This document shows positions 1-64,000 of a stretch of DNA of 64,000 bases, piece after piece. Under the pieces are notes generated by a model. It did no database searches. It saw only the letters and a list, made by a program, of their open reading frames with translations, and had not been told where the DNA came from. Position numbers and translations under genes: made by a program. Origin of the DNA: an uncultured Acidobacteriota bacterium (lineage in GTDB: Bacteria; Acidobacteriota; Terriglobia; Terriglobales; Acidobacteriaceae); NCBI GenBank assembly GCA_903832055.1, contig CAILAC010000012.1, positions 210,991-274,990 on the forward strand, read 5' to 3'. Every line of letters starts with the position of its first letter. Position 1 is the first letter of the stretch.

Positions 1-87
1 AGTGTCTTCTGCGGTCAACACCCTGCGTGCGTCCTCCAGAGGCTTCAGACGACGTGCGCGTGCTCACCGAGATTGGGAGAAATAGCC

Positions 88-378
88 ATGATGAGAACTG
101 AACAGTGGTTGATGTTCATCTGTGCCGTGAGAGCGTTGAGTGCTTCAGGGCGTCTGCTTCGCATTTGTGTGGACTCCTACTTCCCGATGGAAGAGGACTG
201 GGAGACATTCCCCGTCCTCTTCCCGTATGTCGAGAAGATTGGTCTGCTTGTTCAAGACCAGGTTGCCGCAAGCGCCTATCGGAACATGTGCCGCAACAAT
301 GGCTGGGACAAGGTTGTGCCCGTAGTGCAGAACTACGACTCCACCGATTCCTACGACATCGTTATCAACCGTTGGTGA
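88..378 (+). CDS. Small hypothetical protein (96 aa)
   Basis: No family is recognised. The ATG at 88 is preceded by GGGAGA seven bases upstream, which is why it is preferred to the in-frame TTG at 73. The protein is fairly hydrophobic at its N-terminus, rich in aromatic residues and ends in a VINRW-type tail. No clear membrane helix or catalytic motif is visible. It lies on the element side of the tRNA-Pro integration point, so it is probably cargo of the integrated element. It could still be a spurious frame, because the region is compositionally coding in more than one frame. Confidence 0.4.
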   Translation: MMRTEQWLMFICAVRALSASGRLLRICVDSYFPMEEDWETFPVLFPYVEKIGLLVQDQVAASAYRNMCRNNGWDKVVPVVQNYDSTDSYDIVINRW

Positions 379-499
379 ATGGAGCCGCCGTTTGTGGGGG
401 CCGCGATTCTGCATCGCGTATCGCTTGCGGCGGAAGAAAGTGAATATGGCTTCCCTTAAGTAGAGCGTTGTTTGACTTAAGACGCATCAGGAGAAGCGC

Positions 500-730
500 A
501 TGAAAAAAACAAAACTGCAAGAAGCGGTTCGAGAGTTGAGAGAGGTTTACTACGATGCAATTGCCGCCAGGATTCAGCATACAAATAAGTCCTATGCCGA
601 GATTGGAGCCGAGTTGGGTTGCTCCGAGCAAACGGTCTTCTTGGTTGGGAAGATTCGGCGACTGGGTCGCAATAGCCAGCAGTCCACCAACACTGGCGAT
701 GACGCCGAAGGCGGAGGCAATCATGAATGA
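500..730 (+). CDS. Small helix-turn-helix-like protein (76 aa)
   Basis: The central part (about residues 28-55) has the pattern of a sigma-region-4 or LuxR-like helix-turn-helix: a KSYAEIGAELGCSEQTV stretch with Ala, Gly and Cys at the expected turn positions. The N-terminus is a charged amphipathic helix. An AGGAG-type site lies just upstream of the ATG. The stop overlaps the start of the next gene (ATGAATGA at 723-730), so the two are translationally coupled. By position it could be a regulator or directionality factor for the downstream recombinase. That role is inferred from context only. Confidence 0.6.
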   Translation: MKKTKLQEAVRELREVYYDAIAARIQHTNKSYAEIGAELGCSEQTVFLVGKIRRLGRNSQQSTNTGDDAEGGGNHE

Positions 731-1109
731 CGACGAGAGATTTATCGAACTTCGACTTCCCCTTCGCGGCCTCCCTTATGTCGCCCTGCTGGTGGCAGCT
801 TGCCCCCGATACGGCTTCGAACGTGCCTTCGACGTTTTCAGGGTAGGTGCGGAGCGGAGGGAGGACGGCAGTGTGGTGGTAATTCATCACTTGCCCAACG
901 AGGACCACATCTACGAGATTGACCAATCGCAGGACGGGCGGCGGCTTCGTTGGTACGCAGCAACTTTGAAGGGGAGCCCAAAGCTTCACCGCATCCGGAA
1001 GTTCGGAGCGAAGTTGGTTGCAACAAAAAGGATGTCGGTTCGGCAGGTCATTGAAACATTTCCTGAGCGACCCGCAGTGACTACTGATGAGGAGGCTGAC
1101 CGTGCCTAA
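723..1109 (+). CDS. Hypothetical protein (128 aa) in the recombinase operon
   Basis: Not recognised. It starts at the ATG at 723, overlapping the stop of the upstream HTH gene, and its TAA (1107-1109) lies inside the first codons of the recombinase gene that follows, so all three genes are coupled in one transcript. The protein is soluble, has no signal peptide, and mixes beta-strand-like stretches (about residues 40-75) with a basic C-terminal half (HRIRKFGAKLVATKR). The basic region would fit a nucleic-acid-binding accessory protein, but this is a guess. No homology to the missing recombinase N-terminal domain was apparent. Confidence 0.6.
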   Translation: MNDDERFIELRLPLRGLPYVALLVAACPRYGFERAFDVFRVGAERREDGSVVVIHHLPNEDHIYEIDQSQDGRRLRWYAATLKGSPKLHRIRKFGAKLVATKRMSVRQVIETFPERPAVTTDEEADRA

Positions 1110-2163
1110 GCGTGTGATAGATGGTGACTCCCTGTGGGTCCCGGAGCCAAAGAACATTGGACGGGCTCTCACTCCCGAGCAGGAAGAGAAGCTGTTCACT
1201 GTTGCGAGTAGCCGCCCCGAATCGAAGGTTGCGTTTCTGGTTGCCCTCATTACAGCCAACACAACTGCTGGCGGCGTGGAACTGCGAAACGTACGGATTG
1301 CTGATATTGACCTCGAAGCCAAGACTCTCTCGGTGAGGGTCGGCAAGAACAGATTCCGAGTTCGAATTCTCCCGCTGAACCAAACTGCGATGTGGGCAGT
1401 GGAACAGTTGCTCCTCCGTGCCCGGATACTTGGGGCGACTCAACCTGACCACTACCTTATGCCGAGCCGTGTGTCAGGCAAGCAGTATGACCCGGCTCAA
1501 CCTCTCAGCCGCTGGGGCTGGCGGTCTGCGTGGAGAACTGTGGCGAAGGAAGCTGGGCTTGAAGGACTGCGACCGCACGACCTGAGACACCACGCAATAA
1601 CCAAGCTGGCAGAGTCTGCGGAAGCCAGTGAACAAACCATCATGTCCATCGCTGGGCACGTCAGCCGTGAGATGTTGACGCACTACAGCCACATCCGCAC
1701 TGAAGCCAAACGCAAGGCTGTCGCCGCATTGGATAACGTCACAATCACGTCACAATTGGGGAACTGGAAGACCAACGCTGACGACTGGAAAAAGCTGGAA
1801 CTTAAACAAAATAAACGAGTTTTAATGGTCGGGACGGGCAGATTTGAACTGCCGACCCCTCGCACCCCAAGCGAGTGCTCTACCAGGCTGAGCCACGTCC
1901 CGACACGGAATAGCCGACTCGCATCTGTGGGAGGGAGTCGGCGTGGGGTTCCAAAGACAGTTTACACGAGTGAGACGGGTTATGCCTTGGGGGGGACGTA
2001 CTCGGCGGGCAGAGCGGCGCCATCGCCGAAGAAAAACTCGGTCATCTGCTCGACGAGGAAGCTCTGCGCCTGGGGGGTCCAGGGCTGCAGGCGGTATTCG
2101 TTGAGCAGCATCTTCTGGCGCTCGGCCCACTCGGCCCAGGCCTGCTTTGAAACGCTCTTGTAG
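1102..2163 (+). CDS. Tyrosine recombinase/integrase, catalytic domain only, reading through tRNA-Pro
   Basis: The C-terminal catalytic domain of the phage integrase family is clear: HDLRH (His159, Arg162), GH at 186, Tyr195 in THYSH and a GKN...ILPLN beta-hairpin. GTG at 1102 is chosen because GGAGG at 1091-1095 is well spaced for it and it overlaps the preceding stop. The usual N-terminal core-binding domain is absent. The first catalytic arginine, expected three residues before the conserved Glu (E60), is Gly57 (codon 1270-1272). After about residue 210 the frame has no stop. It crosses tRNA-Pro in antisense (residues ~242-267) and ends inside the opposite-strand YggX-like gene. The last ~110 residues are therefore host sequence joined at the attachment site, and the native end is unknown. 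Family assignment is firm; activity is doubtful. Confidence 0.75.
   Translation: MPKRVIDGDSLWVPEPKNIGRALTPEQEEKLFTVASSRPESKVAFLVALITANTTAGGVELRNVRIADIDLEAKTLSVRVGKNRFRVRILPLNQTAMWAVEQLLLRARILGATQPDHYLMPSRVSGKQYDPAQPLSRWGWRSAWRTVAKEAGLEGLRPHDLRHHAITKLAESAEASEQTIMSIAGHVSREMLTHYSHIRTEAKRKAVAALDNVTITSQLGNWKTNADDWKKLELKQNKRVLMVGTGRFELPTPRTPSECSTRLSHVPTRNSRLASVGGSRRGVPKTVYTSETGYALGGTYSAGRAAPSPKKNSVICSTRKLCAWGVQGCRRYSLSSIFWRSAHSAQACFETLL
1826..1902 (-). tRNA. tRNA-Pro(GGG)
   Basis: The reverse strand folds into a standard cloverleaf: the acceptor stem CGGGACG (1896-1902) pairs with CGTCCCG (1830-1836), followed by discriminator A and an encoded CCA (1826-1828). The anticodon stem CTCGC/GCGAG encloses a TTGGGGT loop with anticodon GGG. 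The T-arm GGTTCAAATC-like segment reads GCAGTTCAAATCTGC. The 3' end faces the recombinase gene, the usual geometry for an integrative element inserted at a tRNA 3' end. Confidence 0.95.
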
Positions 2164-2252
2164 ATCTTCTGACCAAATTCGGAATCGAAGGGGGGCTCGT
2201 CGAGGCCTTCCATTTCCTTTTTGTTGCGAACGCAAAATACCATGTGTGCCAT
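1980..2252 (-). CDS. Probable Fe(2+)-trafficking protein, YggX family
   Basis: At 90 aa this matches the small single-domain YggX family, which protects Fe-S clusters and labile iron from oxidative damage in the cytoplasm. Family hallmarks are the N-terminal MVFCVRNKKEMEGLD block with its near-terminal cysteine, the SKQAWAEWAERQKMLLNEYRL helix and a C-terminal FLVEQMTEFFFG stretch. The start is the ATG at 2252. The gene lies immediately beyond tRNA-Pro on the host side of the integration point. The recombinase frame runs antisense into its 3' half, so convergent transcription from the element could affect it. Confidence 0.85.
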   Translation of the reverse strand: MAHMVFCVRNKKEMEGLDEPPFDSEFGQKIYKSVSKQAWAEWAERQKMLLNEYRLQPWTPQAQSFLVEQMTEFFFGDGAALPAEYVPPKA

Positions 2253-2306
2253 TGTGCTTGGGCTCCTGTGGCTATTGTAGGGGAAGCGCGAGCGAAAGAG
2301 TCGGGG

Positions 2307-2519
2307 TTACAGAAGATTGCGAAACTGGTCGATTGTCAATCCTGCATCGCGAATGATTCCGCCCATTGTGAAGGCATTGATCGGGTTGTTTCTAGGGATG
2401 GTCAGGATGCGGGTGCCGTCGGTCATGACGATGTGGCCGCTTTGTCGAAGGATGCGAAATCCTGCTTTTTCCAAGGCCCGTACCGCTTGCAAATGGAGAA
2501 TTCCAGGGAGTTTCGGCAT
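2307..2519 (-). CDS. hicA: HicA-family toxin (mRNA interferase)
   Basis: A 70-aa protein with the HicA (YcfA) double-stranded-RNA-binding-like fold. LHLQAVRALEKAGF is followed by the conserved RQSGHIVM segment, whose histidine is the catalytic residue in the family, and then a short strand region TILTIPRN-like. HicA toxins cleave mRNA and tmRNA independently of the ribosome and are held inactive by HicB. The gene lies 21 bp downstream of the hicB-like gene on the same strand, in the hicB-hicA order found in a subset of loci. The start ATG at 2519 has only a weak GAGAG-like site, so it may rely on coupling to hicB. Confidence 0.88.
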   Translation of the reverse strand: MPKLPGILHLQAVRALEKAGFRILRQSGHIVMTDGTRILTIPRNNPINAFTMGGIIRDAGLTIDQFRNLL

Positions 2520-2540
2520 CCGTACTCTCGGTGCGTCGGC

Positions 2541-2747
2541 TTAGGCGATCGCTACATCGACGAGGCGTGTCTGCTCGCCTTGGGTCAACTCTTCTACTGC
2601 GGAGAGATAATCCTGAATAGCAGAGCGTATATTTTCAAGTGCCTCCGACTCGGTCTCGCCCTGAGACCAGCAGCCGGGCAGACCGGGACAAAAAACTGAA
2701 TATCCTTCTTCAGATTGCTGGAGAACAACGCGGTAAGTCATGGTCAA
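2541..2747 (-). CDS. hicB: HicB-family antitoxin
   Basis: A 68-aa protein with the HicB partial RNase-H-like fold: YRVVLQQSEEGYSVFCPGLPGCWSQG, then ETESEALENIRSAIQDYL, are signature elements. It is short and has no C-terminal ribbon-helix-helix or HTH domain, so autoregulation by direct DNA binding is not obvious. It is first in the toxin-antitoxin operon, upstream of hicA. TTG at 2747 has AGGAG six bases upstream; the ATG at 2741 is the alternative and is further from that site. Confidence 0.88.
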   Translation of the reverse strand: MTMTYRVVLQQSEEGYSVFCPGLPGCWSQGETESEALENIRSAIQDYLSAVEELTQGEQTRLVDVAIA

Positions 2748-2781
2748 AGCCTACTCCTAATCTTCTTTGGATGGAAGAAAA

Positions 2782-2810
2782 GGCCGCAGGCTCTACTTCC
2801 TCGGGCGGCC
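2782..2810 (-). terminator. Possible intrinsic terminator of rnr
   Basis: GGCCGC pairs with GCGGCC across an 18-base loop, and the reverse strand continues into TTTTCTT. The stem begins within the last codons of the RNase R gene. The long loop lowers confidence. Confidence 0.45.
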
Positions 2811-5477
2811 CTTCTTGGAGGATTTGATCTTGCCCTTGGGCCGGGTTGCAGGCCTTCTGCTGGCTTTGGCTTTGCCGGTTTTGGCGGCTGCAATTTTCTT
2901 GGGTGGCTTGCCCGCGACGGTGCCGCCTTTTTTGAGTTTGAGAGGGACATCTTCGACGATGGCGAACTGGAGTTTGCGTTCGAGAGCCAGCACCCGGTCG
3001 AGGATGACGCGGACCTGGTCGCCCGCCCGATAGGTGCGACCGGTGTTGACGCCAACGATCTCGCGCGTGTTTTCGCGGTAGGTAAAGCGATCCGTGATCA
3101 GCGTCTCAATCGGCACCAGCCCCTCGACAAACAGGTCTTTCAACTCGACAAAGAGTCCGTATTTGGCGGGGTTGAGCACCATCGCCTCAAACTCTTCGCC
3201 AACGCGGTCCTGCATGAATCGCACCTTTTTCCACTCGACCAGCTCGCGCTCAGCCTCGGCGGCGCGGCGCTCGGTGATGCTGGTTTCAGCAGCGATTGAG
3301 GCCAGTTCTGCATCGGGGATGGGCGGTGTGATGGCCAGGGCCGGGCGAGCAGCCACCGGCACGCGCAAATCGCGGATGCCGAATTTTGCGCCAAGCCCTT
3401 CGTTCGTATTGGTCCACGGCGATTGGTGACGGTCTTCTGCTACCGTTCCCTTCCCTGAAACCCCCGCGTGCAGCAGCGCCTTGGTGATGCGGTGGACGAT
3501 CAGGTCAGGGTAGCGGCGAATCGGCGAAGTGAAGTGGGTGTAGCTGGGGGCGGCCAGCGCAAAGTGGCCCTCGTTCACCTCAGAGTAGCGCGCCTGCTTG
3601 AGCGAGCGCAGCATCAGATAGCTCAGAATGCGCTCTTCCGGCTTGCCGGCGATGCGCGCGGAGAGCTTTTGATACATGCGCGGAGTGACGGCGATGTCTT
3701 CGGGCACCTCAAAGCTCTTGGCGTCGCGGCGGTTATGGCCGCCTCGCTGCTGTTCGCGGCGGTCGCCTTTGGGCTGGAATTTCTTCACCGGCAGCGCGCC
3801 GAGGCCGAGCGAATAGCCAAAAGCAGCGGCAGCATCTTCAAAATCGACCACGCGGCGGGGGTCCGGCTTCTCGTGGATGCGGTAAATCGACGGCACGCCG
3901 AGGTCTTCAAGCCAGGTGGCCACACACTCGTTGGCGGCGAGCATGAACTCTTCAATAAGGCGGTTGGCCCAGGTCCTCTCGGCCCGCGAAACGCCCTGCA
4001 TCTGGCCCTCCGTATCAAATTCGATGATCGGCTCGGGCAGGTCAAAGTCGATGCTGCCGCGCTCACTGCGGCGCTTGTTGAGGCGGCCAGCGAGCAGGCG
4101 CATGCGTTCGAATTCGGGGACGAGAGCGGCGTATTTTTCCCGGGTCGCGGCGTCGCCCTCGAGGATGTTGTGGACCTCCGTATAAGTCATCCGGGCTGCG
4201 GAGCGAATGACGCCCTCGATAATTTCAAACGACTCGATGCGGGCCTCTGGAGTAAGGCGCATAAGGCAGCTCAGCACGAGCCGCTCTTCATCGGGGCGCA
4301 GCGAGCAGATGTTGGTCGATAACTCATTCGGCAACATGGGGATCGCCCGGTCAGGGAAGTAGACGCTGGTGCCACGCAGCCGCGCCTCAAGGTCAAGATC
4401 GGTCGCCGGACGCACATACTGGGCGACATCGGCGATGTGCACCTGCAGATCCCACGAGCCGTCTGCGTGTTCGCGGACCAGCACCGCATCGTCAAAGTCC
4501 TTGGCGGTTTCGCCGTCAATCGTGACAATGGGCAGGCGGCGGAAGTCTCCCCCAAGCTCCACGCGGCGGCTGACTTCTTCCTGATCGAGCTGGGCCACGG
4601 CGCGAGCCTCGGCGAGCACGTTTTCGGGGAAGATGCGCGGCAGCTGGTGCTTGCGGATGATCATTTCGACATCAACGCCAAAGTCGTCCGGAGCGCCGAG
4701 AATTTCGATGACGCGGCCAAAGGCGGGCTTGGTCGGCGTGGGCCAGCTGGTGATTTCCACGTCCACAACCAGGCCTTCGAGGTTCTCGTCAGCATCATCC
4801 ACGTGTTCATGGTGGGCGGCGGCGGCCTGGGCCTCAGCGCCGAGGACGCGGTGTTTGCTGGAGTCGGCAATCTCCGGCACCTCAGCGCCCTCGGGAATCA
4901 GGATCGCCTGCGCCATCCGTGAGTCAAAAGGCGTGACAAGATTGCCGCGGTGTTCGCCCGGCAAAAAGACCCCGCGGCGGCCCTTGCGCGCGTAGTGGAA
5001 GACGCCCACGACGGTGGGATTTTTGCGCTCTAGAATGCGGGCAATGCGCCCCATGCGGCGGCCGTCGCGCTTGGGCGGGCTCACTTCTACCAGTACCTGG
5101 TCACCCTGCATCGCGCCGTTGATCTCGTCGGGCGGAATGAAAACATCTTCGTCCGACGGAATGGCCTGGCCGGGACTGAGCCGAACAAAGCCAAAGCCGT
5201 CGCGATGCAGGTCGAGGCGGCCGGCGGCAAGGTTTTCGCGGGTCTCGCTGCGGCGGATTTCAGTGCCGCGGGTGATTTCAACGGCTTTTGCCGGGATGGC
5301 CCAGTGTTCGCGGTCGACTTTGGTGAGTTCGCCGCGGGTGGTCATCTGGTCTAGCTGAGCGAGCAGTTCGCGACGCTGGGCTCCGCCGCCGAGGCCGAGT
5401 TCCCGTACGAGCTGTTTGTAGCCGGCTTTCTGCCCTGCGGCGCGGCTGATGTGGCGGAGTAGTTCGCGATCGGTCAT
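2793..5477 (-). CDS. rnr: Ribonuclease R (3'-5' exoribonuclease)
   Basis: An 894-aa RNase II/R family enzyme that degrades structured RNA processively in the cytoplasm. Domains in order: N-terminal winged helix (~1-60), cold-shock-type RNA-binding domains (~80-290), RNB catalytic domain (~310-690) with the metal-binding IDGETAKDFDDAV motif around residues 320-332, an S1 domain (~750-835, AMVLNPAKYGLFVEL) and a highly basic Lys/Arg-rich tail. The basic tail and N-terminal winged helix favour RNase R over RNase II. A polar insertion rich in Arg, Gln and Gly sits inside the RNB domain before FEVPEDIAVTP, and another low-conservation insert precedes the last catalytic helix. The start is the ATG at 5477. 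Confidence 0.95.
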   Translation of the reverse strand: MTDRELLRHISRAAGQKAGYKQLVRELGLGGGAQRRELLAQLDQMTTRGELTKVDREHWAIPAKAVEITRGTEIRRSETRENLAAGRLDLHRDGFGFVRLSPGQAIPSDEDVFIPPDEINGAMQGDQVLVEVSPPKRDGRRMGRIARILERKNPTVVGVFHYARKGRRGVFLPGEHRGNLVTPFDSRMAQAILIPEGAEVPEIADSSKHRVLGAEAQAAAAHHEHVDDADENLEGLVVDVEITSWPTPTKPAFGRVIEILGAPDDFGVDVEMIIRKHQLPRIFPENVLAEARAVAQLDQEEVSRRVELGGDFRRLPIVTIDGETAKDFDDAVLVREHADGSWDLQVHIADVAQYVRPATDLDLEARLRGTSVYFPDRAIPMLPNELSTNICSLRPDEERLVLSCLMRLTPEARIESFEIIEGVIRSAARMTYTEVHNILEGDAATREKYAALVPEFERMRLLAGRLNKRRSERGSIDFDLPEPIIEFDTEGQMQGVSRAERTWANRLIEEFMLAANECVATWLEDLGVPSIYRIHEKPDPRRVVDFEDAAAAFGYSLGLGALPVKKFQPKGDRREQQRGGHNRRDAKSFEVPEDIAVTPRMYQKLSARIAGKPEERILSYLMLRSLKQARYSEVNEGHFALAAPSYTHFTSPIRRYPDLIVHRITKALLHAGVSGKGTVAEDRHQSPWTNTNEGLGAKFGIRDLRVPVAARPALAITPPIPDAELASIAAETSITERRAAEAERELVEWKKVRFMQDRVGEEFEAMVLNPAKYGLFVELKDLFVEGLVPIETLITDRFTYRENTREIVGVNTGRTYRAGDQVRVILDRVLALERKLQFAIVEDVPLKLKKGGTVAGKPPKKIAAAKTGKAKASRRPATRPKGKIKSSKKGRPRK

Positions 5478-5655
5478 ATATCCAGAGTAGGCTATCGGCG
5501 CTCCCGGCGGTGGCCAAGGCCGGAACTAACCTCAAACATCCCGCCTTTCACTGGTGTGACGCAGAACACATACCCCACACTTTGGTCACTCATAAATTTG
5601 TTATCAAGGATCGGTTGGGAAGAATGGAAAATCTGCCCCCGATAGGAGGATAACG

Positions 5656-5946
5656 ATGGCTACAACATTCACGACACCCCAAGGACACCACGGGCTGAGC
5701 GGCCTGTTTCACAAGACCACCCGCGAAAAGAAGGCCGAACAACCCAGCATCGTTAAAGCATTTGTTGGCGATTTGCTTGAGGATGTTCAGCAGAAGCCGC
5801 TTCAGGCCGCTGAGTTCGCAAAGCACGACATGTTCCGCGAACACATCAATGCAATGTCGATTTCCTACTTCGCTCTTATCGTTCTTCTCATTGCCGCCTC
5901 GCTGCCGGTGCTGGCGTACTCGGTGCAATATCTCGTCGCATATTAG
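5656..5946 (+). CDS. Hypothetical small membrane-anchored protein (96 aa)
   Basis: The gene has a strong ribosome site (GGAGGATAACG just before the ATG). The product is mostly hydrophilic for its first ~65 residues (His/Thr/Lys-rich, then an acidic DLLEDVQQKP segment). It ends in one hydrophobic helix of about 20 residues (YFALIVLLIAASLPVLAYSV), giving a tail-anchored or single-pass protein. No family is recognised. The stop overlaps that of the convergent amidohydrolase gene by a few bases, so the two transcripts must overlap. Confidence 0.7.
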   Translation: MATTFTTPQGHHGLSGLFHKTTREKKAEQPSIVKAFVGDLLEDVQQKPLQAAEFAKHDMFREHINAMSISYFALIVLLIAASLPVLAYSVQYLVAY

Positions 5947-7652
5947 GGCTGCTTGTAGCCAGCCCCGCGCAATACCTTGCCGGGGAGTGTTCCGGTCATC
6001 TTGCCCCCGGCGATGACCGGAACTCCGTTGACCAGCACGTAATCCATGCCTTGCGAAAGCTGGTTAGGCTGCTCAAAGGTTGCCAAATCCCTGATCTCAG
6101 CTGGGTCAAAAATCACAATATCGGCCCACATTCCCTGCTTGAGCACACCCCGGTCTGTCAGCCTCATGCGCTGTGCCGGCAGGGCGGTGAACTTGCGGAC
6201 CGCATCCTCCAGCGTGAGCGCGTGTTCTTCGCGAACATACTTGCGCAGAATGCGCGGAAATGTGCCATAGGCGCGCGGATGCGGGTGCTCTGAGCCAAGC
6301 AGGCCATCCGGTGCAGTGCCCTGGGAATCGTTATCGATGGAAACCCACGGCTGTTGAAGCGCCAGCTTCACGTCAGGCTCGGCCATACCAAAAACCGCAA
6401 CCTCGGTGAAGGCGGAGTCTTTGATGAGGATGTCGCAAAGGGCGTCGATCGCATCCTCATGCCACAGCGTCGCCACTTCTGAGAGGCGCTTGCCCTGCAG
6501 CGGGACCAGTTCAGGATTCTGCACAACCGCAATTTGAATCGCCTCCGGCCCTGGAATCTCCTGCCATTCGTTGTCCCAGTCAGATTTTGCGTTGAGCATG
6601 TCAGCCCGAATTTTGGCGCGGGTGGCAGGATCTTTCAGACGCGTGATGAGCGCTGCATCGCCGCCATCGTGGGCCCACGGCGGAATGAAAGCCGAAAACG
6701 TATTGAACCAGGCGGGGTAGGCGTAAGTGTTGGCGCTGATGTCGAGGCCTGCGGCGCGGTATTTCTCAATGCGGGCGACGATGTCGGGCATGCGGCCCCA
6801 GTTGGATTTTCCCGCAGCCTTGAGATGCCAAATCTCGACTGGAATGTGCGCCTCACGGCCGATGCGCGCAGCTTCGTCGATGGATTCCAGCACCGCATCG
6901 CCCTCGCTGCGCATGTGGGTCGCGTAGACGCCGCCAAATTTGGCTGCCTCGCTGGCCAGCGCAATGATCTCCTCAGTTTTGGCGTAGGGCGCGGGGGCAT
7001 ATTGCAGCGAGGTGGAAAGCCCGACCGCGCCATCCAGCATTCCCTCGCGCACCAGAGCCTGCATCGCTTTGAGTTGCACCGCCGTCGGCTGCACGTCTGC
7101 ATCGCCCAGCACCGCGCGGCGAACCGAGGTTGCGCCAACGTAACTGGCCAGGTTGATGCCCATTCCCTGCTTTTCAATGCGGGCAAAGTACTGCCCAAAA
7201 GTCGTCCAATCCGGATGGATTTTAAGATGCTCAAAGCTGGCGCGGTCCGCGGCGATCATGGCCGGGGTGAGCGGCGCAGCCGAGCCGCCCTCGCCGGTGA
7301 TCTCGGTCGTAATGCCCTGATAAATCTTGGATGGCAGCCGGGGGTCGACGAGCATGGTCGATTCAGACTGACCGAGCATGTCGATGAAGCCGGGGGCGAC
7401 GACTTTTCCGGCTGCGTCGATCGTCTGTTTGCGCGCGGCAGCTTCGAGATTGCCGATCGCCGCGATGCGGCCCCCACGGACGCCGATCTGCCCGGAGTAC
7501 CAGGGAGAGCCAGTGCCATCCAATATGTGGCCGTTGACGATGACCACGTCAAAGGGTTCGGCAGGCGACAAGGCACCTTGGGCGTTTGCTGGCCGGAACC
7601 CTGAACTGACAGCGGTGAAAAGCAGAGCGACGGTGACAAGGACAGAGCGCAT
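5943..7652 (-). CDS. Secreted N-acyl-D-amino-acid deacylase-type amidohydrolase
   Basis: A 569-aa member of the D-aminoacylase branch of the amidohydrolase superfamily, which hydrolyses N-acyl-D-amino acids or related amides with a metal-bound TIM barrel. Start ATG 7652 follows GGAGGATCC and gives a clean signal peptide ending in ...PANAQG. Typical features are DVVIVNGHILDGTG at the mature N-terminus, VVAPGFIDM leading to the first metal site, ATHMRSEG in the middle and EIWHLKAAG. The usual first HxH motif after GFID is replaced by LGQSE, which is seen in some D-aminoacylases, so metal content is uncertain. Cell-wall-derived D-amino acid salvage in the periplasm is a plausible role. Confidence 0.85.
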   Translation of the reverse strand: MRSVLVTVALLFTAVSSGFRPANAQGALSPAEPFDVVIVNGHILDGTGSPWYSGQIGVRGGRIAAIGNLEAAARKQTIDAAGKVVAPGFIDMLGQSESTMLVDPRLPSKIYQGITTEITGEGGSAAPLTPAMIAADRASFEHLKIHPDWTTFGQYFARIEKQGMGINLASYVGATSVRRAVLGDADVQPTAVQLKAMQALVREGMLDGAVGLSTSLQYAPAPYAKTEEIIALASEAAKFGGVYATHMRSEGDAVLESIDEAARIGREAHIPVEIWHLKAAGKSNWGRMPDIVARIEKYRAAGLDISANTYAYPAWFNTFSAFIPPWAHDGGDAALITRLKDPATRAKIRADMLNAKSDWDNEWQEIPGPEAIQIAVVQNPELVPLQGKRLSEVATLWHEDAIDALCDILIKDSAFTEVAVFGMAEPDVKLALQQPWVSIDNDSQGTAPDGLLGSEHPHPRAYGTFPRILRKYVREEHALTLEDAVRKFTALPAQRMRLTDRGVLKQGMWADIVIFDPAEIRDLATFEQPNQLSQGMDYVLVNGVPVIAGGKMTGTLPGKVLRGAGYKQP

Positions 7653-8022
7653 GGATCCTCCCCGGGAATGGAAGCCTAAGATTAACGTGAATTTCTGAGA
7701 ACTGAGCAATTCAAGACTTTGAAATTGCGTGCATGGACGAAGGACGAGAAACAGACAAAATCGAAATGAGCCCTGTTCATGGTGCAATACGCGGCTTTTT
7801 TTCATTTGCCGTTGTCGGCTTTGAGTCAGCCGGAGAATTTATGGCAGAGGGGTCGAAAGCCCAGCCCGAGCAGATGCGACTACAATCAAACCAAGTCAGA
7901 GGCGCGATTCAGATGTGCCCCGGATGGAAATCAGACTTCGGGGAGCTGGTTTCGTTTGGGTGCGCAACTGCTTCATCCGCCCTTATTTTGAACTAAGCAG
8001 GAAAGGAAGTCTTCGAATTCTT
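7653..8022 (+). other. Intergenic region between divergent genes
   Basis: This 370-bp stretch separates the leftward amidohydrolase from the rightward bactofilin gene and should hold both promoters. Two overlapping frames of 70-87 codons exist here but lack ribosome sites and recognisable sequence. A TACAAT hexamer near 7879 could be a -10 element, but no convincing -35 was found. Confidence 0.5.
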
Positions 8023-8529
8023 ATGTGGAAACCCAGTCAATCAGGAGCGTCCTCCGTGGCTCCAGTACCCGAGCCCGTTCGTCCAACATCAACCCCCGCC
8101 CCTACGTACGAGCCGCCCCAGCGCCCCACGGCCGCTGCCGGAGACCAGGCCACCATTGGCAAGGGTCTCGTCATCAAGGGTGAGATCAGCGGCAGCGAAT
8201 CTCTGTTTATTGATGGCAAGGTAGAAGGAACGATCAACCTGCCTGGCAACCGCGTCACAGTCGGCCGGAACGGCCAGGTGGCGGCCAACATTACTTCGCG
8301 CGAAATCGTGGTGCTTGGGAAGGTGCGGGGCAATATTACCGCTACTGACCGGGTAGACATTCGCAGTGAGGGCGCACTGACCGGGGATGTAACGGCGGCG
8401 CGGATCAGCATTGAAGATGGCGCGTTCTTCAAGGGCGGCATCGACATTCGCAAGGCCGAAACCAAGCCCGGCACACCCGGAGCACCGGCCGCCCCTGCAG
8501 CCGATGCGGCGAAGCCCGTTCAGGCCTGA
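8023..8529 (+). CDS. Bactofilin family cytoskeletal protein
   Basis: A 168-aa protein with the bactofilin (DUF583) beta-helix core, roughly residues 45-145. It shows the repeating pattern TIGKGLVIKGEISGSESLFIDG, then VEGTINLPGN, GNITATDRVDI and ALTGDVTAARISI. These proteins polymerise without nucleotide into filaments involved in cell shape, stalks or envelope protein localisation. Flanking tails are Pro/Ala-rich and probably disordered. ATG at 8023 is preferred because the upstream extension has no bactofilin-like sequence and GGAAAGGAAG lies upstream. It is a lone gene here with no peptidase or coiled-coil partner beside it. Confidence 0.93.
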   Translation: MWKPSQSGASSVAPVPEPVRPTSTPAPTYEPPQRPTAAAGDQATIGKGLVIKGEISGSESLFIDGKVEGTINLPGNRVTVGRNGQVAANITSREIVVLGKVRGNITATDRVDIRSEGALTGDVTAARISIEDGAFFKGGIDIRKAETKPGTPGAPAAPAADAAKPVQA

Positions 8530-8549
8530 CCGACTGCAGCACAATGAAT

Positions 8550-8588
8550 GCGAGAGCCTTCGGATATCGATTTCCGGGGGCTTTTGTG
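8550..8588 (+). terminator. Possible terminator after bactofilin gene
   Basis: GAGAGCC and GGGGGCTTTT flank an imperfect TTCGGA/TTTCCG stem, followed by a T-rich stretch. It lies about 25 bases past the stop. The stem is imperfect. Confidence 0.4.
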
Positions 8589-8674
8589 TTTTGTTGAGGG
8601 CAAAGGGCGGTGCTTGCCCGATTGATATATAACTAATTCCTGCACTTTTTGCCCTGCGTTGAGGAGACCTGCTG

Positions 8675-9094
8675 ATGCACACAAAGGCTGACAAGTTGAC
8701 CGAAAAAGCAGTTTCCGTGCCTGAGGAGACAGGCGGAGCTGGGGTTGACGCGTATCTGGCAAAGTTGACGGAGCCTCAGCGGAGCACGCTGGAGGCCGTC
8801 CGCCAATCTATCAGAGGATGCCTGCCGGTTGAGGCCGCCGAGGGCTTCAGCTACGGAATGCCGGCATTTATATTGAAAAAGCCCGTAGCCGGATACGCGG
8901 CATGGAAGGAACATTGCAGCTACTATCCCATGAGCGGCAAGGTGATCACCAGGCTCAAGGATGAGCTGACCGACTACGGCACCTCGAGCGGAGCGATTCG
9001 TTTTCCCTCTGACAAGCCGTTGCTAGTGGAACTCATCCGGAAGCTGATTGCGGCGCGGCTGGAGGAGATTGCGGCTCCTAAAAGGAAGAAGTAG
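8675..9094 (+). CDS. DUF1801 domain protein (YdhG-like)
   Basis: A 139-aa soluble protein matching the DUF1801/YdhG fold: VDAYLAKLTEPQRSTLEAVRQSIRGCLP, then the EGFSYGMPAFILKKPVAGYAAWKEHCSYYP region typical of the family, and a Lys-rich end. The function of the family is unknown; members have been linked to iron handling or stress by fold similarity to frataxin and YjbR only. GAGGAG ahead of the ATG at 8675 supports the start. It appears monocistronic. Confidence 0.85.
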   Translation: MHTKADKLTEKAVSVPEETGGAGVDAYLAKLTEPQRSTLEAVRQSIRGCLPVEAAEGFSYGMPAFILKKPVAGYAAWKEHCSYYPMSGKVITRLKDELTDYGTSSGAIRFPSDKPLLVELIRKLIAARLEEIAAPKRKK

Positions 9095-9230
9095 CTCTCT
9101 CCGCTCTGCCTTGGGCCGACCCTGTAAGAGTTCTCAAGAATCTGGCGCTGGCGGTCGGGTGCAACTTGCCCGCAGGCGTCAAATTCCAGAGATGAGGACC
9201 GCCCCCTGCCGCTGATTTCACGGCCCTGTC

Positions 9231-9716
9231 TTAACCCTTCTTGATGCGACCGCGGAGCCTTTTGAGCACGTTGGGAGGAACGAGACCCTCGACCGATCCG
9301 CCAAAGCTGAAGACTTCCTTGACCATGCGGGAACTGACAAAAGAGTAGCGTCCAGCGGGTTGAAGGAAGACTGTTTCGACCTCGGGCGCGAGGCGGCGAT
9401 TCATGAGCGCCATCTGGAATTCGTACTCGTAGTCACTGATGGCCCGGATGCCGCGGAGAACGGCGGTCGCCTGCTGCTGGCGGGCAAAATCGACCATGAG
9501 GCCGTCAAAAGTGGCGACCGAGACGTTCCCAAGCTGTCGGGTTGACTCTTTGATCATCTCAACGCGCTCATCAACGGTGAAGAGAGGATTCTTGACCGGG
9601 TTGTTGAGGATGGCGACTGTGAGGTGTTCAAACAGCTTGGCGCCCCGGGCAATGAGGTCGAGATGCCCGTTGGTGGGCGGGTCAAAGGTGCCGGGATAGA
9701 TGGCTTTCACGCCCAT
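9231..9716 (-). CDS. coaD: Phosphopantetheine adenylyltransferase
   Basis: A 161-aa enzyme for the fourth step of coenzyme A synthesis: ATP plus 4'-phosphopantetheine gives dephospho-CoA. The nucleotidyltransferase signature YPGTFDPPTNGH is near the N-terminus, followed by AVLRGIRAISDYEYEFQMALMNR and the C-terminal SFVSSRMVKE motif that replaces the more common ISSS form. Length is standard. ATG at 9716 fits the family N-terminus (MGVKAIYPG) better than the TTG two codons upstream. Confidence 0.96.
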   Translation of the reverse strand: MGVKAIYPGTFDPPTNGHLDLIARGAKLFEHLTVAILNNPVKNPLFTVDERVEMIKESTRQLGNVSVATFDGLMVDFARQQQATAVLRGIRAISDYEYEFQMALMNRRLAPEVETVFLQPAGRYSFVSSRMVKEVFSFGGSVEGLVPPNVLKRLRGRIKKG

Positions 9717-9787
9717 GGGCAAACACTCACTTGCGGCCGGGATTCTGTTCGTTGCAACAACTTACTGGATTTTAGCAGTGAACGAAA

Positions 9788-9811
9788 AGCGGCGACCCGC
9801 AGGCCGCCGCT
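9788..9811 (-). terminator. Intrinsic terminator of recA
   Basis: AGCGGCG and CGCCGCT form a seven-base-pair stem around a ten-base loop. On the reverse strand the stem is followed directly by TTTT. It sits 27 bases past the recA stop. Confidence 0.7.
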
Positions 9812-9838
9812 CTTTGAAGTGAATGCTGCAATGGAAGA

Positions 9839-10915
<1,077 letters not shown>

Positions 10916-11658
10916 CAGGTCAGTCTCCTAGGTCGTATTCATGTGTCATCTGGCCTCGGAATCCAGGGATGGTTCGAGGCCGCGAAAGGCTAAAACATGA
11001 ATCGCTTATTCGATGGGATTGTAGCAGGAGGAGGGCCAGCAATACTAGAAGAAAAAGCGAAAGTCGTGGAAAGTTGACGGACCAGGCTGTTCATCAAAGG
11101 ACGCTGTTGTGCACCACGCAGCATCGGCTCGCGGTTGGACAACATTCGAATCACAAGTGAGGCCGACAGCGCATGTGAAGAACGCTCGATTCATTCCGTG
11201 ATGCCAGCTTGTTGACGGCTGACGTATGCAATCAACGGCGCAATCGTTGGTTGCAACTTTTCAAAAGTAGCGCCGATTACCATTCCAGACCGAGGAACAT
11301 GGATGTCAAAACAAAAAGATTGCATTCTGTTATGCCAGAGCAGTTATGATGCGAGGGTTGGGTTGCGAACCGGTCGCGAAAATACCTGCTGACAACAGGG
11401 CGCGCAGGCTGGAAGCCAACTCTCACGGCTTGATCGCTGAACTTGTTGCCGCGCCGAACGGTTTCAAAACCCGCAGTATCCCACACTAGAATTCGTCAAC
11501 TTGCCCGGACCGGATCGTTTCCTTCCAGCCCAGTCAGTTAAGCGGACATGGATGTCTTCACAAGCATGAATGTGGATTGCAGGTGACACGGGAGGACTCC
11601 CGCGGTCACTCATCATCATGAGTCATCAGTTGCAACACAATCCAGAGGAGTCGAAACG
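10916..11658 (+). other. Long intergenic region upstream of recA and the NHL/Ig protein
   Basis: This 743-bp stretch lies between divergent genes. The only open frames are short, lack ribosome sites and resemble nothing. It is less GC-rich than the flanking genes, with several AT-rich patches (11040-11075 and 11295-11350), and must contain two promoters. A small RNA could be hidden here, but no specific structure could be supported by eye. Confidence 0.5.
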
Positions 11659-14076
11659 ATGAGTCTTTCAGTAGGGAAAACGAGTGGCTGCCTGGCTTTT
11701 CTCCTGGCACTTGGGATATCGGCATCCAGCAGCTTTGGACAAGCGGTTCAACCGGTCATTTCGCTGGAGCCACAGAGCGAGGCGGAGGCTGCAAGCCTTG
11801 CCGTGGCAGCCAATGGGCACCCACTTCCTCCCGTCCCGGCCAATTTTCGCCGTTTTGGGGATGCCAGGGCCGGCGAGTTGGCCAATCTGCAGAAGCTGAC
11901 GCTGCATTTCAGCGAATCGACCAAGCTCACTGCGATTCATTCAACGGCTGATTTTGGCGTGGAGCAGGGCAGCAGTTGCGTTGAAGGCAACGTGTACTCA
12001 AAGAACTCGAGCTGCACGTTGCTGGTGCGGTTTACGCCCAAGGGGGCGGGGCAGCGCCTTGGCAAGTTAACGGTCAGCCATACCGCATCGACGACGCCCT
12101 TCAGCGTGGGACTCGGTGGAAATGGCTACGTGCCAGTGGTGAGCTTTACGCCGGCACAGATCTCGACCGTCAACGCCACCGCTGTGGCGGGTAAGGGCAT
12201 TCTGACTTCTGCGTGGAATCTGACTGTCGATGGTGGCGACAGCTTGTATGTCGCGGATACCGGAAACGCCCTCGTCCGCTATCTCGATTCCAGCGGTGTT
12301 ATCAGGACAATCTCCCAGGGCGGTCTGACCGGACCTACCGGCATCGCAGTGGATAGTTTTGGCGAAGTCTTCTTTACTGACCCGTCCACCAATAACATAT
12401 ACGAGATTTTTGCCTACGGACCGCAAGTCTCTGTCAGCGGATCGGGAGTGGATGCTTGCGCTTACGGTTCGTCCTGCAAGCTTACCCTTGAAGCTGTTTA
12501 TTCACCTGGACAGATGTCGATGGACCCTTACAATCAGCTTTTCTTCACTGACAACCAGTCCGGTGCGGCAATTTCGCAGACTCAACCATACGCGCCGACT
12601 CTGGCGCGCATTTATGACCCGTTCATCTACCAGGAGACCTACCCGGATGCCTTTGCAGTGGATTCTAGCGACAATCTGTATTCCTTCTGGAACTCGTCGG
12701 GAACCTGTACGCTCGTCGCGCAAACTTTTTCCAACTCTGTGAATCACTCAGCAATTTTCACCAAGGTCGCGGGGGGCCGGACCTGCGGCTTCAGCGGAGA
12801 TGGCGGCCAGGCACGCAATGCTGAAATTGGGACCGTCATTGGCCAGATTGCCTTTGATATCGCCGGAAATCTGTATTTCTCTGATACAGCAAATCATCGG
12901 GTGCGCCGCATTGACGCGTATACCGGCATCATCAGCACTATTGCCGGCACCGGCATAGCCGGGTACGCGGGCGATGGCGGCCAAGCCACTGCGGCGACTC
13001 TAAGCTCACCGACGGGCGTCTCAGTGGATTCGCAGGGACAGGTCTACATCATCAGCAACGCCCCTGCTGTTGGCACAGCGCAGGCGATTCGCAAGCTGGG
13101 GCCGAACGGCGCGCTGGTCTACAGCTCCCAACTCAAGGGCACCCCGAGCGCAGCCCGCAAGGTTACGATTTCTAACACCGGCAATGCCCCTCTGGTGATC
13201 AACAACGCAGGCATCATCGGAGCCAACGCCAGCGATTTTACGATCGACCCAACCACAACCAGCTGCGCACTGACACCCGGCAGCACGTTGAACTACGGGC
13301 AAAGCTGCTCCGTCGGCATCATCTTCAAGCCGTCCGCAGGAGGCACTCGTTCAGCGACGCTCAATCTCACTGACAATACCGTAACCAACGGAAACACCGT
13401 TCTGCTCTCCGGCGTGGGAACTCTCCCCAGCCCGACTTTTGCCATCACCTCGCCGGCTGCCTCATCAAGCTTTACGGCCGCGACGCCGGTAAACTTCAGC
13501 GTCAGCGTCACCTCGGCTACATCTCCTGTGCCTACAGGGACGGTGAAGTTCACCCTTGATGGCGTCGCACAGGGCAGCCCGGTAGCGCTCTCTGTCGCCG
13601 GTGTGGCGTCCATCACGCTTTCAGGTATGACCGTGGCTGGACACACCCTTGGGGCGACCTACAGCGGCGATCTCAACTACACCGCGGTCGGGCCAATCAC
13701 CCGCACCATCACTGTTACCGCCGCGAAAAAGGTGCTTTCGGCAGTGACACTGACAGCAAAGGCCAATCCGGCAGGTACCTGCAAGCAGGTCGCGTTTGGT
13801 GTGGCTGTGACGAGCAAGTCAGGAATGCCAGTCGGAATGGTGCAATTGAAGGAAGGCACCAAGGTTCTGGCGCAGGCGAGTCTTGCCGGTGGCAATGCGC
13901 TGCTTTCGGTGCCTCAGCTTGGGCCCGGGAAACACATCCTGACGGCAGCTTACGCAGGAGACGCTTCGCACCTGCCGGCTACTTCAGCCGCAGTTCAACA
14001 GTCGGTTGTGGGATCAAGCGTTTGCCAGAAAGCGACCGCAGGTCCGGTGAAGCTGCCGGGCCAGCCGGGAGTCTAG
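11659..14076 (+). CDS. Secreted NHL-repeat protein with choice-of-anchor and Ig-like domains
   Basis: An 805-aa exported protein. The signal peptide (~1-28) ends in ...SSSFGQ. Next comes an ASPM/SPD-2/Hydin-like cysteine-containing beta-domain (~55-165; SSCVEGNVYSKNSSCTLLVRFTPKGAGQR), then several NHL-type propeller repeats (DGGDSLYVADTGNALVR, then IAFDIAGNLYFSDTANHRVRRID). A second Hydin-like domain follows (ISNTGNAPLVINNAGI...SCSVGIIFKPSAGG). Two bacterial Ig-like domain-3 modules (PTGTVKFTLDG...GHTLGATYSGDLNYT) end the protein. Such proteins are abundant in acidobacteria and are thought to act in surface interactions. GAGGAG precedes the ATG. Confidence 0.9.
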   Translation: MSLSVGKTSGCLAFLLALGISASSSFGQAVQPVISLEPQSEAEAASLAVAANGHPLPPVPANFRRFGDARAGELANLQKLTLHFSESTKLTAIHSTADFGVEQGSSCVEGNVYSKNSSCTLLVRFTPKGAGQRLGKLTVSHTASTTPFSVGLGGNGYVPVVSFTPAQISTVNATAVAGKGILTSAWNLTVDGGDSLYVADTGNALVRYLDSSGVIRTISQGGLTGPTGIAVDSFGEVFFTDPSTNNIYEIFAYGPQVSVSGSGVDACAYGSSCKLTLEAVYSPGQMSMDPYNQLFFTDNQSGAAISQTQPYAPTLARIYDPFIYQETYPDAFAVDSSDNLYSFWNSSGTCTLVAQTFSNSVNHSAIFTKVAGGRTCGFSGDGGQARNAEIGTVIGQIAFDIAGNLYFSDTANHRVRRIDAYTGIISTIAGTGIAGYAGDGGQATAATLSSPTGVSVDSQGQVYIISNAPAVGTAQAIRKLGPNGALVYSSQLKGTPSAARKVTISNTGNAPLVINNAGIIGANASDFTIDPTTTSCALTPGSTLNYGQSCSVGIIFKPSAGGTRSATLNLTDNTVTNGNTVLLSGVGTLPSPTFAITSPAASSSFTAATPVNFSVSVTSATSPVPTGTVKFTLDGVAQGSPVALSVAGVASITLSGMTVAGHTLGATYSGDLNYTAVGPITRTITVTAAKKVLSAVTLTAKANPAGTCKQVAFGVAVTSKSGMPVGMVQLKEGTKVLAQASLAGGNALLSVPQLGPGKHILTAAYAGDASHLPATSAAVQQSVVGSSVCQKATAGPVKLPGQPGV

Positions 14077-14141
14077 AACCCGGATCGAACCAAGCCGCAA
14101 GAGCCTGGAACGATTCTTGAATCGAAGGTTCCAAATGTAGC

Positions 14142-14190
14142 GGGGCAGTTGGCAGGCAGCATGGAAATGCTGCTTAATGCCAACTGCCCC
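14142..14190. terminator. Bidirectional terminator hairpin
   Basis: GGGGCAGTTGGCA (14142-14154) pairs perfectly with TGCCAACTGCCCC (14178-14190), with an inner GCAGCAT/ATGCTGC stem. It lies between two convergent genes, so it can serve both. Confidence 0.75.
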
Positions 14191-14216
14191 ATTTCTTCAG
14201 CCCTGTTAAATCAGCC

Positions 14217-15017
14217 TTAGTTGCGCCGATTGAGCTTGGCCAGCAGGCGCAGCATCTCAAGGTAGAGCCAGACCAGCGTGACCATGATGCCAAAGGCTCC
14301 GTACCACTCCATGTACTTGGGCGCGCCAAACTGCACACCCTTTTCAATGAAGTCGAAGTCAAGCACCAGGTTGAGCGCAGCAATACCGACAACAATGAGC
14401 GAAAAGCCGATGCCGATGACGCCGGAGCCGTTGACACTGTTGTTGGACGTAAAGTGGATGCCGAAGAAGCCGAGAAGCATTTCTCCCAGGTAGAAAAGCG
14501 CCACCCCGCCTGTAGCGGCGACGACCCCGAGGCGGAACTTGTCCGTAACCCGGATAATCCCCGCGCGGTAGACAAAGAGCAGCACAAAGAGCGTGCCAAA
14601 CGTCAGTCCCACAGCCTGCACCGCGATGCCGGGATAACGCAGCTCAAAGATGGACGAGATGCCGCCCAGGACCAGCCCCTCAAGCAGAGCGTAGGCCGGA
14701 GCCGTGACCGGGGACCACTCCTTTTTGAAGATCGTGACCATGGCAAAGATGAAGCCGCCGATAAGCCCCAGCATCATCCAGGGAGCGACGTCAGCGGGAT
14801 TGCGCGTCTGCATGAATTGCAGCCAGGTCCAGCCAGCCGAGGCCATCGCGAGAATGAGCAGGATACCGGTCTTGTTGACGGTACCGTTGAGCGTCATGGC
14901 TTCGCGCTGCTCGCCAGAGAAACTGCCACCAAAACGCTCGCCATAAGGAATGGCGCGGGCTCCGCGGAAGCTGTTCTCGCCGAGTGCTGGGTTTGAAGTT
15001 CGCATCAGTTGAGGCAT
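14217..15017 (-). CDS. Bax inhibitor-1/YccA family membrane protein
   Basis: A 266-aa protein with a hydrophilic ~50-residue N-terminus and about seven hydrophobic helices. This is the layout of the bacterial Bax-inhibitor-1 (TMBIM-like) subgroup that begins with RTSNPALGENSF. Conserved features include YALLEGLVLGGIS, the YPGIAVQAVGLTFGTLFVLL helix and a C-terminal GIMVTLVWLYLEMLRLL segment. Some family members conduct calcium or protons or interact with FtsH; no partner is nearby. GGAGAAG precedes the ATG at 15017. Confidence 0.92.
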   Translation of the reverse strand: MPQLMRTSNPALGENSFRGARAIPYGERFGGSFSGEQREAMTLNGTVNKTGILLILAMASAGWTWLQFMQTRNPADVAPWMMLGLIGGFIFAMVTIFKKEWSPVTAPAYALLEGLVLGGISSIFELRYPGIAVQAVGLTFGTLFVLLFVYRAGIIRVTDKFRLGVVAATGGVALFYLGEMLLGFFGIHFTSNNSVNGSGVIGIGFSLIVVGIAALNLVLDFDFIEKGVQFGAPKYMEWYGAFGIMVTLVWLYLEMLRLLAKLNRRN

Positions 15018-15133
15018 TGAGTTCTTCTCCGTTGTTGCTACAAGAGCTGCTGTTTCAGGTCGGTTAGACCAGAATCCGGCTCTTCCGTAATCATAAGATG
15101 CTGGGCGCAGAGGTTTCGACTGAAGAAACCAGG

Positions 15134-15760
15134 CTAGCCAAACATGCTTGAGCTGACCCGCTGCACACCGATGGCAGCAAACTCGGCGTTGGTTGCTTCC
15201 ACAGCGCCTGCGAAGTTGATGGCGCGTGAAGCATCTTCAATGACAAACGCTGAGAAACCCGAGCGCACAGCGTCGACGGCTGAGAAGCGAACGCAGTAAT
15301 CGTAGGCCAGGCCAGCAAGGAAAATGCGCCGGAAACCGCGTTCGCGAAGGTAGCCGGCAAGGCCGGTCGGGGTGGTCTTGTCATTCTCAAAAAAGCCTGA
15401 GTAGCTATCGATAGCGGGGTTGAAGCCCTTGCGCAGGATCAGTTCTGCCTTGGTGATTCGCAGGCCGGGGTGGAACTCCGCTCCCGGAGTGCCCTGGATG
15501 CAATGGTCGGGCCACAGCGTCTGGGGGCCGTAAGGGGCCTGGATGGTCTCGTAAATCGAGCGGCCGGGGTGAGTGCTGGCAAAGGAGCTGTGGCCGGGAG
15601 TGTGCCAATCCTGGGTGAGAACAACGTGTGAAAAGCATTGGGAGAGCTGGTTGATGACGGGAATGGCCGCATCGGCGTCCGGGACCGCGAGGCTGCCCCC
15701 GTCGCAGAAATCGCGCTGAGGGTCAACGACGAGCAGCAGATCGTGCGGTTCAAGACTCAT
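15134..15760 (-). CDS. pncA: Nicotinamidase
   Basis: A 208-aa isochorismatase-fold hydrolase converting nicotinamide to nicotinate for NAD salvage. The catalytic triad is visible: Asp in VVDPQRDFC (~residue 12), Lys in LILRKGFNP and Cys in GLAYDYCVRFSA. The metal-binding DWHTPGHSSF block and the WPDHCIQGTPGAEF segment distinguish it from generic cysteine hydrolases. ATG at 15760 is used because the upstream in-frame extension overlaps the 3' end of the next gene and is not family-like. It is probably co-transcribed with the upstream DUF3857 gene (13-bp gap). Confidence 0.94.
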   Translation of the reverse strand: MSLEPHDLLLVVDPQRDFCDGGSLAVPDADAAIPVINQLSQCFSHVVLTQDWHTPGHSSFASTHPGRSIYETIQAPYGPQTLWPDHCIQGTPGAEFHPGLRITKAELILRKGFNPAIDSYSGFFENDKTTPTGLAGYLRERGFRRIFLAGLAYDYCVRFSAVDAVRSGFSAFVIEDASRAINFAGAVEATNAEFAAIGVQRVSSSMFG

Positions 15761-15773
15761 TCTGAGAATGATT

Positions 15774-17828
15774 CTAGTCCCCTGCCGGGGCAGCACCAGG
15801 CGCGGCGGCCGGGGCAACTACAAGTTGCTGCTGATCGTTGGTGGCGAGCTTCTGGTAGTAGTCGTGCAGCGCGGGGTACTCCTTGGCGTCGAGCAGGATG
15901 AAGGCGCGAGCGAAGATGTGCTTGATGTCGATGACGCCCGGGGCGGAAGTCGTTTTGACCACGAGTGCCGCGTGATCTGGCCAGGGCAACTGCGTGGGCG
16001 GTGGAGCGCTTTCGACCGAGTAGCCCGCAGGCAGGTGCAGAATGACGTCGTCGATCACCTGTTCAGCGTAGTGGAGATCAATCGGAGCGGTGCGGTTGGT
16101 GTCAGACAGGAATTGGGTTCGGGACCCGGCCGAGAAGAAAAAGCCAGGCATGATCAGTCGCTTGCCAGTGACCGTTGCCAGCGAGCCGGAGACTTTGACC
16201 ACTGCCAGCAGGTTGGTCGCTGCGGTGTCGAGGCCCTGGAAGTGATCGACCTCGCCAGCGATGCCCTGGGGCAATACTTCATGCAGGGTCCCATTGAACT
16301 GCTTTTGCGCCTCAGCCGAATCCGCGGTGAGTGCGAGTTGACGCCAGCGCATGGCTGCGGGGCCGTTCATGAGAATCTGGATGGTCCCCGTTACGTTGCC
16401 CTGTGGGTCAAGGGTGAGGTTTGCGCTGCGGGCGGTGATTGCGTCTTTGGTGAGATTTGGCGGTGTGTAGGCGGGGACTTTGGAATTCTGGGCGAGGCCA
16501 CCAGCCAGAGAGTGACTCCAGTGGATCAGGCCAAAGGGGCAGAGCTTCTGGCCCGGATCGAGATACACATCTTTCCCGTCAAGCTTGAGCAGGACGAGCA
16601 GCGTGTCGAGTTGGTCCAGCGAAAGATAGTTGGGATCAAAGATGCGCTGGTCGCGGTCGGCAACCTGCACGCCATAAGCCTCAAGGCCAGCCGCGCGCGC
16701 CAGTGCCAGGTAAAGCGCGGCCAGTGAATTGCCCGACCCGCTCTTTTCCGCGAGCACATCCTGCGCCTTCCCGACCTGCTTTTTCATGTGCAGCTGGGCG
16801 CGTTCAACGTCTGACTTCTGACGGGTAAAATCAGTGTTTTCAAATGCCTGGACGGCGTCGTAGAGCTTGCGCGCCTTGGCCTCGGGCGTGGCTGCGCCGG
16901 CGGTGATTTGGTCGGCAGCGTCCTTGATCGCGTTGGTCTGGCCGGCAAAGTCGTTCAGGCGGCCGCTCCAGCGCTTGATTTCATTTTCCCAGTAGGCGGT
17001 TGGGGTGGTGTAAGGCGTGTAGTAGAAACGGACACGATAGAGCATGCTCGACGCGGGTGGCGCGTTGCTTTCACTTTGAATCGCCGGAACATCCCTGATA
17101 TCCAGTGTAAAGTCGTCCTTCGTGCTGCGAGAAACCTGCGCACCCGCAGGCAGATGTTGTGTATAGAGCAGATAACTCGCCCGCTCGCCATCAACGAAGT
17201 AGGTCACATCGCTGCCGAGGACGTTTGAATCCATGTCCGTCTTCGGGTTGTAATAAAAGTGTTCGCGATGCGCAAAAAGTTGATGTTGCACGTTCCAGAC
17301 CGGGATGCTGCTGGCCATCATTGAAGAAAACGTGCCTTCATCTGCATCGCTTTCTCCAGAGACTGATCCGCCAGTCAACGGCACCGTCCACTTATATTCG
17401 AGAATGCTTCCCACTTCCACGCTCGGCAGGTTGAAAGTAGCTGCCTTGACGTTGGCGCCAATCGTCTTGAAGACGAGCAGGTCAGAAGCTTTACCCGTGA
17501 GCGGGATGACAGTTCCATCGGAGTGAATCGTGCGACCCTCGATGATGGGCGTAGCCGTCGATCCAGCGTCATACGGCACCTGCACCGTGGCCCATTCCTT
17601 GCCTAACTCCGTCAGCACCTTGATGCGGACATAGCTGCTGATGTAGTGGCTGCGATTATCCGTCGTCTCTTCGCGGTACAAAATTACTGCAGACGCGCCC
17701 GGAGCCTTGGGGTCCGCAGTCATCTGCAGCTCGTCCTTCGTCGGCTCCTGAAATTTCTGCGCGTTGGAATCAAGCGTGAGCGTGAGCACAGTGATCGCGA
17801 AAACAACAACAGAACGGGAGAGCCGCAT
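15774..17828 (-). CDS. Secreted DUF3857/transglutaminase-like protein without catalytic cysteine
   Basis: A 684-aa exported protein with a signal peptide ending ...TLDSNAQ. The N-terminal half (~45-270) is a DUF3857 domain (VRIKVLTELGKEWATVQVPYD; VGSILEYKWTVPL). The middle (~285-430) is a transglutaminase-like fold, where the motif that normally holds the nucleophile (GxC in front of the AALRAAG helix) reads SGSGNSLAALYLALARAAG. Residue 366, expected to be cysteine, is Gly, and the following His/Asp region (ADRDQRIFDP...VYLDPGQ) lacks the histidine. It is probably a binding or structural protein, not a peptidase. Function unknown; paired with pncA. Confidence 0.85.
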   Translation of the reverse strand: MRLSRSVVVFAITVLTLTLDSNAQKFQEPTKDELQMTADPKAPGASAVILYREETTDNRSHYISSYVRIKVLTELGKEWATVQVPYDAGSTATPIIEGRTIHSDGTVIPLTGKASDLLVFKTIGANVKAATFNLPSVEVGSILEYKWTVPLTGGSVSGESDADEGTFSSMMASSIPVWNVQHQLFAHREHFYYNPKTDMDSNVLGSDVTYFVDGERASYLLYTQHLPAGAQVSRSTKDDFTLDIRDVPAIQSESNAPPASSMLYRVRFYYTPYTTPTAYWENEIKRWSGRLNDFAGQTNAIKDAADQITAGAATPEAKARKLYDAVQAFENTDFTRQKSDVERAQLHMKKQVGKAQDVLAEKSGSGNSLAALYLALARAAGLEAYGVQVADRDQRIFDPNYLSLDQLDTLLVLLKLDGKDVYLDPGQKLCPFGLIHWSHSLAGGLAQNSKVPAYTPPNLTKDAITARSANLTLDPQGNVTGTIQILMNGPAAMRWRQLALTADSAEAQKQFNGTLHEVLPQGIAGEVDHFQGLDTAATNLLAVVKVSGSLATVTGKRLIMPGFFFSAGSRTQFLSDTNRTAPIDLHYAEQVIDDVILHLPAGYSVESAPPPTQLPWPDHAALVVKTTSAPGVIDIKHIFARAFILLDAKEYPALHDYYQKLATNDQQQLVVAPAAAPGAAPAGD

Positions 17829-18223
17829 CCTTTTTCACCTCGGTAAAAGCTATCCAGCAACACCCCGACTTATTACATTGAGTTAGCAAACATTGACGCA
17901 AACTGCCAGGGGGATCGCGACCCAATCGTAGCATGCCGGGCTAAAGTCAAGTCACCATCCGTCACTCCGCAGTCAGCAAAAAGGCAAGAAGCAAGTGACA
18001 GCTTCAGGCCGTCACATTGTCTGCTCAATCCATTCCCATGCAGGCAAGCAGGGACTCGCATCCCCGGCGCACCGCGGTCGTCGGCTCAAGGCGACTCAGG
18101 TGACAAGTCATTCGCCTGGGTGTATTCTCGGCCTGTTGTTTGGCCAATTCATTCCATTCATTTGTCCTGCACAGCTCGTTCGCTCAAGGTGAACGAGGCG
18201 TCGCCCAGGAGGTAAGGCTCTCT
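17829..18223 (+). other. Divergent intergenic region
   Basis: This 395-bp stretch lies between the leftward DUF3857 gene and the rightward VWFA-related gene. It should hold two promoters. No tRNA, hairpin or short gene could be supported. A good ribosome site, AGGAGGTAAG, closes it at 18208-18217. Confidence 0.5.
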
Positions 18224-19354
18224 ATGCGTTCTAAAACTTTCAAAATACCAGTCCTTCTATCGTGGCTGATCCTTGCCGTTATCGTAGTTTCCGCCAGGGC
18301 ACAGTCGCCCGCCGCATCCGCCGGGCAAAGGTTGATTCTGGATGTCGTCGTCACTGACGCCGCAGGAGCGCCCGTATCCGGGCTCACTCCAAAGGACTTC
18401 ACGCTGTTCGACAAAGGCAAACAGATGCCCCTCGCGGGCTTTCAGGCTGTGAATGCGGCAATCAACGGAGCCAAAGTAGCCGCCAAGGTGCCCACTGAAG
18501 TCACCATCGTCCTCGACACCGTCAATACCGTCAGCGACGTCTCGTCCTCCGACCGCCAACTCGGCGGCGTGTACCTCACCGTCAACGAGGGGGCAGACGA
18601 TTTGACCTACGCGAGGGCACAACTCAGTACCTACCTCCGCAACAATCCCCATCTTGATTACCCCGTTACGATCCTGCTCTTCAACGAAAAGGGTGCAAAA
18701 CCGATCGCTCCTGCTTCGGCTGACGGAAATGTACTCGCCGATGCGCTCGCTAAAGTCGATGCCAACCTGCGCCCCGCCCGACAGTCGCAGGGCTTCTACG
18801 GTGGGCTTGAGCGCATGCAACTCTCCACGGCCGCCTTGAGTTCTCTGGCGATGGATGCCGTCAAGCGCCCCGGGCGCAAGGTGATGCTCTGGCTAGGCAG
18901 GGGCTGGCCGTTGTTGCAGGGAACTGACGCTGAGACCGACTCCAAGCAGTCAAAACTCCTGTTCGGCACAGCCGTCACTCTCTCCACCGAACTCCGGCTC
19001 GCCCGAATGTCGCTCTACGCCATTGACCCCTCCCGAGTGCCCGGAGAAGATCGTTCCGCATGGGTACAGTATGTGCCCTATACAAAGCCCTTGACGAACT
19101 GGAAGAGCGCGGCCATTGGCCATCTGGCGGCGCAGGTGCTGGCCGAGCAATCAGGCGGATTGCCCATCAACTCCCCCAATGCCGTGCTTTCGCAACAAAT
19201 TGCCGATTGCATTGCCACCGATACCCAGGGATATGTGTTGCTCTACGATGCGGCTCCCGCCACGCAAAAAGATGAGTTCCACGATCTGAAGATTGAGGTA
19301 AATCGTCCCGGCGTCAAAGTACGCACACGCGTCGGCTACTACGCCCAGCCTTGA
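18224..19354 (+). CDS. Secreted VWFA-related protein (acidobacterial type)
   Basis: A 376-aa exported protein. ATG 18224 follows AGGAGG and gives a signal peptide ending ...VSARAQS. The start of the mature part (LILDVVVTDAAGAPVSGLTPKDFTL) is the hallmark of the VWFA-related acidobacterial family (TIGR03436), followed by a von Willebrand A-like fold. The usual metal-ion-dependent adhesion site DxSxS reads VLDTVNTVS and is incomplete. The C-terminal half has the GRKVMLWLGRGWPLL strand and a FHDLKIEVNRPGVKVRTRVGYYA ending typical of the family. Members are numerous in Acidobacteriota genomes and have no known function. It is a useful taxonomic marker. Confidence 0.88.
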   Translation: MRSKTFKIPVLLSWLILAVIVVSARAQSPAASAGQRLILDVVVTDAAGAPVSGLTPKDFTLFDKGKQMPLAGFQAVNAAINGAKVAAKVPTEVTIVLDTVNTVSDVSSSDRQLGGVYLTVNEGADDLTYARAQLSTYLRNNPHLDYPVTILLFNEKGAKPIAPASADGNVLADALAKVDANLRPARQSQGFYGGLERMQLSTAALSSLAMDAVKRPGRKVMLWLGRGWPLLQGTDAETDSKQSKLLFGTAVTLSTELRLARMSLYAIDPSRVPGEDRSAWVQYVPYTKPLTNWKSAAIGHLAAQVLAEQSGGLPINSPNAVLSQQIADCIATDTQGYVLLYDAAPATQKDEFHDLKIEVNRPGVKVRTRVGYYAQP

Positions 19355-19432
19355 GGCCTCCGGCAAATCCGCCTGCTCCAGCCGCCAATTCCAGCTCGCA
19401 TTCGAGCCTGCCGCTTGTCAGCACTCGTCAGG

Positions 19433-20899
19433 CTACAGCTGCACACTTTCCCGGCTCAGCTCATCCAGCACTTCCCGAGTGGCCCGCACCGCAGTCTCTA
19501 CAATCTGGTCAGCTTCGGCACGGCTGAGCACCAGAGGCGGCGCAAAGCCAAGTGCCTCGCTCTGCGGCATCGCGCGGGTAATCACACCGAGTTCCCGGGC
19601 ACGCTTTGAAATACGGTAGGTGACGGTGTTTGCGGGGTCCAGGCGGCGCTTCGTGCCCGGATCGGCGACAAACTCAACCGCCAGCATCAGTCCCACGCCG
19701 CGAACCTCCCCGGTAATTGGCAGGCCGTCAAAGGCATTGTGCAGCGCGGCCAGCATATAGCTGCCAACCTCGTCAGCGTTTCCGGTCAGGTTCTCGCGCT
19801 CCAGAATATCCAGGTTGGCGTTGGCGGCGGCGACACCGATGGGATGGCCGGTGTAAGTGTAGCCGTGGGGGAAGACCCCCGCTTCGGCGGAGCCTGCCTT
19901 CATCACGTCATACACCCGCTTGCCCACGATGACCCCGCTGAGCGGCGCGTAAGCCGAGGTCAGGCCCTTGGCAATGGTGATGAGATCTGGCTGGATGCCG
20001 TAACGATCGCAGCCAAAGAGCCGCCCGGTGCGGCCGAAGCCCGTGATGACCTCGTCTGCAATGAGCAGGATGTCGTACTTGCGTAGAACCGCCTGAATCG
20101 CTGCCCAGTAGCCAGCCGGGGGCGGAATGAGGCCACCCGTGCCGAGGACTGGCTCGCCGATGAAGGCGCCGATGGTCTCGGGGTCTTCGCGCAAAATGAG
20201 GGCTTCGAGTTCACCTGCGCGGCGAGCGGAAAACTGCTCCTCTGTTTCGCCGGGATTGGCTCCCCAGTAATGATGCGGAGCCCCGGCGCGAACAATCGCC
20301 GAAACCGGCAGATCCATGAAGTTGTGGTAGAAGTTCAGCCCGGTCATCGAACCAGCCATGACGCTGTTGCCGTGATAAGCGCGCTCGCGGGCAATGATGC
20401 GCTTCTTCCTGGGCTTGCCAATCAGGTTGTGGTAGTACCAGACCAGCTTCGCATTGGTCTCATTGGCATCAGAACCCGAGGTGCCGTAGAAGACGCGCTG
20501 CATCGGCTCGCCGTCATGACCGACGGGAGCCATCCTGACCAGGCGGTCTGAAAGGAGGATCATTTCGTCAGTCGAATGCCCGGCATAGGTGTGGAAGTAA
20601 GCAAGCTGGTGGGCCTGGCGTCCAATGGCGTCGGCCACCTCACTGCGACCGTAGCCGATGTTGACGCAGTACAGGCCTGCGAATGCGTCGATGAGTTCTG
20701 TCGCGGGAGCGCCATTTTCGCTGATGCGGATGCGGACGCCACTGGCGCCTTCGACGATCGTTGAAGGAAGCTTGCCGGAAGCAAAATCCGCAATGCTTGT
20801 CGAGGGATGCAAAACGGACGCGCGGTCAAGCTCCGGCAACGAAGGCGTGATGCTTTCGGGGACAACTGCGGCGATTGGTGGCTGGGCTGTGGCAGACAT
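19433..20899 (-). CDS. PLP-dependent class III aminotransferase
   Basis: A 488-aa omega-aminotransferase of the group that includes putrescine-pyruvate and beta-alanine-pyruvate transaminases. Family elements: YGTSGSDANETNAKL, RAYHGNSVMAGSMTG, IGEPVLGTGGLIPPP, LLIADEVITGFGRTG and the PLP-binding lysine in ITIAKGLTSAYAPLSG (~residue 316). It is ~30 residues longer than average owing to an N-terminal extension. GAGGAAG before the ATG supports the start. The amine donor cannot be read from sequence; polyamine or beta-amino acid degradation is likely. No polyamine gene is beside it. Confidence 0.9.
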   Translation of the reverse strand: MSATAQPPIAAVVPESITPSLPELDRASVLHPSTSIADFASGKLPSTIVEGASGVRIRISENGAPATELIDAFAGLYCVNIGYGRSEVADAIGRQAHQLAYFHTYAGHSTDEMILLSDRLVRMAPVGHDGEPMQRVFYGTSGSDANETNAKLVWYYHNLIGKPRKKRIIARERAYHGNSVMAGSMTGLNFYHNFMDLPVSAIVRAGAPHHYWGANPGETEEQFSARRAGELEALILREDPETIGAFIGEPVLGTGGLIPPPAGYWAAIQAVLRKYDILLIADEVITGFGRTGRLFGCDRYGIQPDLITIAKGLTSAYAPLSGVIVGKRVYDVMKAGSAEAGVFPHGYTYTGHPIGVAAANANLDILERENLTGNADEVGSYMLAALHNAFDGLPITGEVRGVGLMLAVEFVADPGTKRRLDPANTVTYRISKRARELGVITRAMPQSEALGFAPPLVLSRAEADQIVETAVRATREVLDELSRESVQL

Positions 20900-20999
20900 G
20901 GGAGCTTCCTCGCAAGCGGGGTCAGATGCCTACCAGATTACATGAACACCTGATTCGGGACCGGCTAAAACCGGCGAGGAGACGCCGACTGCATCCCGC

Positions 21000-21296
21000 T
21001 CAGACGAGAAAAGCACCGATGCGCGATTCAGCAGCGGTCAGCGAGTCGCACTCGCGGTCAATCGCCTCATAGTCGGCGTCGTGAGCCTTGCGGAAAGCAC
21101 GGAAGGCTTCTTCGCTGCTCCAGCGATCGATGGTAAGGTAGCGGCCCGGGACGTATGCATCCTTGAGCAGTTCCGTTCCCAGATATTCAGAAGATGAAGC
21201 AAAAAGCCGCGCCCAGGAGCCCTGAGAACCGTAAACAGCCTCGAAAGCAGAAACCTTCTCTTCGGCGATGTCGAATTGCCACAGAATGACAAACAT
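21000..21296 (-). CDS. Antibiotic biosynthesis monooxygenase-like (ABM) small protein
   Basis: A 98-aa protein with the dimeric alpha-beta-barrel pattern: MFVILWQFDIAEEKVSAFEAVYG, a middle strand LGTELLKDAYVPGRYLTIDRW and a SEEAFRAFRKAHDADYEAI helix. Such proteins act as cofactor-free monooxygenases, heme-degrading enzymes or ligand binders. ATG at 21296 is chosen because the upstream in-frame extension is not family-like and AGAGAG precedes it. It lies just upstream of, and on the same strand as, the aminotransferase, with a 100-bp gap. Confidence 0.75.
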   Translation of the reverse strand: MFVILWQFDIAEEKVSAFEAVYGSQGSWARLFASSSEYLGTELLKDAYVPGRYLTIDRWSSEEAFRAFRKAHDADYEAIDRECDSLTAAESRIGAFLV

Positions 21297-21728
21297 GAAT
21301 TCTCTCTTGGACTGATTATCGCATTTTCCCCCACGAAGCCTTTGACCGGCTCCCAAAAGATCGCAGGTCGTCTTCCGGCCCGGGGGCAGGGTGCCTTTGC
21401 CCGTCCCGGTAGAGTAAAAGAAAAATATCGAGACAACCCTACCAGAGATGCGGGCATCTTATTGTCCAGTAAGAAACATATTGAGAGTGCACTAACCAAT
21501 TCTGCATCAAGCTACTTAACTTCCAAAGCCGTTCTTCCACCGCGTCTCCCGCACATTTGCAGTCGTCCCCATCTGCTTCTACACCGTGCGGAATCAGCGA
21601 TTCGAAACAAAACTTCAGACTTACCGCCACAACATACAACCCGGTCCTAAGTCCCGCCGTCCAATAGAAACACGAGCGCACGGATGCTCGACACCAAAAT
21701 CTCTGGATTTACCAGAAAGGTTGTCACA
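21297..21728 (+). other. Divergent intergenic region upstream of the Crp/Fnr gene
   Basis: About 430 bp without a supportable gene. It is AT-richer than its flanks, with candidate regulatory sequence for both the ABM-like gene and the Crp/Fnr regulator. No perfect CRP or FNR palindrome was found by eye. Confidence 0.5.
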
Positions 21729-22388
21729 ATGGCTGTTGTGAATGAAGTATTCAATCCCCAGGAGTATCTCTCCAAGGGTGGTTTTGGAAGGACCATTCTT
21801 CAATACAAGAAGAGCGATAGTATTTTTTCTCAGGGGGAACCGGGCGACACGGTTTTCTTCATCCAGAAGGGCAAAGTGATGCTGACCGTGGTTTCGCCTA
21901 GCGGCAAGGAAGCCACCATCGCATTGCTTGGCGCGGGCCAGTTTCTTGGCGAGGACTGCATTACCAGTGACCAGTTGATGCGCGCGTCATCGTCGCGGGC
22001 ACTCACATCCTGCACTCTGCTGCGAATTCGGCGGCAGGAGATGATTCGGGTGCTGCTCGAAGAGAAAGCCATGTCACGGCTCTTCATCCGCTACCTGTTG
22101 ACTCGCAATACGCGCATCCAGGCCGACCTGGTAGACCAGCTATTCAATTCAAGCGAGAAGCGACTGGCACGGACTCTGTTACTTCTTTCGCAAACCGACA
22201 AGGACGACCAGGCGCGCGCAGCACTGCCAAAGATCAGTCAGGCAACGCTCGCAGAGATGATCGGGACCACACGGTCGCGAGTAAGTTTCTTCATGAACCG
22301 ATTCAGAAAGCTCGGCTTCATCGAATACAGCGGGCTGGATAGGATTCACGTGAACAGTTCACTGCTGACTCTCGTGCCGCTCCAGTAA
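21729..22388 (+). CDS. Crp/Fnr family transcriptional regulator
   Basis: A 219-aa regulator: cyclic-nucleotide-binding beta-roll (~20-120; IFSQGEPGDTVFFIQKGKVMLTVVSPSGKEATIALLGAGQFLGE), a dimerisation helix, and a winged HTH (~150-215; ISQATLAEMIGTTRSRVSFFMNRFRKLGFIEY). The pocket carries LGEDC but not the RSAS-type Arg-Ser pair used by E. coli CRP for cAMP phosphate binding, so the ligand is uncertain. There are no FNR-type cysteine clusters. ATG at 21729 has GAAAGG eight bases upstream; the in-frame ATG at 21684 is the alternative. It appears monocistronic. Confidence 0.92.
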   Translation: MAVVNEVFNPQEYLSKGGFGRTILQYKKSDSIFSQGEPGDTVFFIQKGKVMLTVVSPSGKEATIALLGAGQFLGEDCITSDQLMRASSSRALTSCTLLRIRRQEMIRVLLEEKAMSRLFIRYLLTRNTRIQADLVDQLFNSSEKRLARTLLLLSQTDKDDQARAALPKISQATLAEMIGTTRSRVSFFMNRFRKLGFIEYSGLDRIHVNSSLLTLVPLQ

Positions 22389-22415
22389 GACTCTTCCCAC
22401 AGCAAAAATGAAAAA

Positions 22416-22455
22416 CTAACAGGCGCAATCCTCGACGAGGAACTGCGCCTGTTAG
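22416..22455. terminator. Bidirectional terminator hairpin
   Basis: CTAACAGGCGCA (22416-22427) and TGCGCCTGTTAG (22444-22455) form a perfect 12-bp stem between convergent genes. A-rich and T-rich flanks are modest. Confidence 0.75.
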
Positions 22456-22469
22456 CTTCTGGTAGCAAC

Positions 22470-24134
22470 CTAGCGCTTCAGCAGGTCGATAGGCTGGGTA
22501 AAGTCGGTGACACGGAAGTACTTAGCCAGGGCAGGATGCTGGCGCTGAACTCCGAGATACATCTCCCACGCCACCTTGCGGTAGCTGAAGTGGCCGGCAG
22601 GCCCACTTCGCAATTCTGAGATGTATTGTGCCTCCGCGAAGTCCATCTTGAAGAGCGAGCGGATGCGTGTCGCCAGCGGAAGCACGTAGAGCGCGGATTG
22701 GGCAGCCTCAGGCGCGCCGCTCAACGCGATCTGGCGGCTCGCTGCAAAAGCGGCATCCATCTGGGCGTGGTACTCCGGCAGAATGCCGGCTTCAGCCAGG
22801 CCGGCGGCGTCGCCTGATTCAGGCGTGTCGTAGCCGTGCAGCGATGTGAAGTCCTGAATGATCTGGGTGCAGCGACGATGCCGGTGCATATCGCGGAATC
22901 CACCAATATCCATCAGGATGTCAAAGCGCAGCGCGGCTCCCGCATGGAAGGCGCGCAGTGCTTCATCGTGGCGGCCGCGGTGGCGCAGTCCAATCTCGAT
23001 GATCTCGCTGACCCGCGCCTCGGGCAGCGCGGCCACCAGGTCGCGAATCTGGCGGTAAGAGTGATGGCTGGCAGAATAGAGCAGCGTAGCCGCCAGTTCC
23101 ACTTCGAGTGACTCAGTGCGCTCGACCAGATCAACGACTGGCGCAGAAGCAATTGGCGTGGAAGCGAGAAGTTCCCCGGCTGCCTGGGCGAGCTCAGCCT
23201 TGGTTTGCAGCTCATAGGGGTTGGGCTGAGCGTATTTCACCAGGGTTGGGGAGACGTGCACTTCGCGGGTGAGCACGGCCTCAGACTCGGCGGCAAGTGC
23301 GGGGCTGAGTGCAGCAATCCTCGACTGAAGTGCGGCGTGGTCCTCAGCATGGAGATTCCAGGCCGGGCCGGTGGCGGATTGCTTGAGCTTTTCGCCAAGA
23401 TCGCGAATCTCGGCAGCCGGGTGCGAGAGAAGGCGCGACACCTGCGTTTCCAGCGTGCGAGCGTTCACAATCTGTCCCAGGGAGGTATTGGTGGCCAGGG
23501 GCAGCAGGTAGCGGGCGACGTCAAAAGCGCGAGCCTTGAGGGTGCGCTCGTAGGCGTCCTGCTTCATCTCGGCTGGGCACGCCACCTTTTGTTTGAGCGC
23601 CTCAAACACGGCACCGGAGGTACTGGCGTAGGTGGCAAAGAGATCTTCAACCGTCTGGATATAGAGCTTCTTTGTCTCAGTTGCCTCGCCGAAGCTGGGC
23701 AGATACCAGCCGGATTTGAGGAAGTTCTGGTAGCGCGTCGAGCGCTCCTGCCCATCCCAGCGCTGTTCGTCTACCAGTACGATCGCGGCCAGCAGCGATA
23801 GCCGTTCAATGGCAAAGGCGACGTGCGCCAGGTCTGCGATGGAGCGATGACCGTATTGGAAGTAAAACGTGTTGAGAAACTGCTCAGCGCGCTGGGAACT
23901 GATCTCCCTGAGGGACTGGCGCATGGAAAGCGAGGAGCGCGAATACTTGGCCATGGCATAGGCCAGGACTTCGGGATCGGCACCGTGAACAGCGAATACG
24001 TCGGTCTCGTTGTGCGCGTTGGCGGGAATGGCAGAGGATGAGGCGGATGTAGACAAAGGAATCTCCGGGGACCAGAATACGGCATAGGCCTGTTGGAATT
24101 CCGGAAGGAAAGCAAAGCTGAATTTGCAAGCCAT
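22470..24134 (-). CDS. Double-domain ThyX-like protein (FAD-dependent thymidylate synthase family)
   Basis: A 554-aa protein built from two ThyX-like halves, whereas classic ThyX is ~220-250 aa and works as a tetramer. The first half has YGHRSIADLAHVAFAIE (~94-110), ERSTRY (~130-135, matching the SxRY end of the ThyX signature) and VNARTLETQVSRLL (~223-236). The RHR that normally opens the signature is missing there. The second half has RFDILMDIGGFRDMHRHRRCTQ (~403-424), where RHR is present but the serine/asparagine part is not. A single chain may therefore split the active site between halves. ThyX makes dTMP using FAD and methylene-tetrahydrofolate; activity here is not assured. The start could be TTG 24056, which has a better ribosome site. 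Confidence 0.75.
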   Translation of the reverse strand: MACKFSFAFLPEFQQAYAVFWSPEIPLSTSASSSAIPANAHNETDVFAVHGADPEVLAYAMAKYSRSSLSMRQSLREISSQRAEQFLNTFYFQYGHRSIADLAHVAFAIERLSLLAAIVLVDEQRWDGQERSTRYQNFLKSGWYLPSFGEATETKKLYIQTVEDLFATYASTSGAVFEALKQKVACPAEMKQDAYERTLKARAFDVARYLLPLATNTSLGQIVNARTLETQVSRLLSHPAAEIRDLGEKLKQSATGPAWNLHAEDHAALQSRIAALSPALAAESEAVLTREVHVSPTLVKYAQPNPYELQTKAELAQAAGELLASTPIASAPVVDLVERTESLEVELAATLLYSASHHSYRQIRDLVAALPEARVSEIIEIGLRHRGRHDEALRAFHAGAALRFDILMDIGGFRDMHRHRRCTQIIQDFTSLHGYDTPESGDAAGLAEAGILPEYHAQMDAAFAASRQIALSGAPEAAQSALYVLPLATRIRSLFKMDFAEAQYISELRSGPAGHFSYRKVAWEMYLGVQRQHPALAKYFRVTDFTQPIDLLKR

Positions 24135-24241
24135 ATACGTTGGAATCCGCGGGGCTGAACTAGCATGACTAGAGAGGGCCGTGAGCGGGAGAGAATTCCT
24201 TCCGTCAGGCGCTTTGGGAAGACGGGGTAATTGTCGAGCCG

Positions 24242-25114
24242 ATGAGCAGCATCCTGGAGAAGACTTCGCATCGACCCTGGCCATTGCCGTCAGGGCGCTG
24301 GGTGATGGCGCAGCGGTGGAACGATCTCTTGTTTGCCCACTGGCCAATGCGGATTGCAGAGATTGAGGCGCTGCTGCCGGAAGACCTGGAGGCGGATACC
24401 TTTCAGGGCTCGGCCTGGCTTGGGGTAGTGCCCTTTGCGATGGACCGGGTGCGGTTGAACGGATTGCCGCCCATTCCAGGAGTGCGGCAATTTCCTGAGT
24501 TGAATTTGCGTACTTACGTCCGGGATCGCCGCACCGGCACGCCCGGCGTCTATTTCTTCTCACTGGATGCGGGAAACCTGCTGGCAGTCATGGTGGCGCG
24601 CAGCTTCTTTCACTTGCCGTACTATTGGGCGCAGATGGGCCTCAAGCAGCGGAGCGAGAGGGAATTTGAGTTTTACAGCCGGCGCCTGCTCAGCAGCAGG
24701 CCGGTGCGATTCAAGGCGCGGTATCGCGGAATGGGGCCATCACACAAGCTCATGCAGAGCAGGCCGGGGACGATTGAGTACTTTCTGACCGAGCGGTACT
24801 GCCTCTTTACGCGCGATCCGCTGGGCCGACTGCTGCGGGCAAATATCCACCATGTGCCGTGGCCACTTGAAGAGGCCGAGGCGGAGATTGAGCAGAATGA
24901 TCTTGCCGCGCAGGTAGGCCTGACACTGCCCGATACGCCGCCCTTGCTGCACTATTCGCGGCATCTGGCGGTTTACGTCTGGTCCGCGGAACTGGTGGAG
25001 GCAACCGTGCTGGCAGCCGGGCCGGCCGTGGCGGCGGCACAGTTTGACGGCAGAGATTTGGCAAACCTGGTTGCGGACCCAATGAACCGCAAACCGGGGC
25101 TGGACACCTTATAA
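24242..25114 (+). CDS. DUF2071 (YqjF-like) protein
   Basis: A 290-aa soluble protein matching the DUF2071/YqjF family: FAHWPMRIAEIEALLPEDLEADTFQGSAWLGVVPF near the N-terminus, PELNLRTYVRDRRTGTPGVYFFSLDAGN in the middle and HHVPWPLEEAEAEI towards the end. The family has an acetoacetate-decarboxylase-like barrel and unknown function; it may bind small hydrophobic ligands. It is divergent from the ThyX-like gene with about 107 bp between. The protein is slightly longer than usual at its C-terminus. Confidence 0.85.
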   Translation: MSSILEKTSHRPWPLPSGRWVMAQRWNDLLFAHWPMRIAEIEALLPEDLEADTFQGSAWLGVVPFAMDRVRLNGLPPIPGVRQFPELNLRTYVRDRRTGTPGVYFFSLDAGNLLAVMVARSFFHLPYYWAQMGLKQRSEREFEFYSRRLLSSRPVRFKARYRGMGPSHKLMQSRPGTIEYFLTERYCLFTRDPLGRLLRANIHHVPWPLEEAEAEIEQNDLAAQVGLTLPDTPPLLHYSRHLAVYVWSAELVEATVLAAGPAVAAAQFDGRDLANLVADPMNRKPGLDTL

Positions 25115-25123
25115 TCGCCCGTG

Positions 25124-25134
25124 GATTATCCACA
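25124..25134 (+). promoter_or_regulatory. Perfect DnaA-box match upstream of fabG
   Basis: TTATCCACA at about 25126-25134 equals the consensus DnaA-binding site. It lies 44 bases before the fabG start and could regulate or mark that promoter. A single box is expected by chance every few tens of kilobases, so significance is modest. Confidence 0.4.
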
Positions 25135-25177
25135 ACGGGATCAGGGCTAAAAACTGAGAAGTATCTCACGAGGAAAA

Positions 25178-25927
25178 ATGAGCGGATTACAGGGACGAGT
25201 GGCGTTGGTGACAGGAGCTTCGCAGGGGATTGGGCGGGCTTGTGCATTGGCATTGGCTGCGCAGGGCGCTACGGTGGCGCTGGCCGCGCGCAACGAGGCC
25301 AAGCTGGCTGAGGTGCAGGCAGAGATTGAGGCAGCAGGCGGCACAGCCGCGGCGTTTGCGCTGGATGTGGCGGACGAAGCTTCCATCAAGGCTGGCGCAA
25401 AAGAGATCCTCAGCCGGTTCGGCAAAGTAGAGATCCTCGTCAATAACGCAGGAATTACGCGGGACGGTCTGGTGCTGCGCATGAAGCGCGCCGACTGGGA
25501 CGATGTGCTGACAACCAATCTCACCGGGGCCTTTCTGCTGACGCAGGCGCTGCTCTCTGCGATGCTCAAAAATCGCTGGGGCCGCATCATCAACATCTCG
25601 AGCGTCGTGGGACGCACCGGGCAGGCGGGACAGGTGAACTACGCGGCGACCAAGGCGGGGCTTATCGGGCTGACCCGGTCGCTGGCCAGGGAAGTAGCTT
25701 CGCGCGGAGTGACGGTGAATGCCGTGGCTCCCGGATATATTGAGACGCCGATGACAGCTGTGCTCAATGAAGCGCAGACGACCGCCATGATCGCGACCAT
25801 TCCGCTGGGCCGCGCCGGCACCGACGCTGATATTGCGCAGGCTGTCCTGTACCTTGCTTCAGAGGGCGCGGGATATGTCACCGGACACGTGCTCGATGTG
25901 AACGGCGGCATGTTCATGGGCGGCTAG
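25178..25927 (+). CDS. fabG: 3-oxoacyl-[acyl-carrier-protein] reductase
   Basis: A 249-aa classical short-chain dehydrogenase that reduces 3-oxoacyl-ACP with NADPH in fatty acid elongation. Features: TGASQGIGR cofactor loop (~12-20), LVNNAGITRDGLVLRM (NNAG motif and FabG-specific TRDGL), catalytic Ser in NISSVVGR, YAATK with Tyr/Lys (~151-155), and a VNAVAPGYIETPMT segment. The FabG-type TRDGL..RM block supports this over a generic SDR. It is not embedded in a fab cluster. Multiple fabG-like genes are common, so it may be a paralog with another substrate. Confidence 0.9.
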   Translation: MSGLQGRVALVTGASQGIGRACALALAAQGATVALAARNEAKLAEVQAEIEAAGGTAAAFALDVADEASIKAGAKEILSRFGKVEILVNNAGITRDGLVLRMKRADWDDVLTTNLTGAFLLTQALLSAMLKNRWGRIINISSVVGRTGQAGQVNYAATKAGLIGLTRSLAREVASRGVTVNAVAPGYIETPMTAVLNEAQTTAMIATIPLGRAGTDADIAQAVLYLASEGAGYVTGHVLDVNGGMFMGG

Positions 25928-25948
25928 AGCGGGTTGGGGATTGATTGA

Positions 25949-26044
25949 TCCCCGCCCTTCGCCAGTGCGTGAAGGATGCGGCACCCGGCCTTTTGCGGCT
26001 TCTGTGAAATCCGATGTCCCAGAAGCGGGACACGGGGCGCCCGG
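25949..26044. repeat. Dispersed intergenic repeats (two types)
   Basis: Two short elements sit side by side after fabG. The first, ~25949-25988 (CCCGCCCTTCGCC...GTGAAGGATGCGGCACCCGG), resembles that at 62750-62793. The second, ~26014-26044, carries the AGAAGCGGGACACGGGGCGC core shared with 32784-32813 and 47420-47445. Confidence 0.6.
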
Positions 26045-26111
26045 TTGATTCTGCTTTAGTTCCTCAAGGATTGTCACTTCCTTGCCGATAGCCTCACTTG
26101 GAGCAAAGCAA

Positions 26112-27407
26112 GTGGCGACTGGCGTAACTTTGGATTCTGGCAATTCACGAGAGATTGGCGATGCACCAGGCACTGGCTCAAGGAGGCTGAGCCTCGCGCA
26201 GGATGGCATTCGCTATCTTGCGCGACAACCGATCATGGACCGCCACGGCCAGGTGCATGGTTATGAACTTTTGTTTCGCGCGGGGCGGACCCAGGCGTTT
26301 AGCGGCGACGGGGTCTCTGCCACACGCACCATGCTTGACAACCTGGTGATTTTTGGCGCTGACCGGCTGACGGGCGGCACGCTGATGTTTGTCAACTGCA
26401 CCCAGGAATCGCTGGTCAACGATCTGGTACTCGTCTTGCAGCCGGAGCAAACGGTACTGGAGCTGCTGGAGACGCTGGCACCGACTGAGGAACTGCTGGC
26501 GAAATGCAGAAAGTTGAAGGCGCTCGGATTTCGCCTGGCGCTGGACGACTTTGTCTGGAAGTCTGAGTGGCGGTATTTTGTGGAGCTGGCAGACTATGTG
26601 AAGGTCGATCTGTCGGCGACTACCCGGGAGGAACGTGCGCGCCTGATTCGCAACCTGCGTGGAAACCCGTTGCGGCTGGTGGCTGAGCGCGTGGAGACTG
26701 AGGCAGAGCTTGAGCAGGCCAAAGGCGAGGGGTTCACGCTTTTTCAGGGCTATTACTTTTGTCGTCCGGTGCTGATTGAAAATCGAGCAATTCCCGCCAA
26801 CCATCTGGTTCACCTGGAGATGCTGCACGCCGTCCACGAGAATCCGCTGAACATCGGGCGCATCAGCAAGCTTGTGAAGAGAGACGCTTCGCTGACCTAC
26901 CGGCTGCTGCGCGTCGTCAATTCACCCCTGTACGGCACCCGCAAGGAGATTACGTCGATTCAGGGGGCACTGGTGATGATTGGCGATGATATGTTTCGCC
27001 GCGTTGCGACGCTCGCAATTGCCGGTGAAATCGGAGGCAACCATCCCTCGGAGCTACTGCGCATGGCTTACCTGCGAGGCCGTTTTTGCGAGCTTGCCGC
27101 CGAAGCCATGGGGCAGGATCCCACCGAACAATACTTGCTGGGTATTCTCAGCCTCTTGCCGCCGATGCTGCGGGTGCCGATGGAGCAGATCGCCAACACC
27201 ATGCCTTTGCGCTGCGCCGTACGCGGCGCGCTGCTCGGTGAATCCAATGCCGAGCGGGCCACCCTTGACTGGATACTCCATTACGAAGCCGGCCAATGGG
27301 ACGGATGCGACGAAGTGGCGCACCGCGCGGGTCTTTCCGCGTCCCTGCTTCCCGAAATCTACAAGGCTGCTTTGCTCTGGGCGGAAGAAAACATGCGCCT
27401 TACCTAG
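26112..27407 (+). CDS. EAL-HDOD signalling protein (YuxH-like)
   Basis: A 431-aa protein with an N-terminal EAL-type barrel (~30-235) and a C-terminal HDOD domain (~240-425). The EAL signature is replaced by YELLFR, and the catalytic acid positions are degenerate (LALDDFVWKSE), so it should not hydrolyse cyclic-di-GMP. YuxH-type proteins probably bind the nucleotide or act as adaptors. HDOD is recognised by INIGRISKLVKRDASLTYRLLRVVNSPLYG, the typical first helices. GTG at 26112 has GGAG eight bases before it; a TTG at 26082 is possible. Confidence 0.88.
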   Translation: MATGVTLDSGNSREIGDAPGTGSRRLSLAQDGIRYLARQPIMDRHGQVHGYELLFRAGRTQAFSGDGVSATRTMLDNLVIFGADRLTGGTLMFVNCTQESLVNDLVLVLQPEQTVLELLETLAPTEELLAKCRKLKALGFRLALDDFVWKSEWRYFVELADYVKVDLSATTREERARLIRNLRGNPLRLVAERVETEAELEQAKGEGFTLFQGYYFCRPVLIENRAIPANHLVHLEMLHAVHENPLNIGRISKLVKRDASLTYRLLRVVNSPLYGTRKEITSIQGALVMIGDDMFRRVATLAIAGEIGGNHPSELLRMAYLRGRFCELAAEAMGQDPTEQYLLGILSLLPPMLRVPMEQIANTMPLRCAVRGALLGESNAERATLDWILHYEAGQWDGCDEVAHRAGLSASLLPEIYKAALLWAEENMRLT

Positions 27408-27462
27408 CTCTGCGGGCTCGGCCACTCTTCTGCAGACAGAAGCCAAGCAGTCTTCGAACCAT

Positions 27463-28341
27463 CTATTTTGGGGCCGGAGCGACAGGACCAGGAGCGGCTG
27501 GGGCAGCCGACGCAGCGTTCAGGTCGCCCATCGAGTGAACGATTGAGGCGAGGAAGACACCATTCCGGACTGCCCCCTCGGCCCGCAACTGTTCGCCGGG
27601 CTGCAGATCGGCAAGCGTAATGGACTCACGTCTTTTGCGAAAGGATGTGTTCTCATCCACCTCAATCGAGTGCGGTGCGTGGTCAACCAAGCCATCAATG
27701 GTGATGCGTGTGCCGTCGACGACCGTGATGCGGCCGGCGAGCCAGGTTTTTCCATAGTTCGCCTGCATCTCGCGCAGCTGGCGTGCCCGTTCAGGGTCGA
27801 TCTGGAGGATGAAAATCGCCCCCACCGATTTTTGCGCGGAATCTACCTCGCCGCCTGCGGTAATGAAATCTCCGACTTTAATCTCAGATGGCTTGAGCGG
27901 CTGTGGCATCTGGCGCTCTGCATCGCCTGAGCCATTCTCGCGAGCGGAGTCTTCCCTGCTCCGCCCCTGGCGAGGCGCGCCTTCGCCACCGGCCGGGCGA
28001 CGGCCAGCAGGCTGCTTCATGATGCGGGTGTTCACGCTGAAGTGGACGACATAGGTTTCACCAGATTCCGTGCGAATGGTGTAGTGATCCGCTGCTGCCT
28101 CGATGACTGAACCGATCAGCCCCCGGGCGCCGCCGGGCCAACTACCCATGCCACGCATTTCCGGCCCCGGGCCCGACGCCGGAGTTCCTGCAGGATAGGT
28201 CTGGGACTGCGCCACTGCAGAATTGAACAGTGCCGAGCATAGGAGTGCCGCCGTCAAAGCCATGGAAAGAGCCATTTCCGGGCTGCGAAATCCGTGAAGC
28301 CGAGCAGTTGCTTTGCGCATAAAGGAAATAGACATTTGCAT
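27463..28341 (-). CDS. Exported DUF5666-like protein
   Basis: A 292-aa protein with a signal peptide ending ...FNSAVAQSQ and two copies of an OB-like beta-domain of the DUF5666 type: GSVIEAAADHYTIRTESGETYVVHFSVNTRIM (~85-115) and AGRITVVDGTRITIDGLVD...VDENTSFRK (~200-240). A low-complexity Gly/Arg/Pro stretch lies between them (~115-160), and the tail is Ala/Pro-rich. Function unknown; these domains are common in exported acidobacterial proteins. The start ATG at 28341 has GGAG nine bases upstream. An ATG two codons later is also possible. Confidence 0.75.
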   Translation of the reverse strand: MQMSISFMRKATARLHGFRSPEMALSMALTAALLCSALFNSAVAQSQTYPAGTPASGPGPEMRGMGSWPGGARGLIGSVIEAAADHYTIRTESGETYVVHFSVNTRIMKQPAGRRPAGGEGAPRQGRSREDSARENGSGDAERQMPQPLKPSEIKVGDFITAGGEVDSAQKSVGAIFILQIDPERARQLREMQANYGKTWLAGRITVVDGTRITIDGLVDHAPHSIEVDENTSFRKRRESITLADLQPGEQLRAEGAVRNGVFLASIVHSMGDLNAASAAPAAPGPVAPAPK

Positions 28342-28502
28342 CCGAAGAGGCTCCAGGGACTCCTATGAGAAGTAGACGTTGAAAGTGCGCGAAAAGCCAC
28401 AAAGCCGATGCCTGAGGTGCAGTAGACTCTTGGCAGGTTGTGGATCGTGGGCGCAGATGAGACCACACGAGTGATTCAAGCTCTACTCACGGAGGGATTG
28501 TC

Positions 28503-29786
28503 ATGGATTGCCTGGTCAACGCCGATACCACTGGGATTCGCGAACGGTACCGGCTGGTGCGGCGGCGCAGTCTGGAACTGTGCGAACCTCTGACACCCGA
28601 AGACATGATGGTGCAGTCCTGCCCGGAGGCTTCGCCGGCAAAGTGGCATCTGGCTCATACGGCGTGGTTTTTCGAGTCATTCGTGCTGCGGGAGTTTCTC
28701 GAAGGCTACCAGGAGTTTGACGCGAAGTTTGCGTGGCTCTTCAACAGCTACTACCAGAGCTTTGCTGAATTTCCCGACAAGCGTTTGCGCGCTTCGTTTT
28801 CGCGGCCTTCCGTGGGGGAGATTCTGCGCTACCGGATGCATGTGGATGCCGCCATCGACCAATTGGCCAAATCAGATGCTCCCCCCGAAGCGCTGCGACG
28901 CATCGAGCTGGGGCTGAACCACGAGGAGCAGCATCAGGAACTTCTGCTGACCGATATCAAGCACGCGCTCTATACCAATCCCCTGCAACCCGCCTATCGG
29001 GCGCGTGAAACGCAGGCAAGTGGAGACCTGCTGCACGGGGCCGAGATTGAACCGCTGCGCTTTTTTGAGTTCCAGGGCGGCCTGCACGAAATCGGCAGGG
29101 ATGCCGAGGCTGGATTCAGCTTTGACAATGAGCGTCCGCGGCACCGGGTCTGGCTGGAGCCATTCAAGCTGGCATCACGGCTGATTACTTGCCTGGAGTA
29201 TGCAGAGTTTATGGAGGACGGCGGCTACGCCCAACCCGAGCACTGGCTCTCAGCAGGCTGGGATGCCGTGCAGGCAAATGCGTGGGAAGCCCCTCTCTAC
29301 TGGCGAAAAGTTGACGGTGAGTGGTGGGTGGGCAGTCTGCGTGGCAGGCGCAGGCTGAGCGAAGTGGCCAATTCTCCGGTAACCCATGTGAGCCTTTTTG
29401 AGGCAGACGCCTATGCCCGCTGGGCTGGAAAGCGGCTGCCGACAGAGGCGGAATGGGAAACAGTCGCGGCTGCGGTCCCGGCAGCAGGCAACCTGCTGGA
29501 TAGCGGCCTTCTGGAGCCGGAGACGGCAGATCCGGTGCAGGATTTTCCTGCGCAATTGTTCGGCGATTGCTGGGAGTGGACGGCGAGCGCTTATCTGGGC
29601 TATCCGGGTTTTGCGCCGCTGACCGGGGCTTTGGGCGAGTACAACGGCAAGTTCATGAGCGGGCAGATGGTGCTGCGCGGCGGCAGCTGCGCAACGCCTG
29701 CGGCGCATATTCGGGCGAGCTACCGGAATTTCTTTCCGCCGGATACGCGCTGGCAGTTTTCAGGGATTCGGCTGGCCGCTTCGTAA
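28503..29786 (+). CDS. egtB: Ergothioneine biosynthesis sulfoxide synthase EgtB
   Basis: A 427-aa non-heme iron enzyme that joins trimethylhistidine with a thiol donor and O2. The N-terminal DinB-like domain carries KWHLAHTAWFFE (first iron-ligand histidine, ~residue 51) and HEEQHQE (~140, HxxxH ligands). The C-terminal FGE-sulfatase-like domain has GNWWEWT-type GDCWEWTASAY and VLRGGSCATP...SYRNFFPP motifs. It is followed at 33 bp by egtD, forming a minimal two-gene pathway. egtA, egtC and egtE are not present nearby, so the thiol donor may be cysteine, as proposed for other EgtB types without EgtC. GGAGGG precedes the ATG. Confidence 0.95.
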   Translation: MDCLVNADTTGIRERYRLVRRRSLELCEPLTPEDMMVQSCPEASPAKWHLAHTAWFFESFVLREFLEGYQEFDAKFAWLFNSYYQSFAEFPDKRLRASFSRPSVGEILRYRMHVDAAIDQLAKSDAPPEALRRIELGLNHEEQHQELLLTDIKHALYTNPLQPAYRARETQASGDLLHGAEIEPLRFFEFQGGLHEIGRDAEAGFSFDNERPRHRVWLEPFKLASRLITCLEYAEFMEDGGYAQPEHWLSAGWDAVQANAWEAPLYWRKVDGEWWVGSLRGRRRLSEVANSPVTHVSLFEADAYARWAGKRLPTEAEWETVAAAVPAAGNLLDSGLLEPETADPVQDFPAQLFGDCWEWTASAYLGYPGFAPLTGALGEYNGKFMSGQMVLRGGSCATPAAHIRASYRNFFPPDTRWQFSGIRLAAS

Positions 29787-29819
29787 CGAAAGACTCAAAC
29801 CTGGCATCGAAGGACAAGT

Positions 29820-30851
29820 ATGGCTTCTGCGACGACGGAAATGGATTGTTGTGTGGGAAGAACAAGGCCGAGTTCCATGGGCATGGAAGCTGCGCCGGCC
29901 TGGGCGGAAGTTGTGCGCAAAGGGTTGGCGCGAAGTCCCAAACAGTTGCCGCCGTGGCTCTTCTATGACGAGGCGGGGTCACTGCTGTTTGAGCGGATCA
30001 CTTCCCTGCCTGAGTACTATCTGACACGGCTGGAGAGGGGGATTCTGACGGCCTCCGCAGGAGAGATGATTGCAGCGGCGGCGGATGGACTGCGGCTTCG
30101 GCTGGTAGAGCTGGGGGCGGGTTCGGCAGACAAGACCCGGCTGCTGCTGGCGGCCGCGCTGGCACACCAGGGGCGCGTCTCTTACCACCCCGTGGATGTC
30201 TCACAGACGGCCCTGGAGGCAGCCTGCCAGCGGATTGCGACGGAGTTGCCAGGGGTCGACACGGCCCCGATCATCGCAGACTACACGACTGGCTGGGGCT
30301 TGCCGGATGACCCGGAGGAAAGCGAACGGCAACTGCTGCTGTGGATCGGGTCGAGCATTGGGAATTTTGAGCCGGAGGCGGCAACAGAGCTGCTGACGCG
30401 GGTGAACGCGTCGATGCGGCAAGGGGATGCTTTGCTGCTGGGGGTGGATCTTGCGCCCGCTGCCGGCGGCAAGAGCGAAGCGGAGTTGGTCGCAGCCTAC
30501 GATGACGCGGCGGGGGTGACAGCGGCGTTTAACCGCAACCTGCTGGCGCGGCTCAACCGGGAGTTGGGGGCGGAGTTCCAGCCTGACGAATTTGTGCATC
30601 GGGCTGTCTGGAATGCGGCGGATTCGCGGATGGAAATGCATCTCGAAAGCCGGACGGCGCAGCGGGTGTGGATTGAGGCGCTGGATCTCGATGTGGAGTT
30701 CGCCGCCGGGGAGCGGCTGCATACAGAGAATAGCTATAAGTATGGGCTGGATGGCGCTGCGGAGCTGATGGCGCGGGCGGGGTTTCCCGTAGTCGACCGT
30801 TGGCTTGATAGAAACGGTTGGTTTGCAGTCATGCTCGGGCGGAAGAGTTGA
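29820..30851 (+). CDS. egtD: L-histidine N(alpha)-methyltransferase EgtD
   Basis: A 343-aa SAM-dependent enzyme that trimethylates histidine in the first step of ergothioneine synthesis. Features: YDEAGSLLFERITSLPEYYLTRLE near the N-terminus, SAM-binding ELGAGSADKTRLLL (~98), LLLWIGSSIGNFEPEAA and a C-terminal GFPVVDRWLDRNGWFAVMLGRK. Length is slightly above the family average owing to ~20 extra N-terminal residues. AAGGA lies five bases before the ATG. Together with egtB it forms a complete core for making the intermediate that a C-S lyase would finish. Confidence 0.95.
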   Translation: MASATTEMDCCVGRTRPSSMGMEAAPAWAEVVRKGLARSPKQLPPWLFYDEAGSLLFERITSLPEYYLTRLERGILTASAGEMIAAAADGLRLRLVELGAGSADKTRLLLAAALAHQGRVSYHPVDVSQTALEAACQRIATELPGVDTAPIIADYTTGWGLPDDPEESERQLLLWIGSSIGNFEPEAATELLTRVNASMRQGDALLLGVDLAPAAGGKSEAELVAAYDDAAGVTAAFNRNLLARLNRELGAEFQPDEFVHRAVWNAADSRMEMHLESRTAQRVWIEALDLDVEFAAGERLHTENSYKYGLDGAAELMARAGFPVVDRWLDRNGWFAVMLGRKS

Positions 30852-30855
30852 AAGC

Positions 30856-30887
30856 GCTCCCACATCTCAGATTCGAGATGCGGGAGC
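30856..30887. terminator. Hairpin terminator, also a member of a dispersed repeat
   Basis: GCTCCCACATCTC and GAGATGCGGGAGC form a 13-bp stem with one mismatch and a six-base loop, between convergent egtD and the alpha-galactosidase gene. The core CCCACATCTC/GAGATG is shared with the hairpin at 38290-38325. Confidence 0.65.
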
Positions 30888-30908
30888 AGCCATTCCTGCG
30901 GTGAACGC

Positions 30909-32108
30909 CTATTTGGCGTGGTCGACCCGGACGAACAGGACATCGTGGCTGTTGAGTTCGATGGGCATTTTGTCGGTCAGTGTGATCGGCTTGTTGTTCC
31001 AGATGTCTTTGCCGGTCTGAGCGCCGTGCAGCCCCAGCCTGGTCAGGTTCAGGTGGAAGGGGTGGGTGGCTACCCGGTCGCTGCCGACATTGACGACTGC
31101 GATGGCCATGGCGCCGCCCTTGAGTTCGCGGGTCCATACTTCCACTTCGCCGTCGCTGTAGGCCTTTTTACCCTGCTTGCCGAGGGCGTCCTGGTTGATG
31201 GCGATGGCGTCTTTGTTGGTGAGGATGGCCTTGATCTCCGGCTTCATGTTGGGCAGGTCGTTGCCCGCGAGCAGCGGAGAAGCCAGAACAGACCACCAGG
31301 TAAAGTGGCTGCGGTTTTCAGCGAGGGAGAGCTTGCCGTTGCCGACTTCAAGCATGTCGGGGTCGTTCCAGTGGCCGGGGCCGGCGTAGGATTCGAGGCC
31401 CGACTGCTGGCTGACGATGTCGTAGATAGACTGCCATTTGGCTTCCACGTCACCGGTCGTTCTCCACAGGTTGCCGCCGAGAGCCGGGGCCCACTCCCAC
31501 GGTGAATCCCAGCCATACTGGCAGAGAGAGAAGACGATGGGGCGGCCGGTCTTGGCGGTAGCGGCCTTGAGGGCTTTGCCCATCTTTTCGTAGGCGGCGA
31601 TCATGAGCTTCATCTGCGCGGCCTTGTCGTTGGGGGCCTGCTTCTCCATGACGTCGGGGATGAAGCTGCAGAGGTCGTACTTGAGGTAGTCAAAGCCCCA
31701 TCCGGCATACATCTGCGCATCCTGCTCTTCGTGGCCGAGAGAGGCCGCATAGCCACCGCAGGTCTTGGTGCCGGGGCCGGAGTAGATGCCGATCTTGAGG
31801 CCCTTGGAGTGCACATAGTCGGCGAGCGCCTTCATGTCAGGGAATTTGGCATTGGTGTGGAGCACGCCGCTGGCATCGCGCTCAGCTTCCCACGTATCGT
31901 CGATGTTGACGTAGATGTAGCCAGCGTCTTTCATGCCGGTGGCGACGAGTTGGTCAGCCGCTGCGCGAATGTCCTTGTCGGTGACGCGTTCGGCGAAGAA
32001 GTTCCAGCTGTTCCAGCCCATGGGCGGGGTTTGAGCGACCTGGGAGATGGCAGGGGCGGCGGTGATTGCGGCCAGAGCCAGAGCGAGCAGAGTGGAGCGG
32101 AAGCGCAT
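30909..32108 (-). CDS. Secreted alpha-galactosidase (GH27)
   Basis: A 399-aa exported retaining glycosidase. The signal peptide ends near ...APAISQ. The GH27 hallmarks are PPMGWNSWN at the mature start, YVNIDDTW (~70), LGIYS-like KIGIYSGPGTKTCGG, the nucleophile Asp in FDYLKYDLC (~143) and the acid/base region GHWNDPDMLEVGN (~205). Cleavage of terminal alpha-galactose from plant oligosaccharides or galactomannans in the periplasm is likely. A C-terminal beta-sandwich completes the ~400-residue minimal architecture. With the GH13 and GH3 enzymes in this window it suggests a polysaccharide-scavenging lifestyle. Confidence 0.93.
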   Translation of the reverse strand: MRFRSTLLALALAAITAAPAISQVAQTPPMGWNSWNFFAERVTDKDIRAAADQLVATGMKDAGYIYVNIDDTWEAERDASGVLHTNAKFPDMKALADYVHSKGLKIGIYSGPGTKTCGGYAASLGHEEQDAQMYAGWGFDYLKYDLCSFIPDVMEKQAPNDKAAQMKLMIAAYEKMGKALKAATAKTGRPIVFSLCQYGWDSPWEWAPALGGNLWRTTGDVEAKWQSIYDIVSQQSGLESYAGPGHWNDPDMLEVGNGKLSLAENRSHFTWWSVLASPLLAGNDLPNMKPEIKAILTNKDAIAINQDALGKQGKKAYSDGEVEVWTRELKGGAMAIAVVNVGSDRVATHPFHLNLTRLGLHGAQTGKDIWNNKPITLTDKMPIELNSHDVLFVRVDHAK

Positions 32109-32184
32109 GTTCTACCTCAGAAATGAGAATGTTTACAAATGGACGGTTGGCAGCCAGATACTCCAAAGGCCGCCGGTGGGTGAT

Positions 32185-32697
32185 TCAGGATTCGATTCGC
32201 TGGTAGTCGCCGCTCTTGCCACCGGATTTTGATTCCAGTTGCAGGTTGCGGATGGTGATGGATTTGTCGAGCGCTTTGGTCATGTCGTAAATCGTGAGCG
32301 CGGCGATGGACGCTGCAGTAAGCGCTTCCATTTCTACACCCGTAGGGCCAGTGGTGGCTACTGTTGCGCGAATCTGCACGCCAGCCGTGGTGATTTCTGC
32401 CGACACGTCGACGAAACTGAGCGGAAGCGGGTGGCACATCGGGATGAGCGAAGAGGTCTGCTTGGCCGCCTGGATACCGGCAAATCTGGCTACCTCCAGT
32501 GGATTGCCCTTGGGGTTGGCGGGGAGCGCGGCTAGTACCGCCGGAGAGAGTTCCACGAACGCCGTGGCCGTCGCCTGGCGGCGCGTAGTCGCCTTGCCGC
32601 TGACGTCAACCATGCGGGCGCGACCGGTTTCGTCGAAGTGGCTCAAAGTCGATTGGGGTGCCGATTGGGGTGAGGATTGGGTTGGGGATTCAGACAT
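32185..32697 (-). CDS. moaC: Cyclic pyranopterin monophosphate synthase
   Basis: A 170-aa enzyme forming cyclic pyranopterin monophosphate in molybdenum cofactor synthesis. Signatures: [29 protein letters not shown], and [29 protein letters not shown] with the catalytic Lys/Asp region near the end. The first ~18 residues are a Ser/Gln/Pro repeat unlike the family. GGAGGAG precedes the ATG. It is not clustered with other moa genes; the MoeB-rhodanese protein at the right edge is the only other cofactor-linked gene in the window. Confidence 0.95.
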
Positions 32698-32750
32698 GGG
32701 AACTCCTCCAGGCGAGCAGGTACCAGAGTATCGGAATTGGGGGTTGGTCT

Positions 32751-32780
32751 GAACTGGTTTGGACTGGTTTGAACTGGCTT
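32751..32780 (+). repeat. Three tandem 10-bp repeats
   Basis: Three direct copies of G(A/G)ACTGG(T/C)TT lie in the moaC upstream region: GAACTGGTTT, GGACTGGTTT and GAACTGGCTT. The spacing is one DNA helical turn, which would suit a protein-binding array or slipped-strand variation. Confidence 0.7.
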
Positions 32781-32783
32781 TCC

Positions 32784-32813
32784 ATCTCCCAAAAGCGGGA
32801 CAGCGGGCACCCG
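32784..32813. repeat. Dispersed intergenic repeat copy
   Basis: Carries the core CAAAAGCGGGACAGCGGGCA, matching copies at 26014-26044 and 47420-47445. It lies past the 3' end of the HTH-TPR gene. Confidence 0.6.
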
Positions 32814-32834
32814 ATGCGGCAGAACCTGAGCGAA

Positions 32835-33794
32835 TCAGGCAGTAGCAGGTTCCCTTGGAACCAGTTCGAGGTGCGAGGCAACCCGATGCCGCTGGGGATG
32901 GTAGCCGTCAGTTCGATGAGCGATGGTGATCTTTTCCCGGCTCAGCAGCTTGCGAATCTGTCCCCGTGCATGATCCGCCCAGGGGCCACTCCGGTCAAGC
33001 CGGACATAGACCTGCCAATGTGCCAGGGCGCGGCGTCGCTCGGCTTTGCGTTCGTAGGCAAGTGCCAGGTTGTAATGCGCATCCGCATATGTCGGCGCCA
33101 GGGCAAGAGCGCGGCTGTATGCCTCAATCGATTCATCCGGGCGCTGCAGTTCGTCAAGCACGTTGCCCAGATCAAAGAAGGCCAGGACATAGGACGCATC
33201 GGCCTCTGTTGCCCGACGATAGAGTTCCTCGGCACGGTTGTATTTCTTCTGGTGGTAATACAACGTACCAAGATTGATGAGTGCCGCGGTGTAAGCCGGG
33301 TCCTGAACGAGGATGCCGTTGTAGAGATCGATTGCAGCAAGCTTGCGGCCCTGCTCCTCGGCCTGAACCGCTTGCGCAAAGAGTGCCTGAAGTTCGCGCT
33401 CCCGGCTTCCCGCAGACCGTGCCGACTGCAACATCGAAACCGTCACAGAGTGCGGTTCGCCAGCCGACTCAAAATCAAACAAGAGCTGGCGGCGAATGGG
33501 ATCGACCATCGTGCCGGAGTAGCGGAAAGCAAGGCGCGTGCCCGTGCGCACGACCGCAGACTCCAGCAATGGATTGCTCAATCCTGCGACTGCTCTCATG
33601 GCCTGGATCGAATTGCGAATCGAGCTCGGCTTGATGCGCAACCCTTGCAATTCGCGCAGAGTGCGCAGTTGGTTTAGCTCAGGAAAGCCGCACTCCTGCA
33701 TGATTGGAATCAAGCCCGCCCGCTCCCAGCCAACCAACTGGCGCGGGCTGATCTGGAGAATTCTCAACACATCCTGGCGGCTATAGCGCGTCAT
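32835..33794 (-). CDS. HTH (MerR-like) and TPR repeat protein
   Basis: A 319-aa cytoplasmic protein of unusual make-up. Residues ~1-65 look like a MerR-type winged helix ([26 protein letters not shown]...[12 protein letters not shown]). A middle region (~90-150) is of unknown fold. Three or more TPR units (~150-260) follow: [28 protein letters not shown], then [26 protein letters not shown], then [29 protein letters not shown] at 33794 matches the HTH start; upstream GTG/TTG starts are possible. It may be a regulator that senses partners through its TPR surface. Confidence 0.8.
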
Positions 33795-33899
33795 CAATCG
33801 GGTAAGGGAGCAGGTCACGATTTGGTGTCCACCCTTCGACCGGGATTGAATCACATTCAATCCAATCAACTGGACTGAGGCGATTATGCCGCGATTATG

Positions 33900-33987
33900 C
33901 GTGGATAAGTGGGCGTGAACAACCGTTGTATGAAGAAAATCGTGGATAAGTGGTATCGAATCTGGTTCTCATCCCACTTATTCACCG
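33900..33987. promoter_or_regulatory. Cluster of three DnaA-box-like repeats
   Basis: CGTGGATAAGTGG occurs at 33900-33912 and 33941-33953, and CCACTTATTCAC (the near reverse complement) at 33974-33985. Read on the reverse strand, the first two contain TTATCCACG, one base off the DnaA consensus. They lie between the HTH-TPR gene and tRNA-Thr, with a doubled GCGATTATGC just before. They may be a DnaA-binding or other operator array. Confidence 0.5.
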
Positions 33988-34041
33988 ATTTGACGCACTT
34001 TAACAGGGCTTTCGCAGCAGAAGGGCTGCTTGAGGAAGGGA

Positions 34042-34117
<76 letters not shown>

Positions 34118-34204
34118 GTACTCCAGTGGTGATTTTACCGCGTAGGCACGAATAGGTAAAGCCAACCCGCTGCCAGTCAGGTGCAAAACCGCCAACTTCG
34201 GCTG

Positions 34205-35455
34205 TCAGAGGTCAAGCTTGGTAAATTCTTCGTCATATACCGACGAAATGGGCTTGCCGCGCAGGATGCGGTAGAGAGCGCGGCCGCCCCCAAGGAAGAG
34301 CGCCAGCATAACCGCAGCAATGAACATGACAACGACCAGGGTGACGATTGAGAGCAAGAGCTGGGCCGTCTTCTTGACCTCAGAATCGACCGGCTGCGGA
34401 ATCGCCGCCAGATCAGCCTCGTAGTGCACACCGGCGAGAAGCTTGTGCGCCTCATCGGTGATTGCGTCTCCGCTGACAACCGCCACCAGCGGGCCGCTGC
34501 GACGAACTTCGATAGCGGTGGGATTCGATTCCTGAAGCGGCTTGGTAAAGGGATGTTGCGGCGAATTCCCAGCCTTCAGGTAGGCGGCAATCGCCGCTTC
34601 CTGGGCGGCAGCCAACTGCGGCGTGGGGTAGTTGATCACCGTCAGCGTGGCGGGGCCAGAGCGAAGCGTGTAGGTCGCGGTGGCCGTCTCAGCGCCCCGA
34701 TCAAAGCCGACCAGTTCCGCAGGCAGCACACCGCCTGAGGCCACGTAACCGGCAGGCCCAAGTGCGTAGTGGGTGGTCTGGCCGTCCAGTGCTTTTTGAG
34801 GCAGGTTATAGAGAATCGGCGGTGCGAGGGACTTGTTGCCGGTCGGGACAGGGATCGCCCCAGCCAGTTCGCGCAGCTCAGAGCCCGACATGGCCGAAAT
34901 GTGAGGAAATTCGGCATCGATGACGACGTTGCCGACCCAGAAGAGGACGCGGTTGTTGTCAGAGGCGGCGCCGGCGCCAATATCCTCTTTGGGCCATCCT
35001 GAATGGCGATACATCGTGTAAGCGCCGTAAGCTCCGCTGGCATCCGTAAAGCGCAATGCCTTCACCTTCAGGTTTTCGCGGCCTCGACTGTAGGTAGTCA
35101 GCAGGGCGTCGGTAAAGCCATACTCCTTGAGCGCGGCGACGTTGGCCGCATCGGCCTGTGCCGGATCGCTGACCGGCTTGGTCTCAGCCAACTGCTCCCA
35201 CCCGGAAAACGACTGCGGCAGAAGAGGCGCATCAGGCTTTGACGGAACATTGGCAGGCTGCTTTGACCCGGATTTTGCCGCGGATTTTGCCCCGGCCCCG
35301 GGCAATGATTGCGCCCCCGGCTTGGCCACTTCAACGGTCGTGACTTTTGCGCTGGCGGGAATTGGTCCTGGAGCCTGAGCAACTGCGGCAATTGGGAAAA
35401 CGGGAGCTACGGCGATGACCGTCGCAATCAAGGCGGGAATGAGATGTTTGCGCAT
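34205..35455 (-). CDS. DUF6599-like exported membrane-anchored protein
   Basis: A 416-aa protein with a signal peptide (MRKHLIPALIATVIAV...VAQAPG), a Pro/Lys/Ala-rich linker to ~85, a globular part and a C-terminal transmembrane helix (~370-395; SIVTLVVVMFIAAVMLALFLGG) followed by a short cytoplasmic tail. The globular part has YGFTDALLTTYSRGRENLKVKALRFTDASGAYGAYTMYR, characteristic of acidobacterial proteins annotated as DUF6599. Function unknown. ATG at 35455 is chosen because it starts the signal peptide; the in-frame extension upstream is not signal-like. Confidence 0.8.
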   Translation of the reverse strand: MRKHLIPALIATVIAVAPVFPIAAVAQAPGPIPASAKVTTVEVAKPGAQSLPGAGAKSAAKSGSKQPANVPSKPDAPLLPQSFSGWEQLAETKPVSDPAQADAANVAALKEYGFTDALLTTYSRGRENLKVKALRFTDASGAYGAYTMYRHSGWPKEDIGAGAASDNNRVLFWVGNVVIDAEFPHISAMSGSELRELAGAIPVPTGNKSLAPPILYNLPQKALDGQTTHYALGPAGYVASGGVLPAELVGFDRGAETATATYTLRSGPATLTVINYPTPQLAAAQEAAIAAYLKAGNSPQHPFTKPLQESNPTAIEVRRSGPLVAVVSGDAITDEAHKLLAGVHYEADLAAIPQPVDSEVKKTAQLLLSIVTLVVVMFIAAVMLALFLGGGRALYRILRGKPISSVYDEEFTKLDL

Positions 35456-35712
35456 GCTTCTGCTCTCAAGCCTATACCTTGAGGCAGGGGGATGCCAGAA
35501 ACGCCGGTTTGATGCGGTCATACCGCTTTAGACACCGCTGCCCGCATTTTTGGCTTTCCGGGTCGCAGAGACTTGACGCTGGTACAGCAAAAGCTGGCAT
35601 GGTTTTCATTCCCAGGCCCCGGCGGCGGTCAATTCTCCCTCGACCATCTGGAGCAATTGAGGTCAAACAGACTCTTTTAGCGGGGTTATGATTTCCGCAG
35701 GAGGATGGACTC

Positions 35713-36309
35713 ATGGCGGCTTCTAAACTTTTGATGATTGTGGGCGACTTTGTTGAGGACTACGAAGTGATGGTGCCCTTTCAGGCGCTGCAAATGGTTG
35801 GGCACACCGTACACGCGATTTGCCCCAACAAGAAGAAAGGGCAGACCGTCCGTACCGCGATTCATGATTTTGAGGGCGATCAAACCTATTCCGAAAAGCC
35901 CGGGCATAACTTCGCGCTCAACGCCACCTTTGCCGACGTCAAAGCTGAAGACTACGACGGCCTCGTGATTCCCGGCGGGCGCTCCCCTGAGTATCTGCGT
36001 TTGAACCCGGAAGTGATTGCCATGGTGAAGCACTTTGCCGGGGCCGACAAGCCCATCGCGGCCGTTTGCCATGGTGCACAGATTCTGGCTGCGGCCGACG
36101 TCATTCGCGGCAAGCGGGTCAGTTGCTATCCTGCATGCTCGCCTGAGGTTGCGCTGGCCGGCGGCAGCTATGCCGAGATCGCCGTGACCGATGCGATTGT
36201 CGATGGCAAGCTGGTGACCGCTCCAGCCTGGCCCGCGCATCCGGCGTGGCTGGCAAAGTTCCAGGAAGTGCTGGTGAGCCACATGGCGTCAAGTCTGGTG
36301 AAGATATAA
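35713..36309 (+). CDS. DJ-1/PfpI family protein
   Basis: A 198-aa Class I glutamine-amidotransferase-like protein: [27 protein letters not shown] at the N-terminus, [14 protein letters not shown] and the nucleophile elbow [10 protein letters not shown] (Cys ~118). The family includes proteases, glyoxalase III/deglycase-like and chaperone-like proteins; substrate cannot be told here. GGAGG lies just upstream of the ATG. It is monocistronic. Confidence 0.9.
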
Positions 36310-36481
36310 GCCCCGCATGATACTCCGGTTGAGAGCTATCAGCAGGGCGGAACCGCGCTGGCAATCGGCTGATAACTGTTCGATAAACGCGTGTACAAAC
36401 GCGGTGCAAATGCTTTAGTTTTGCCAAGTCACACTGCGACCGAGTTTTCGAGTTGCGGGCGACATTCGGAGGAACGAAAGC

Positions 36482-38278
36482 ATGAAAAAAATGACAGGAA
36501 CTGCACTCCTGGCAATGGGACTCTCCTCAGTCCTGGCGCTCGGATTCGCAGCCCCGCCGGGGATGGGCCAGGCGCCCGATCCCAAGCCTTCCATGACGCA
36601 TCACGCCTCTTCAAGCCTTGAGAACTGGTGGAAGAATGCCGTGATTTATGAGATTTACCCGCGCAGTTTTCAGGATTCAAACGGCGATGGAATCGGCGAT
36701 TTGAACGGGATCACCTCGCGGCTTGACTACCTGCAGAAGCTGGGTGTCGACGCGATCTGGATTACACCCTGCTACCCCTCACCGCAGGCCGACTTTGGCT
36801 ATGACATTTCGGATTACGAAGGTATCGATCCGCAATATGGAACCATGGCCGACTTTGACCGGCTCGTGGCAGAGGCAAAAAAGCGCAATATCCGCATCGT
36901 GATGGACATGGTGATGAACCATTCCTCGGATGAACACAAGTGGTTTCAGGCGTCGCGCAGCTCAAAAACCAACCCGTACCGCGACTGGTACGTGTGGAAA
37001 GACGGCAAGGGACAGACCGCAACCGACAAAGGCCAGCCGCCAACCAACTGGCAATCAGTCTTTGGCCATTCAGCATGGGAGTGGGACGCGAAGACGCAGC
37101 AGTGGTACTACCACAAGTTTTACGTCAAGCAGCCGGACTTTAACTGGAACAACCCCAAGGTCACAAAGGCGTTTGACGACATCCTCAACTTCTGGATGAA
37201 GAAAGGCGTTGCCGGTTTCCGGTATGACGCAATCACGACACTCTTTGAAGATCCAAACTGGACCGACGAAGGCGTGGTCATGGATGCCAGTGGCAATCCG
37301 AAGATCAACGCGTACGGCGACCAGGTGCTGGACAGCTCAAAGACAGACAACCTGCCCGGCGTGCATCCGGTGATGAACCACTTCCGGCAGGTGGAAGACG
37401 CTTTCAATGCGAATGCTTTTCCAGGACATCGCGTGTTGATTGGCGAAACCTATGTCGCAACGATCAACGACCTGCTGCGCCTCTATGGGACAAAAGACAA
37501 GCCGGAGTTTGAGCTGCCAATGGATATGCAGCTGGGCTTCATCAACAAGATGGACGTGGCCACCTTTCGCAGCAAACTAATCGACGTGGAAACCAGGATC
37601 GAAGGCAACAATCCAATGCTGGTCTTTGACAACCATGACAATCCGCGCATCGATGCCCGCTACGGAGACGGGGTCCATGACACGGAGATTACGCGGGTGA
37701 TTTCGACCGTCCTGTTCGCGACCAAAGGCGCTTCACTCTTCTATTACGGGGCCGAGCTGGGAATGAAGACGACTCCGCCGACCCGCAAGGAGGATGTGAA
37801 GGATCCGGTGGGCGTCACGGGCTGGCCAAAGGACAAAGGCCGCGATGGCGAACGGACCCCGATGCAGTGGGATGACTCGGCGCAGGCCGGGTTTACCAGG
37901 GGAACCCCCTGGCTGCCAGTGCCGCCAAACAAAGCGGCGATCAACGTGAAGGCTGAGGAAGCTGATCCGAATTCCCTGCTGAACTGGTACAAGGCGCTCA
38001 TCCACCTGAAGAAGACTGACCCGTCCTTCCGCGAAGGCGAGAACGTGATGCTGGATTCGGACAACACCAAGGTGCTGAGCTGGATGCGCAAGGGTCCGGG
38101 GAAAGCTTCGGTGGTAGTTGCGGCCAACTTTACGACCGAGCCTCAGACGGTCAACCTGAAGGAAGCTGGTTCAGGCAAGGTTGAGACGCTGCTGAAGTCT
38201 CCGGGAACGGCTGATCCCGCAAGCCTGGAGAAGATCGAGCTTCCGGCTTACGGGGTTTTCATCGGCGAAATCGAGTAG
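36482..38278 (+). CDS. Secreted GH13 alpha-glucosidase/alpha-amylase family enzyme
   Basis: A 598-aa exported glycosidase. The signal peptide ends ...PPGMGQ. The GH13 catalytic barrel contains WWKNAVIYEIYPRSFQDSNGDGIGDLNGI, MDMVMNHSSDEHKWFQ, GFRYDAI (nucleophile Asp), LIGETY (acid/base Glu) and FDNHDNPR (transition-state Asp). The pattern is closest to oligo-1,6-glucosidase and alpha-glucosidase subfamilies, not to true alpha-amylases. The C-terminal beta-domain spans ~510-598. GGAGG precedes the ATG. Product specificity (maltose, isomaltose, sucrose or trehalose) cannot be fixed from sequence. Confidence 0.92.
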   Translation: MKKMTGTALLAMGLSSVLALGFAAPPGMGQAPDPKPSMTHHASSSLENWWKNAVIYEIYPRSFQDSNGDGIGDLNGITSRLDYLQKLGVDAIWITPCYPSPQADFGYDISDYEGIDPQYGTMADFDRLVAEAKKRNIRIVMDMVMNHSSDEHKWFQASRSSKTNPYRDWYVWKDGKGQTATDKGQPPTNWQSVFGHSAWEWDAKTQQWYYHKFYVKQPDFNWNNPKVTKAFDDILNFWMKKGVAGFRYDAITTLFEDPNWTDEGVVMDASGNPKINAYGDQVLDSSKTDNLPGVHPVMNHFRQVEDAFNANAFPGHRVLIGETYVATINDLLRLYGTKDKPEFELPMDMQLGFINKMDVATFRSKLIDVETRIEGNNPMLVFDNHDNPRIDARYGDGVHDTEITRVISTVLFATKGASLFYYGAELGMKTTPPTRKEDVKDPVGVTGWPKDKGRDGERTPMQWDDSAQAGFTRGTPWLPVPPNKAAINVKAEEADPNSLLNWYKALIHLKKTDPSFREGENVMLDSDNTKVLSWMRKGPGKASVVVAANFTTEPQTVNLKEAGSGKVETLLKSPGTADPASLEKIELPAYGVFIGEIE

Positions 38279-38289
38279 TAGCTATGCCG

Positions 38290-38325
38290 GGAACCCCACA
38301 TTTCGCTTTTGAGATGTGGGGTTCC
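38290..38325. terminator. Hairpin terminator after the GH13 gene, repeat member
   Basis: GGAACCCCACATTTC pairs with GAGATGTGGGGTTCC (15 bp, one G-U) around GCTTTT. It sits 12 bases past the stop codon. The CCCACAT.TC/GAGATG core recurs in the hairpin at 30856-30887. Confidence 0.7.
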
Positions 38326-38617
38326 AGGACTTGACCTCCCCCAAAAAGAAAGCCGGGGACCCCATCGTTGACAGCGCCGTCGCCAAAGGTGAGTTCAGCA
38401 GATGCCCCACTCACTTGCCGATAATTAACACCCAATCCGGCATACTAAAGCTGGAACTCAGGGCCCGGTCTCAATGCATTTCCACACAGCCACCCCGGCC
38501 ACAGAATCCCCTGAAATCCTCTTGAAGCACCAAAAAAACGCGCTAAATACACCTGGTAACCACCCGCTAATCCATTCATACCATGCAAGTTAGCGGAGAT
38601 TTTTGCGAAAAACACCC

Positions 38618-38637
38618 CACCCCCCCTTTTGGGGGTG
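38618..38637 (-). terminator. Intrinsic terminator after the amidase gene
   Basis: CACCCCC (38618-38624) pairs with GGGGGTG (38631-38637). On the reverse strand the stem is followed by GGGTGTTTTTCG, a T-run, downstream of the amidase stop. Confidence 0.6.
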
Positions 38638-38687
38638 CAATGCAGTTTTCGACGACATCTACAGGATAGGATTCGGCAAACTTTCAG

Positions 38688-40910
38688 CTACCGCCCCGAA
38701 GGCTCCACTTTGCTCACCACTGTCGTCCGTTCCGCGCCGTGAATCGAAGTGTCGCTCACATCGCTTCGCGCCCGCAGCCCGCTCAGCCCGTTCAGGTAGC
38801 GCTCAACGCCCGCGTCCAGCGCCTGCGCAATCCGCTGCCGATAGCTTCCGGTTTGCAGCTGCTCAGCATCGTCTGGATTGGTAATAAAGCTGATCTCCGC
38901 CAGTATCGAAGGCATCTGCGCCCCAATCAGCACCACAAACGGAGCCTTCTTCACACCGCGATCCTTCAATCCCGTGTTGCCGCTGCGCAGCCCTGCAAAC
39001 AGCCCTGCGTCAACATCGGCCGCGAATTCCCGCGACTCGTCAATCTTGTCCTTGAGCGTAATCTTCCGCACCAGGTCAGAGAGCTGATGCACTGACTGGC
39101 TCGAAACTGCGTTCTCCCGCGCCGCAACCTCCAGCGCGTTCGGGTCTGAAGTGAAGTTGAGATAGTACGTCTCCACGCCACGCGCCGAGGGCTCCTGACT
39201 TGAGTTCCCATGAATCGACAGGAACAGGTCAGCCTGTGCCTTGTTGGCAATCGCCGTCCGCGTCTCGAGCGGTATGAACGTATCGTCCGACCGCGTGTAG
39301 ACAATCTCCGCCCCAAGCCGCTGGTGCAGCAGCTTTCCCGTCCGCAGCGCTACGTCCAGCACCACGTCCTTCTCCTCAATGCCGCCAGGCCCGAGCGTGC
39401 CGGAATCGTGCCCGCCATGACCCGCGTCAATGACGATGCGCCCAACCTTCAGCCCCAGCGCCCGCACCAGCGACCGCTGCCCATCTGCGGTCGGCTCCGC
39501 GGCATGAGGCAGTTCCTGAGCCTCCTGTGGCTCCACTGCATTGCGGCGCTTCTTGCCACGCCTCTGGCCTGTGGGCGCAACCGCCTGCCCGGCCGCTGGC
39601 TCAGGCTTGGAGGTAGTTGCCACCGACACCGGCACATGCGCTGAAACCGGCTCGCTCGTCGGCCTCGCGGTCGCTTCCACCTTGGTGGGCTCGCTGCTCA
39701 ATCCGGCCACATCGGCAATCGTGCTGTCGGCTGCGGGAACAGCCTTGTGCCGCGACGCGGCGGGCGCGGGAGTGGAGGGCTGGTTGGGCGGCAGCCCATT
39801 CGCGTCCTTGCCGCGGCCTTCCGCGCCCTTCGCAGCCACCTTGTCACTGTGGATGTCGATAATCAGTCGCCACGGATCCGGCAGCAGAAACGCCGAGTAT
39901 TCGGTCACATCCGTGACATCGAGCACCACGCGCGTCACATTTGGCATGAACTGCGCCGCCCGAATCCGCTTGAGGTAGCCATCGTCCACCACCTCAACCT
40001 GGTGGCCGTTCAAGCCCGACGCCAGCCGCGCCCCATGCAGGTCAAAGAAGATGCGGTCGGGATTCTGCACCCGCGCCGCTTCGTACTCCACCTTGCCGCC
40101 GAGATCGATCGCAATGCGCGTCGAGGTCGGGTTGGACCAGTGCCGCATGCCCGTAATCGCGACGATCTTCCGCGATGATCCCGTTCCAGAATTCCCGGCT
40201 GATGGCGCTGCCGGTGGCTGCGCAGAGGCGCTTGCTTCTGCCACTGGAGGTAACTCCGGAGCAGGCTTTGCCGGAGCCGCCCTCATCTCCGCGGTCGAGC
40301 CCCTCATGTCTGGTTTAGGCTCTGGCCTGGGCTCTGGCTTCGTCTCTGGCTTCGTCTGGCTCGCGGCTGAGTTGGAAGCCGCAGGTCCGGTCGTCTTCAT
40401 GCTGTCCAGTTCCAAAGCGGCTTGCTCCGCAAAGGAACTCCCCGGCACGGCAGCGATGACGGCGCGAAACTTCTCCTCCGCGCAGGCCAGGTCCTTCAGG
40501 TCCTGGCGGCAGACCTCCGCCTCCAGCAGCATGACGCTCTCAACCTGCGGCGAGCGTGGGTACTGCTGGCGCAGAAACTCATATTGCCCCAGCGCCGCCC
40601 GCGAAGCCCGCGGGTCCGCCAGCACGCGGCCTTTCTCGGCAAGCAGATCGGCCACGGCAGCGACCGCCGCCGGAGCCTTGGCCGCCCCCGGATGCTGATG
40701 ATATATGTCGCGAAAGACATTCAGCAGCGCCTCAAATTGCTCTTTGGTGTGCTGATTGGCCGGGCTGGCCTCAAACTGCGTTCGCAGCTCGACAGCCCGG
40801 GCCCACGCCGATTCGCTAGAATCGCCCGGGGAAGGCCGGACACTCCCCTGCGCCCCGGCGGCCACCATCAGGCAGCAAGCCAAACCCATCGGCCTGAGCA
40901 CAGTCAACAT
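38688..40910 (-). CDS. N-acetylmuramoyl-L-alanine amidase with AMIN domain
   Basis: A 740-aa exported cell-wall hydrolase. The signal peptide (MLTVLRPMGLACCLMVAAGAQG) leads into a helical repeat region (~30-170), then a Pro/Glu/Lys linker, an AMIN domain (~235-350; GMRHWSNPTSTRIAIDLGG...FFDLHGARL), a second low-complexity linker, and a C-terminal Amidase_3 domain (~480-720). Zinc ligands and catalytic residues appear in DAGHGGHDSG, GIEEKDV, SIHGNS and LAEISFITN. Such AmiC-type enzymes split daughter cells. The long disordered linkers (~350-475) and helical N-terminus make it much longer than AmiC (~420 aa). ATG at 40910 gives the signal peptide; the in-frame extension upstream does not. Confidence 0.9.
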   Translation of the reverse strand: MLTVLRPMGLACCLMVAAGAQGSVRPSPGDSSESAWARAVELRTQFEASPANQHTKEQFEALLNVFRDIYHQHPGAAKAPAAVAAVADLLAEKGRVLADPRASRAALGQYEFLRQQYPRSPQVESVMLLEAEVCRQDLKDLACAEEKFRAVIAAVPGSSFAEQAALELDSMKTTGPAASNSAASQTKPETKPEPRPEPKPDMRGSTAEMRAAPAKPAPELPPVAEASASAQPPAAPSAGNSGTGSSRKIVAITGMRHWSNPTSTRIAIDLGGKVEYEAARVQNPDRIFFDLHGARLASGLNGHQVEVVDDGYLKRIRAAQFMPNVTRVVLDVTDVTEYSAFLLPDPWRLIIDIHSDKVAAKGAEGRGKDANGLPPNQPSTPAPAASRHKAVPAADSTIADVAGLSSEPTKVEATARPTSEPVSAHVPVSVATTSKPEPAAGQAVAPTGQRRGKKRRNAVEPQEAQELPHAAEPTADGQRSLVRALGLKVGRIVIDAGHGGHDSGTLGPGGIEEKDVVLDVALRTGKLLHQRLGAEIVYTRSDDTFIPLETRTAIANKAQADLFLSIHGNSSQEPSARGVETYYLNFTSDPNALEVAARENAVSSQSVHQLSDLVRKITLKDKIDESREFAADVDAGLFAGLRSGNTGLKDRGVKKAPFVVLIGAQMPSILAEISFITNPDDAEQLQTGSYRQRIAQALDAGVERYLNGLSGLRARSDVSDTSIHGAERTTVVSKVEPSGR

Positions 40911-41064
40911 TCCGGTTGGCGTCTCCCTGCTTGTGTCTACCCTGCGCCGCCCTGCTTTCAGTGCAAACACAGTGCGTACAGGTTTGACTCTACAGCGCGC
41001 AGAGTGTTGCCGGGACCCGCGTCATCACAGAGGTTCCCCCAAGGTAAACGGCGCTTCGGGAAAA

Positions 41065-43773
41065 CTACCCCAGCAATTCGCTCATCAGGCCCGGAGCCGC
41101 CGCCAGGGCCGCATCCAGCTGAGCCTGGTCCTTGCCGCCAGCCTCGGCAATCTCCGGTTTGCCGCCGCCTGAGCCGCCAACAAGTTTCGCTACCGCGCCG
41201 ACCAGCTTACCGGCCTGAATGCGCTTCGTCAGCCCCGGCGTAACCCCGGCAATGATGGCGACTTTCCCCTCCGGCTGCGATGAACCCAGGACAACGACGC
41301 CTTCGCCCAGCCGCTGCTTGAGATTGTCGACCAGGGTGCGCAACTGGCCGCGGTCGAGCGAATCAGCCCGCAGCGTGACGAGCTTGACGCCCTTGACCTC
41401 GACGGCTTTGGAAAGGGCTTCGTCGAGGCCGCTGGCTGCCGACTTCATGCGCAGCTCTTCCAGCTCACGGCGCAGCTTTTTCAGCTCATCTTCCTGAGAA
41501 GCCAGCTTGGATTGCAGCGCCTCAGCCGGTGTGAGTCCAGGCGTGGGAGCGACCTGTGCGGCCAGCTGCGCCACGGCAAAGTCCTGCCGGAACTCGGCCA
41601 GCGAACCCGTGCCGCTGATCGCCTCAAGGCGGCGGACTCCCGAGGAAACCGAGCCCTCGCCGACGATCTTGATCAGGCCAATTTCGCCCGTTGCCCCGGT
41701 GTGGATGCCGCCGCAAAGCTCGGTTGAGAAATCGCCAATCTTCACCACGCGCACCTTGTCGCCGTACTTTTCGCCAAAGAGAGCCATCGCGTGGTATTCG
41801 TTCACCGCAACATCGATGGGCACATCGACGATGGTCTGGACGGCGGTGTTTCCCAGCACCTCGCGGTTGACGATCGACTCAATCTCTTCGAGTTCCTCGT
41901 CGGCAACTTGCGCGAAGTGAGAGAAATCAAAGCGCAGCCGCGTCGCGTCATTGAGCGAACCGGCCTGCTTGACATGCGTGCCAAGCACCTGGCGCAGCGC
42001 AGCGTGAAGCAGGTGCGTACCGGTGTGGTTGCGGGTGATGGCAGCGCGGCGCACCCCATCAACTACAGTCGTGACCCGATCACCGACGGCAAGGGATTGC
42101 TTGAGCAGTGCCTTGTGCGCACGTACGCCCTGGACGGGCAGAACGCAGCCTTGAATTTCAGCAATCGTAAGGTTGCCATCGGTCGAAGTGAAGCGGCCTG
42201 TGTCGCCGACCTGACCGCCGGAGTCGCCGTAAAAGCTGGTGCGGTCGAGGACCACATCGACCAACTCGCCCGCCGCTGCCGCCGGAACGCCCAAGCCATC
42301 CTTGACGATGGCCAGCACTTCAGCCCCGTTGGCTACCCAGGCGGAGTAGCCGAGGAAGTCGGTTTTGGGGAGCTCGCGAAAGGCGGGGCTGGCGGTCTTG
42401 GTGGCTGCGCCCTTCCAGCTGGCACGTGCGCGGGCTTTCTCTTCGTCGCGTGCTGCCTCGAAGCCAGCTTCGTCGAAGCCTACCCCTGCGTCGCGGGCGG
42501 CGTCGACCATGAAATCGAGCGGCAGGCCGAAGGTTTCGTAGAGGTGGAATGCCTTCTGACCGGTGAAATCACCCCGGAATTCTTCGTTGAGGCGGGTGAG
42601 ACCTATTTTCAAAACACGGTCGAATTGCTGTTCCTCGGCTTTGACGACCTTCGCCACGCGGTCGGCGGAGTCGGCCAGTTCAGGGTAAGCGCCGCCCATG
42701 AGGTCGCGGACGGCGTAGACCATCTCAAAAAGGAAGGGCTGCTCCTGGCCCAGCAATCGCCCATGCCGAATGCCACGCCGCAGAATCTTGCGCAGCACAT
42801 AACCGCGGCCTTCATTCGCGGGCAACACGCCATCATTAATGAGGAAGGTGGCCGCGCGGGCGTGGTCGGCAATGATGCGCAGAGATGCATTCTGTACCAG
42901 CTCAGCTGACTCCGCTAGCCCCGCTAGCTCCGCTGCCCTCGCAATCAGTGGCGTAAACAAGTCCGTCTCAAAGTTGGAGAGCTTGCCTTGCAGCACAGCC
43001 GCCACGCGCTCCAGCCCCATCCCGGTATCGATGCTGGGCTTGGGCAGCGGGGTCAGCGTGTAGCCGACGGTCTTGCCGCCCTCTACCTTGGCCGCGCGGT
43101 CGAATTGCATGAAGACCAGGTTCCAAATCTCCACATAGCGGGCGTCATCTTCACCAAACGGCAGGTCCTTACCGGTTTCTGAGGCTTCGAGGCCGAGATC
43201 GTAGAAGATTTCAGAGCAGGGGCCGCAGGGGCCGGTTTCGCCCATCTGCCAGAAGTTATCCTTGGCGCCAAACTGAAAGATGCGCTCCTTTGGGACGCCG
43301 GTTTCAATCCAGAACTGCTCCGCTTCGTCGTCGCGCGGCACGCCGTCTGCGCCCTCGAAAATCGTGACATAGAGCTTGTCTTTGGGGATGCCGAACCACT
43401 CGGGGCTGGTGATGAGTTCCCAGGCGTAGGCGATGGCTTCGCGCTTGAAATAGTCGCCAAAGCTGAAGTTGCCGAGCATCTCAAAGAAGGTGTGGTGGCG
43501 GCGGGTGAAGCCTACGTTTTCGAGATCGTTATGCTTGCCGCCGGCGCGCACGCACTTCTGCGAAGTCGTGGCGCGCGTGTACGAGCGCTGCTCCGCGCCC
43601 GTAAACAGGTCTTTGAACTGGTTCATCCCGGCGTTGGTAAACAGCAGCGTCGGGTCGTTGGCTGGCACCAGTGAGGACGAAGGCAGGCGGCGGTGCTGCT
43701 TGGTCTCAAAAAAGTGCAGAAAGAGTTCGCGGATTTCGTTTCCCGTCATTTCGTTCTTTGGGCGTGAATGCAT
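41065..43773 (-). CDS. alaS: Alanyl-tRNA synthetase
   Basis: A 902-aa class II synthetase. Aminoacylation domain features include [27 protein letters not shown], the [25 protein letters not shown]-type motif 1/2 region and [13 protein letters not shown]. The editing domain has HxxxH as [15 protein letters not shown] and the [13 protein letters not shown] zinc ligands. A C-terminal DHHA1 domain ends with ...[14 protein letters not shown]. All parts are full length. It is monocistronic here, with no recX or recA neighbour as in some bacteria. Confidence 0.97.
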
Positions 43774-43916
43774 GGCTTCAACAGTGTAATTGGCCGGGGT
43801 ACAGTTCTGAAGAGTGAGCAGAATGGGGCAGAGAGTTGTCGCGGGCTGTAACCTTTGCCGGTGGATGGCATCGGACGAAATACAGGCATTGATAGTTCTG
43901 CGGAAGGGGTAGCGAC

Positions 43917-44510
43917 ATGCAAAAGCTCAAGACAGAGGTGACGAGGAATCTGCGGATTTGGTCGGCAAGATTGCTGATGGGTGTGTTGGCAATACTCGGC
44001 GCGGCGCAACTACAGGCGGAGTCACCCAAGGTCGGCGACAAGCCTCCGGACTTTCAGCTGAAAACGCCGGAGGGCAAGGCAATCAAGCTTTCCGATCTGA
44101 CCGGAAGCGGAGACGTGGTGCTGGTGGTGTTGCGCGGCTATCCGGGCTACCAATGTCCGTTTTGCCAGAAGCAGGTTCACGACTTTGTGACCCATGCGAA
44201 GGCATTCTCGGACCATGGCGCGCAGGTGCTGTTTGTGTATCCGGGGCCGGGGGCGAATCTGGGCAATCACGCGAAGGAGTTTTTAAGTCAGGAGTCGGCA
44301 TTGTCGGCGAACTTGCACATGGTGCTTGACCCGGACTACACGTTTACCAGGCAGTATGACCTGCGCTGGGATGCTCCCGCAGAGACAGCGTATCCTTCGA
44401 CATTTCTCATAGACAAGAATGGGAAAGTCTTCTTTGCAAAGATTGTGAAGAGCCATGGAGATCGCACGACCTCAGAGCAGGTGCTGGCGGAGCTGGCCAA
44501 GAGCCGCTGA
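43917..44510 (+). CDS. Exported peroxiredoxin-like protein (AhpC/TSA family)
   Basis: A 197-aa thioredoxin-fold protein with an N-terminal signal/anchor helix (~14-35). The core begins [27 protein letters not shown] and has a CPFC pair ([14 protein letters not shown], ~90) at the peroxidatic position, in place of the usual single PxxxTxxC. The partner strand [21 protein letters not shown] is typical. It probably works in the periplasm as a thiol peroxidase or thiol-disulfide reductase. GGGG-like AAGGGG site before the ATG. Confidence 0.85.
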
Positions 44511-44514
44511 GCGG

Positions 44515-45072
44515 CTATTCCTCGACCGGGGAGTCGTCGCTGAGGTTGTCCAGGGCGGCGAGGGCTTCGTCGGGCACTTGCCACTGGCGGAGGATCTTGT
44601 AGATCACTCCTACGGAGAAGCCTGCCGTTACGAGGCGGCGCATGACGCGGGCGGTTTCCTTTTCGTTTTCGGGCTTGCGGATGCGCTTGCGTTCCAGATG
44701 CTGGCGAGCGAGGTCTTCTTCGCTGACTTCGGCGTATTTGGTTTCGATGGTCTCGGCGATGGTTTGCTGGGCGATGCCTTTGCGGCTTAGTTCCTGGGAG
44801 ACGCGGCGTGCGCCGAATTTTTCATTCTGCTGGCGCAGCTGGGTGTAGTTTTCGGCGAAGGCCGTGTCGTCGACAAAGCCATACTCTTTGAGGCGAGTTA
44901 TGACGGCGGCTATCTTTGCCTCGCCGGTTTCGCCGCGCTCGACCTTGGCCTGCATGAGACGGCGCAGGTCGGCGACGGAGCGCATGCGGCGGCCGAGCGA
45001 TTTGACGGCGTAGTCGTGCAGTGCGGCTTCGTCGAGTGGATCAGCGGGCTTTTTGGGGCGGCCGAAGGGCAT
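44515..45072 (-). CDS. recX: Regulatory protein RecX
   Basis: A 185-aa RecA modulator made of repeated three-helix units: LHDYAVKSLGRRMRSVADLRRLMQAK, then ITRLKEYGFVDDTAFAENYTQLRQQNEKFGARRVSQELSRKGI, and a third unit near the C-terminus. RecX caps or disassembles RecA filaments. It starts two bases after the S9 peptidase stop, with GGAAAGAAG as its ribosome site inside that gene's end, so the two are co-transcribed. recA itself is 34 kb away on the same strand. Confidence 0.93.
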   Translation of the reverse strand: MPFGRPKKPADPLDEAALHDYAVKSLGRRMRSVADLRRLMQAKVERGETGEAKIAAVITRLKEYGFVDDTAFAENYTQLRQQNEKFGARRVSQELSRKGIAQQTIAETIETKYAEVSEEDLARQHLERKRIRKPENEKETARVMRRLVTAGFSVGVIYKILRQWQVPDEALAALDNLSDDSPVEE

Positions 45073-45074
45073 GG

Positions 45075-47297
45075 TTACTTCTTTCCTTCGGAGGCTGAAT
45101 CACCTATCCATTGGTCGACCCAGGCGTTTACAGTTTGGTACCAGAGCTGGGAGTTTTGGGGCTTTTGGACCCAGTGGCCTTCGTCGGGAAAGTAGAGCAT
45201 TTTGCTGGGGACTTTGAGGCGCTGGAGTGTAGTGAATAACTGGTAGCTCTCGGAAACATCGAGGCGGTAGTCGAGCTGGCTGTGAATGACTAACGTGGGT
45301 GTCTTGAAGTTCTTTGCTGAGAGCGCAGGTGACCACTTGCGGTAGGGGTTCTCACTGTCCGGCCTGCCATAGTAATCCCAGGGCTTGCCCCCACTGGAGT
45401 TTGGAGCTTTGAATTCCCACTCGTTGAACCATAACTCTTCGGTCGAGCCGTAAGCTGACTCGGGGTTGAACATGCCGTCGTGGGTGACGATGCATTTGAA
45501 GCGGTTGGTGTGGCCGAGGATCCAGTTGGCCATGTAGCCGCCGTAGCTGGCGCCGAGCGCGCACTCGCGATTCTTGTCGATGAAGGGATAGGTCTTCTCG
45601 GCGTAGTCAAGGCCGAGCATCAGGTCAGTAAAGGGTTTGCCGCCCCAGTCGCCGTTGACGCCATCGACGAATGCCTGACCGTAGCCTGTGCTGCCACGGG
45701 GGTTGATCATGATAACTACGTAGCCGTTGGCGGCGAATAACTCGGCATTCCAGCGGTAACTCCAGGCATCGCCCCATGCGCCTTGCGGGCCGCCGTGGAT
45801 GAGAAATTTTACTGGGTATTTTTTGTTGGGGTCGAAGGCTGGGGGGCGGATTAGGAAGCCCTGGACTTTGGTGCCGTCGGCGGCGGGGAACCAGAAGGAT
45901 ACGAGTGGCACCTGCTCGATCTGAGCTAGAAGTTTCTGATTCAGATGAGTTATGGGATAGATTCCGGAGTCAATCTGGGACCGAATGTCAGATTGTCTGA
46001 CTGGTTCGTGAACTGTATCTCCAATTTGAACTATGACTGCCTCAGCTGGGAGATTTGCTTTCATCATGGTTACGACAATCGCTCCTACACCGTCTCGTTC
46101 GACGTCCGTCGGGCGGTTTTTGCGAGTGATAAGATTGAGACCACTAAACTCTCCACCGTCGGCAATTAGACCCGGCTCCAATCCCGGTGACCATAATCCC
46201 AGGTCATAGATATCCTCCTCGCCCTCAACTCCGCTGGTAAAGAAGATTTGCTTTGAGCTTGCACCCCAGGCAAATTCATCCACCCAGCGGTCGAAGTTGG
46301 GCAGTAAGTCTTTAGTCAGCTTTGTCGCTCGGTCATGCAGCGCCAGCCGGAACTTATCGCTCTCGTACCCGGCTCGTGCCTGGCTGCGCCATGCCAGATA
46401 CTTGCCGTCTGGCGAGTAAGCCGGGCTGAGGTCGCCGCCGGGGCTGGTGCTGATTTTTATTGGCTTAGCGGCGGGGTTGGTTAAGTCTAGGGTGAAGATA
46501 TCGGCGTTGGTGCTGATTGCTGGTTCTTCGTCGAGGTTTTCGGTGAAGGCTAACTCTTTGGAATCGGGTGAGAAGGCAAAGCCGCCGTCGCCGCCGAGCG
46601 AAAAGGGTGGCACGTCGTGGGTATCATTGGGAGTCAGGTCGCGGATGGAGCCGGTATCCACAGTTAACTCGAATAAGTGGCTGCGCTTGTCGCCGGTAAA
46701 TGCATTCCAGTGTTTGTAGAGCAGGTGGTCAAAGATGCGGGCTTTGACTTTGCTGGTTGCCTGGGTGGTATCGCGGTCGAGGGTGCACTTTGCCGCGTCC
46801 GGGTGCTCGGGGGCGATGGCGGGGCAGTCGGGGTAGACCTGGGCGGTGAAGACGATGGTTTTGCCGTCGGGGGACCAGAGGGCATTGTCCGCATCGAGGT
46901 CGAAGCTCTTGCCCTGCGGCTTGGCGTTGGTCGTTGCACCGCTGGAGGAGTCAAAGTCCGCGACCCAGATCTGCTGGCTGCCGGCGCGGCTGGAGAGAAA
47001 CAGCAGTCGCTTGCCGTCGTGGGAGAAGCGGGCGCTGCCGTCGCCGGGCTCGGTACCCTCGACGCGCTTTGCTTCCCCGCCGGCGATTGCCTGCAGCCAG
47101 AGGGTATTGGTCTTGCTGTCTTTTGAGAGGTCAACGTCGGTGACCGAGTAAAGCAGCCATTTGCCGTCGGGCGAGACGTCGGTGGAGCCGAGCCGGCGCA
47201 TCTGCATCATGTCCTGAAAAGTCATGGGGCGTTTTGTCTGAGCAGCGACGGGGAGAGCGGTAAGTGCCAGGAGAATGACGGCGAGTGCGGTGCGCAT
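45075..47297 (-). CDS. Secreted S9 family peptidase (prolyl-oligopeptidase type)
   Basis: A 740-aa exported serine peptidase. ATG 47297 with GAGAGG six bases upstream starts a signal peptide ending ...PVAAQTK. The N-terminal seven-bladed beta-propeller (~40-430) contains WD40-like TolB repeats (DVSPDGKWLLYSV; ARFSHDGKRLLFLSS; ALWSPDGKTIVFTA). The C-terminal alpha/beta-hydrolase (~470-735) has LIHGGPQGAWGD, the nucleophile elbow GASYGGYMANW, Asp in IHSQLDYRLDV and His in DEGHWV. Dipeptidyl/acylaminoacyl-peptidase activity is expected. A frame of another 200 residues upstream is antisense or linker noise and was excluded. Confidence 0.94.
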   Translation of the reverse strand: MRTALAVILLALTALPVAAQTKRPMTFQDMMQMRRLGSTDVSPDGKWLLYSVTDVDLSKDSKTNTLWLQAIAGGEAKRVEGTEPGDGSARFSHDGKRLLFLSSRAGSQQIWVADFDSSSGATTNAKPQGKSFDLDADNALWSPDGKTIVFTAQVYPDCPAIAPEHPDAAKCTLDRDTTQATSKVKARIFDHLLYKHWNAFTGDKRSHLFELTVDTGSIRDLTPNDTHDVPPFSLGGDGGFAFSPDSKELAFTENLDEEPAISTNADIFTLDLTNPAAKPIKISTSPGGDLSPAYSPDGKYLAWRSQARAGYESDKFRLALHDRATKLTKDLLPNFDRWVDEFAWGASSKQIFFTSGVEGEEDIYDLGLWSPGLEPGLIADGGEFSGLNLITRKNRPTDVERDGVGAIVVTMMKANLPAEAVIVQIGDTVHEPVRQSDIRSQIDSGIYPITHLNQKLLAQIEQVPLVSFWFPAADGTKVQGFLIRPPAFDPNKKYPVKFLIHGGPQGAWGDAWSYRWNAELFAANGYVVIMINPRGSTGYGQAFVDGVNGDWGGKPFTDLMLGLDYAEKTYPFIDKNRECALGASYGGYMANWILGHTNRFKCIVTHDGMFNPESAYGSTEELWFNEWEFKAPNSSGGKPWDYYGRPDSENPYRKWSPALSAKNFKTPTLVIHSQLDYRLDVSESYQLFTTLQRLKVPSKMLYFPDEGHWVQKPQNSQLWYQTVNAWVDQWIGDSASEGKK

Positions 47298-47419
47298 GCG
47301 TGGGCCTCTCATTGCCGGTGACTTGGCTGGAAAGAGAAGTTTACCGCCTCGGAGAGCGAGTGTGAGTGTGAAGTGTGAAAGGCAACGGCGGCGACAGGCG
47401 GGCTGTTGGGATTCCCTCG

Positions 47420-47445
47420 TCCAGGAAGCGGGACAAGGGGCACCC
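47420..47445. repeat. Dispersed intergenic repeat copy
   Basis: CAGGAAGCGGGACAAGGGGC followed by ACCC matches the copies at 26014-26044 and 32784-32813. It lies in the gap downstream of the kinase-like gene. Confidence 0.6.
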
Positions 47446-47490
47446 AGACTGGATGAATCACGGGCAGGTGGGCCAGGGCAATGGAGGGGG

Positions 47491-49638
47491 CTAGCTAATG
47501 GGCAGGTCAATGAGGATGGCTGCGCCAGAGGGGGAGGTGTTGATGGCGGTGATATTGCCGCGGTGTTCGCGGACGATGGCGGCGCAAAGGCTGAGACCGA
47601 TGCCGGTGGCGTCGTTGCCCGAGAAACCGGTGGAGAGGGAGTCGAAGGCTTTTTCTGAGTAGGCAAAAGGCGGGCCGGAGTGGCCGATGAGGACGGTGGC
47701 GCGGGCATCCTCCTGCGTGATTTCGACGCGAATAGCCTTCTCGTGATTGGCGCCGACGCGCAGAACGCTGTCAATGGCCCACTGCATGGCGTGACGCAGG
47801 GCCTGGCGGATCTGGTTGGGATTGCCAAAGACGGGCGAGAGAGCGGGGGCGACGGAGAGGCGGAATTCGATGGAGTGGCGGAGGAAGTCGGGGCGCTGCA
47901 GTTGTTCAATATCGGCGACGAGATCAGTAAGCGAGAAGGCGTTATAGCGCTCTGAGCTGAGCTGCGAGAAGCGGGCCAGGCGGCCGAGGATGCCTTTCAT
48001 ACGGCGGGCTTCGACGGAAATGGCCTCTGCGCTGCGGAGGTCATCTGGGACGAGGCCGGAATCCTCGAGCAGGGCGGCGTAGCCGAGGATGACGGTGAGG
48101 GGATTGTTCAGTTGCTGGGCGACGTTTGCTGCCATCTGGCCGACGCCGGCGAAGCGTTCTGACTCGATGAGCTTGCCAAGCATCATGGCCTGGGCGCGGG
48201 CGGCCTGGAGGCGACCGGCGAGGATTTCGAGAGGCAGCAGGTCGTCTGCTCTGAGGGTTTCAATGGGCACGCGGGGGTCAGAGAGCAGCAGGGCGCCCTC
48301 GACGGAGTTGTCGGGCCCGAGCATGGGGACTGCGCCGATGCGGGTGAGGTGCAGGCGCTCAAGGTCATCGCCCGGAGTGAGCCAGGGTGTCAGGTCGAGG
48401 CTGAGGTTACGGTTGAGCTGAACGGCTTGTTCTTCATCGGCGAGGTCAATGCTGGCAAGGTCAATGCCGGCGAATTCATTGCCGAATGGGCTATCGCCAG
48501 CCTGGTTGGTGTCTTGCACGAGCGCGAGGGCGTCGGAGGCAAAGCTGGACGCGGGAAGTCGCCGGGCCAGGGTGTCAAGGGCTCCGGCAGTTGCGCCATC
48601 CATGCCGGCATAGCCCGCAACAGCGAGGCCGGTGCTGCCAGAGGGCACGAGGAGGGCAACGGCGGCGAAGCGGCTGTGCTGCGCAATCATGGCGCAGAGC
48701 TGGGTAGCGCCGCGGTCAAATTCATCGAGGCTGCGGGCAGTGAGGGATTGGCGGCCGTAGGCTTCGAGTTCGAGGCGCACGCGGTGTTCGCGGCGTCGCG
48801 CGGCCTGATTCTTTTCAATTTCATCTTCAAGGACGAGCAGTATGAGGCCAATCGCAACCACAACCTTGCCCAGAATGACGGCTCGGTCCAGGACGAGGTC
48901 TGTGAATCCCATGAGGGAGTCGGGGTTATAGGCGGGTAGGAGCAGGAAGGGCGGCAAGGCCCAGGCGATGAATCCTCCGGTGGCGAAGAGAACCCCCGGC
49001 GAGAGCCGCCGGTAGCTGTAGACGATGAGCAGGGCCGTCATCAGCATGTTTCCGGATTGGACAACGAGCAGGGGCCAATAGGCGTCTCCGTGGATGAGAG
49101 CCGGGATGCAAAGGCCACCGCCGACGCCGACCAGGAGGGTCGCGATCCAGATGGGGATTGCGCCTTTCTGGAGGCTCCAAAGAAAGGACACGCCCGCTGC
49201 CCAGACGGCAAGCAAGCTATACACTGCCAGCCACATCCCGGAAGCCGCATGACCCGACTGGGGGTTGCCGGTCAGATAGGGATGAAGGCTGTAATAGAGG
49301 ACCGAGTATGCCACCAGCGGGATGGCATAGGGCACTGCGAAGAGAATTCGGAAGCGGCCCAGGCGAAAACTGAGGGGCGAAAGCGACGCCAGGAAGAGGG
49401 TGGAGCTGAGCATCAGGGCTGTTTCGCCGACGGTATTAAGCCAGATCGAAGCAGTGCTGTGCGGGCTTGTCCCGGATTGGCCCGCGATCCCGGCAAGGAC
49501 TGCCTGCAACTCAGCGCAACCCAGGGCCAGAATCCACAAGAGAGTGCGCACACTGCGGAAGCGCGAATGCAGATAGGCGAAAGCCAGCATCAGAGCAGCG
49601 ATCAGTACAGCGGCCGGTATCTGAAAGTCATTCGTCAT
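47491..49638 (-). CDS. Membrane histidine-kinase-like protein, predicted pseudokinase
   Basis: A 715-aa protein: about seven N-terminal transmembrane helices (~5-275), a short coiled linker (EIEKNQAARRREHRVRLELEAYGRQ), a GAF-like domain (~300-470), a dimerisation segment (~490-560) and a HATPase fold (~590-715). The phospho-acceptor H-box, normally HELNNPL, reads VAQQLNNPL, so residue 508 is Gln. The N-box is altered (RHAMQWA), and the G1 Asp is His653 (IGHSGPP), although GIGLSL (G2) is kept. The layout resembles the PrsK-type kinases of exopolysaccharide/PEP-CTERM systems. It probably senses and signals by protein contact instead of phosphotransfer. No response regulator is adjacent. Confidence 0.82.
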   Translation of the reverse strand: MTNDFQIPAAVLIAALMLAFAYLHSRFRSVRTLLWILALGCAELQAVLAGIAGQSGTSPHSTASIWLNTVGETALMLSSTLFLASLSPLSFRLGRFRILFAVPYAIPLVAYSVLYYSLHPYLTGNPQSGHAASGMWLAVYSLLAVWAAGVSFLWSLQKGAIPIWIATLLVGVGGGLCIPALIHGDAYWPLLVVQSGNMLMTALLIVYSYRRLSPGVLFATGGFIAWALPPFLLLPAYNPDSLMGFTDLVLDRAVILGKVVVAIGLILLVLEDEIEKNQAARRREHRVRLELEAYGRQSLTARSLDEFDRGATQLCAMIAQHSRFAAVALLVPSGSTGLAVAGYAGMDGATAGALDTLARRLPASSFASDALALVQDTNQAGDSPFGNEFAGIDLASIDLADEEQAVQLNRNLSLDLTPWLTPGDDLERLHLTRIGAVPMLGPDNSVEGALLLSDPRVPIETLRADDLLPLEILAGRLQAARAQAMMLGKLIESERFAGVGQMAANVAQQLNNPLTVILGYAALLEDSGLVPDDLRSAEAISVEARRMKGILGRLARFSQLSSERYNAFSLTDLVADIEQLQRPDFLRHSIEFRLSVAPALSPVFGNPNQIRQALRHAMQWAIDSVLRVGANHEKAIRVEITQEDARATVLIGHSGPPFAYSEKAFDSLSTGFSGNDATGIGLSLCAAIVREHRGNITAINTSPSGAAILIDLPIS

Positions 49639-49959
49639 GGCAGCTGACAGCTGACTCCTTGGCTGTTTGGACGAGCCAGGCGGCGATGGGCGACCCGGCA
49701 GAGGACGGAATTCGTTGAAATACGTTTCAGTTGACGACCGGCGGCCGCTTCGTAAGCCTGAAAATGGCCTTGTCTGGCAAGGAAACCACGCGGGCGCTGC
49801 TTCGTCTACATGGAACCATGAAGGAGAACCGTTTCACTGATGGTGCGAAAAAACGAAATCTCACTTCAAGCCCCATCAGTATGATGCTGCTTAACGGGTG
49901 ATAAGCCTATGCGTCTAAAGTGGTACGGGGAAATGGAGTTGATTGGATTGGGCATTCTG

Positions 49960-50925
49960 ATGGAGAACTACAGGCGTAGGCGGGGGGCGATTGTGCCAGT
50001 GAAGCAGGTATTGGGTTTGGTGATGGCCATGCTTGTGGCCGGAGTGCTGCTGGCACCGTCGGCGCTGGCAAAGGACCAGAAGAAGAAAGACGAGAAGCCG
50101 ACTGTTTCCTACACGCCGATGCCGCTCGATTCAGGCTATGGACCGATGGATATTGCCGAGCCCAAGATCGCTGTGGAGGAGATCATCAAGCGGTTTACAG
50201 CAAAGGAGAGCGGCTTTCGCGAGGCGCTGAACCACTACACATACCGCCGAGCTGTGCGGGTGCAGACAGTGGATGATGACGGCAAGGTGGATGGAGAATA
50301 TTTCCAGGTGGATGACGTCATCTTTGACCCGAAGGGCAAACGCACGGAGAGGGTCGTGAATGCGCCGCCGAATACGCTGGAGCGGATTGCGATGAGTCCA
50401 GCAGATTTTCAGGATATTCAGGAGCGGCTGCCCTTTGTGCTGACCAAAGAGGACGTGGGCCAGTACGACCTGAAGTATGTGGGCAAACAGACGGTCGATG
50501 AGGTGCCCTGCTACGTTTTTGAAGTGTCGCCAAAAGTGATCGAGAAGAACAAGCGCTACTTCCAGGGCAAGATCTGGGTGGACGCCGACGAGTTTGAGAT
50601 TGTGGTCACGAGCGGGAAGAACGTTCCTGACGACCTGCGCAAAGGGCATGAGGACCTGTCGATTCCGTTCACGACGTATCGCGAGCAGATTGACGGGGCA
50701 AACTGGTTTCCGACCTATACCAAAGGCGACGGGGTGCTGCATTTTCCGGGCGGAAGCGGATATCTTTCACAAGACGTGCACCTGCGGCAGACGGTGAAGT
50801 ACACGGATTACAAGCAGTTTGGGACCGAGACAAAGATTATTTACGACGGCAAAGAGATTTCAAATACGCCGGAGAGCGACCCTGGCGGACCGGTAACACC
50901 GCCGGTGGTGGTCAAGCCGAAGTAG
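49960..50925 (+). CDS. Exported LolA-like/outer-membrane-lipoprotein-sorting-like protein
   Basis: A 321-aa protein with an Arg-rich N-terminus and a hydrophobic signal helix (VLGLVMAMLVAGVLLAPSALAKDQ). The mature part has the curved beta-sheet pattern of LolA-related proteins: ALNHYTYRRAVRVQTVDDDGKVDGEYFQ, then KYVGKQTVDEVPCYVFEVSPK, then FQGKIWVDADEFEIVVTSG. It carries no lipobox. The role is unknown; it could carry hydrophobic molecules in the periplasm. Starts at ATG 49909 or GTG 49993/49999 are also possible; 49960 keeps a complete positively charged signal peptide. Confidence 0.7.
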   Translation: MENYRRRRGAIVPVKQVLGLVMAMLVAGVLLAPSALAKDQKKKDEKPTVSYTPMPLDSGYGPMDIAEPKIAVEEIIKRFTAKESGFREALNHYTYRRAVRVQTVDDDGKVDGEYFQVDDVIFDPKGKRTERVVNAPPNTLERIAMSPADFQDIQERLPFVLTKEDVGQYDLKYVGKQTVDEVPCYVFEVSPKVIEKNKRYFQGKIWVDADEFEIVVTSGKNVPDDLRKGHEDLSIPFTTYREQIDGANWFPTYTKGDGVLHFPGGSGYLSQDVHLRQTVKYTDYKQFGTETKIIYDGKEISNTPESDPGGPVTPPVVVKPK

Positions 50926-50986
50926 GGGCGGGGTGCGAGTGGTTTCGCCGGGTGAGTATCTGGCCGTGCTCACCGGTAACTGACAA

Positions 50987-52450
50987 TTACGCGTTGATGG
51001 CGAGGCCCTCGACTGCGCCGTAGGCGTCAAGCATCGCTTCGCTCAGCGTGGGGTGGGCGTGGATTGTGTAAAGGAGCTCATCGACGGTGGCTTCGAGGTC
51101 CATGGCGACGACTGCTTCTGAAATGATTTCGGTGGCAGAGGGACCGATGATGTGAACGCCGAGGATTTCGCCATACTGGGCGTCGGCGACGATTTTGACG
51201 AAGCCGGAGTGGGCGTCAACGATGGAGGCCTTGGAGTTGCCGCCGAAGGGGAACTTGCCGATTTTGATTTCCTGGCCGTTTTTTGCGGCCCGCTCGCGGG
51301 CTGCGGCTTCAGTTAATCCCACCGACCCGATCTGAGGCTCGGTGTAGGTGCAGCCCGGGATGCGACGGTGATTGATGGGGCGGAAGGGGCGGCCTGCAAT
51401 GCTGGCGACGGCGACCATTCCGGCCATGCCGCCGACATGGGCGAGCTGGGGCATGCCGAGGACGATGTCGCCGACGGCGTAGATACCCGGCTCGGCGGTC
51501 TGCATGGCGGTGTCAGTCTTGAGGAAGCCGCGCTCGGTTTCGATTTTGGTGGTTTCGAGGCCGATGTTTGCGGTGCGGGGGGCGCGGCCGACGGCGACGA
51601 GGACTTTCTCGGCTTCTTTAATCACGGTTTTGCCGTTCTGGTCAGTGAAAGTGACGCGGACTCCGCTCTCGGTCTTTTCCACGGATTCAACCTTGGCGCT
51701 GGTATTGACGTCGATGCCGCGTTTTTTGAAGGCGCGGGCCAGCTCCTTCGAGATTTCTTCATCTTCGACGGGGACAAGGCGGGGCAGGAACTCGACGATG
51801 GTGATCTCAGTGCCGAGGCTGCGGAAGAGCGAGCTGAATTCGACGCCGACGGCTCCCGCTCCGATGACGATGAGAGATTTGGGGACCGACTCAAGGGTCA
51901 GTATCTCCATGTTGGTAAGGATGCGGTCGTCAGGGGTGAGGCCGGGAAGCATCTTGGCGTCGGAGCCGGTCGCGACGATAACGTTTCTGGCCTGAACCTG
52001 CGTAGGCTCGTCCGAGCCGGGTGCGCTCACGCTGACGGTATGAATGCTGTCTTTGGCAGGGCCGGTGAGGCGACCATAACCGGGAAGCACGGTGACCTTG
52101 TTCTTCTTCATGAGGAAATCAAGGCCCTTGACGTGCTTGGTGATGATGGCATTTTTGCGGGCCAGCATGTTGGGCCAGTTGATGACCGGCGTGCCGATAC
52201 CGTCGATGCCGTAGTCGGCCGCGCTCTTGATGAAATCCCAGATTTCGGCGGAAAAGAGCAGGGCCTTGGTGGGGATGCAGCCCCAGTGGAGGCAGGTGCC
52301 GCCGAGTTTGGGGGAGGCATCGATGAGCGCCACTTTCAGGCCGAACTGCCCGGCGCGGATGGCCGCGGTGTAACCGGCGGGGCCGCCGCCGAGGATCGCG
52401 ATGTCGTAAATGGTCTCTGCCACAACTTGGTCTGCCAAGGGAAACTCCAT
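50987..52450 (-). CDS. lpdA: Dihydrolipoamide dehydrogenase
   Basis: A 487-aa flavoprotein disulfide reductase, the E3 component of 2-oxoacid dehydrogenase complexes. FAD-binding AILGGGPAGYTAAIRAGQ, redox disulfide GGTCLHWGCIPTKALL (CxxxxC), NAD-binding VIGAGAVGVEFSSLFRSLGTEIT, YAVGDIVLGMPQLAHVG and the C-terminal active-site HAHPTLSEAM are all present. His follows the first Cys (LHWGC) in place of the common LNVGC/LNRGC. Start ATG 52450 places the FAD motif ~17 residues in. No E1 or E2 gene is adjacent, so it may serve several complexes. Confidence 0.95.
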   Translation of the reverse strand: MEFPLADQVVAETIYDIAILGGGPAGYTAAIRAGQFGLKVALIDASPKLGGTCLHWGCIPTKALLFSAEIWDFIKSAADYGIDGIGTPVINWPNMLARKNAIITKHVKGLDFLMKKNKVTVLPGYGRLTGPAKDSIHTVSVSAPGSDEPTQVQARNVIVATGSDAKMLPGLTPDDRILTNMEILTLESVPKSLIVIGAGAVGVEFSSLFRSLGTEITIVEFLPRLVPVEDEEISKELARAFKKRGIDVNTSAKVESVEKTESGVRVTFTDQNGKTVIKEAEKVLVAVGRAPRTANIGLETTKIETERGFLKTDTAMQTAEPGIYAVGDIVLGMPQLAHVGGMAGMVAVASIAGRPFRPINHRRIPGCTYTEPQIGSVGLTEAAARERAAKNGQEIKIGKFPFGGNSKASIVDAHSGFVKIVADAQYGEILGVHIIGPSATEIISEAVVAMDLEATVDELLYTIHAHPTLSEAMLDAYGAVEGLAINA

Positions 52451-52520
52451 TCCAGGCGCCGCCGCGTGTTTTGGGCCGCACCCCTTCAGTCTAAAGGATT
52501 GCAAAAACCGTCCGGAGGGT

Positions 52521-52955
52521 TCAGGGCAGCGATTTGAGGTCAGGTGAGCGCCAGCCGAGGCGGGCGGCAGTGTCTTTGACGACGTCGCCGGAGTAGTACT
52601 CGTTGTGCAGGGCGCGGGCCTCGCCATAGTTGGCTACGGCGAGCTGGGCGGCGGCCAGGCTTGTGGATGGTTTTTGGGTGTGCAGCAGGTGGTCAACGAT
52701 GCGAAGCCAGAAGCGGGTGAGGGTTTCGTGGTAGCCGGAAGTGGGAGTGTTTTGGCCGCCGACGGATAGGTTGAAGCTCTGAATGCGATGGCGCATGAGC
52801 GGCAGCACGGCGTCATAGCTTGATCCGTGGAGATACCAGGCCGCAGCGGCGACGTGGGCGCCATGGGTCCACTCATACTTGTCGAGGGTGCCGTCTTCGA
52901 AGGCTTGGAGGAATCGGGCTAACGCTTCGGGAGTGGCCAGGTGTTCGGGGCGCAT
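52521..52955 (-). CDS. Conserved hypothetical protein with HxxxH-like motifs
   Basis: A 144-aa, mostly helical soluble protein. A WTHGAHVAAAAWYLHG segment (~30-45) and SGYHETLTRFWLRIVDHLL (~75-95) contain conserved-looking His/Glu residues that could bind metal. I recognise similar unnamed proteins that begin with FLQAFEDGTL...EWTHxAH, but no function is attached. It lies 70 bp upstream of lpdA on the same strand and may be co-transcribed with it. Confidence 0.75.
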   Translation of the reverse strand: MRPEHLATPEALARFLQAFEDGTLDKYEWTHGAHVAAAAWYLHGSSYDAVLPLMRHRIQSFNLSVGGQNTPTSGYHETLTRFWLRIVDHLLHTQKPSTSLAAAQLAVANYGEARALHNEYYSGDVVKDTAARLGWRSPDLKSLP

Positions 52956-53188
52956 GGATTGAGTTTAATTGCCTGCGGTATTGGCTTGGCTGTATGGAGT
53001 CCCGTCGCTGAAGAATCCCGGCACCGAAAGACCGAACATCCGTAGATGTATGATGAGGTTCTTCCTTTGGCACTATGATTGGGCCGCCGACAGCGCTCGG
53101 ATGTCCGTTCACCAATCCAACCCGGCCGCCCCCAAAGAGACCTGGAAATTGTGGAAGATAGTCAAACTGATACTCCGAGAGGATACTG

Positions 53189-53629
53189 ATGAAGGTATTC
53201 GAAGCTGCACCGAAGACGTCAAAAGCTCAGCTGTTCGGGCGCATTCTGCTTGGAGTCATTCTGACCTACGCTGGAGTGTCGCACCTCACCTTTGCACGGC
53301 AGCCATTTCAGGCGCAGGTACCGCCATGGATTCCACTGAACCCCGATCTTGTGGTCCTGCTGTCGGGTGGTGTGGAGATACTCCTTGGACTTTCCCTGTT
53401 GGTCTTATTTCGGCATAAAGCCTATGTGGGTATGATTGTCGCCCTGTTCTTTGTGGCAATTTTCCCCGGGAATATCGCTCAATATACCGAGCACCGCGCG
53501 GCATTTGGGCTGGAAACGGACACGGCTCGACTCGTACGACTCTTCTTTCAGCCTGCTCTGGTGGCTTGGGCTCTGTGGAGTACAGGCGCCTGGACGGCGC
53601 TCAGGCAGTCCTTGAGCAAGTCCACGTAA
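53189..53629 (+). CDS. DoxX family membrane protein
   Basis: A 146-aa protein with four transmembrane segments and the DoxX/YphA layout: LFGRILLGVILTYAGVSHLTFARQPF, a second helix around LVVLLSGGVEILLGLSLLVLF, then VGMIVALFFVAIFPGNIAQYTEHRAAFG and a last helix ALVAWALWSTG. The FPGN..QY block is typical of the subgroup. Family members include thiosulfate:quinone oxidoreductase subunits and stress proteins; most are unknown. GAGGATA lies before the ATG. Confidence 0.88.
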   Translation: MKVFEAAPKTSKAQLFGRILLGVILTYAGVSHLTFARQPFQAQVPPWIPLNPDLVVLLSGGVEILLGLSLLVLFRHKAYVGMIVALFFVAIFPGNIAQYTEHRAAFGLETDTARLVRLFFQPALVAWALWSTGAWTALRQSLSKST

Positions 53630-53738
53630 GCGATCTGCCACACGCGAGCCTGACCACAGCTTTATTCAAATTGGGATGCCGATGATGCCGAAGGTTCTGA
53701 AGACCGCAGGAGGAAGCTCCCGCTTGTTCATTTGTCTT

Positions 53739-54707
53739 TCATTGCAGGTTGGATAGCGGCTGGGTGATGTGAGTTTGCAGGAGTGCCTGGGCTTTGCAAA
53801 TCGCCTGCCACGAGTCTCCGAAGTCTTCAATCCAGTGGACATCGGGTTCGCGGCGGAACCATGTGAGCTGGCGCTTGGCGTAGTTGCGGTGACCCTGTTG
53901 GGCGGCTGCGATGGCCTCCGCTTCGGACATGGTGCCGTCAAGGACTGCGAGGGCCTGGCGGTAGCCGAGGGATTCGAGGGAGGGAACGCGACCGAATCGC
54001 TGGAGGAGGCTGCGGCTTTCATCGACAAGGCCGTGGGCGAACATGGCAGCGGCGCGCTGGTTGAGGCGGTCGTAGAGAGCAGGGCGGGGCGGATTGAGAC
54101 CAATACGAAGAAGGCGGAAGCCGGTCAGTGGGTCCTTGGGAACAGCAAAGACAACTGAAAGCGGCTGGCCGGTTGCGTAGAGGATTTCGAGGGCGCGGAT
54201 GAGCTTTGGGATATCGTTGGCGTGGATGCGCTGGGCCGACTCAGGATCAAGTTCGCTGAGTAGGCCGTGCAACCAGCCGGGACCGTGCTTTTCGTGGCCT
54301 TTGATGAGAGCATCGCGGGTCTGCTCCTGGCGAATCGGGACGGCATGCAGGCCCTCGGTGAGGGCGCGAAGATAGAGGCCGGTGCCGCCGGTGACGATGG
54401 GCAGGTGGTTACGGCCTGCTATGTCGCGCAACGCGGCGCGGGCGAGGCGGGAGTAGTCGCCGGCAGTGAAGATCTGGTCAGGGTCGGCAACGTCGATGAG
54501 GTGGTGGGGCAGGCGAGCCTGCTCCTCGCGGGAGGGCTTGGCAGAGCCAAGGTCGAGGCCTCGGTAGACGGCGACGGAGTCGCAGCTGATGATTTCGCCG
54601 TCAAATTGCTCTCCCAGAGCGAGGGAGAGAGCGGTTTTGCCACTGCCGGTGGGGCCGAGGATGAGGACAGCGAGGGGATCCTGATCGTGACGATGACTGG
54701 TTACCAC
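53739..54707 (-). CDS. miaA: tRNA dimethylallyltransferase
   Basis: A 322-aa enzyme adding a dimethylallyl group to A37 of tRNAs that read UNN codons. P-loop LILGPTGSGKTALSLAL, ISCDSVAVYRGLDLGSAKPS, IVTGGTGLYLRALTEGL, LDPESAQRIHANDIPKLIRALE and the C-terminal RNYAKRQLTWFR motif are all present. The start is GTG 54707 in GTGGTAA, overlapping the stop of the upstream small membrane protein, with GGTGG as ribosome site. The in-frame ATG at 54764 lies inside that upstream gene and is less likely. Confidence 0.95.
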   Translation of the reverse strand: MVTSHRHDQDPLAVLILGPTGSGKTALSLALGEQFDGEIISCDSVAVYRGLDLGSAKPSREEQARLPHHLIDVADPDQIFTAGDYSRLARAALRDIAGRNHLPIVTGGTGLYLRALTEGLHAVPIRQEQTRDALIKGHEKHGPGWLHGLLSELDPESAQRIHANDIPKLIRALEILYATGQPLSVVFAVPKDPLTGFRLLRIGLNPPRPALYDRLNQRAAAMFAHGLVDESRSLLQRFGRVPSLESLGYRQALAVLDGTMSEAEAIAAAQQGHRNYAKRQLTWFRREPDVHWIEDFGDSWQAICKAQALLQTHITQPLSNLQ

Positions 54708-54889
54708 AGGTGCCACCAGCCCGCCGGGAAAATCCAGCCGGCGGGCGTGTGCAGCAGCCGCCATGCCAGTACGGCAGCGGCTACCAGCAGCAGGCCAATC
54801 GCCTGATTGCGCCGGAAGATGCGCTGCTGAGCGTCGCGGCGGGCTCGGCGCGCCTGTTGGATGTCGAGGCTTTCGTAACGATTATCCAC
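54701..54889 (-). CDS. Small single-pass membrane protein upstream of miaA
   Basis: A 62-aa predicted protein: an Arg/Gln-rich cytoplasmic N-terminus (ARRARRDAQQRIFRRNQA) and one transmembrane helix (IGLLLVAAAVLAWRLLH), ending in a Trp-rich tail (GWIFPAGWWHLW). It starts with GTG 54889 and its stop overlaps the miaA start by four bases, which argues it is translated. No family is recognised. Confidence 0.6.
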   Translation of the reverse strand: MDNRYESLDIQQARRARRDAQQRIFRRNQAIGLLLVAAAVLAWRLLHTPAGWIFPAGWWHLW

Positions 54890-55013
54890 CGTAGCTATGC
54901 TATCGCTCTTTGGGAGTTGGCGCCGGTTGAGCGGGAGATCTGAGGTGCGGCGTTTGACTTAGCAAGGCCAGTTTGCTCAGATAGCTCTTTGAGTTGTGGG
55001 AAGTGGGAAAGCG

Positions 55014-56288
55014 ATGAAGGTACTGATTTTTGGTTCGGGTGGGCGGGAGCATGCGCTGGCCTGGGCGATTCAAAAGAGTGAGCGGGTGACAGAAGTGGTG
55101 TGCGCGCCGGGTAATGGCGGCATGGCCGGGATTGGCCGGCTGGTGCCGGTTTCGCTGGGCGATCTGGATGGGCTGGTACAGGTGGCACTGGCCGAGCAGC
55201 CGGACCTGACGGTGGTCGGGCCTGAGCTCCCTCTTTCGCTGGGTCTGGTGGATGCCTTGCAGCAGCGGGGGTTCAAGGTGTTTGGTCCGACCAAGGCGGC
55301 GGCGATGCTGGAGTCGAGCAAGTCGTTTGCGAAGCGCTTTTTGCAGCGGCACCAGATTCCCACCGCGAACTACGCGGTATGCACGACTGCAGAGGAAGTC
55401 GAGAAGGCGATTGAGTTTTTCCACGCGCCGATTGTCGTAAAAGCCGACGGGCTGGCGGCGGGCAAGGGTGTGGTGATCTGCCAGTCGCGGCGGGCAGCGC
55501 TAGAGACGGCGCATGGCCTGCTCTCGGGCAAACTGCTGGGATCAAAAGAGCAGCAGATTGTGATCGAGGAGTTCCTGACCGGGGATGAGGTTAGTTTTCT
55601 TTGCCTGACGGATGGCAAGCATGTGGCCCAGCTGGTGCCGGCGCAGGACCACAAGCGCATTGGCGAAGGCGATACGGGGCCGAACACAGGCGGGATGGGC
55701 GTCTATTCGACGGATTCGATTCTGGAGCCGGAGATGACGGAGTGGATTCTGCACCACATTGCGCGGCCGAGCGTGCGCGGCATGGCGGCGGAAGATACGC
55801 CGTTTGTTGGTGTGCTGTATATCGGGCTGATGATGACGGCGCGCGGGCCGCAGGTGCTGGAGTTCAATGCGCGATTTGGCGACCCTGAGACCCAGGCGAT
55901 TTTGATGCGGCTGGACAGCGACCTGGTTGAAGCGCTGGAGGCGTGCGTCGAGGGGCGGCTTTCCGATACCGAATTTCGCTGGAAGCCGGGGGCAAGTGCC
56001 TGCGTGATTGCGAGCTCGGGCGGCTATCCGGGGAGCTACCAGACGGGCTTTGAGATTACCGGGCTGGAGGCCGCCGAGGAAGTTCCCGGCGTGAAGGTCT
56101 TCCACTCGGGAACCTCGCTCAACGGCGGCAGAGTGCTGACCAGCGGTGGGCGCGTACTTGGGGTGACTGCGGCTGCTGCAACTTTGCCCGATGCGCTGAA
56201 GCTGGCCTATACAGCGATGGAAAAGATTCACTTTGAGGGGATGTATTTCAGGCATGATATTGGGCACCGGGCGCTGAAGAAGGGGTAA
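55014..56288 (+). CDS. purD: Phosphoribosylamine--glycine ligase
   Basis: A 424-aa ATP-grasp enzyme of purine synthesis joining phosphoribosylamine to glycine. MKVLIFGSGGREHALAW starts the N-domain. ESSKSFAKRFLQRHQIPTANY, PIVVKADGLAAGKGVVI, IEEFLTGDEVSFLCLTDG, GDTGPNTGGMGVYS and FNARFGDPETQAILMRL follow in standard order. The start ATG 55014 lies after GGGAA; an upstream in-frame ATG adds six non-family residues. Confidence 0.97.
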   Translation: MKVLIFGSGGREHALAWAIQKSERVTEVVCAPGNGGMAGIGRLVPVSLGDLDGLVQVALAEQPDLTVVGPELPLSLGLVDALQQRGFKVFGPTKAAAMLESSKSFAKRFLQRHQIPTANYAVCTTAEEVEKAIEFFHAPIVVKADGLAAGKGVVICQSRRAALETAHGLLSGKLLGSKEQQIVIEEFLTGDEVSFLCLTDGKHVAQLVPAQDHKRIGEGDTGPNTGGMGVYSTDSILEPEMTEWILHHIARPSVRGMAAEDTPFVGVLYIGLMMTARGPQVLEFNARFGDPETQAILMRLDSDLVEALEACVEGRLSDTEFRWKPGASACVIASSGGYPGSYQTGFEITGLEAAEEVPGVKVFHSGTSLNGGRVLTSGGRVLGVTAAAATLPDALKLAYTAMEKIHFEGMYFRHDIGHRALKKG

Positions 56289-56301
56289 AGTCCTTCGAAG
56301 C

Positions 56302-56332
56302 AAAAGGCCTTCCCTGTCGGGAAGGCCTTTTT
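56302..56332 (+). terminator. Intrinsic terminator of purD
   Basis: AAAAGGCCTTCCC and GGGAAGGCCTTTT form a 13-bp stem with loop TGTC and a T-tract, 14 bases after the stop. A-tract on the other side lets it also end the convergent gene. Confidence 0.9.
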
Positions 56333-56354
56333 GTTGGCGCTGTTGGGCAGATGG

Positions 56355-57287
56355 TTACATGTTGGCGTGGCCAGAGCGCATCTCTTCGTTGAAAGTGGGC
56401 TTGGTGATTTCGAGGGCGTTGAGCATGCGTTCGCGGAACTGGTCGGCGCGTGCGAGCAGCAGCGGGGTGGGCGCGGCGTATTCGCCGTTCAAGGTGAGTA
56501 GCCCTTCGCCAGCCTCGTCGGCGGCCATGCGGAGCAAGTCGGCCTCGGTGGTGTTGAGGTACTGAGCGTCGCGCGGATCGGCGATCCAGACGGGCTGGTT
56601 ATTGCCGAGAACGCCGGAGAGCCAGTAGGTCTTGAGCAGCAGGTATTCGAGGCGCGCGGCGTCCGTGGTTTCAGTGAAGAAGAACTTCTTTTGCCAGCGG
56701 CTGTAGTAGCGCGTGGTGACCGGGACGGGCTGGCGGTTGCCAGATTTGACGAGTTCAAGCTGGCCCTGGTCGAGGGTCTTGCGGACGGCGTTGTACAGAA
56801 ATGTCTCAGCGTAGGGCTGCTCAGGAGCAGGGACAATTTCGGCGAAGGTGACGGTCATGGCAGCGGCTACTTTGGCGTGGAGCGGGGAGCCCGTTCCATC
56901 TTCAAGATGGATTTCGCCGTGGACGAGATAGGTATCAGCGCCAGAGGTCGAGGTGTGGAAGGGCCAGCGGAAGTTCTTGTACGACACGGGCAGCCCTTCG
57001 AGGGTGACATAGGCGTCGGGGCGCGGGTTGCGGAGGCGCTTCGTCTCTTCGGCGAGGTGCTGCGTCATCGCCGGGAGCAGGTCGGGCTTGTTGAAGTCAA
57101 AGTGTTCGCTGAGCTCGAGCCTGAGGGTGCGCGCTGTTGCATCGCTGGCTGTGGGGGCGAGCTCAAAGATGGCAGTCGGGTGACCGTGAAAGTCCTTGCC
57201 TTCGGTGGTCGAGACGAGCTTGAGGCCGGCCTGGGCGGCGGCGGTCTGCATGGAGTCGGTGAGGGCGGTCTTGAGTACTGCGGTCAT
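56355..57287 (-). CDS. Conserved hypothetical protein (310 aa)
   Basis: Not recognised. It is a soluble protein with no signal peptide or membrane helix. It is rich in charged and aromatic residues, with strand-like stretches (~45-60 and ~90-140: LPVSYKNFRWPFHTSTSGADTYLVHGEIHLEDG-type) and helical ends. A low-homology segment reads TTRYYSRWQKKFFFTETTD. It has no neighbours in an operon. Function unknown; similar lengths and N-termini seem to recur in acidobacteria, but I cannot name a family. Confidence 0.7.
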   Translation of the reverse strand: MTAVLKTALTDSMQTAAAQAGLKLVSTTEGKDFHGHPTAIFELAPTASDATARTLRLELSEHFDFNKPDLLPAMTQHLAEETKRLRNPRPDAYVTLEGLPVSYKNFRWPFHTSTSGADTYLVHGEIHLEDGTGSPLHAKVAAAMTVTFAEIVPAPEQPYAETFLYNAVRKTLDQGQLELVKSGNRQPVPVTTRYYSRWQKKFFFTETTDAARLEYLLLKTYWLSGVLGNNQPVWIADPRDAQYLNTTEADLLRMAADEAGEGLLTLNGEYAAPTPLLLARADQFRERMLNALEITKPTFNEEMRSGHANM

Positions 57288-57390
57288 TTTTAAGGGTCCT
57301 GTGGGGACGGAAGTCCGGGGGTCCAGCTACAGGAACATTTTAGCTGGCGGACGGCGCATCGAGTGAGCTGCACGGGCCTGCAATCGCAAA

Positions 57391-58455
57391 TCAGCGCGGG
57401 GCACTCGCACCGGCGGCGAGCTTTCGAACTACTTCTGCTGCGGGAAGCTCGGCACAGCCGCTGGCGTTCTGACCGCACCAGAGGGGAGAGAAGCCGCCGT
57501 CGCCGAGACTCTCTGCTTTGGTACGCAGGGGTCCAAGTGCTGCTCCAGCGAGGGGAAAGGCAGGGACGGCTGCGCTGATGGGGCCCCGTTCCTTCATGAT
57601 GCGATTCACAATGCCACGCGCCGGTCTGCCAGTGAAAAGGTTGGTGATAGCGGTGTGACGGGCGGCCTCGCTCTTGAGTGCTGAGCGATGGATGGGGGTT
57701 GTAAAGACTTCAGAGCAAAGAAGAAAGGCAGTTCCAATCTGGACTGCTGAGGCTCCCAGAGCGAGGGCGGCGGCTACGCCTCTTGCATTGGCGATGCCTC
57801 CGGCGGCGATGACCGGAACTCTGACAGCGCGCACTATCTGAGGCAACAGGGCAAAGGTGCCCATCTGGGAAGTCAGGTCAAGAAGATCGTTGGACAGAAA
57901 AATACCACGATGCCCACCAGCTTCGAGGCCCTGGGCAATAATCGCGTCTGCTCCGTGCTTTTCAAGCCAGATGGCTTCTTCAACGGTGGTTGCAGTCGAC
58001 AGTACGAGGGAACCCATGGCCTTGACGCGAGCCACCAGGTCGGTTGAAGGCAATCCGAAGTGAAAGCTGACGACGGCGGGCCTGAACTCCTGCAGAAGAT
58101 CTGCCGCCTCGCGGCTAAAGGGGGCGCGGGTTGAACCGGAAGGTGGATATTGAGGCTGAGGGATGGCAAATTCGTCGTAATAGGGTGCGAGGAGGTCTCT
58201 CCAGGCGGCTTCACGCTGAGCGTCGGGCTCGGGCGGGGTGTGGCAGAAGAAGTTCAGGTTGACTGGCTTGTCAGTGCCCGCGCGGAGCGAAGTAAGCTCA
58301 GAGTGCAACTCGGCAGGCGAGAGCATGGCGCAGGGCAGAGAGCCGAGACCACCAGCGTTTGAAACGGCGATGGCAAGGGCGCTTCGTTGGACGCCAGCCA
58401 TGGGGGACTGGATGATGGGGTGTTTGATTCCCAGAAACTTCTTCAGCGCTTTCAT
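57391..58455 (-). CDS. Nitronate monooxygenase family protein
   Basis: A 354-aa FMN-dependent TIM-barrel enzyme. KHPIIQSPMAGVQRSALAIAVSNAGGLGSLP begins the family pattern, followed by VNLNFFCHTPP, VSFHFGLP, ADAIIAQGLEAGGHRGIF (Gly-His motif near the FMN phosphate) and VPVIAAGGIANARGVAAALALGASAVQIGTAFL. It oxidises nitronates such as propionate-3-nitronate, or may act as an enoyl-type reductase as related proteins do. It is monocistronic. Confidence 0.9.
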   Translation of the reverse strand: MKALKKFLGIKHPIIQSPMAGVQRSALAIAVSNAGGLGSLPCAMLSPAELHSELTSLRAGTDKPVNLNFFCHTPPEPDAQREAAWRDLLAPYYDEFAIPQPQYPPSGSTRAPFSREAADLLQEFRPAVVSFHFGLPSTDLVARVKAMGSLVLSTATTVEEAIWLEKHGADAIIAQGLEAGGHRGIFLSNDLLDLTSQMGTFALLPQIVRAVRVPVIAAGGIANARGVAAALALGASAVQIGTAFLLCSEVFTTPIHRSALKSEAARHTAITNLFTGRPARGIVNRIMKERGPISAAVPAFPLAGAALGPLRTKAESLGDGGFSPLWCGQNASGCAELPAAEVVRKLAAGASAPR

Positions 58456-58589
58456 TGGAAAATACCTATTGATTTAATTGGAATCAAGTATGCGCCGAAT
58501 TTGTCATTTTGGGGGAGAGTTAATCTGCGGAAATGTTGACTCTCCGCGAGAAAAGACCGGAAAAGGAAAAGATGAACAAATTCCAGACA

Positions 58590-58623
58590 AAGCCCCGGAT
58601 CTCATAGGGGAGACCCGGGGCTT
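58590..58623 (-). terminator. Terminator hairpin after the PIN-TRAM gene
   Basis: AAGCCCCGGATCTC and GAGACCCGGGGCTT pair with a single mismatch around ATAGGG. It lies 28 bases past the stop of the PIN-TRAM gene. On the reverse strand it is followed by TTGTCTGG, with no long T-run. Confidence 0.65.
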
Positions 58624-58650
58624 GAGATTTGCAGAGCGCGATCGACCGGT

Positions 58651-59700
58651 TTAGTGAGCGAACTCAACCGCAGTGGGGCGGTTGCTGTCGGAGCGGCCGT
58701 TTTCGGGCTTCTGACCCGCTTCGTCGAGGCGGCCAAAGATCATTTTGCCGCTGGCCGTCTGGAGGACGCTGGTGACGGTGATTTCGACGGAGCGGCCGAT
58801 GACGCGGCGGGCGTGGTCAACGACGACCATCGTACCGTCATCGAGGTAGCCGACACCCTGGTTGAACTCCTTGCCCTCTTTGAGGATGAGGATGTTCATC
58901 TTTTCGCCGGGCAGAACGACGGGCTTGAGGGCGTTGGCGAGGTCGTTGATGTTGAGTACGTCGACGCGGTGCAGGTGGGCGACCTTGTTGAGGTTGAAGT
59001 CGTTGGTGACGATCTTGGCTTCCCACTTCTTGGCCAGCTCGATGAGCTTCAGGTCAACTTCCTTGATCGATGGAAAGTCGTCGGGGACGATCTGGATCTG
59101 GAGATTCTGATTGGACTGCATGCGCTGGAGCATGTCGAGGCCGCGGCGGCCACGCTGACGCTTGGAGCTGTCAGTCGAGTCGGCGACAACCTGAAGCTCG
59201 CGCAGGACAAACTCGGGGATGACGTAGATGCCGTCCATGAAGCCGGTATCGGCGACGTCGGCGATGCGGCCGTCAATGATGACGGAGGTGTCGAGAACCT
59301 TGAAGCTCTTTTTAGACACCTTTTCGCCGGAAAAGATGGTGCCGAGGGCGGCGGGGTTGAGCAAGTCACCCTTGCTTGTCCCGACGAGCAGGCCGACGTA
59401 GGTCATGAGCAGCAGGACAAAAACCTGGATGGCAGCCGACGTGGAGCCGCTGGGCAAAGCGCTGCGCAGGACGACACAGAAGAGCGAGGCACCGAAGATG
59501 CCAAGGACGCTGCCGGCAACCGCGCCGATAAGGCGGCGTAGATTGAGGGCGCGAACCCGGAATTCAAAAACGATGACTGCGCTTGAGGCGAGAGCCCCAA
59601 GACCAGCCGCGAGAGGACCCGAAACTCCGAAGGGTTGAAGAAAATAACAAACAGTGGCGATCAGGCCAACGAAGAGAACACGCAACAAAATGAGATCCAT
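58651..59700 (-). CDS. Membrane PIN-TRAM domain protein (YacL-like)
   Basis: A 349-aa protein with about four N-terminal transmembrane helices (~1-115), a PIN nuclease-like domain (~130-255; VLDTSVIIDGRIADVADTGFM, then FVLRELQVVADS, KRQRGRRGLDML, and IVTNDFNLNKVA) and a C-terminal TRAM domain (~275-335; NQGVGYLDDGTMVVVDHARRVIG). The PIN acidic residues (DxS, E, D, D) are present, so RNase activity is possible. The family is the YacL/PilT-N type. ATG 59700 begins the first helix. Confidence 0.92.
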   Translation of the reverse strand: MDLILLRVLFVGLIATVCYFLQPFGVSGPLAAGLGALASSAVIVFEFRVRALNLRRLIGAVAGSVLGIFGASLFCVVLRSALPSGSTSAAIQVFVLLLMTYVGLLVGTSKGDLLNPAALGTIFSGEKVSKKSFKVLDTSVIIDGRIADVADTGFMDGIYVIPEFVLRELQVVADSTDSSKRQRGRRGLDMLQRMQSNQNLQIQIVPDDFPSIKEVDLKLIELAKKWEAKIVTNDFNLNKVAHLHRVDVLNINDLANALKPVVLPGEKMNILILKEGKEFNQGVGYLDDGTMVVVDHARRVIGRSVEITVTSVLQTASGKMIFGRLDEAGQKPENGRSDSNRPTAVEFAH

Positions 59701-59954
59701 GAAACACGGCTCCTGCCAGAGAAAGGGAATGAACTCAGGCAATTACAAAGTGGGAGTATGCAGAGCGCACGATAGAGTCGTCAAGCGGGGAAGCGGTAAA
59801 TTGCAAAAATATAAAGGCTTAGGTACCAAAAGGGTGGGGAGGTAGCGAGCGTCTGACCGTAGGCAGGGTTCGTCGCAGGTGCGAAAAGTCTAGACGTTCT
59901 GTGGCAGATGGGGGCTGACGGGATAGGATTTGTAGCGAAGGTGAGGATGATTCG

Positions 59955-60419
59955 ATGATCGAGACTCCGCAAATTGTAAAGACGGTTGCCCAGCACTACG
60001 CTTACCTGCACCTGACCGTGCCGCGCGAAGAGATTCAGCGGGTGATGGGTCCGAGCATCCAGGAAGTGTATGCGGCCCTTGGCAGCCGGGGAGTGAAGCC
60101 GGATGGGCCGTGGTTTACGCACCACCTGAAGAGGCCGGATGCGGAGTTCGACTTTGAGGTTTGCGTGCCGGTCGCAGAGGCGATTACGCCCACCGGGCGG
60201 GTGAAGCCCGGGGTGTGGCCCGCGATGCGGCTGGCTCGGACGGTACATCACGGCGGATACGAAGGACTGGGCGCGGCATGGGGCGAGTTTGTGAGCTGGA
60301 TCGGCGCACAAGGGCTGCCCGAAGCGCAGGATCTCTGGGAACGGTATCTCGTAGGGCCGGAAGCCTCGTCAAATCCTGCGGACTGGCGGACAGAACTGAA
60401 CCGGCCGCTTTCGGACTAG
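59955..60419 (+). CDS. GyrI-like small-molecule-binding protein
   Basis: A 154-aa protein matching the GyrI-like/AraC effector-binding domain (SOUL-like two-repeat fold). It opens YAYLHLTVPREEIQRVMGPSIQEVYAALGS, followed by PDAEFDFEVCVPVAE and a HHGGYEGLGAAWGEFVSWIGAQG helix. Such domains bind drugs or other small ligands, often as a stand-alone form. GAGGATG lies before the ATG. Confidence 0.85.
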   Translation: MIETPQIVKTVAQHYAYLHLTVPREEIQRVMGPSIQEVYAALGSRGVKPDGPWFTHHLKRPDAEFDFEVCVPVAEAITPTGRVKPGVWPAMRLARTVHHGGYEGLGAAWGEFVSWIGAQGLPEAQDLWERYLVGPEASSNPADWRTELNRPLSD

Positions 60420-60466
60420 ATGAGGACTATTTCTGATATAAGGGTCCAGTCTCTACGAGGGCCATT

Positions 60467-62731
60467 ATGACAAGATTCAGGCTTCTTTCCGCGCTTCTCG
60501 CTCTTCCCTTCACCGCTTCGCTGGCTGCCGTGGCCCAGGCGCCAGCCGCGCCGTATCCGTTTCAAAACCCTTCATTGGGAATGGAAGAGCGGATCGACAA
60601 TGCACTCAAGCTGATGACGCTGGACGAGAAGATCAACAGCCTGGATAACGCCGGGGTGGTTGCGCCACGGCTCGGGATTCCGGGAACTCCGATTGGCGAA
60701 GCGTTGAGCGGAGTGGCGCTGGGCGGACCGATTTTCGGCATGCTGTCGGTGGTGCCGGGGCCCAAGCCTGCTGAGCCGGTGAAGGCGACGTCGACGACGC
60801 AGTTTCCGCAGGGCGTGGGGCTGGGGCGCACCTGGGATAAGGCGCTGATGCACCGGGCGGGAGCAGTAATCGGCTCTGAAGCGCGCTACATCCACGAAAA
60901 CAAGCTGAATCCAAAGTCGTTTCTGGTGCTGCTGACGCCCAATGCCGACCTGGCGCGTGACCCGCGCTGGGGCCGCGACCAGGAGAGCTATGGCGAGGAC
61001 GCCTACTTCAATGGAGCGATGGCTGCGCCGTTTATCCAGGGAATTCAAGGCGATGACCCCAAATACTGGCAGGCTGCCTCGCTGGTGAAGCACTTTCTGG
61101 CCAACAGCAACGAAAACAACCGTTACGGCACCTCGGCGGACTTTGATACGCGGCTGCTGATGGAGTACTACTCGGTGCCGTTTCGCGAGGCGTTTGTCCA
61201 CGGCGGAGCGCGGTCCTTCATGGCCTCGTACAACGCGTGGAACCATGTGCCGCTGACGGTGAACCCGATTTTGAAGGAGTTGGCTCAAAAGGAATGGGGC
61301 GTTGACGGCATTATTTCCACCGATGCAGGCTCCTTGCAGAACATGGTGCTGGCGCACAAGGCATATCCGGACTTGCCGCATTCGGTGGCGGCGGCGGTGA
61401 AGGCGGGCGTAGGGATGTTCCTGACTGTGGGTGAAGATTGGCGGTCGGCGGTGAAGGCGGCGCTCGAATCGAAGCTGCTGACCGAGCAGGACATCGACAA
61501 TTCCCTGCGCGGCGGTCTGCGGGTGGAGCTGCGGCTGGGCCTGCTGGACCCGGCGGACGCGGTGCCTTTTGCGAAGATGAAGGGCCAGCCGAACCCGGTT
61601 GATTCGGCTGAACACCGGGCCGTGGCCTTGCAGGTGGCGCGGGAGTCGGTGGTGCTGCTGAAGAACGAAAAGGGATTTTTGCCGCTTGAGCTTGCCGGCA
61701 AAGACAAGGCTCTCAAGTCGATTGCGGTGATTGGGCCGCGGGCCGATGCGGTGCTGCCGGATTTCTATGGCGGGCAGCCGCCGTACTCGGTTTCGGTGCT
61801 GGAGGGAATTCGCAAGGCGGTTGGGCCAGCCGTGGCGGTCAGCTTTGCAGCTGACAATACCGACGGCCGGGCGGAAAAGCTGGCCAAGGCGGCCGATGTG
61901 GCAGTGGTTGTGGTGGGGAACCATCCGACGTGCGGGCGCACTCCGCTTGAGGCGCTCAAGAGCCTGATGGTGAGTGTTGGTCCGGCAGCGGCCTGTGCGG
62001 TGGCGGGCGAAGGAATGGAGAGCAGCGACCGACAGTCCCTGAATCTGGGCCAGGAAGATCTCATCAAGCAGGTGTACGCGGCCAATCCCAGGACGGTGGT
62101 GGTGCTGGTAGCCAGTGCGCCGTATGCCATCAACTGGACCGAGGAGCATGTGCCGGCGATATTGCACACCTCACACAACGGGCAGGACGAGGGCACCGCG
62201 ATTGCCGATGTGCTCTTCGGGAACTACAACCCGGCGGGCCGACTCGTGCAGACCTGGGTGAAGTCTGAGGCGCAACTGCCGCCAATGCTGGACTACAACC
62301 TGCGTCATGGGCGGACCTACATGTACATGAAGGAGAAGCCGCTGTATCCGTTTGGATATGGGCTGAGCTATACGAGCTTCAAGTATGCGGGTTTGAAGAT
62401 GAACGCAGCGACGATGGGCAAGGATGGGGCGGTCTCAGTCACAGTGGATGTGACAAACACCGGCGCACGCGATGGCGATGAAGTGGTGCAACTTTACGTG
62501 AAGCATCTGGGCAGCAAGGTTGAGCGGCCGCTGAAGGAATTGAAAGGCTTTGAGCGGATTTTCCTGGGCAAAGGACAATCGGCTACGGTCGGCTTCACGG
62601 TGAAGGCGAGCGATCTGGCCTATTGGGATGAGGCCGGGAAGGGCTGGGCTGTGGAGGCGGAACCGGTGGAGATCGAGTTGGGTGGGTCTTCGGCGGAAGT
62701 GCTGGCAAAGGGGACCGTGCGGGTGGAGTAG
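60467..62731 (+). CDS. Secreted GH3 beta-glucosidase/beta-xylosidase
   Basis: A 754-aa exported family-3 glycosidase. The signal peptide ends ...AAVAQAPA. The (alpha/beta)8 domain has LTPNADLARDPRWGRDQESYGEDAYF, ASLVKHFLANSNENNRYG, RSFMASYNAWNHVP, and a nucleophile region VDGIISTDAGSLQNMV where Asp is in TDAG in place of the common SDW. The second domain has VVLLKNEKGFLPL and the FnIII-like C-terminus DEVVQLYVKHL...LKGFERIFL. TDAG-type motifs occur in xylosidase-like members. It fits hemicellulose or cello-oligosaccharide release in the periplasm. Confidence 0.92.
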   Translation: MTRFRLLSALLALPFTASLAAVAQAPAAPYPFQNPSLGMEERIDNALKLMTLDEKINSLDNAGVVAPRLGIPGTPIGEALSGVALGGPIFGMLSVVPGPKPAEPVKATSTTQFPQGVGLGRTWDKALMHRAGAVIGSEARYIHENKLNPKSFLVLLTPNADLARDPRWGRDQESYGEDAYFNGAMAAPFIQGIQGDDPKYWQAASLVKHFLANSNENNRYGTSADFDTRLLMEYYSVPFREAFVHGGARSFMASYNAWNHVPLTVNPILKELAQKEWGVDGIISTDAGSLQNMVLAHKAYPDLPHSVAAAVKAGVGMFLTVGEDWRSAVKAALESKLLTEQDIDNSLRGGLRVELRLGLLDPADAVPFAKMKGQPNPVDSAEHRAVALQVARESVVLLKNEKGFLPLELAGKDKALKSIAVIGPRADAVLPDFYGGQPPYSVSVLEGIRKAVGPAVAVSFAADNTDGRAEKLAKAADVAVVVVGNHPTCGRTPLEALKSLMVSVGPAAACAVAGEGMESSDRQSLNLGQEDLIKQVYAANPRTVVVLVASAPYAINWTEEHVPAILHTSHNGQDEGTAIADVLFGNYNPAGRLVQTWVKSEAQLPPMLDYNLRHGRTYMYMKEKPLYPFGYGLSYTSFKYAGLKMNAATMGKDGAVSVTVDVTNTGARDGDEVVQLYVKHLGSKVERPLKELKGFERIFLGKGQSATVGFTVKASDLAYWDEAGKGWAVEAEPVEIELGGSSAEVLAKGTVRVE

Positions 62732-62749
62732 CTTCTGGGGATTTGTAAT

Positions 62750-62793
62750 CCCACCCTTGCCGCGATGGAGCTGCGGTAAGGATGGGGCACCCG
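62750..62793. repeat. Dispersed hairpin repeat copy, putative terminator
   Basis: CCCACCCTTGCCGC and GCGGTAAGGATGGG pair with mismatches around GATGGAGCT, then GGCACCCG. It lies between the convergent GH3 and MoeB-like genes. The same pattern, less perfect, is at ~25949-25988. Confidence 0.6.
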
Positions 62794-62811
62794 AAAAATT
62801 GCTGAAACTGA

Positions 62812-64000
62812 CTAGTACTTCTGCAGGGTCGGGTCGATTTCGTCGGCCCAGGCGAGGATGCCGCCGGCAACGTTTGAGACCTTGCTGAAGCCGTTTGCTT
62901 TGAGCAGTTCCGCGATCTTCTGGCTGCGTGCGCCGCTGCGGCAGTAGATGAGAATCTCCTGCTCGGGGTTGAGTTCGTCGAGGCGGTTCTGCACGTCGTT
63001 CTGGGGGATGAGCTTGCCGCCGATGTTGGCAATCTGGATCTCGTACGGCTCGCGAACATCGAGCAGAAGGAAGTTGTCGTTGCGGGCTTCCTTTTTGTCG
63101 AGGCGTTCCTTGAGGGCTTTCACCGAGATCTGCGCGATGCCGTTTTTGATGGGCGCGTCGGCTGCGGGCTCATTGGCGATGCCACAGAACTGGTTATAGT
63201 CAATGAGCTCGGTGACGGTGGGGTTGGTGCCGCAGACCGGGCAATCGGGGTTCTTGCGCAGCTTGAGTTCGCGGAACTTCATCGAGAGCGCGTCAAAGAG
63301 CAGCAGTCGGCCGATGAGCGGGTCGCCCTTGCCGAGGATGAACTTGATGACTTCAGTGGCCTGGATGACGCCGATGATGCCGGGGAGGATGCCGAGTACG
63401 CCACCCTCGGCGCAGCTGGGCACGAGCCCGGGCGGCGGCGGCTCTGGATAGAGGCAGCGGTAGCAGGGGCCGGTTTCAGTGGCAAAGATGCTGGCCTGGC
63501 CCTCAAAGCGGAAAATCGACCCGTAGGCATTGGGCTTGCCCAGCAGCACGCAGGCGTCGTTGACCAGGTAGCGGGTCTGGAAATTGTCAGTGCCGTCGGC
63601 GACGATGTCGTACTGGGCAAAGATTTCAAGAGCATTGGCGCTGGTGAGCATGGTGTCGTGCTTGACGACGTTGAGGTGGGGATTGAGAGCGTTGAGCTTT
63701 TCCTGCGCGGAGTCAATCTTTTTGCGACCAATGTCTTTGGTGGAGTGGATGATCTGGCGCTGCAGGTTGCTGGCGTCGACCACGTCGAAATCCACGAGTC
63801 CGAGAGTCCCGATACCGGCGGCAGCGAGGTAAAAGGCGAGCGGCGAGCCGAGGCCTCCGGTGCCAACGCAGAGAACCTTGGCGGCCTTGAGGCGCTGCTG
63901 CCCCTCCATGCCGACCTCGGGCAGGATGAGGTGGCGGCTGTAGCGGCCGAGTTCGTCATTGGTGAGCTGGGGTAGAGCTTCGGGGGCGACTGCGGTGGTC
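62812..64000 (-). CDS. MoeB/ThiF-type adenylyltransferase with C-terminal rhodanese domain (5'-partial)
   Basis: The N-terminus lies beyond the right edge; reading on past the ATG at 63909 in frame gives LTNDELGRYSRHLILPEVG, the normal family start, so that ATG is internal. The E1-like domain has VGTGGLGSPLAFYLAAAGIG, LVDFDVVDASNLQRQ, ADGTDNFQTRYLVNDAC and zinc cysteines (CYRCLYP; CPVCG). A C-terminal rhodanese domain (last ~100 residues) has the active-site CRSGARSQK loop. Such fusions (MoeZ/MOCS3 type) adenylate and sulfurylate MoaD or ThiS-like carriers. The only other Mo-cofactor gene here is moaC. Confidence 0.9.
   Translation of the reverse strand, partial: TTAVAPEALPQLTNDELGRYSRHLILPEVGMEGQQRLKAAKVLCVGTGGLGSPLAFYLAAAGIGTLGLVDFDVVDASNLQRQIIHSTKDIGRKKIDSAQEKLNALNPHLNVVKHDTMLTSANALEIFAQYDIVADGTDNFQTRYLVNDACVLLGKPNAYGSIFRFEGQASIFATETGPCYRCLYPEPPPPGLVPSCAEGGVLGILPGIIGVIQATEVIKFILGKGDPLIGRLLLFDALSMKFRELKLRKNPDCPVCGTNPTVTELIDYNQFCGIANEPAADAPIKNGIAQISVKALKERLDKKEARNDNFLLLDVREPYEIQIANIGGKLIPQNDVQNRLDELNPEQEILIYCRSGARSQKIAELLKANGFSKVSNVAGGILAWADEIDPTLQKY

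Follow-up and report, generated by a model that had tools for sequence, protein, structure and literature searches.

An acidobacterial gene in the window (the whole 64,000-nucleotide stretch of DNA analysed here) encodes a chain of two ThyX-like halves, each of which has kept active-site residues that the other has lost. We consider it probable (roughly 77%) that this gene is the thymidylate synthase of the organism, that it was duplicated and then degenerated in a complementary fashion, and that its double chains act in pairs, each dimer having two composite and two dead sites. An earlier note on this DNA had described a double ThyX-like protein with the signature divided between its halves, S.RY and NAR without RHR in the first and RHR without S.RY or NAR in the second. 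Both descriptions held: the Thy1 profile matched twice, each half of the structural model separately matched solved ThyX, and the division was kept in 159 double chains.

Two ThyX halves in one chain

The Pfam profile Thy1 (PF02511) matched the window protein in two places, with 64.7 and 46.9 bits for the halves and 110.7 bits for the whole protein (E = 9.7e-32; cut-off, 24.8 bits). It was the sole Pfam match at E values up to 1, ThyA (PF00303) giving none. The NCBIfam thyX equivalog model TIGR02170 scored the protein at 43.7 bits, below its cut-off of 87.9 bits, which was passed by L210 (155 bits), a double chain of the subgroup termed T1c below. Comparison with PDB sequences by phmmer returned 0 matches up to an E value of 10. 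An AlphaFold2 model built from an alignment of 67 sequences had a pLDDT of 79.4 and a pTM of 0.83, with pLDDT below 50 at residues 57-77, 98-100, and 102-106, which are the GHxS and S.RY loops. Its top Foldseek match was T. maritima ThyX (1o28_D; E = 1.8e-4), and the C-half of the model matched T. maritima ThyX 3g4c with a Z of 8.5 and 3.4 Å over 157 residues. The features of the gene are given below; reference positions follow T. maritima ThyX (Tm), and a third ThyX was used to relate Mtb positions to them.

22470..24056, minus strand: double (split-site) ThyX gene, 528 aa, with a likely TTG start
24063..24066, minus strand: GGAG, from its sequence a likely Shine-Dalgarno element, 6 nt ahead of the TTG
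23226..24020, minus strand: ThyX fold of the N-half (model residues 13-277; Z 12.0, rmsd 2.6 Å over 165 residues against Mtb ThyX 3hzg)
23841..23849, minus strand: H70-R71-S72 (GHxS), at the position of Tm T55 and Mtb Ser71; FAD contact, subunit B (role from the available part of PMC6514825)
23730..23747, minus strand: E104-R-S106-T-R108-Y109, equivalent to Tm E86, S88, R90, and Y91; dUMP contacts and lid, subunit C
23511..23513, minus strand: R182, equivalent to Tm R147, which we take to contact the dUMP phosphate
23457..23465, minus strand: N198-A-R200, equivalent to Tm N163-R165; Mtb Arg190, subunit B
22485..23147, minus strand: ThyX fold of the C-half (model residues 304-524; Z 9.8, rmsd 4.1 Å over 159 residues against C. 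glutamicum ThyX 3fnn)
22875..22883, minus strand: R392-H393-R394, equivalent to Tm R78-H79-R80; FAD and dUMP contacts, subunit A
22608..22610, minus strand: R483, equivalent to Tm R174 and Mtb Arg199; dUMP contact, subunit A

The N-half (..YGHRSIADLAH..VDEQRWDGQERSTRYQ..NARTLETQVSRLLSH) has lost RHR and kept E.S.RY, GHxS, and NAR, and the C-half (..GGFRDMHRHRRCTQIIQDF..MDFAEAQYISELRSGPAGH) has kept RHR and lost S.RY, GHxS, and NAR. Neither half was canonical, and the RHR contact to the flavin was retained. Contact roles A, B, and C are all present in the protein, with RHR and R174 in the C-half and Ser55, Arg165, S88, R90, and Y91 in the N-half; Gln75 and the position of Mtb Arg87 are kept in neither.

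Start codon and gene neighborhood

An open frame of 554 aa runs without interruption at 22470..24134 on the minus strand. The earlier note had taken the chain at this full length; the in-frame ATG at 24134 that it used is absent from the closest relative, L036. The TTG at 24056 is the more likely start, because it is properly spaced from the GGAG, aligns with the ATG of relatives (TTGTCT in the window, ATGTCC in relatives), and is kept in L036. This relative, the closest among the best 80 of 523 loci, matches from residue 3, and in 67 of these best 80 loci the match to the 554-aa version begins at residue 21 or later. Just upstream of the start, GTATTCT at window positions 24074-24080 is conserved (GTATCCT in some relatives) and may serve as a -10 promoter element, in which case the leader would be very short. 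The neighboring genes code for a convergent Crp/Fnr-type regulator and, on the opposite strand, for a DUF2071 protein and a short-chain dehydrogenase; the other neighbors encode an ABM-domain protein, a class-III aminotransferase, and an HDOD/EAL protein. No hint of nucleotide metabolism was found among the flanking genes.

The split is conserved in acidobacterial double chains

Our alignment combined 34 canonical ThyX proteins, one of them from T. maritima, with both halves of each of 159 double chains from Acidobacteriota, the window protein among them. The doubles comprised the subgroups T1a (94 chains, window-like), T1b (23, L027-like), T1c (11, L210-like and nearest to canonical ThyX), and T2 (31, L006-like). 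Excluded from the counts were L073, whose frame is broken in the record, L109 and L151, which are cut at contig ends, L178, which carries a long insert, and the window duplicates L001 and L002; the interrupted canonical proteins L208 and L209 stood outside the 34.

S88 and R90 were present in all 159 N-halves, and R90 in none of the C-halves. Y91 was found in 156 N-halves (the remaining 3 having Phe) and 1 C-half, Ser or Thr at position 55 in 158 N-halves (1 gap) and 4 C-halves (T1c chains with Ser55), and R147 in 159 N-halves and 3 C-halves. Conversely, R78, H79, and R80 were each present in 159 of 159 C-halves, R78 occurring in 10 N-halves. An alignment-free motif scan placed S.R[YF] more than 150 aa ahead of an RHR in every one of the 159 chains. 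Since the pattern is kept in 159 aligned doubles and is recovered by the alignment-free scan, it is not due to chance. The combined pattern RHR..S.R[YF] matched 8 of the 159 chains, in 7 cases at another stretch that lies upstream of the motif. In the eighth, T1b_L162, the C-half contains RHR..STRY at a spacing 2 longer than canonical. RHR and R174 (role A), Ser/Thr55 (role B), and S88, R90, and Y91 (role C) were never gone from both halves, bar single gapped rows or rows with Phe91. Gln75, the Mtb Arg87 position, and R165 were gone from both halves in some subgroups.

Several residues depart from this scheme. R165 (role B) was present in 94 of 94 N-halves and 0 of 94 C-halves of T1a, in 23 of 23 C-halves of T1b (with Gln in 20 of the 23 N-halves), in both halves of T1c, and in neither half of T2; among the 34 canonical proteins, this position held Arg in 12, His in 10, and Gln in 10. 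An arginine near R174 remains in the N-halves of T1 (90/94 in T1a, 20/23 in T1b, 8/11 in T1c), one residue off register as judged by an alignment gap and by our reading of the model helices. R80 is retained in N-halves of T1b and T1c, and His at Tm 79 in 27 of 31 T2 N-halves. Gln75 is replaced by Asp in every T1a and T1b C-half and is missing from the N-halves of these subgroups. The Mtb Arg87 position (Tm 70) holds Arg in N-halves of T1c and T2, in neither half of T1a or T1b, and in 11 of 34 canonical proteins. The S88 column of the C-halves, which lies within a gapped stretch of the alignment, contains Thr in 87 and Ser in 2 of 159. In the 10 of 31 T2 C-halves displayed (e.g., L006, L007, and L008), cysteines are conserved in the elements ..C(F/Y/W)..AQ(E/D)E.., GPPC or LPPC, and C.EG..(F/Y)CG.., which suggests a metal site; none was seen in T1.

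History of the duplication

A tree of the halves was calculated from 93 of the 352 aligned rows after removal of columns Tm 78-91 and of sparsely filled columns; the program warned of two long rows (can_L009 and T1b_L167_C) and six rows of odd composition. The N-halves (100/98) and C-halves (99/97) of T1 each formed one clade, and both clades branched in the mirrored order ((T1a,T1b),T1c). This mirrored order would most simply reflect one duplication before the split of T1a, T1b, and T1c, followed by joint descent of the halves. T2N joined T1N (95/88), and T1C and T2C joined at only 59/28; the alternative clades T2N+T2C (p-AU 0.28) and T1N+T1C (p-AU 0.44) were not rejected. T2 has lost its motifs with the same polarity as T1.

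A proposed composite site between two chains

The Mtb ThyX site spans three subunits according to the available part of PMC6514825: subunit A contributes RHR and Arg199, subunit B Ser71 and Arg190, and subunit C Arg87, Ser105, Arg107, and Tyr108. In the accessible portion of PMC3498832, Gln75 and Arg182 belong to the same monomer and Ser88 comes from a different one, and a three-subunit interface is also stated in an excerpt of PMC5954106.

We derived the geometry of the double enzyme from these published contacts rather than from a model of the complex. Two double chains would come together as a ThyX-like pseudo-tetramer, to which each contributes one N-half and one C-half. In each working site, the C-half would provide the RHR arginines and the histidine that hold FAD, plus the arginine equivalent to Tm R174. 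One N-half would provide the GHxS serine to FAD and, in the subgroup of the window protein, also the NAR arginine, and the other N-half would provide Glu-x-Ser-x-Arg-Tyr, binding and covering dUMP. As the role-B serine and the role-C S.RY both reside in the N-half, a site takes two N-halves, which only two chains can supply. Each dimer would thus hold two complete sites, each made of one C-half and two N-halves, with the two other positions dead: in a D2 tetramer, the observed distribution would yield complete sites only with C-halves at A and D and N-halves at B and C, sites A and D then being complete and sites B and C dead. The double chain is predicted to form dTMP at the complete sites. 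The pattern of retained roles picks out this quaternary arrangement but is no test of it, since sites could also be completed, in another arrangement, by roles distributed differently.

Thymidylate routes in the genome and the phylum

In the genome from which the window derives (4.57 Mb, 98.8% complete), a profile search matched Thy1 to the two halves only, and no profile match was obtained for thyA, folA, or thymidine kinase; thymidylate kinase (tmk) was present. The check for thyA or a canonical thyX in the same genome, which the earlier note had proposed, recognised neither. The double ThyX appears to be the sole thymidylate-making route of this bacterium. Among 61 genomes (its own and 60 relatives), Thy1 was matched in 54, thyA in 4 (1 strong), folA in 2 (1 below cut-off), and thymidine kinase in 16. 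A rarity of folA (2/61) would be expected of a split enzyme that makes no dihydrofolate, as is the case for ThyX; a DHFR match was present in the T. maritima control genome. G059, the only one of the 61 with a strong thyA, had no Thy1 match, and its strong folA adjoins a second, partial thyA match. G015, of the same family and 90% complete, gave no match to Thy1, thyA, folA, or thymidine kinase, a gap that may reflect either missing sequence or a host-dependent life.

We extended the survey to 247 Acidobacteriota genomes of at least 90% completeness, with strong thyA defined as over 300 bits. Thy1 was matched in 177 of them, twice in 126 and once in 51. Strong thyA was present in 60, and no genome had both (Fisher p = 2e-47, uncorrected for relatedness). 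Four of the two-match genomes were read as non-doubles: G143 and G230 have interrupted singles, G168 has a permuted ThyX, and the matches in G099 are pieces lying at two contig ends. This leaves 122 presumed doubles, part of which were read in sequence. Ten genomes had neither Thy1 nor strong thyA. Eight of these (G054, G092, G132, G157, G165, G197, G243, and G250) had only weak thyA-like matches of 28-46 bits, which may represent divergent thymidylate synthases or point to another route; weak thyA-like matches were also seen in 7 two-match and 3 one-match genomes. ThyA-like proteins of 340-360 aa scoring 63-88 bits occurred beside two Thy1 matches (G001, G156, and G172) or beside strong thyA (G293), and are possibly other pyrimidine C5 methylases.

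Doubles on plasmids and in a phage

Relatives of the window protein are encoded by 523 stretches in genome_contigs. Among the best 80 of these, 79 come from records of Acidobacteria or acidobacterial genera; the other, L109, is labelled Rhodoferax and is perhaps misbinned. Doubles were also found on plasmids of Miltoncostaea and Euzebya (Actinomycetota), Parabacteroides (Bacteroidota), and Paenibacillus and Bacillus (Bacillota), where they are annotated as FAD-dependent thymidylate synthase, and in Tunturi_5, an acidobacterial phage of Tunturiibacter (44% identity). The phage gene lies beside a dCMP deaminase gene, and the Euzebya plasmid copy is 0.7 kb from dcd. All six plasmid and phage doubles examined (from 5 of 8 plasmid records and 1 of 15 phage records) had S.RY in the N-half and RHR in the C-half, two of them with RHN for RHR. 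The one C. difficile plasmid match examined, out of 12, and the Geoalkalibacter match proved to be single ThyX genes of 759 bp, and a scan of viral_contigs with a T1c protein found no relative.

Unusual ThyX relatives

The double L178 (G068) shows the same split order and carries an insert of ~330 aa at the GHxS site of its N-half, between GHA/C and N/SVAEH. By eye, its Cys start and Asn/Ser end give this insert the look of an intein; an NCBIfam scan matched no intein model in it. L208 (G143) and L209 (G230) are canonical single ThyX proteins with an intein-like insert just after a KHR motif. In L209, the one of the two that was scanned, TIGR01443 (intein_Cterm) scored over cut-off, and an HNH-type model matched weakly. 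L171 (G168; a 471-aa frame on the minus strand), which was missed by the phmmer screen, resembles a double by its two matches but is by eye a circularly permuted single ThyX, its RFPRFVLSEFNTHRMFSRNASSSRA and FFTLR..AQPEI blocks preceding the ARVSY and GHWSPFEH blocks. L169 was a fragment. In G017, which also holds a double, L009 is a second, single ThyX-like protein with RNY for RHR.

Alternative readings

The earlier note had proposed that one 554-aa chain might be enough to build a composite active site. In favor of a composite site stand the strictly complementary conservation and the lack of another recognised dTMP route; the single chain gave way to the need for two N-halves. That one chain, with one N-half and one C-half, makes a site by itself, as a monomer with a single site, is unlikely. 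The two halves do share a chain, the pTM of 0.83 suggests that their relative placement was predicted with some confidence, and the role-B arginine (R165) is not consistently in the N-half; however, solved ThyX takes the GHxS serine and S.RY from two different subunits, and in the doubles both lie in the N-half only (save for the four T1c C-halves with Ser55), of which each chain has one. Decay of one copy into a pseudo-domain is a common fate of duplicated domains, and one half could in principle be such a structural remnant beside a full ThyX. The retention by each half, in 159 aligned chains, of invariant residues that the other has lost makes this very improbable. A pseudogene or sequencing artefact, for which nothing speaks except the doubt about the true start codon, has a probability close to nil: the frame is open, relatives are encoded by 523 genome_contigs stretches, and such conservation rules this reading out.

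The double could also be a ThyX-like methylase that acts on a different substrate (PolB, a UMP/dUMP methylase, would be an example) or a protein without catalytic function; dTMP would then come from an unknown route. The window protein missed the thyX equivalog cut-off, and the parts available of the respective sources describe PolB (4p5a/4p5b) as a ThyX fold serving another pathway and C. glutamicum ThyX (3ge9) as dispensable for thymidylate synthesis. The earlier note had likewise considered a role other than thymidylate synthesis; it is not favored, since searches of the genome recognised no thyA, canonical thyX, or thymidine kinase. Moreover, strong thyA and Thy1 were mutually exclusive in the phylum sample, the dUMP-contacting S88 and R90 are invariant in the N-halves, and genes for dCMP/dCTP deaminases are located close to one phage and one plasmid copy. 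We thus rate another function as quite unlikely and retain the two-chain thymidylate synthase as our reading.

Relation to known systems

Canonical ThyX/FDTS (TIGR02170 and PF02511; TM0449 and Mtb ThyX) shares its fold with both halves, has the motifs RHR, S.RY, GHxS, and NAR, and, with its three-subunit site, was the template for the composite one. The lack of recognised thyA and folA beside the double in the window's genome is likewise usual, if not universal, for canonical ThyX. Unlike canonical ThyX, the double has a duplicated chain, scores below the equivalog cut-off in the window, and never pairs RHR with S.RY in one half at canonical spacing; it is predicted to form two sites per two 528-aa chains, versus four per tetramer in the canonical enzyme.

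The phosphopantothenoylcysteine decarboxylase Hal3/Cab3 of yeast (PMC9604783) embodies a similar idea, but differs in its unrelated fold and reaction, its separate genes, and its heterotrimeric form. Homologous subunits share its active site, the catalytic residues being split so that each retains a different part. PolB (4p5a), whose ThyX fold matched the C-half of the window model with a Z of 8.1, is a single-domain protein of a different pathway in what its source makes available. Valas and Bourne (2009, PMC3224940) mention, as uncharacterised, a domain-duplicated ThyX that serves Chloroflexi as the only enzyme for thymidylate synthesis; like the window protein, it has two ThyX domains per chain, and the accessible part of that paper holds nothing on active-site residues or complementary loss and gives no sequence. 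ThyX was reported in 6 of 6 Acidobacteria and ThyA in none (PMC5954106, with no duplication mentioned in the excerpt available). No description of complementary loss between ThyX halves was found in the full-text literature searched, which leaves aside most subscription journals and all bioRxiv preprints. The duplication is already in print; the split, obligately composite site, which conservation and genomic context strongly support, was found described nowhere in that literature.

It is a tentative and rather doubtful extension that such splits recur widely, that T1 and T2 are independent duplications of the same polarity, and that the dead sites have been freed for other uses, such as regulation by nucleotides or NADPH. 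The double itself clearly illustrates how two copies within a single chain can degenerate in complementary ways once duplicated. Plasmid copies are annotated as ordinary FAD-dependent thymidylate synthase, although neither half could operate by the mechanism described for ThyX. Mutation of a single role is hard in a homotetramer, because every subunit is hit at once; the double naturally separates the FAD and dUMP roles of ThyX into domains, each of which can be mutated singly. If the model is true, much of the Acidobacteriota (126 of 247 genomes with two matches, 4 of them explained otherwise) relies on an obligate composite enzyme to make its DNA.
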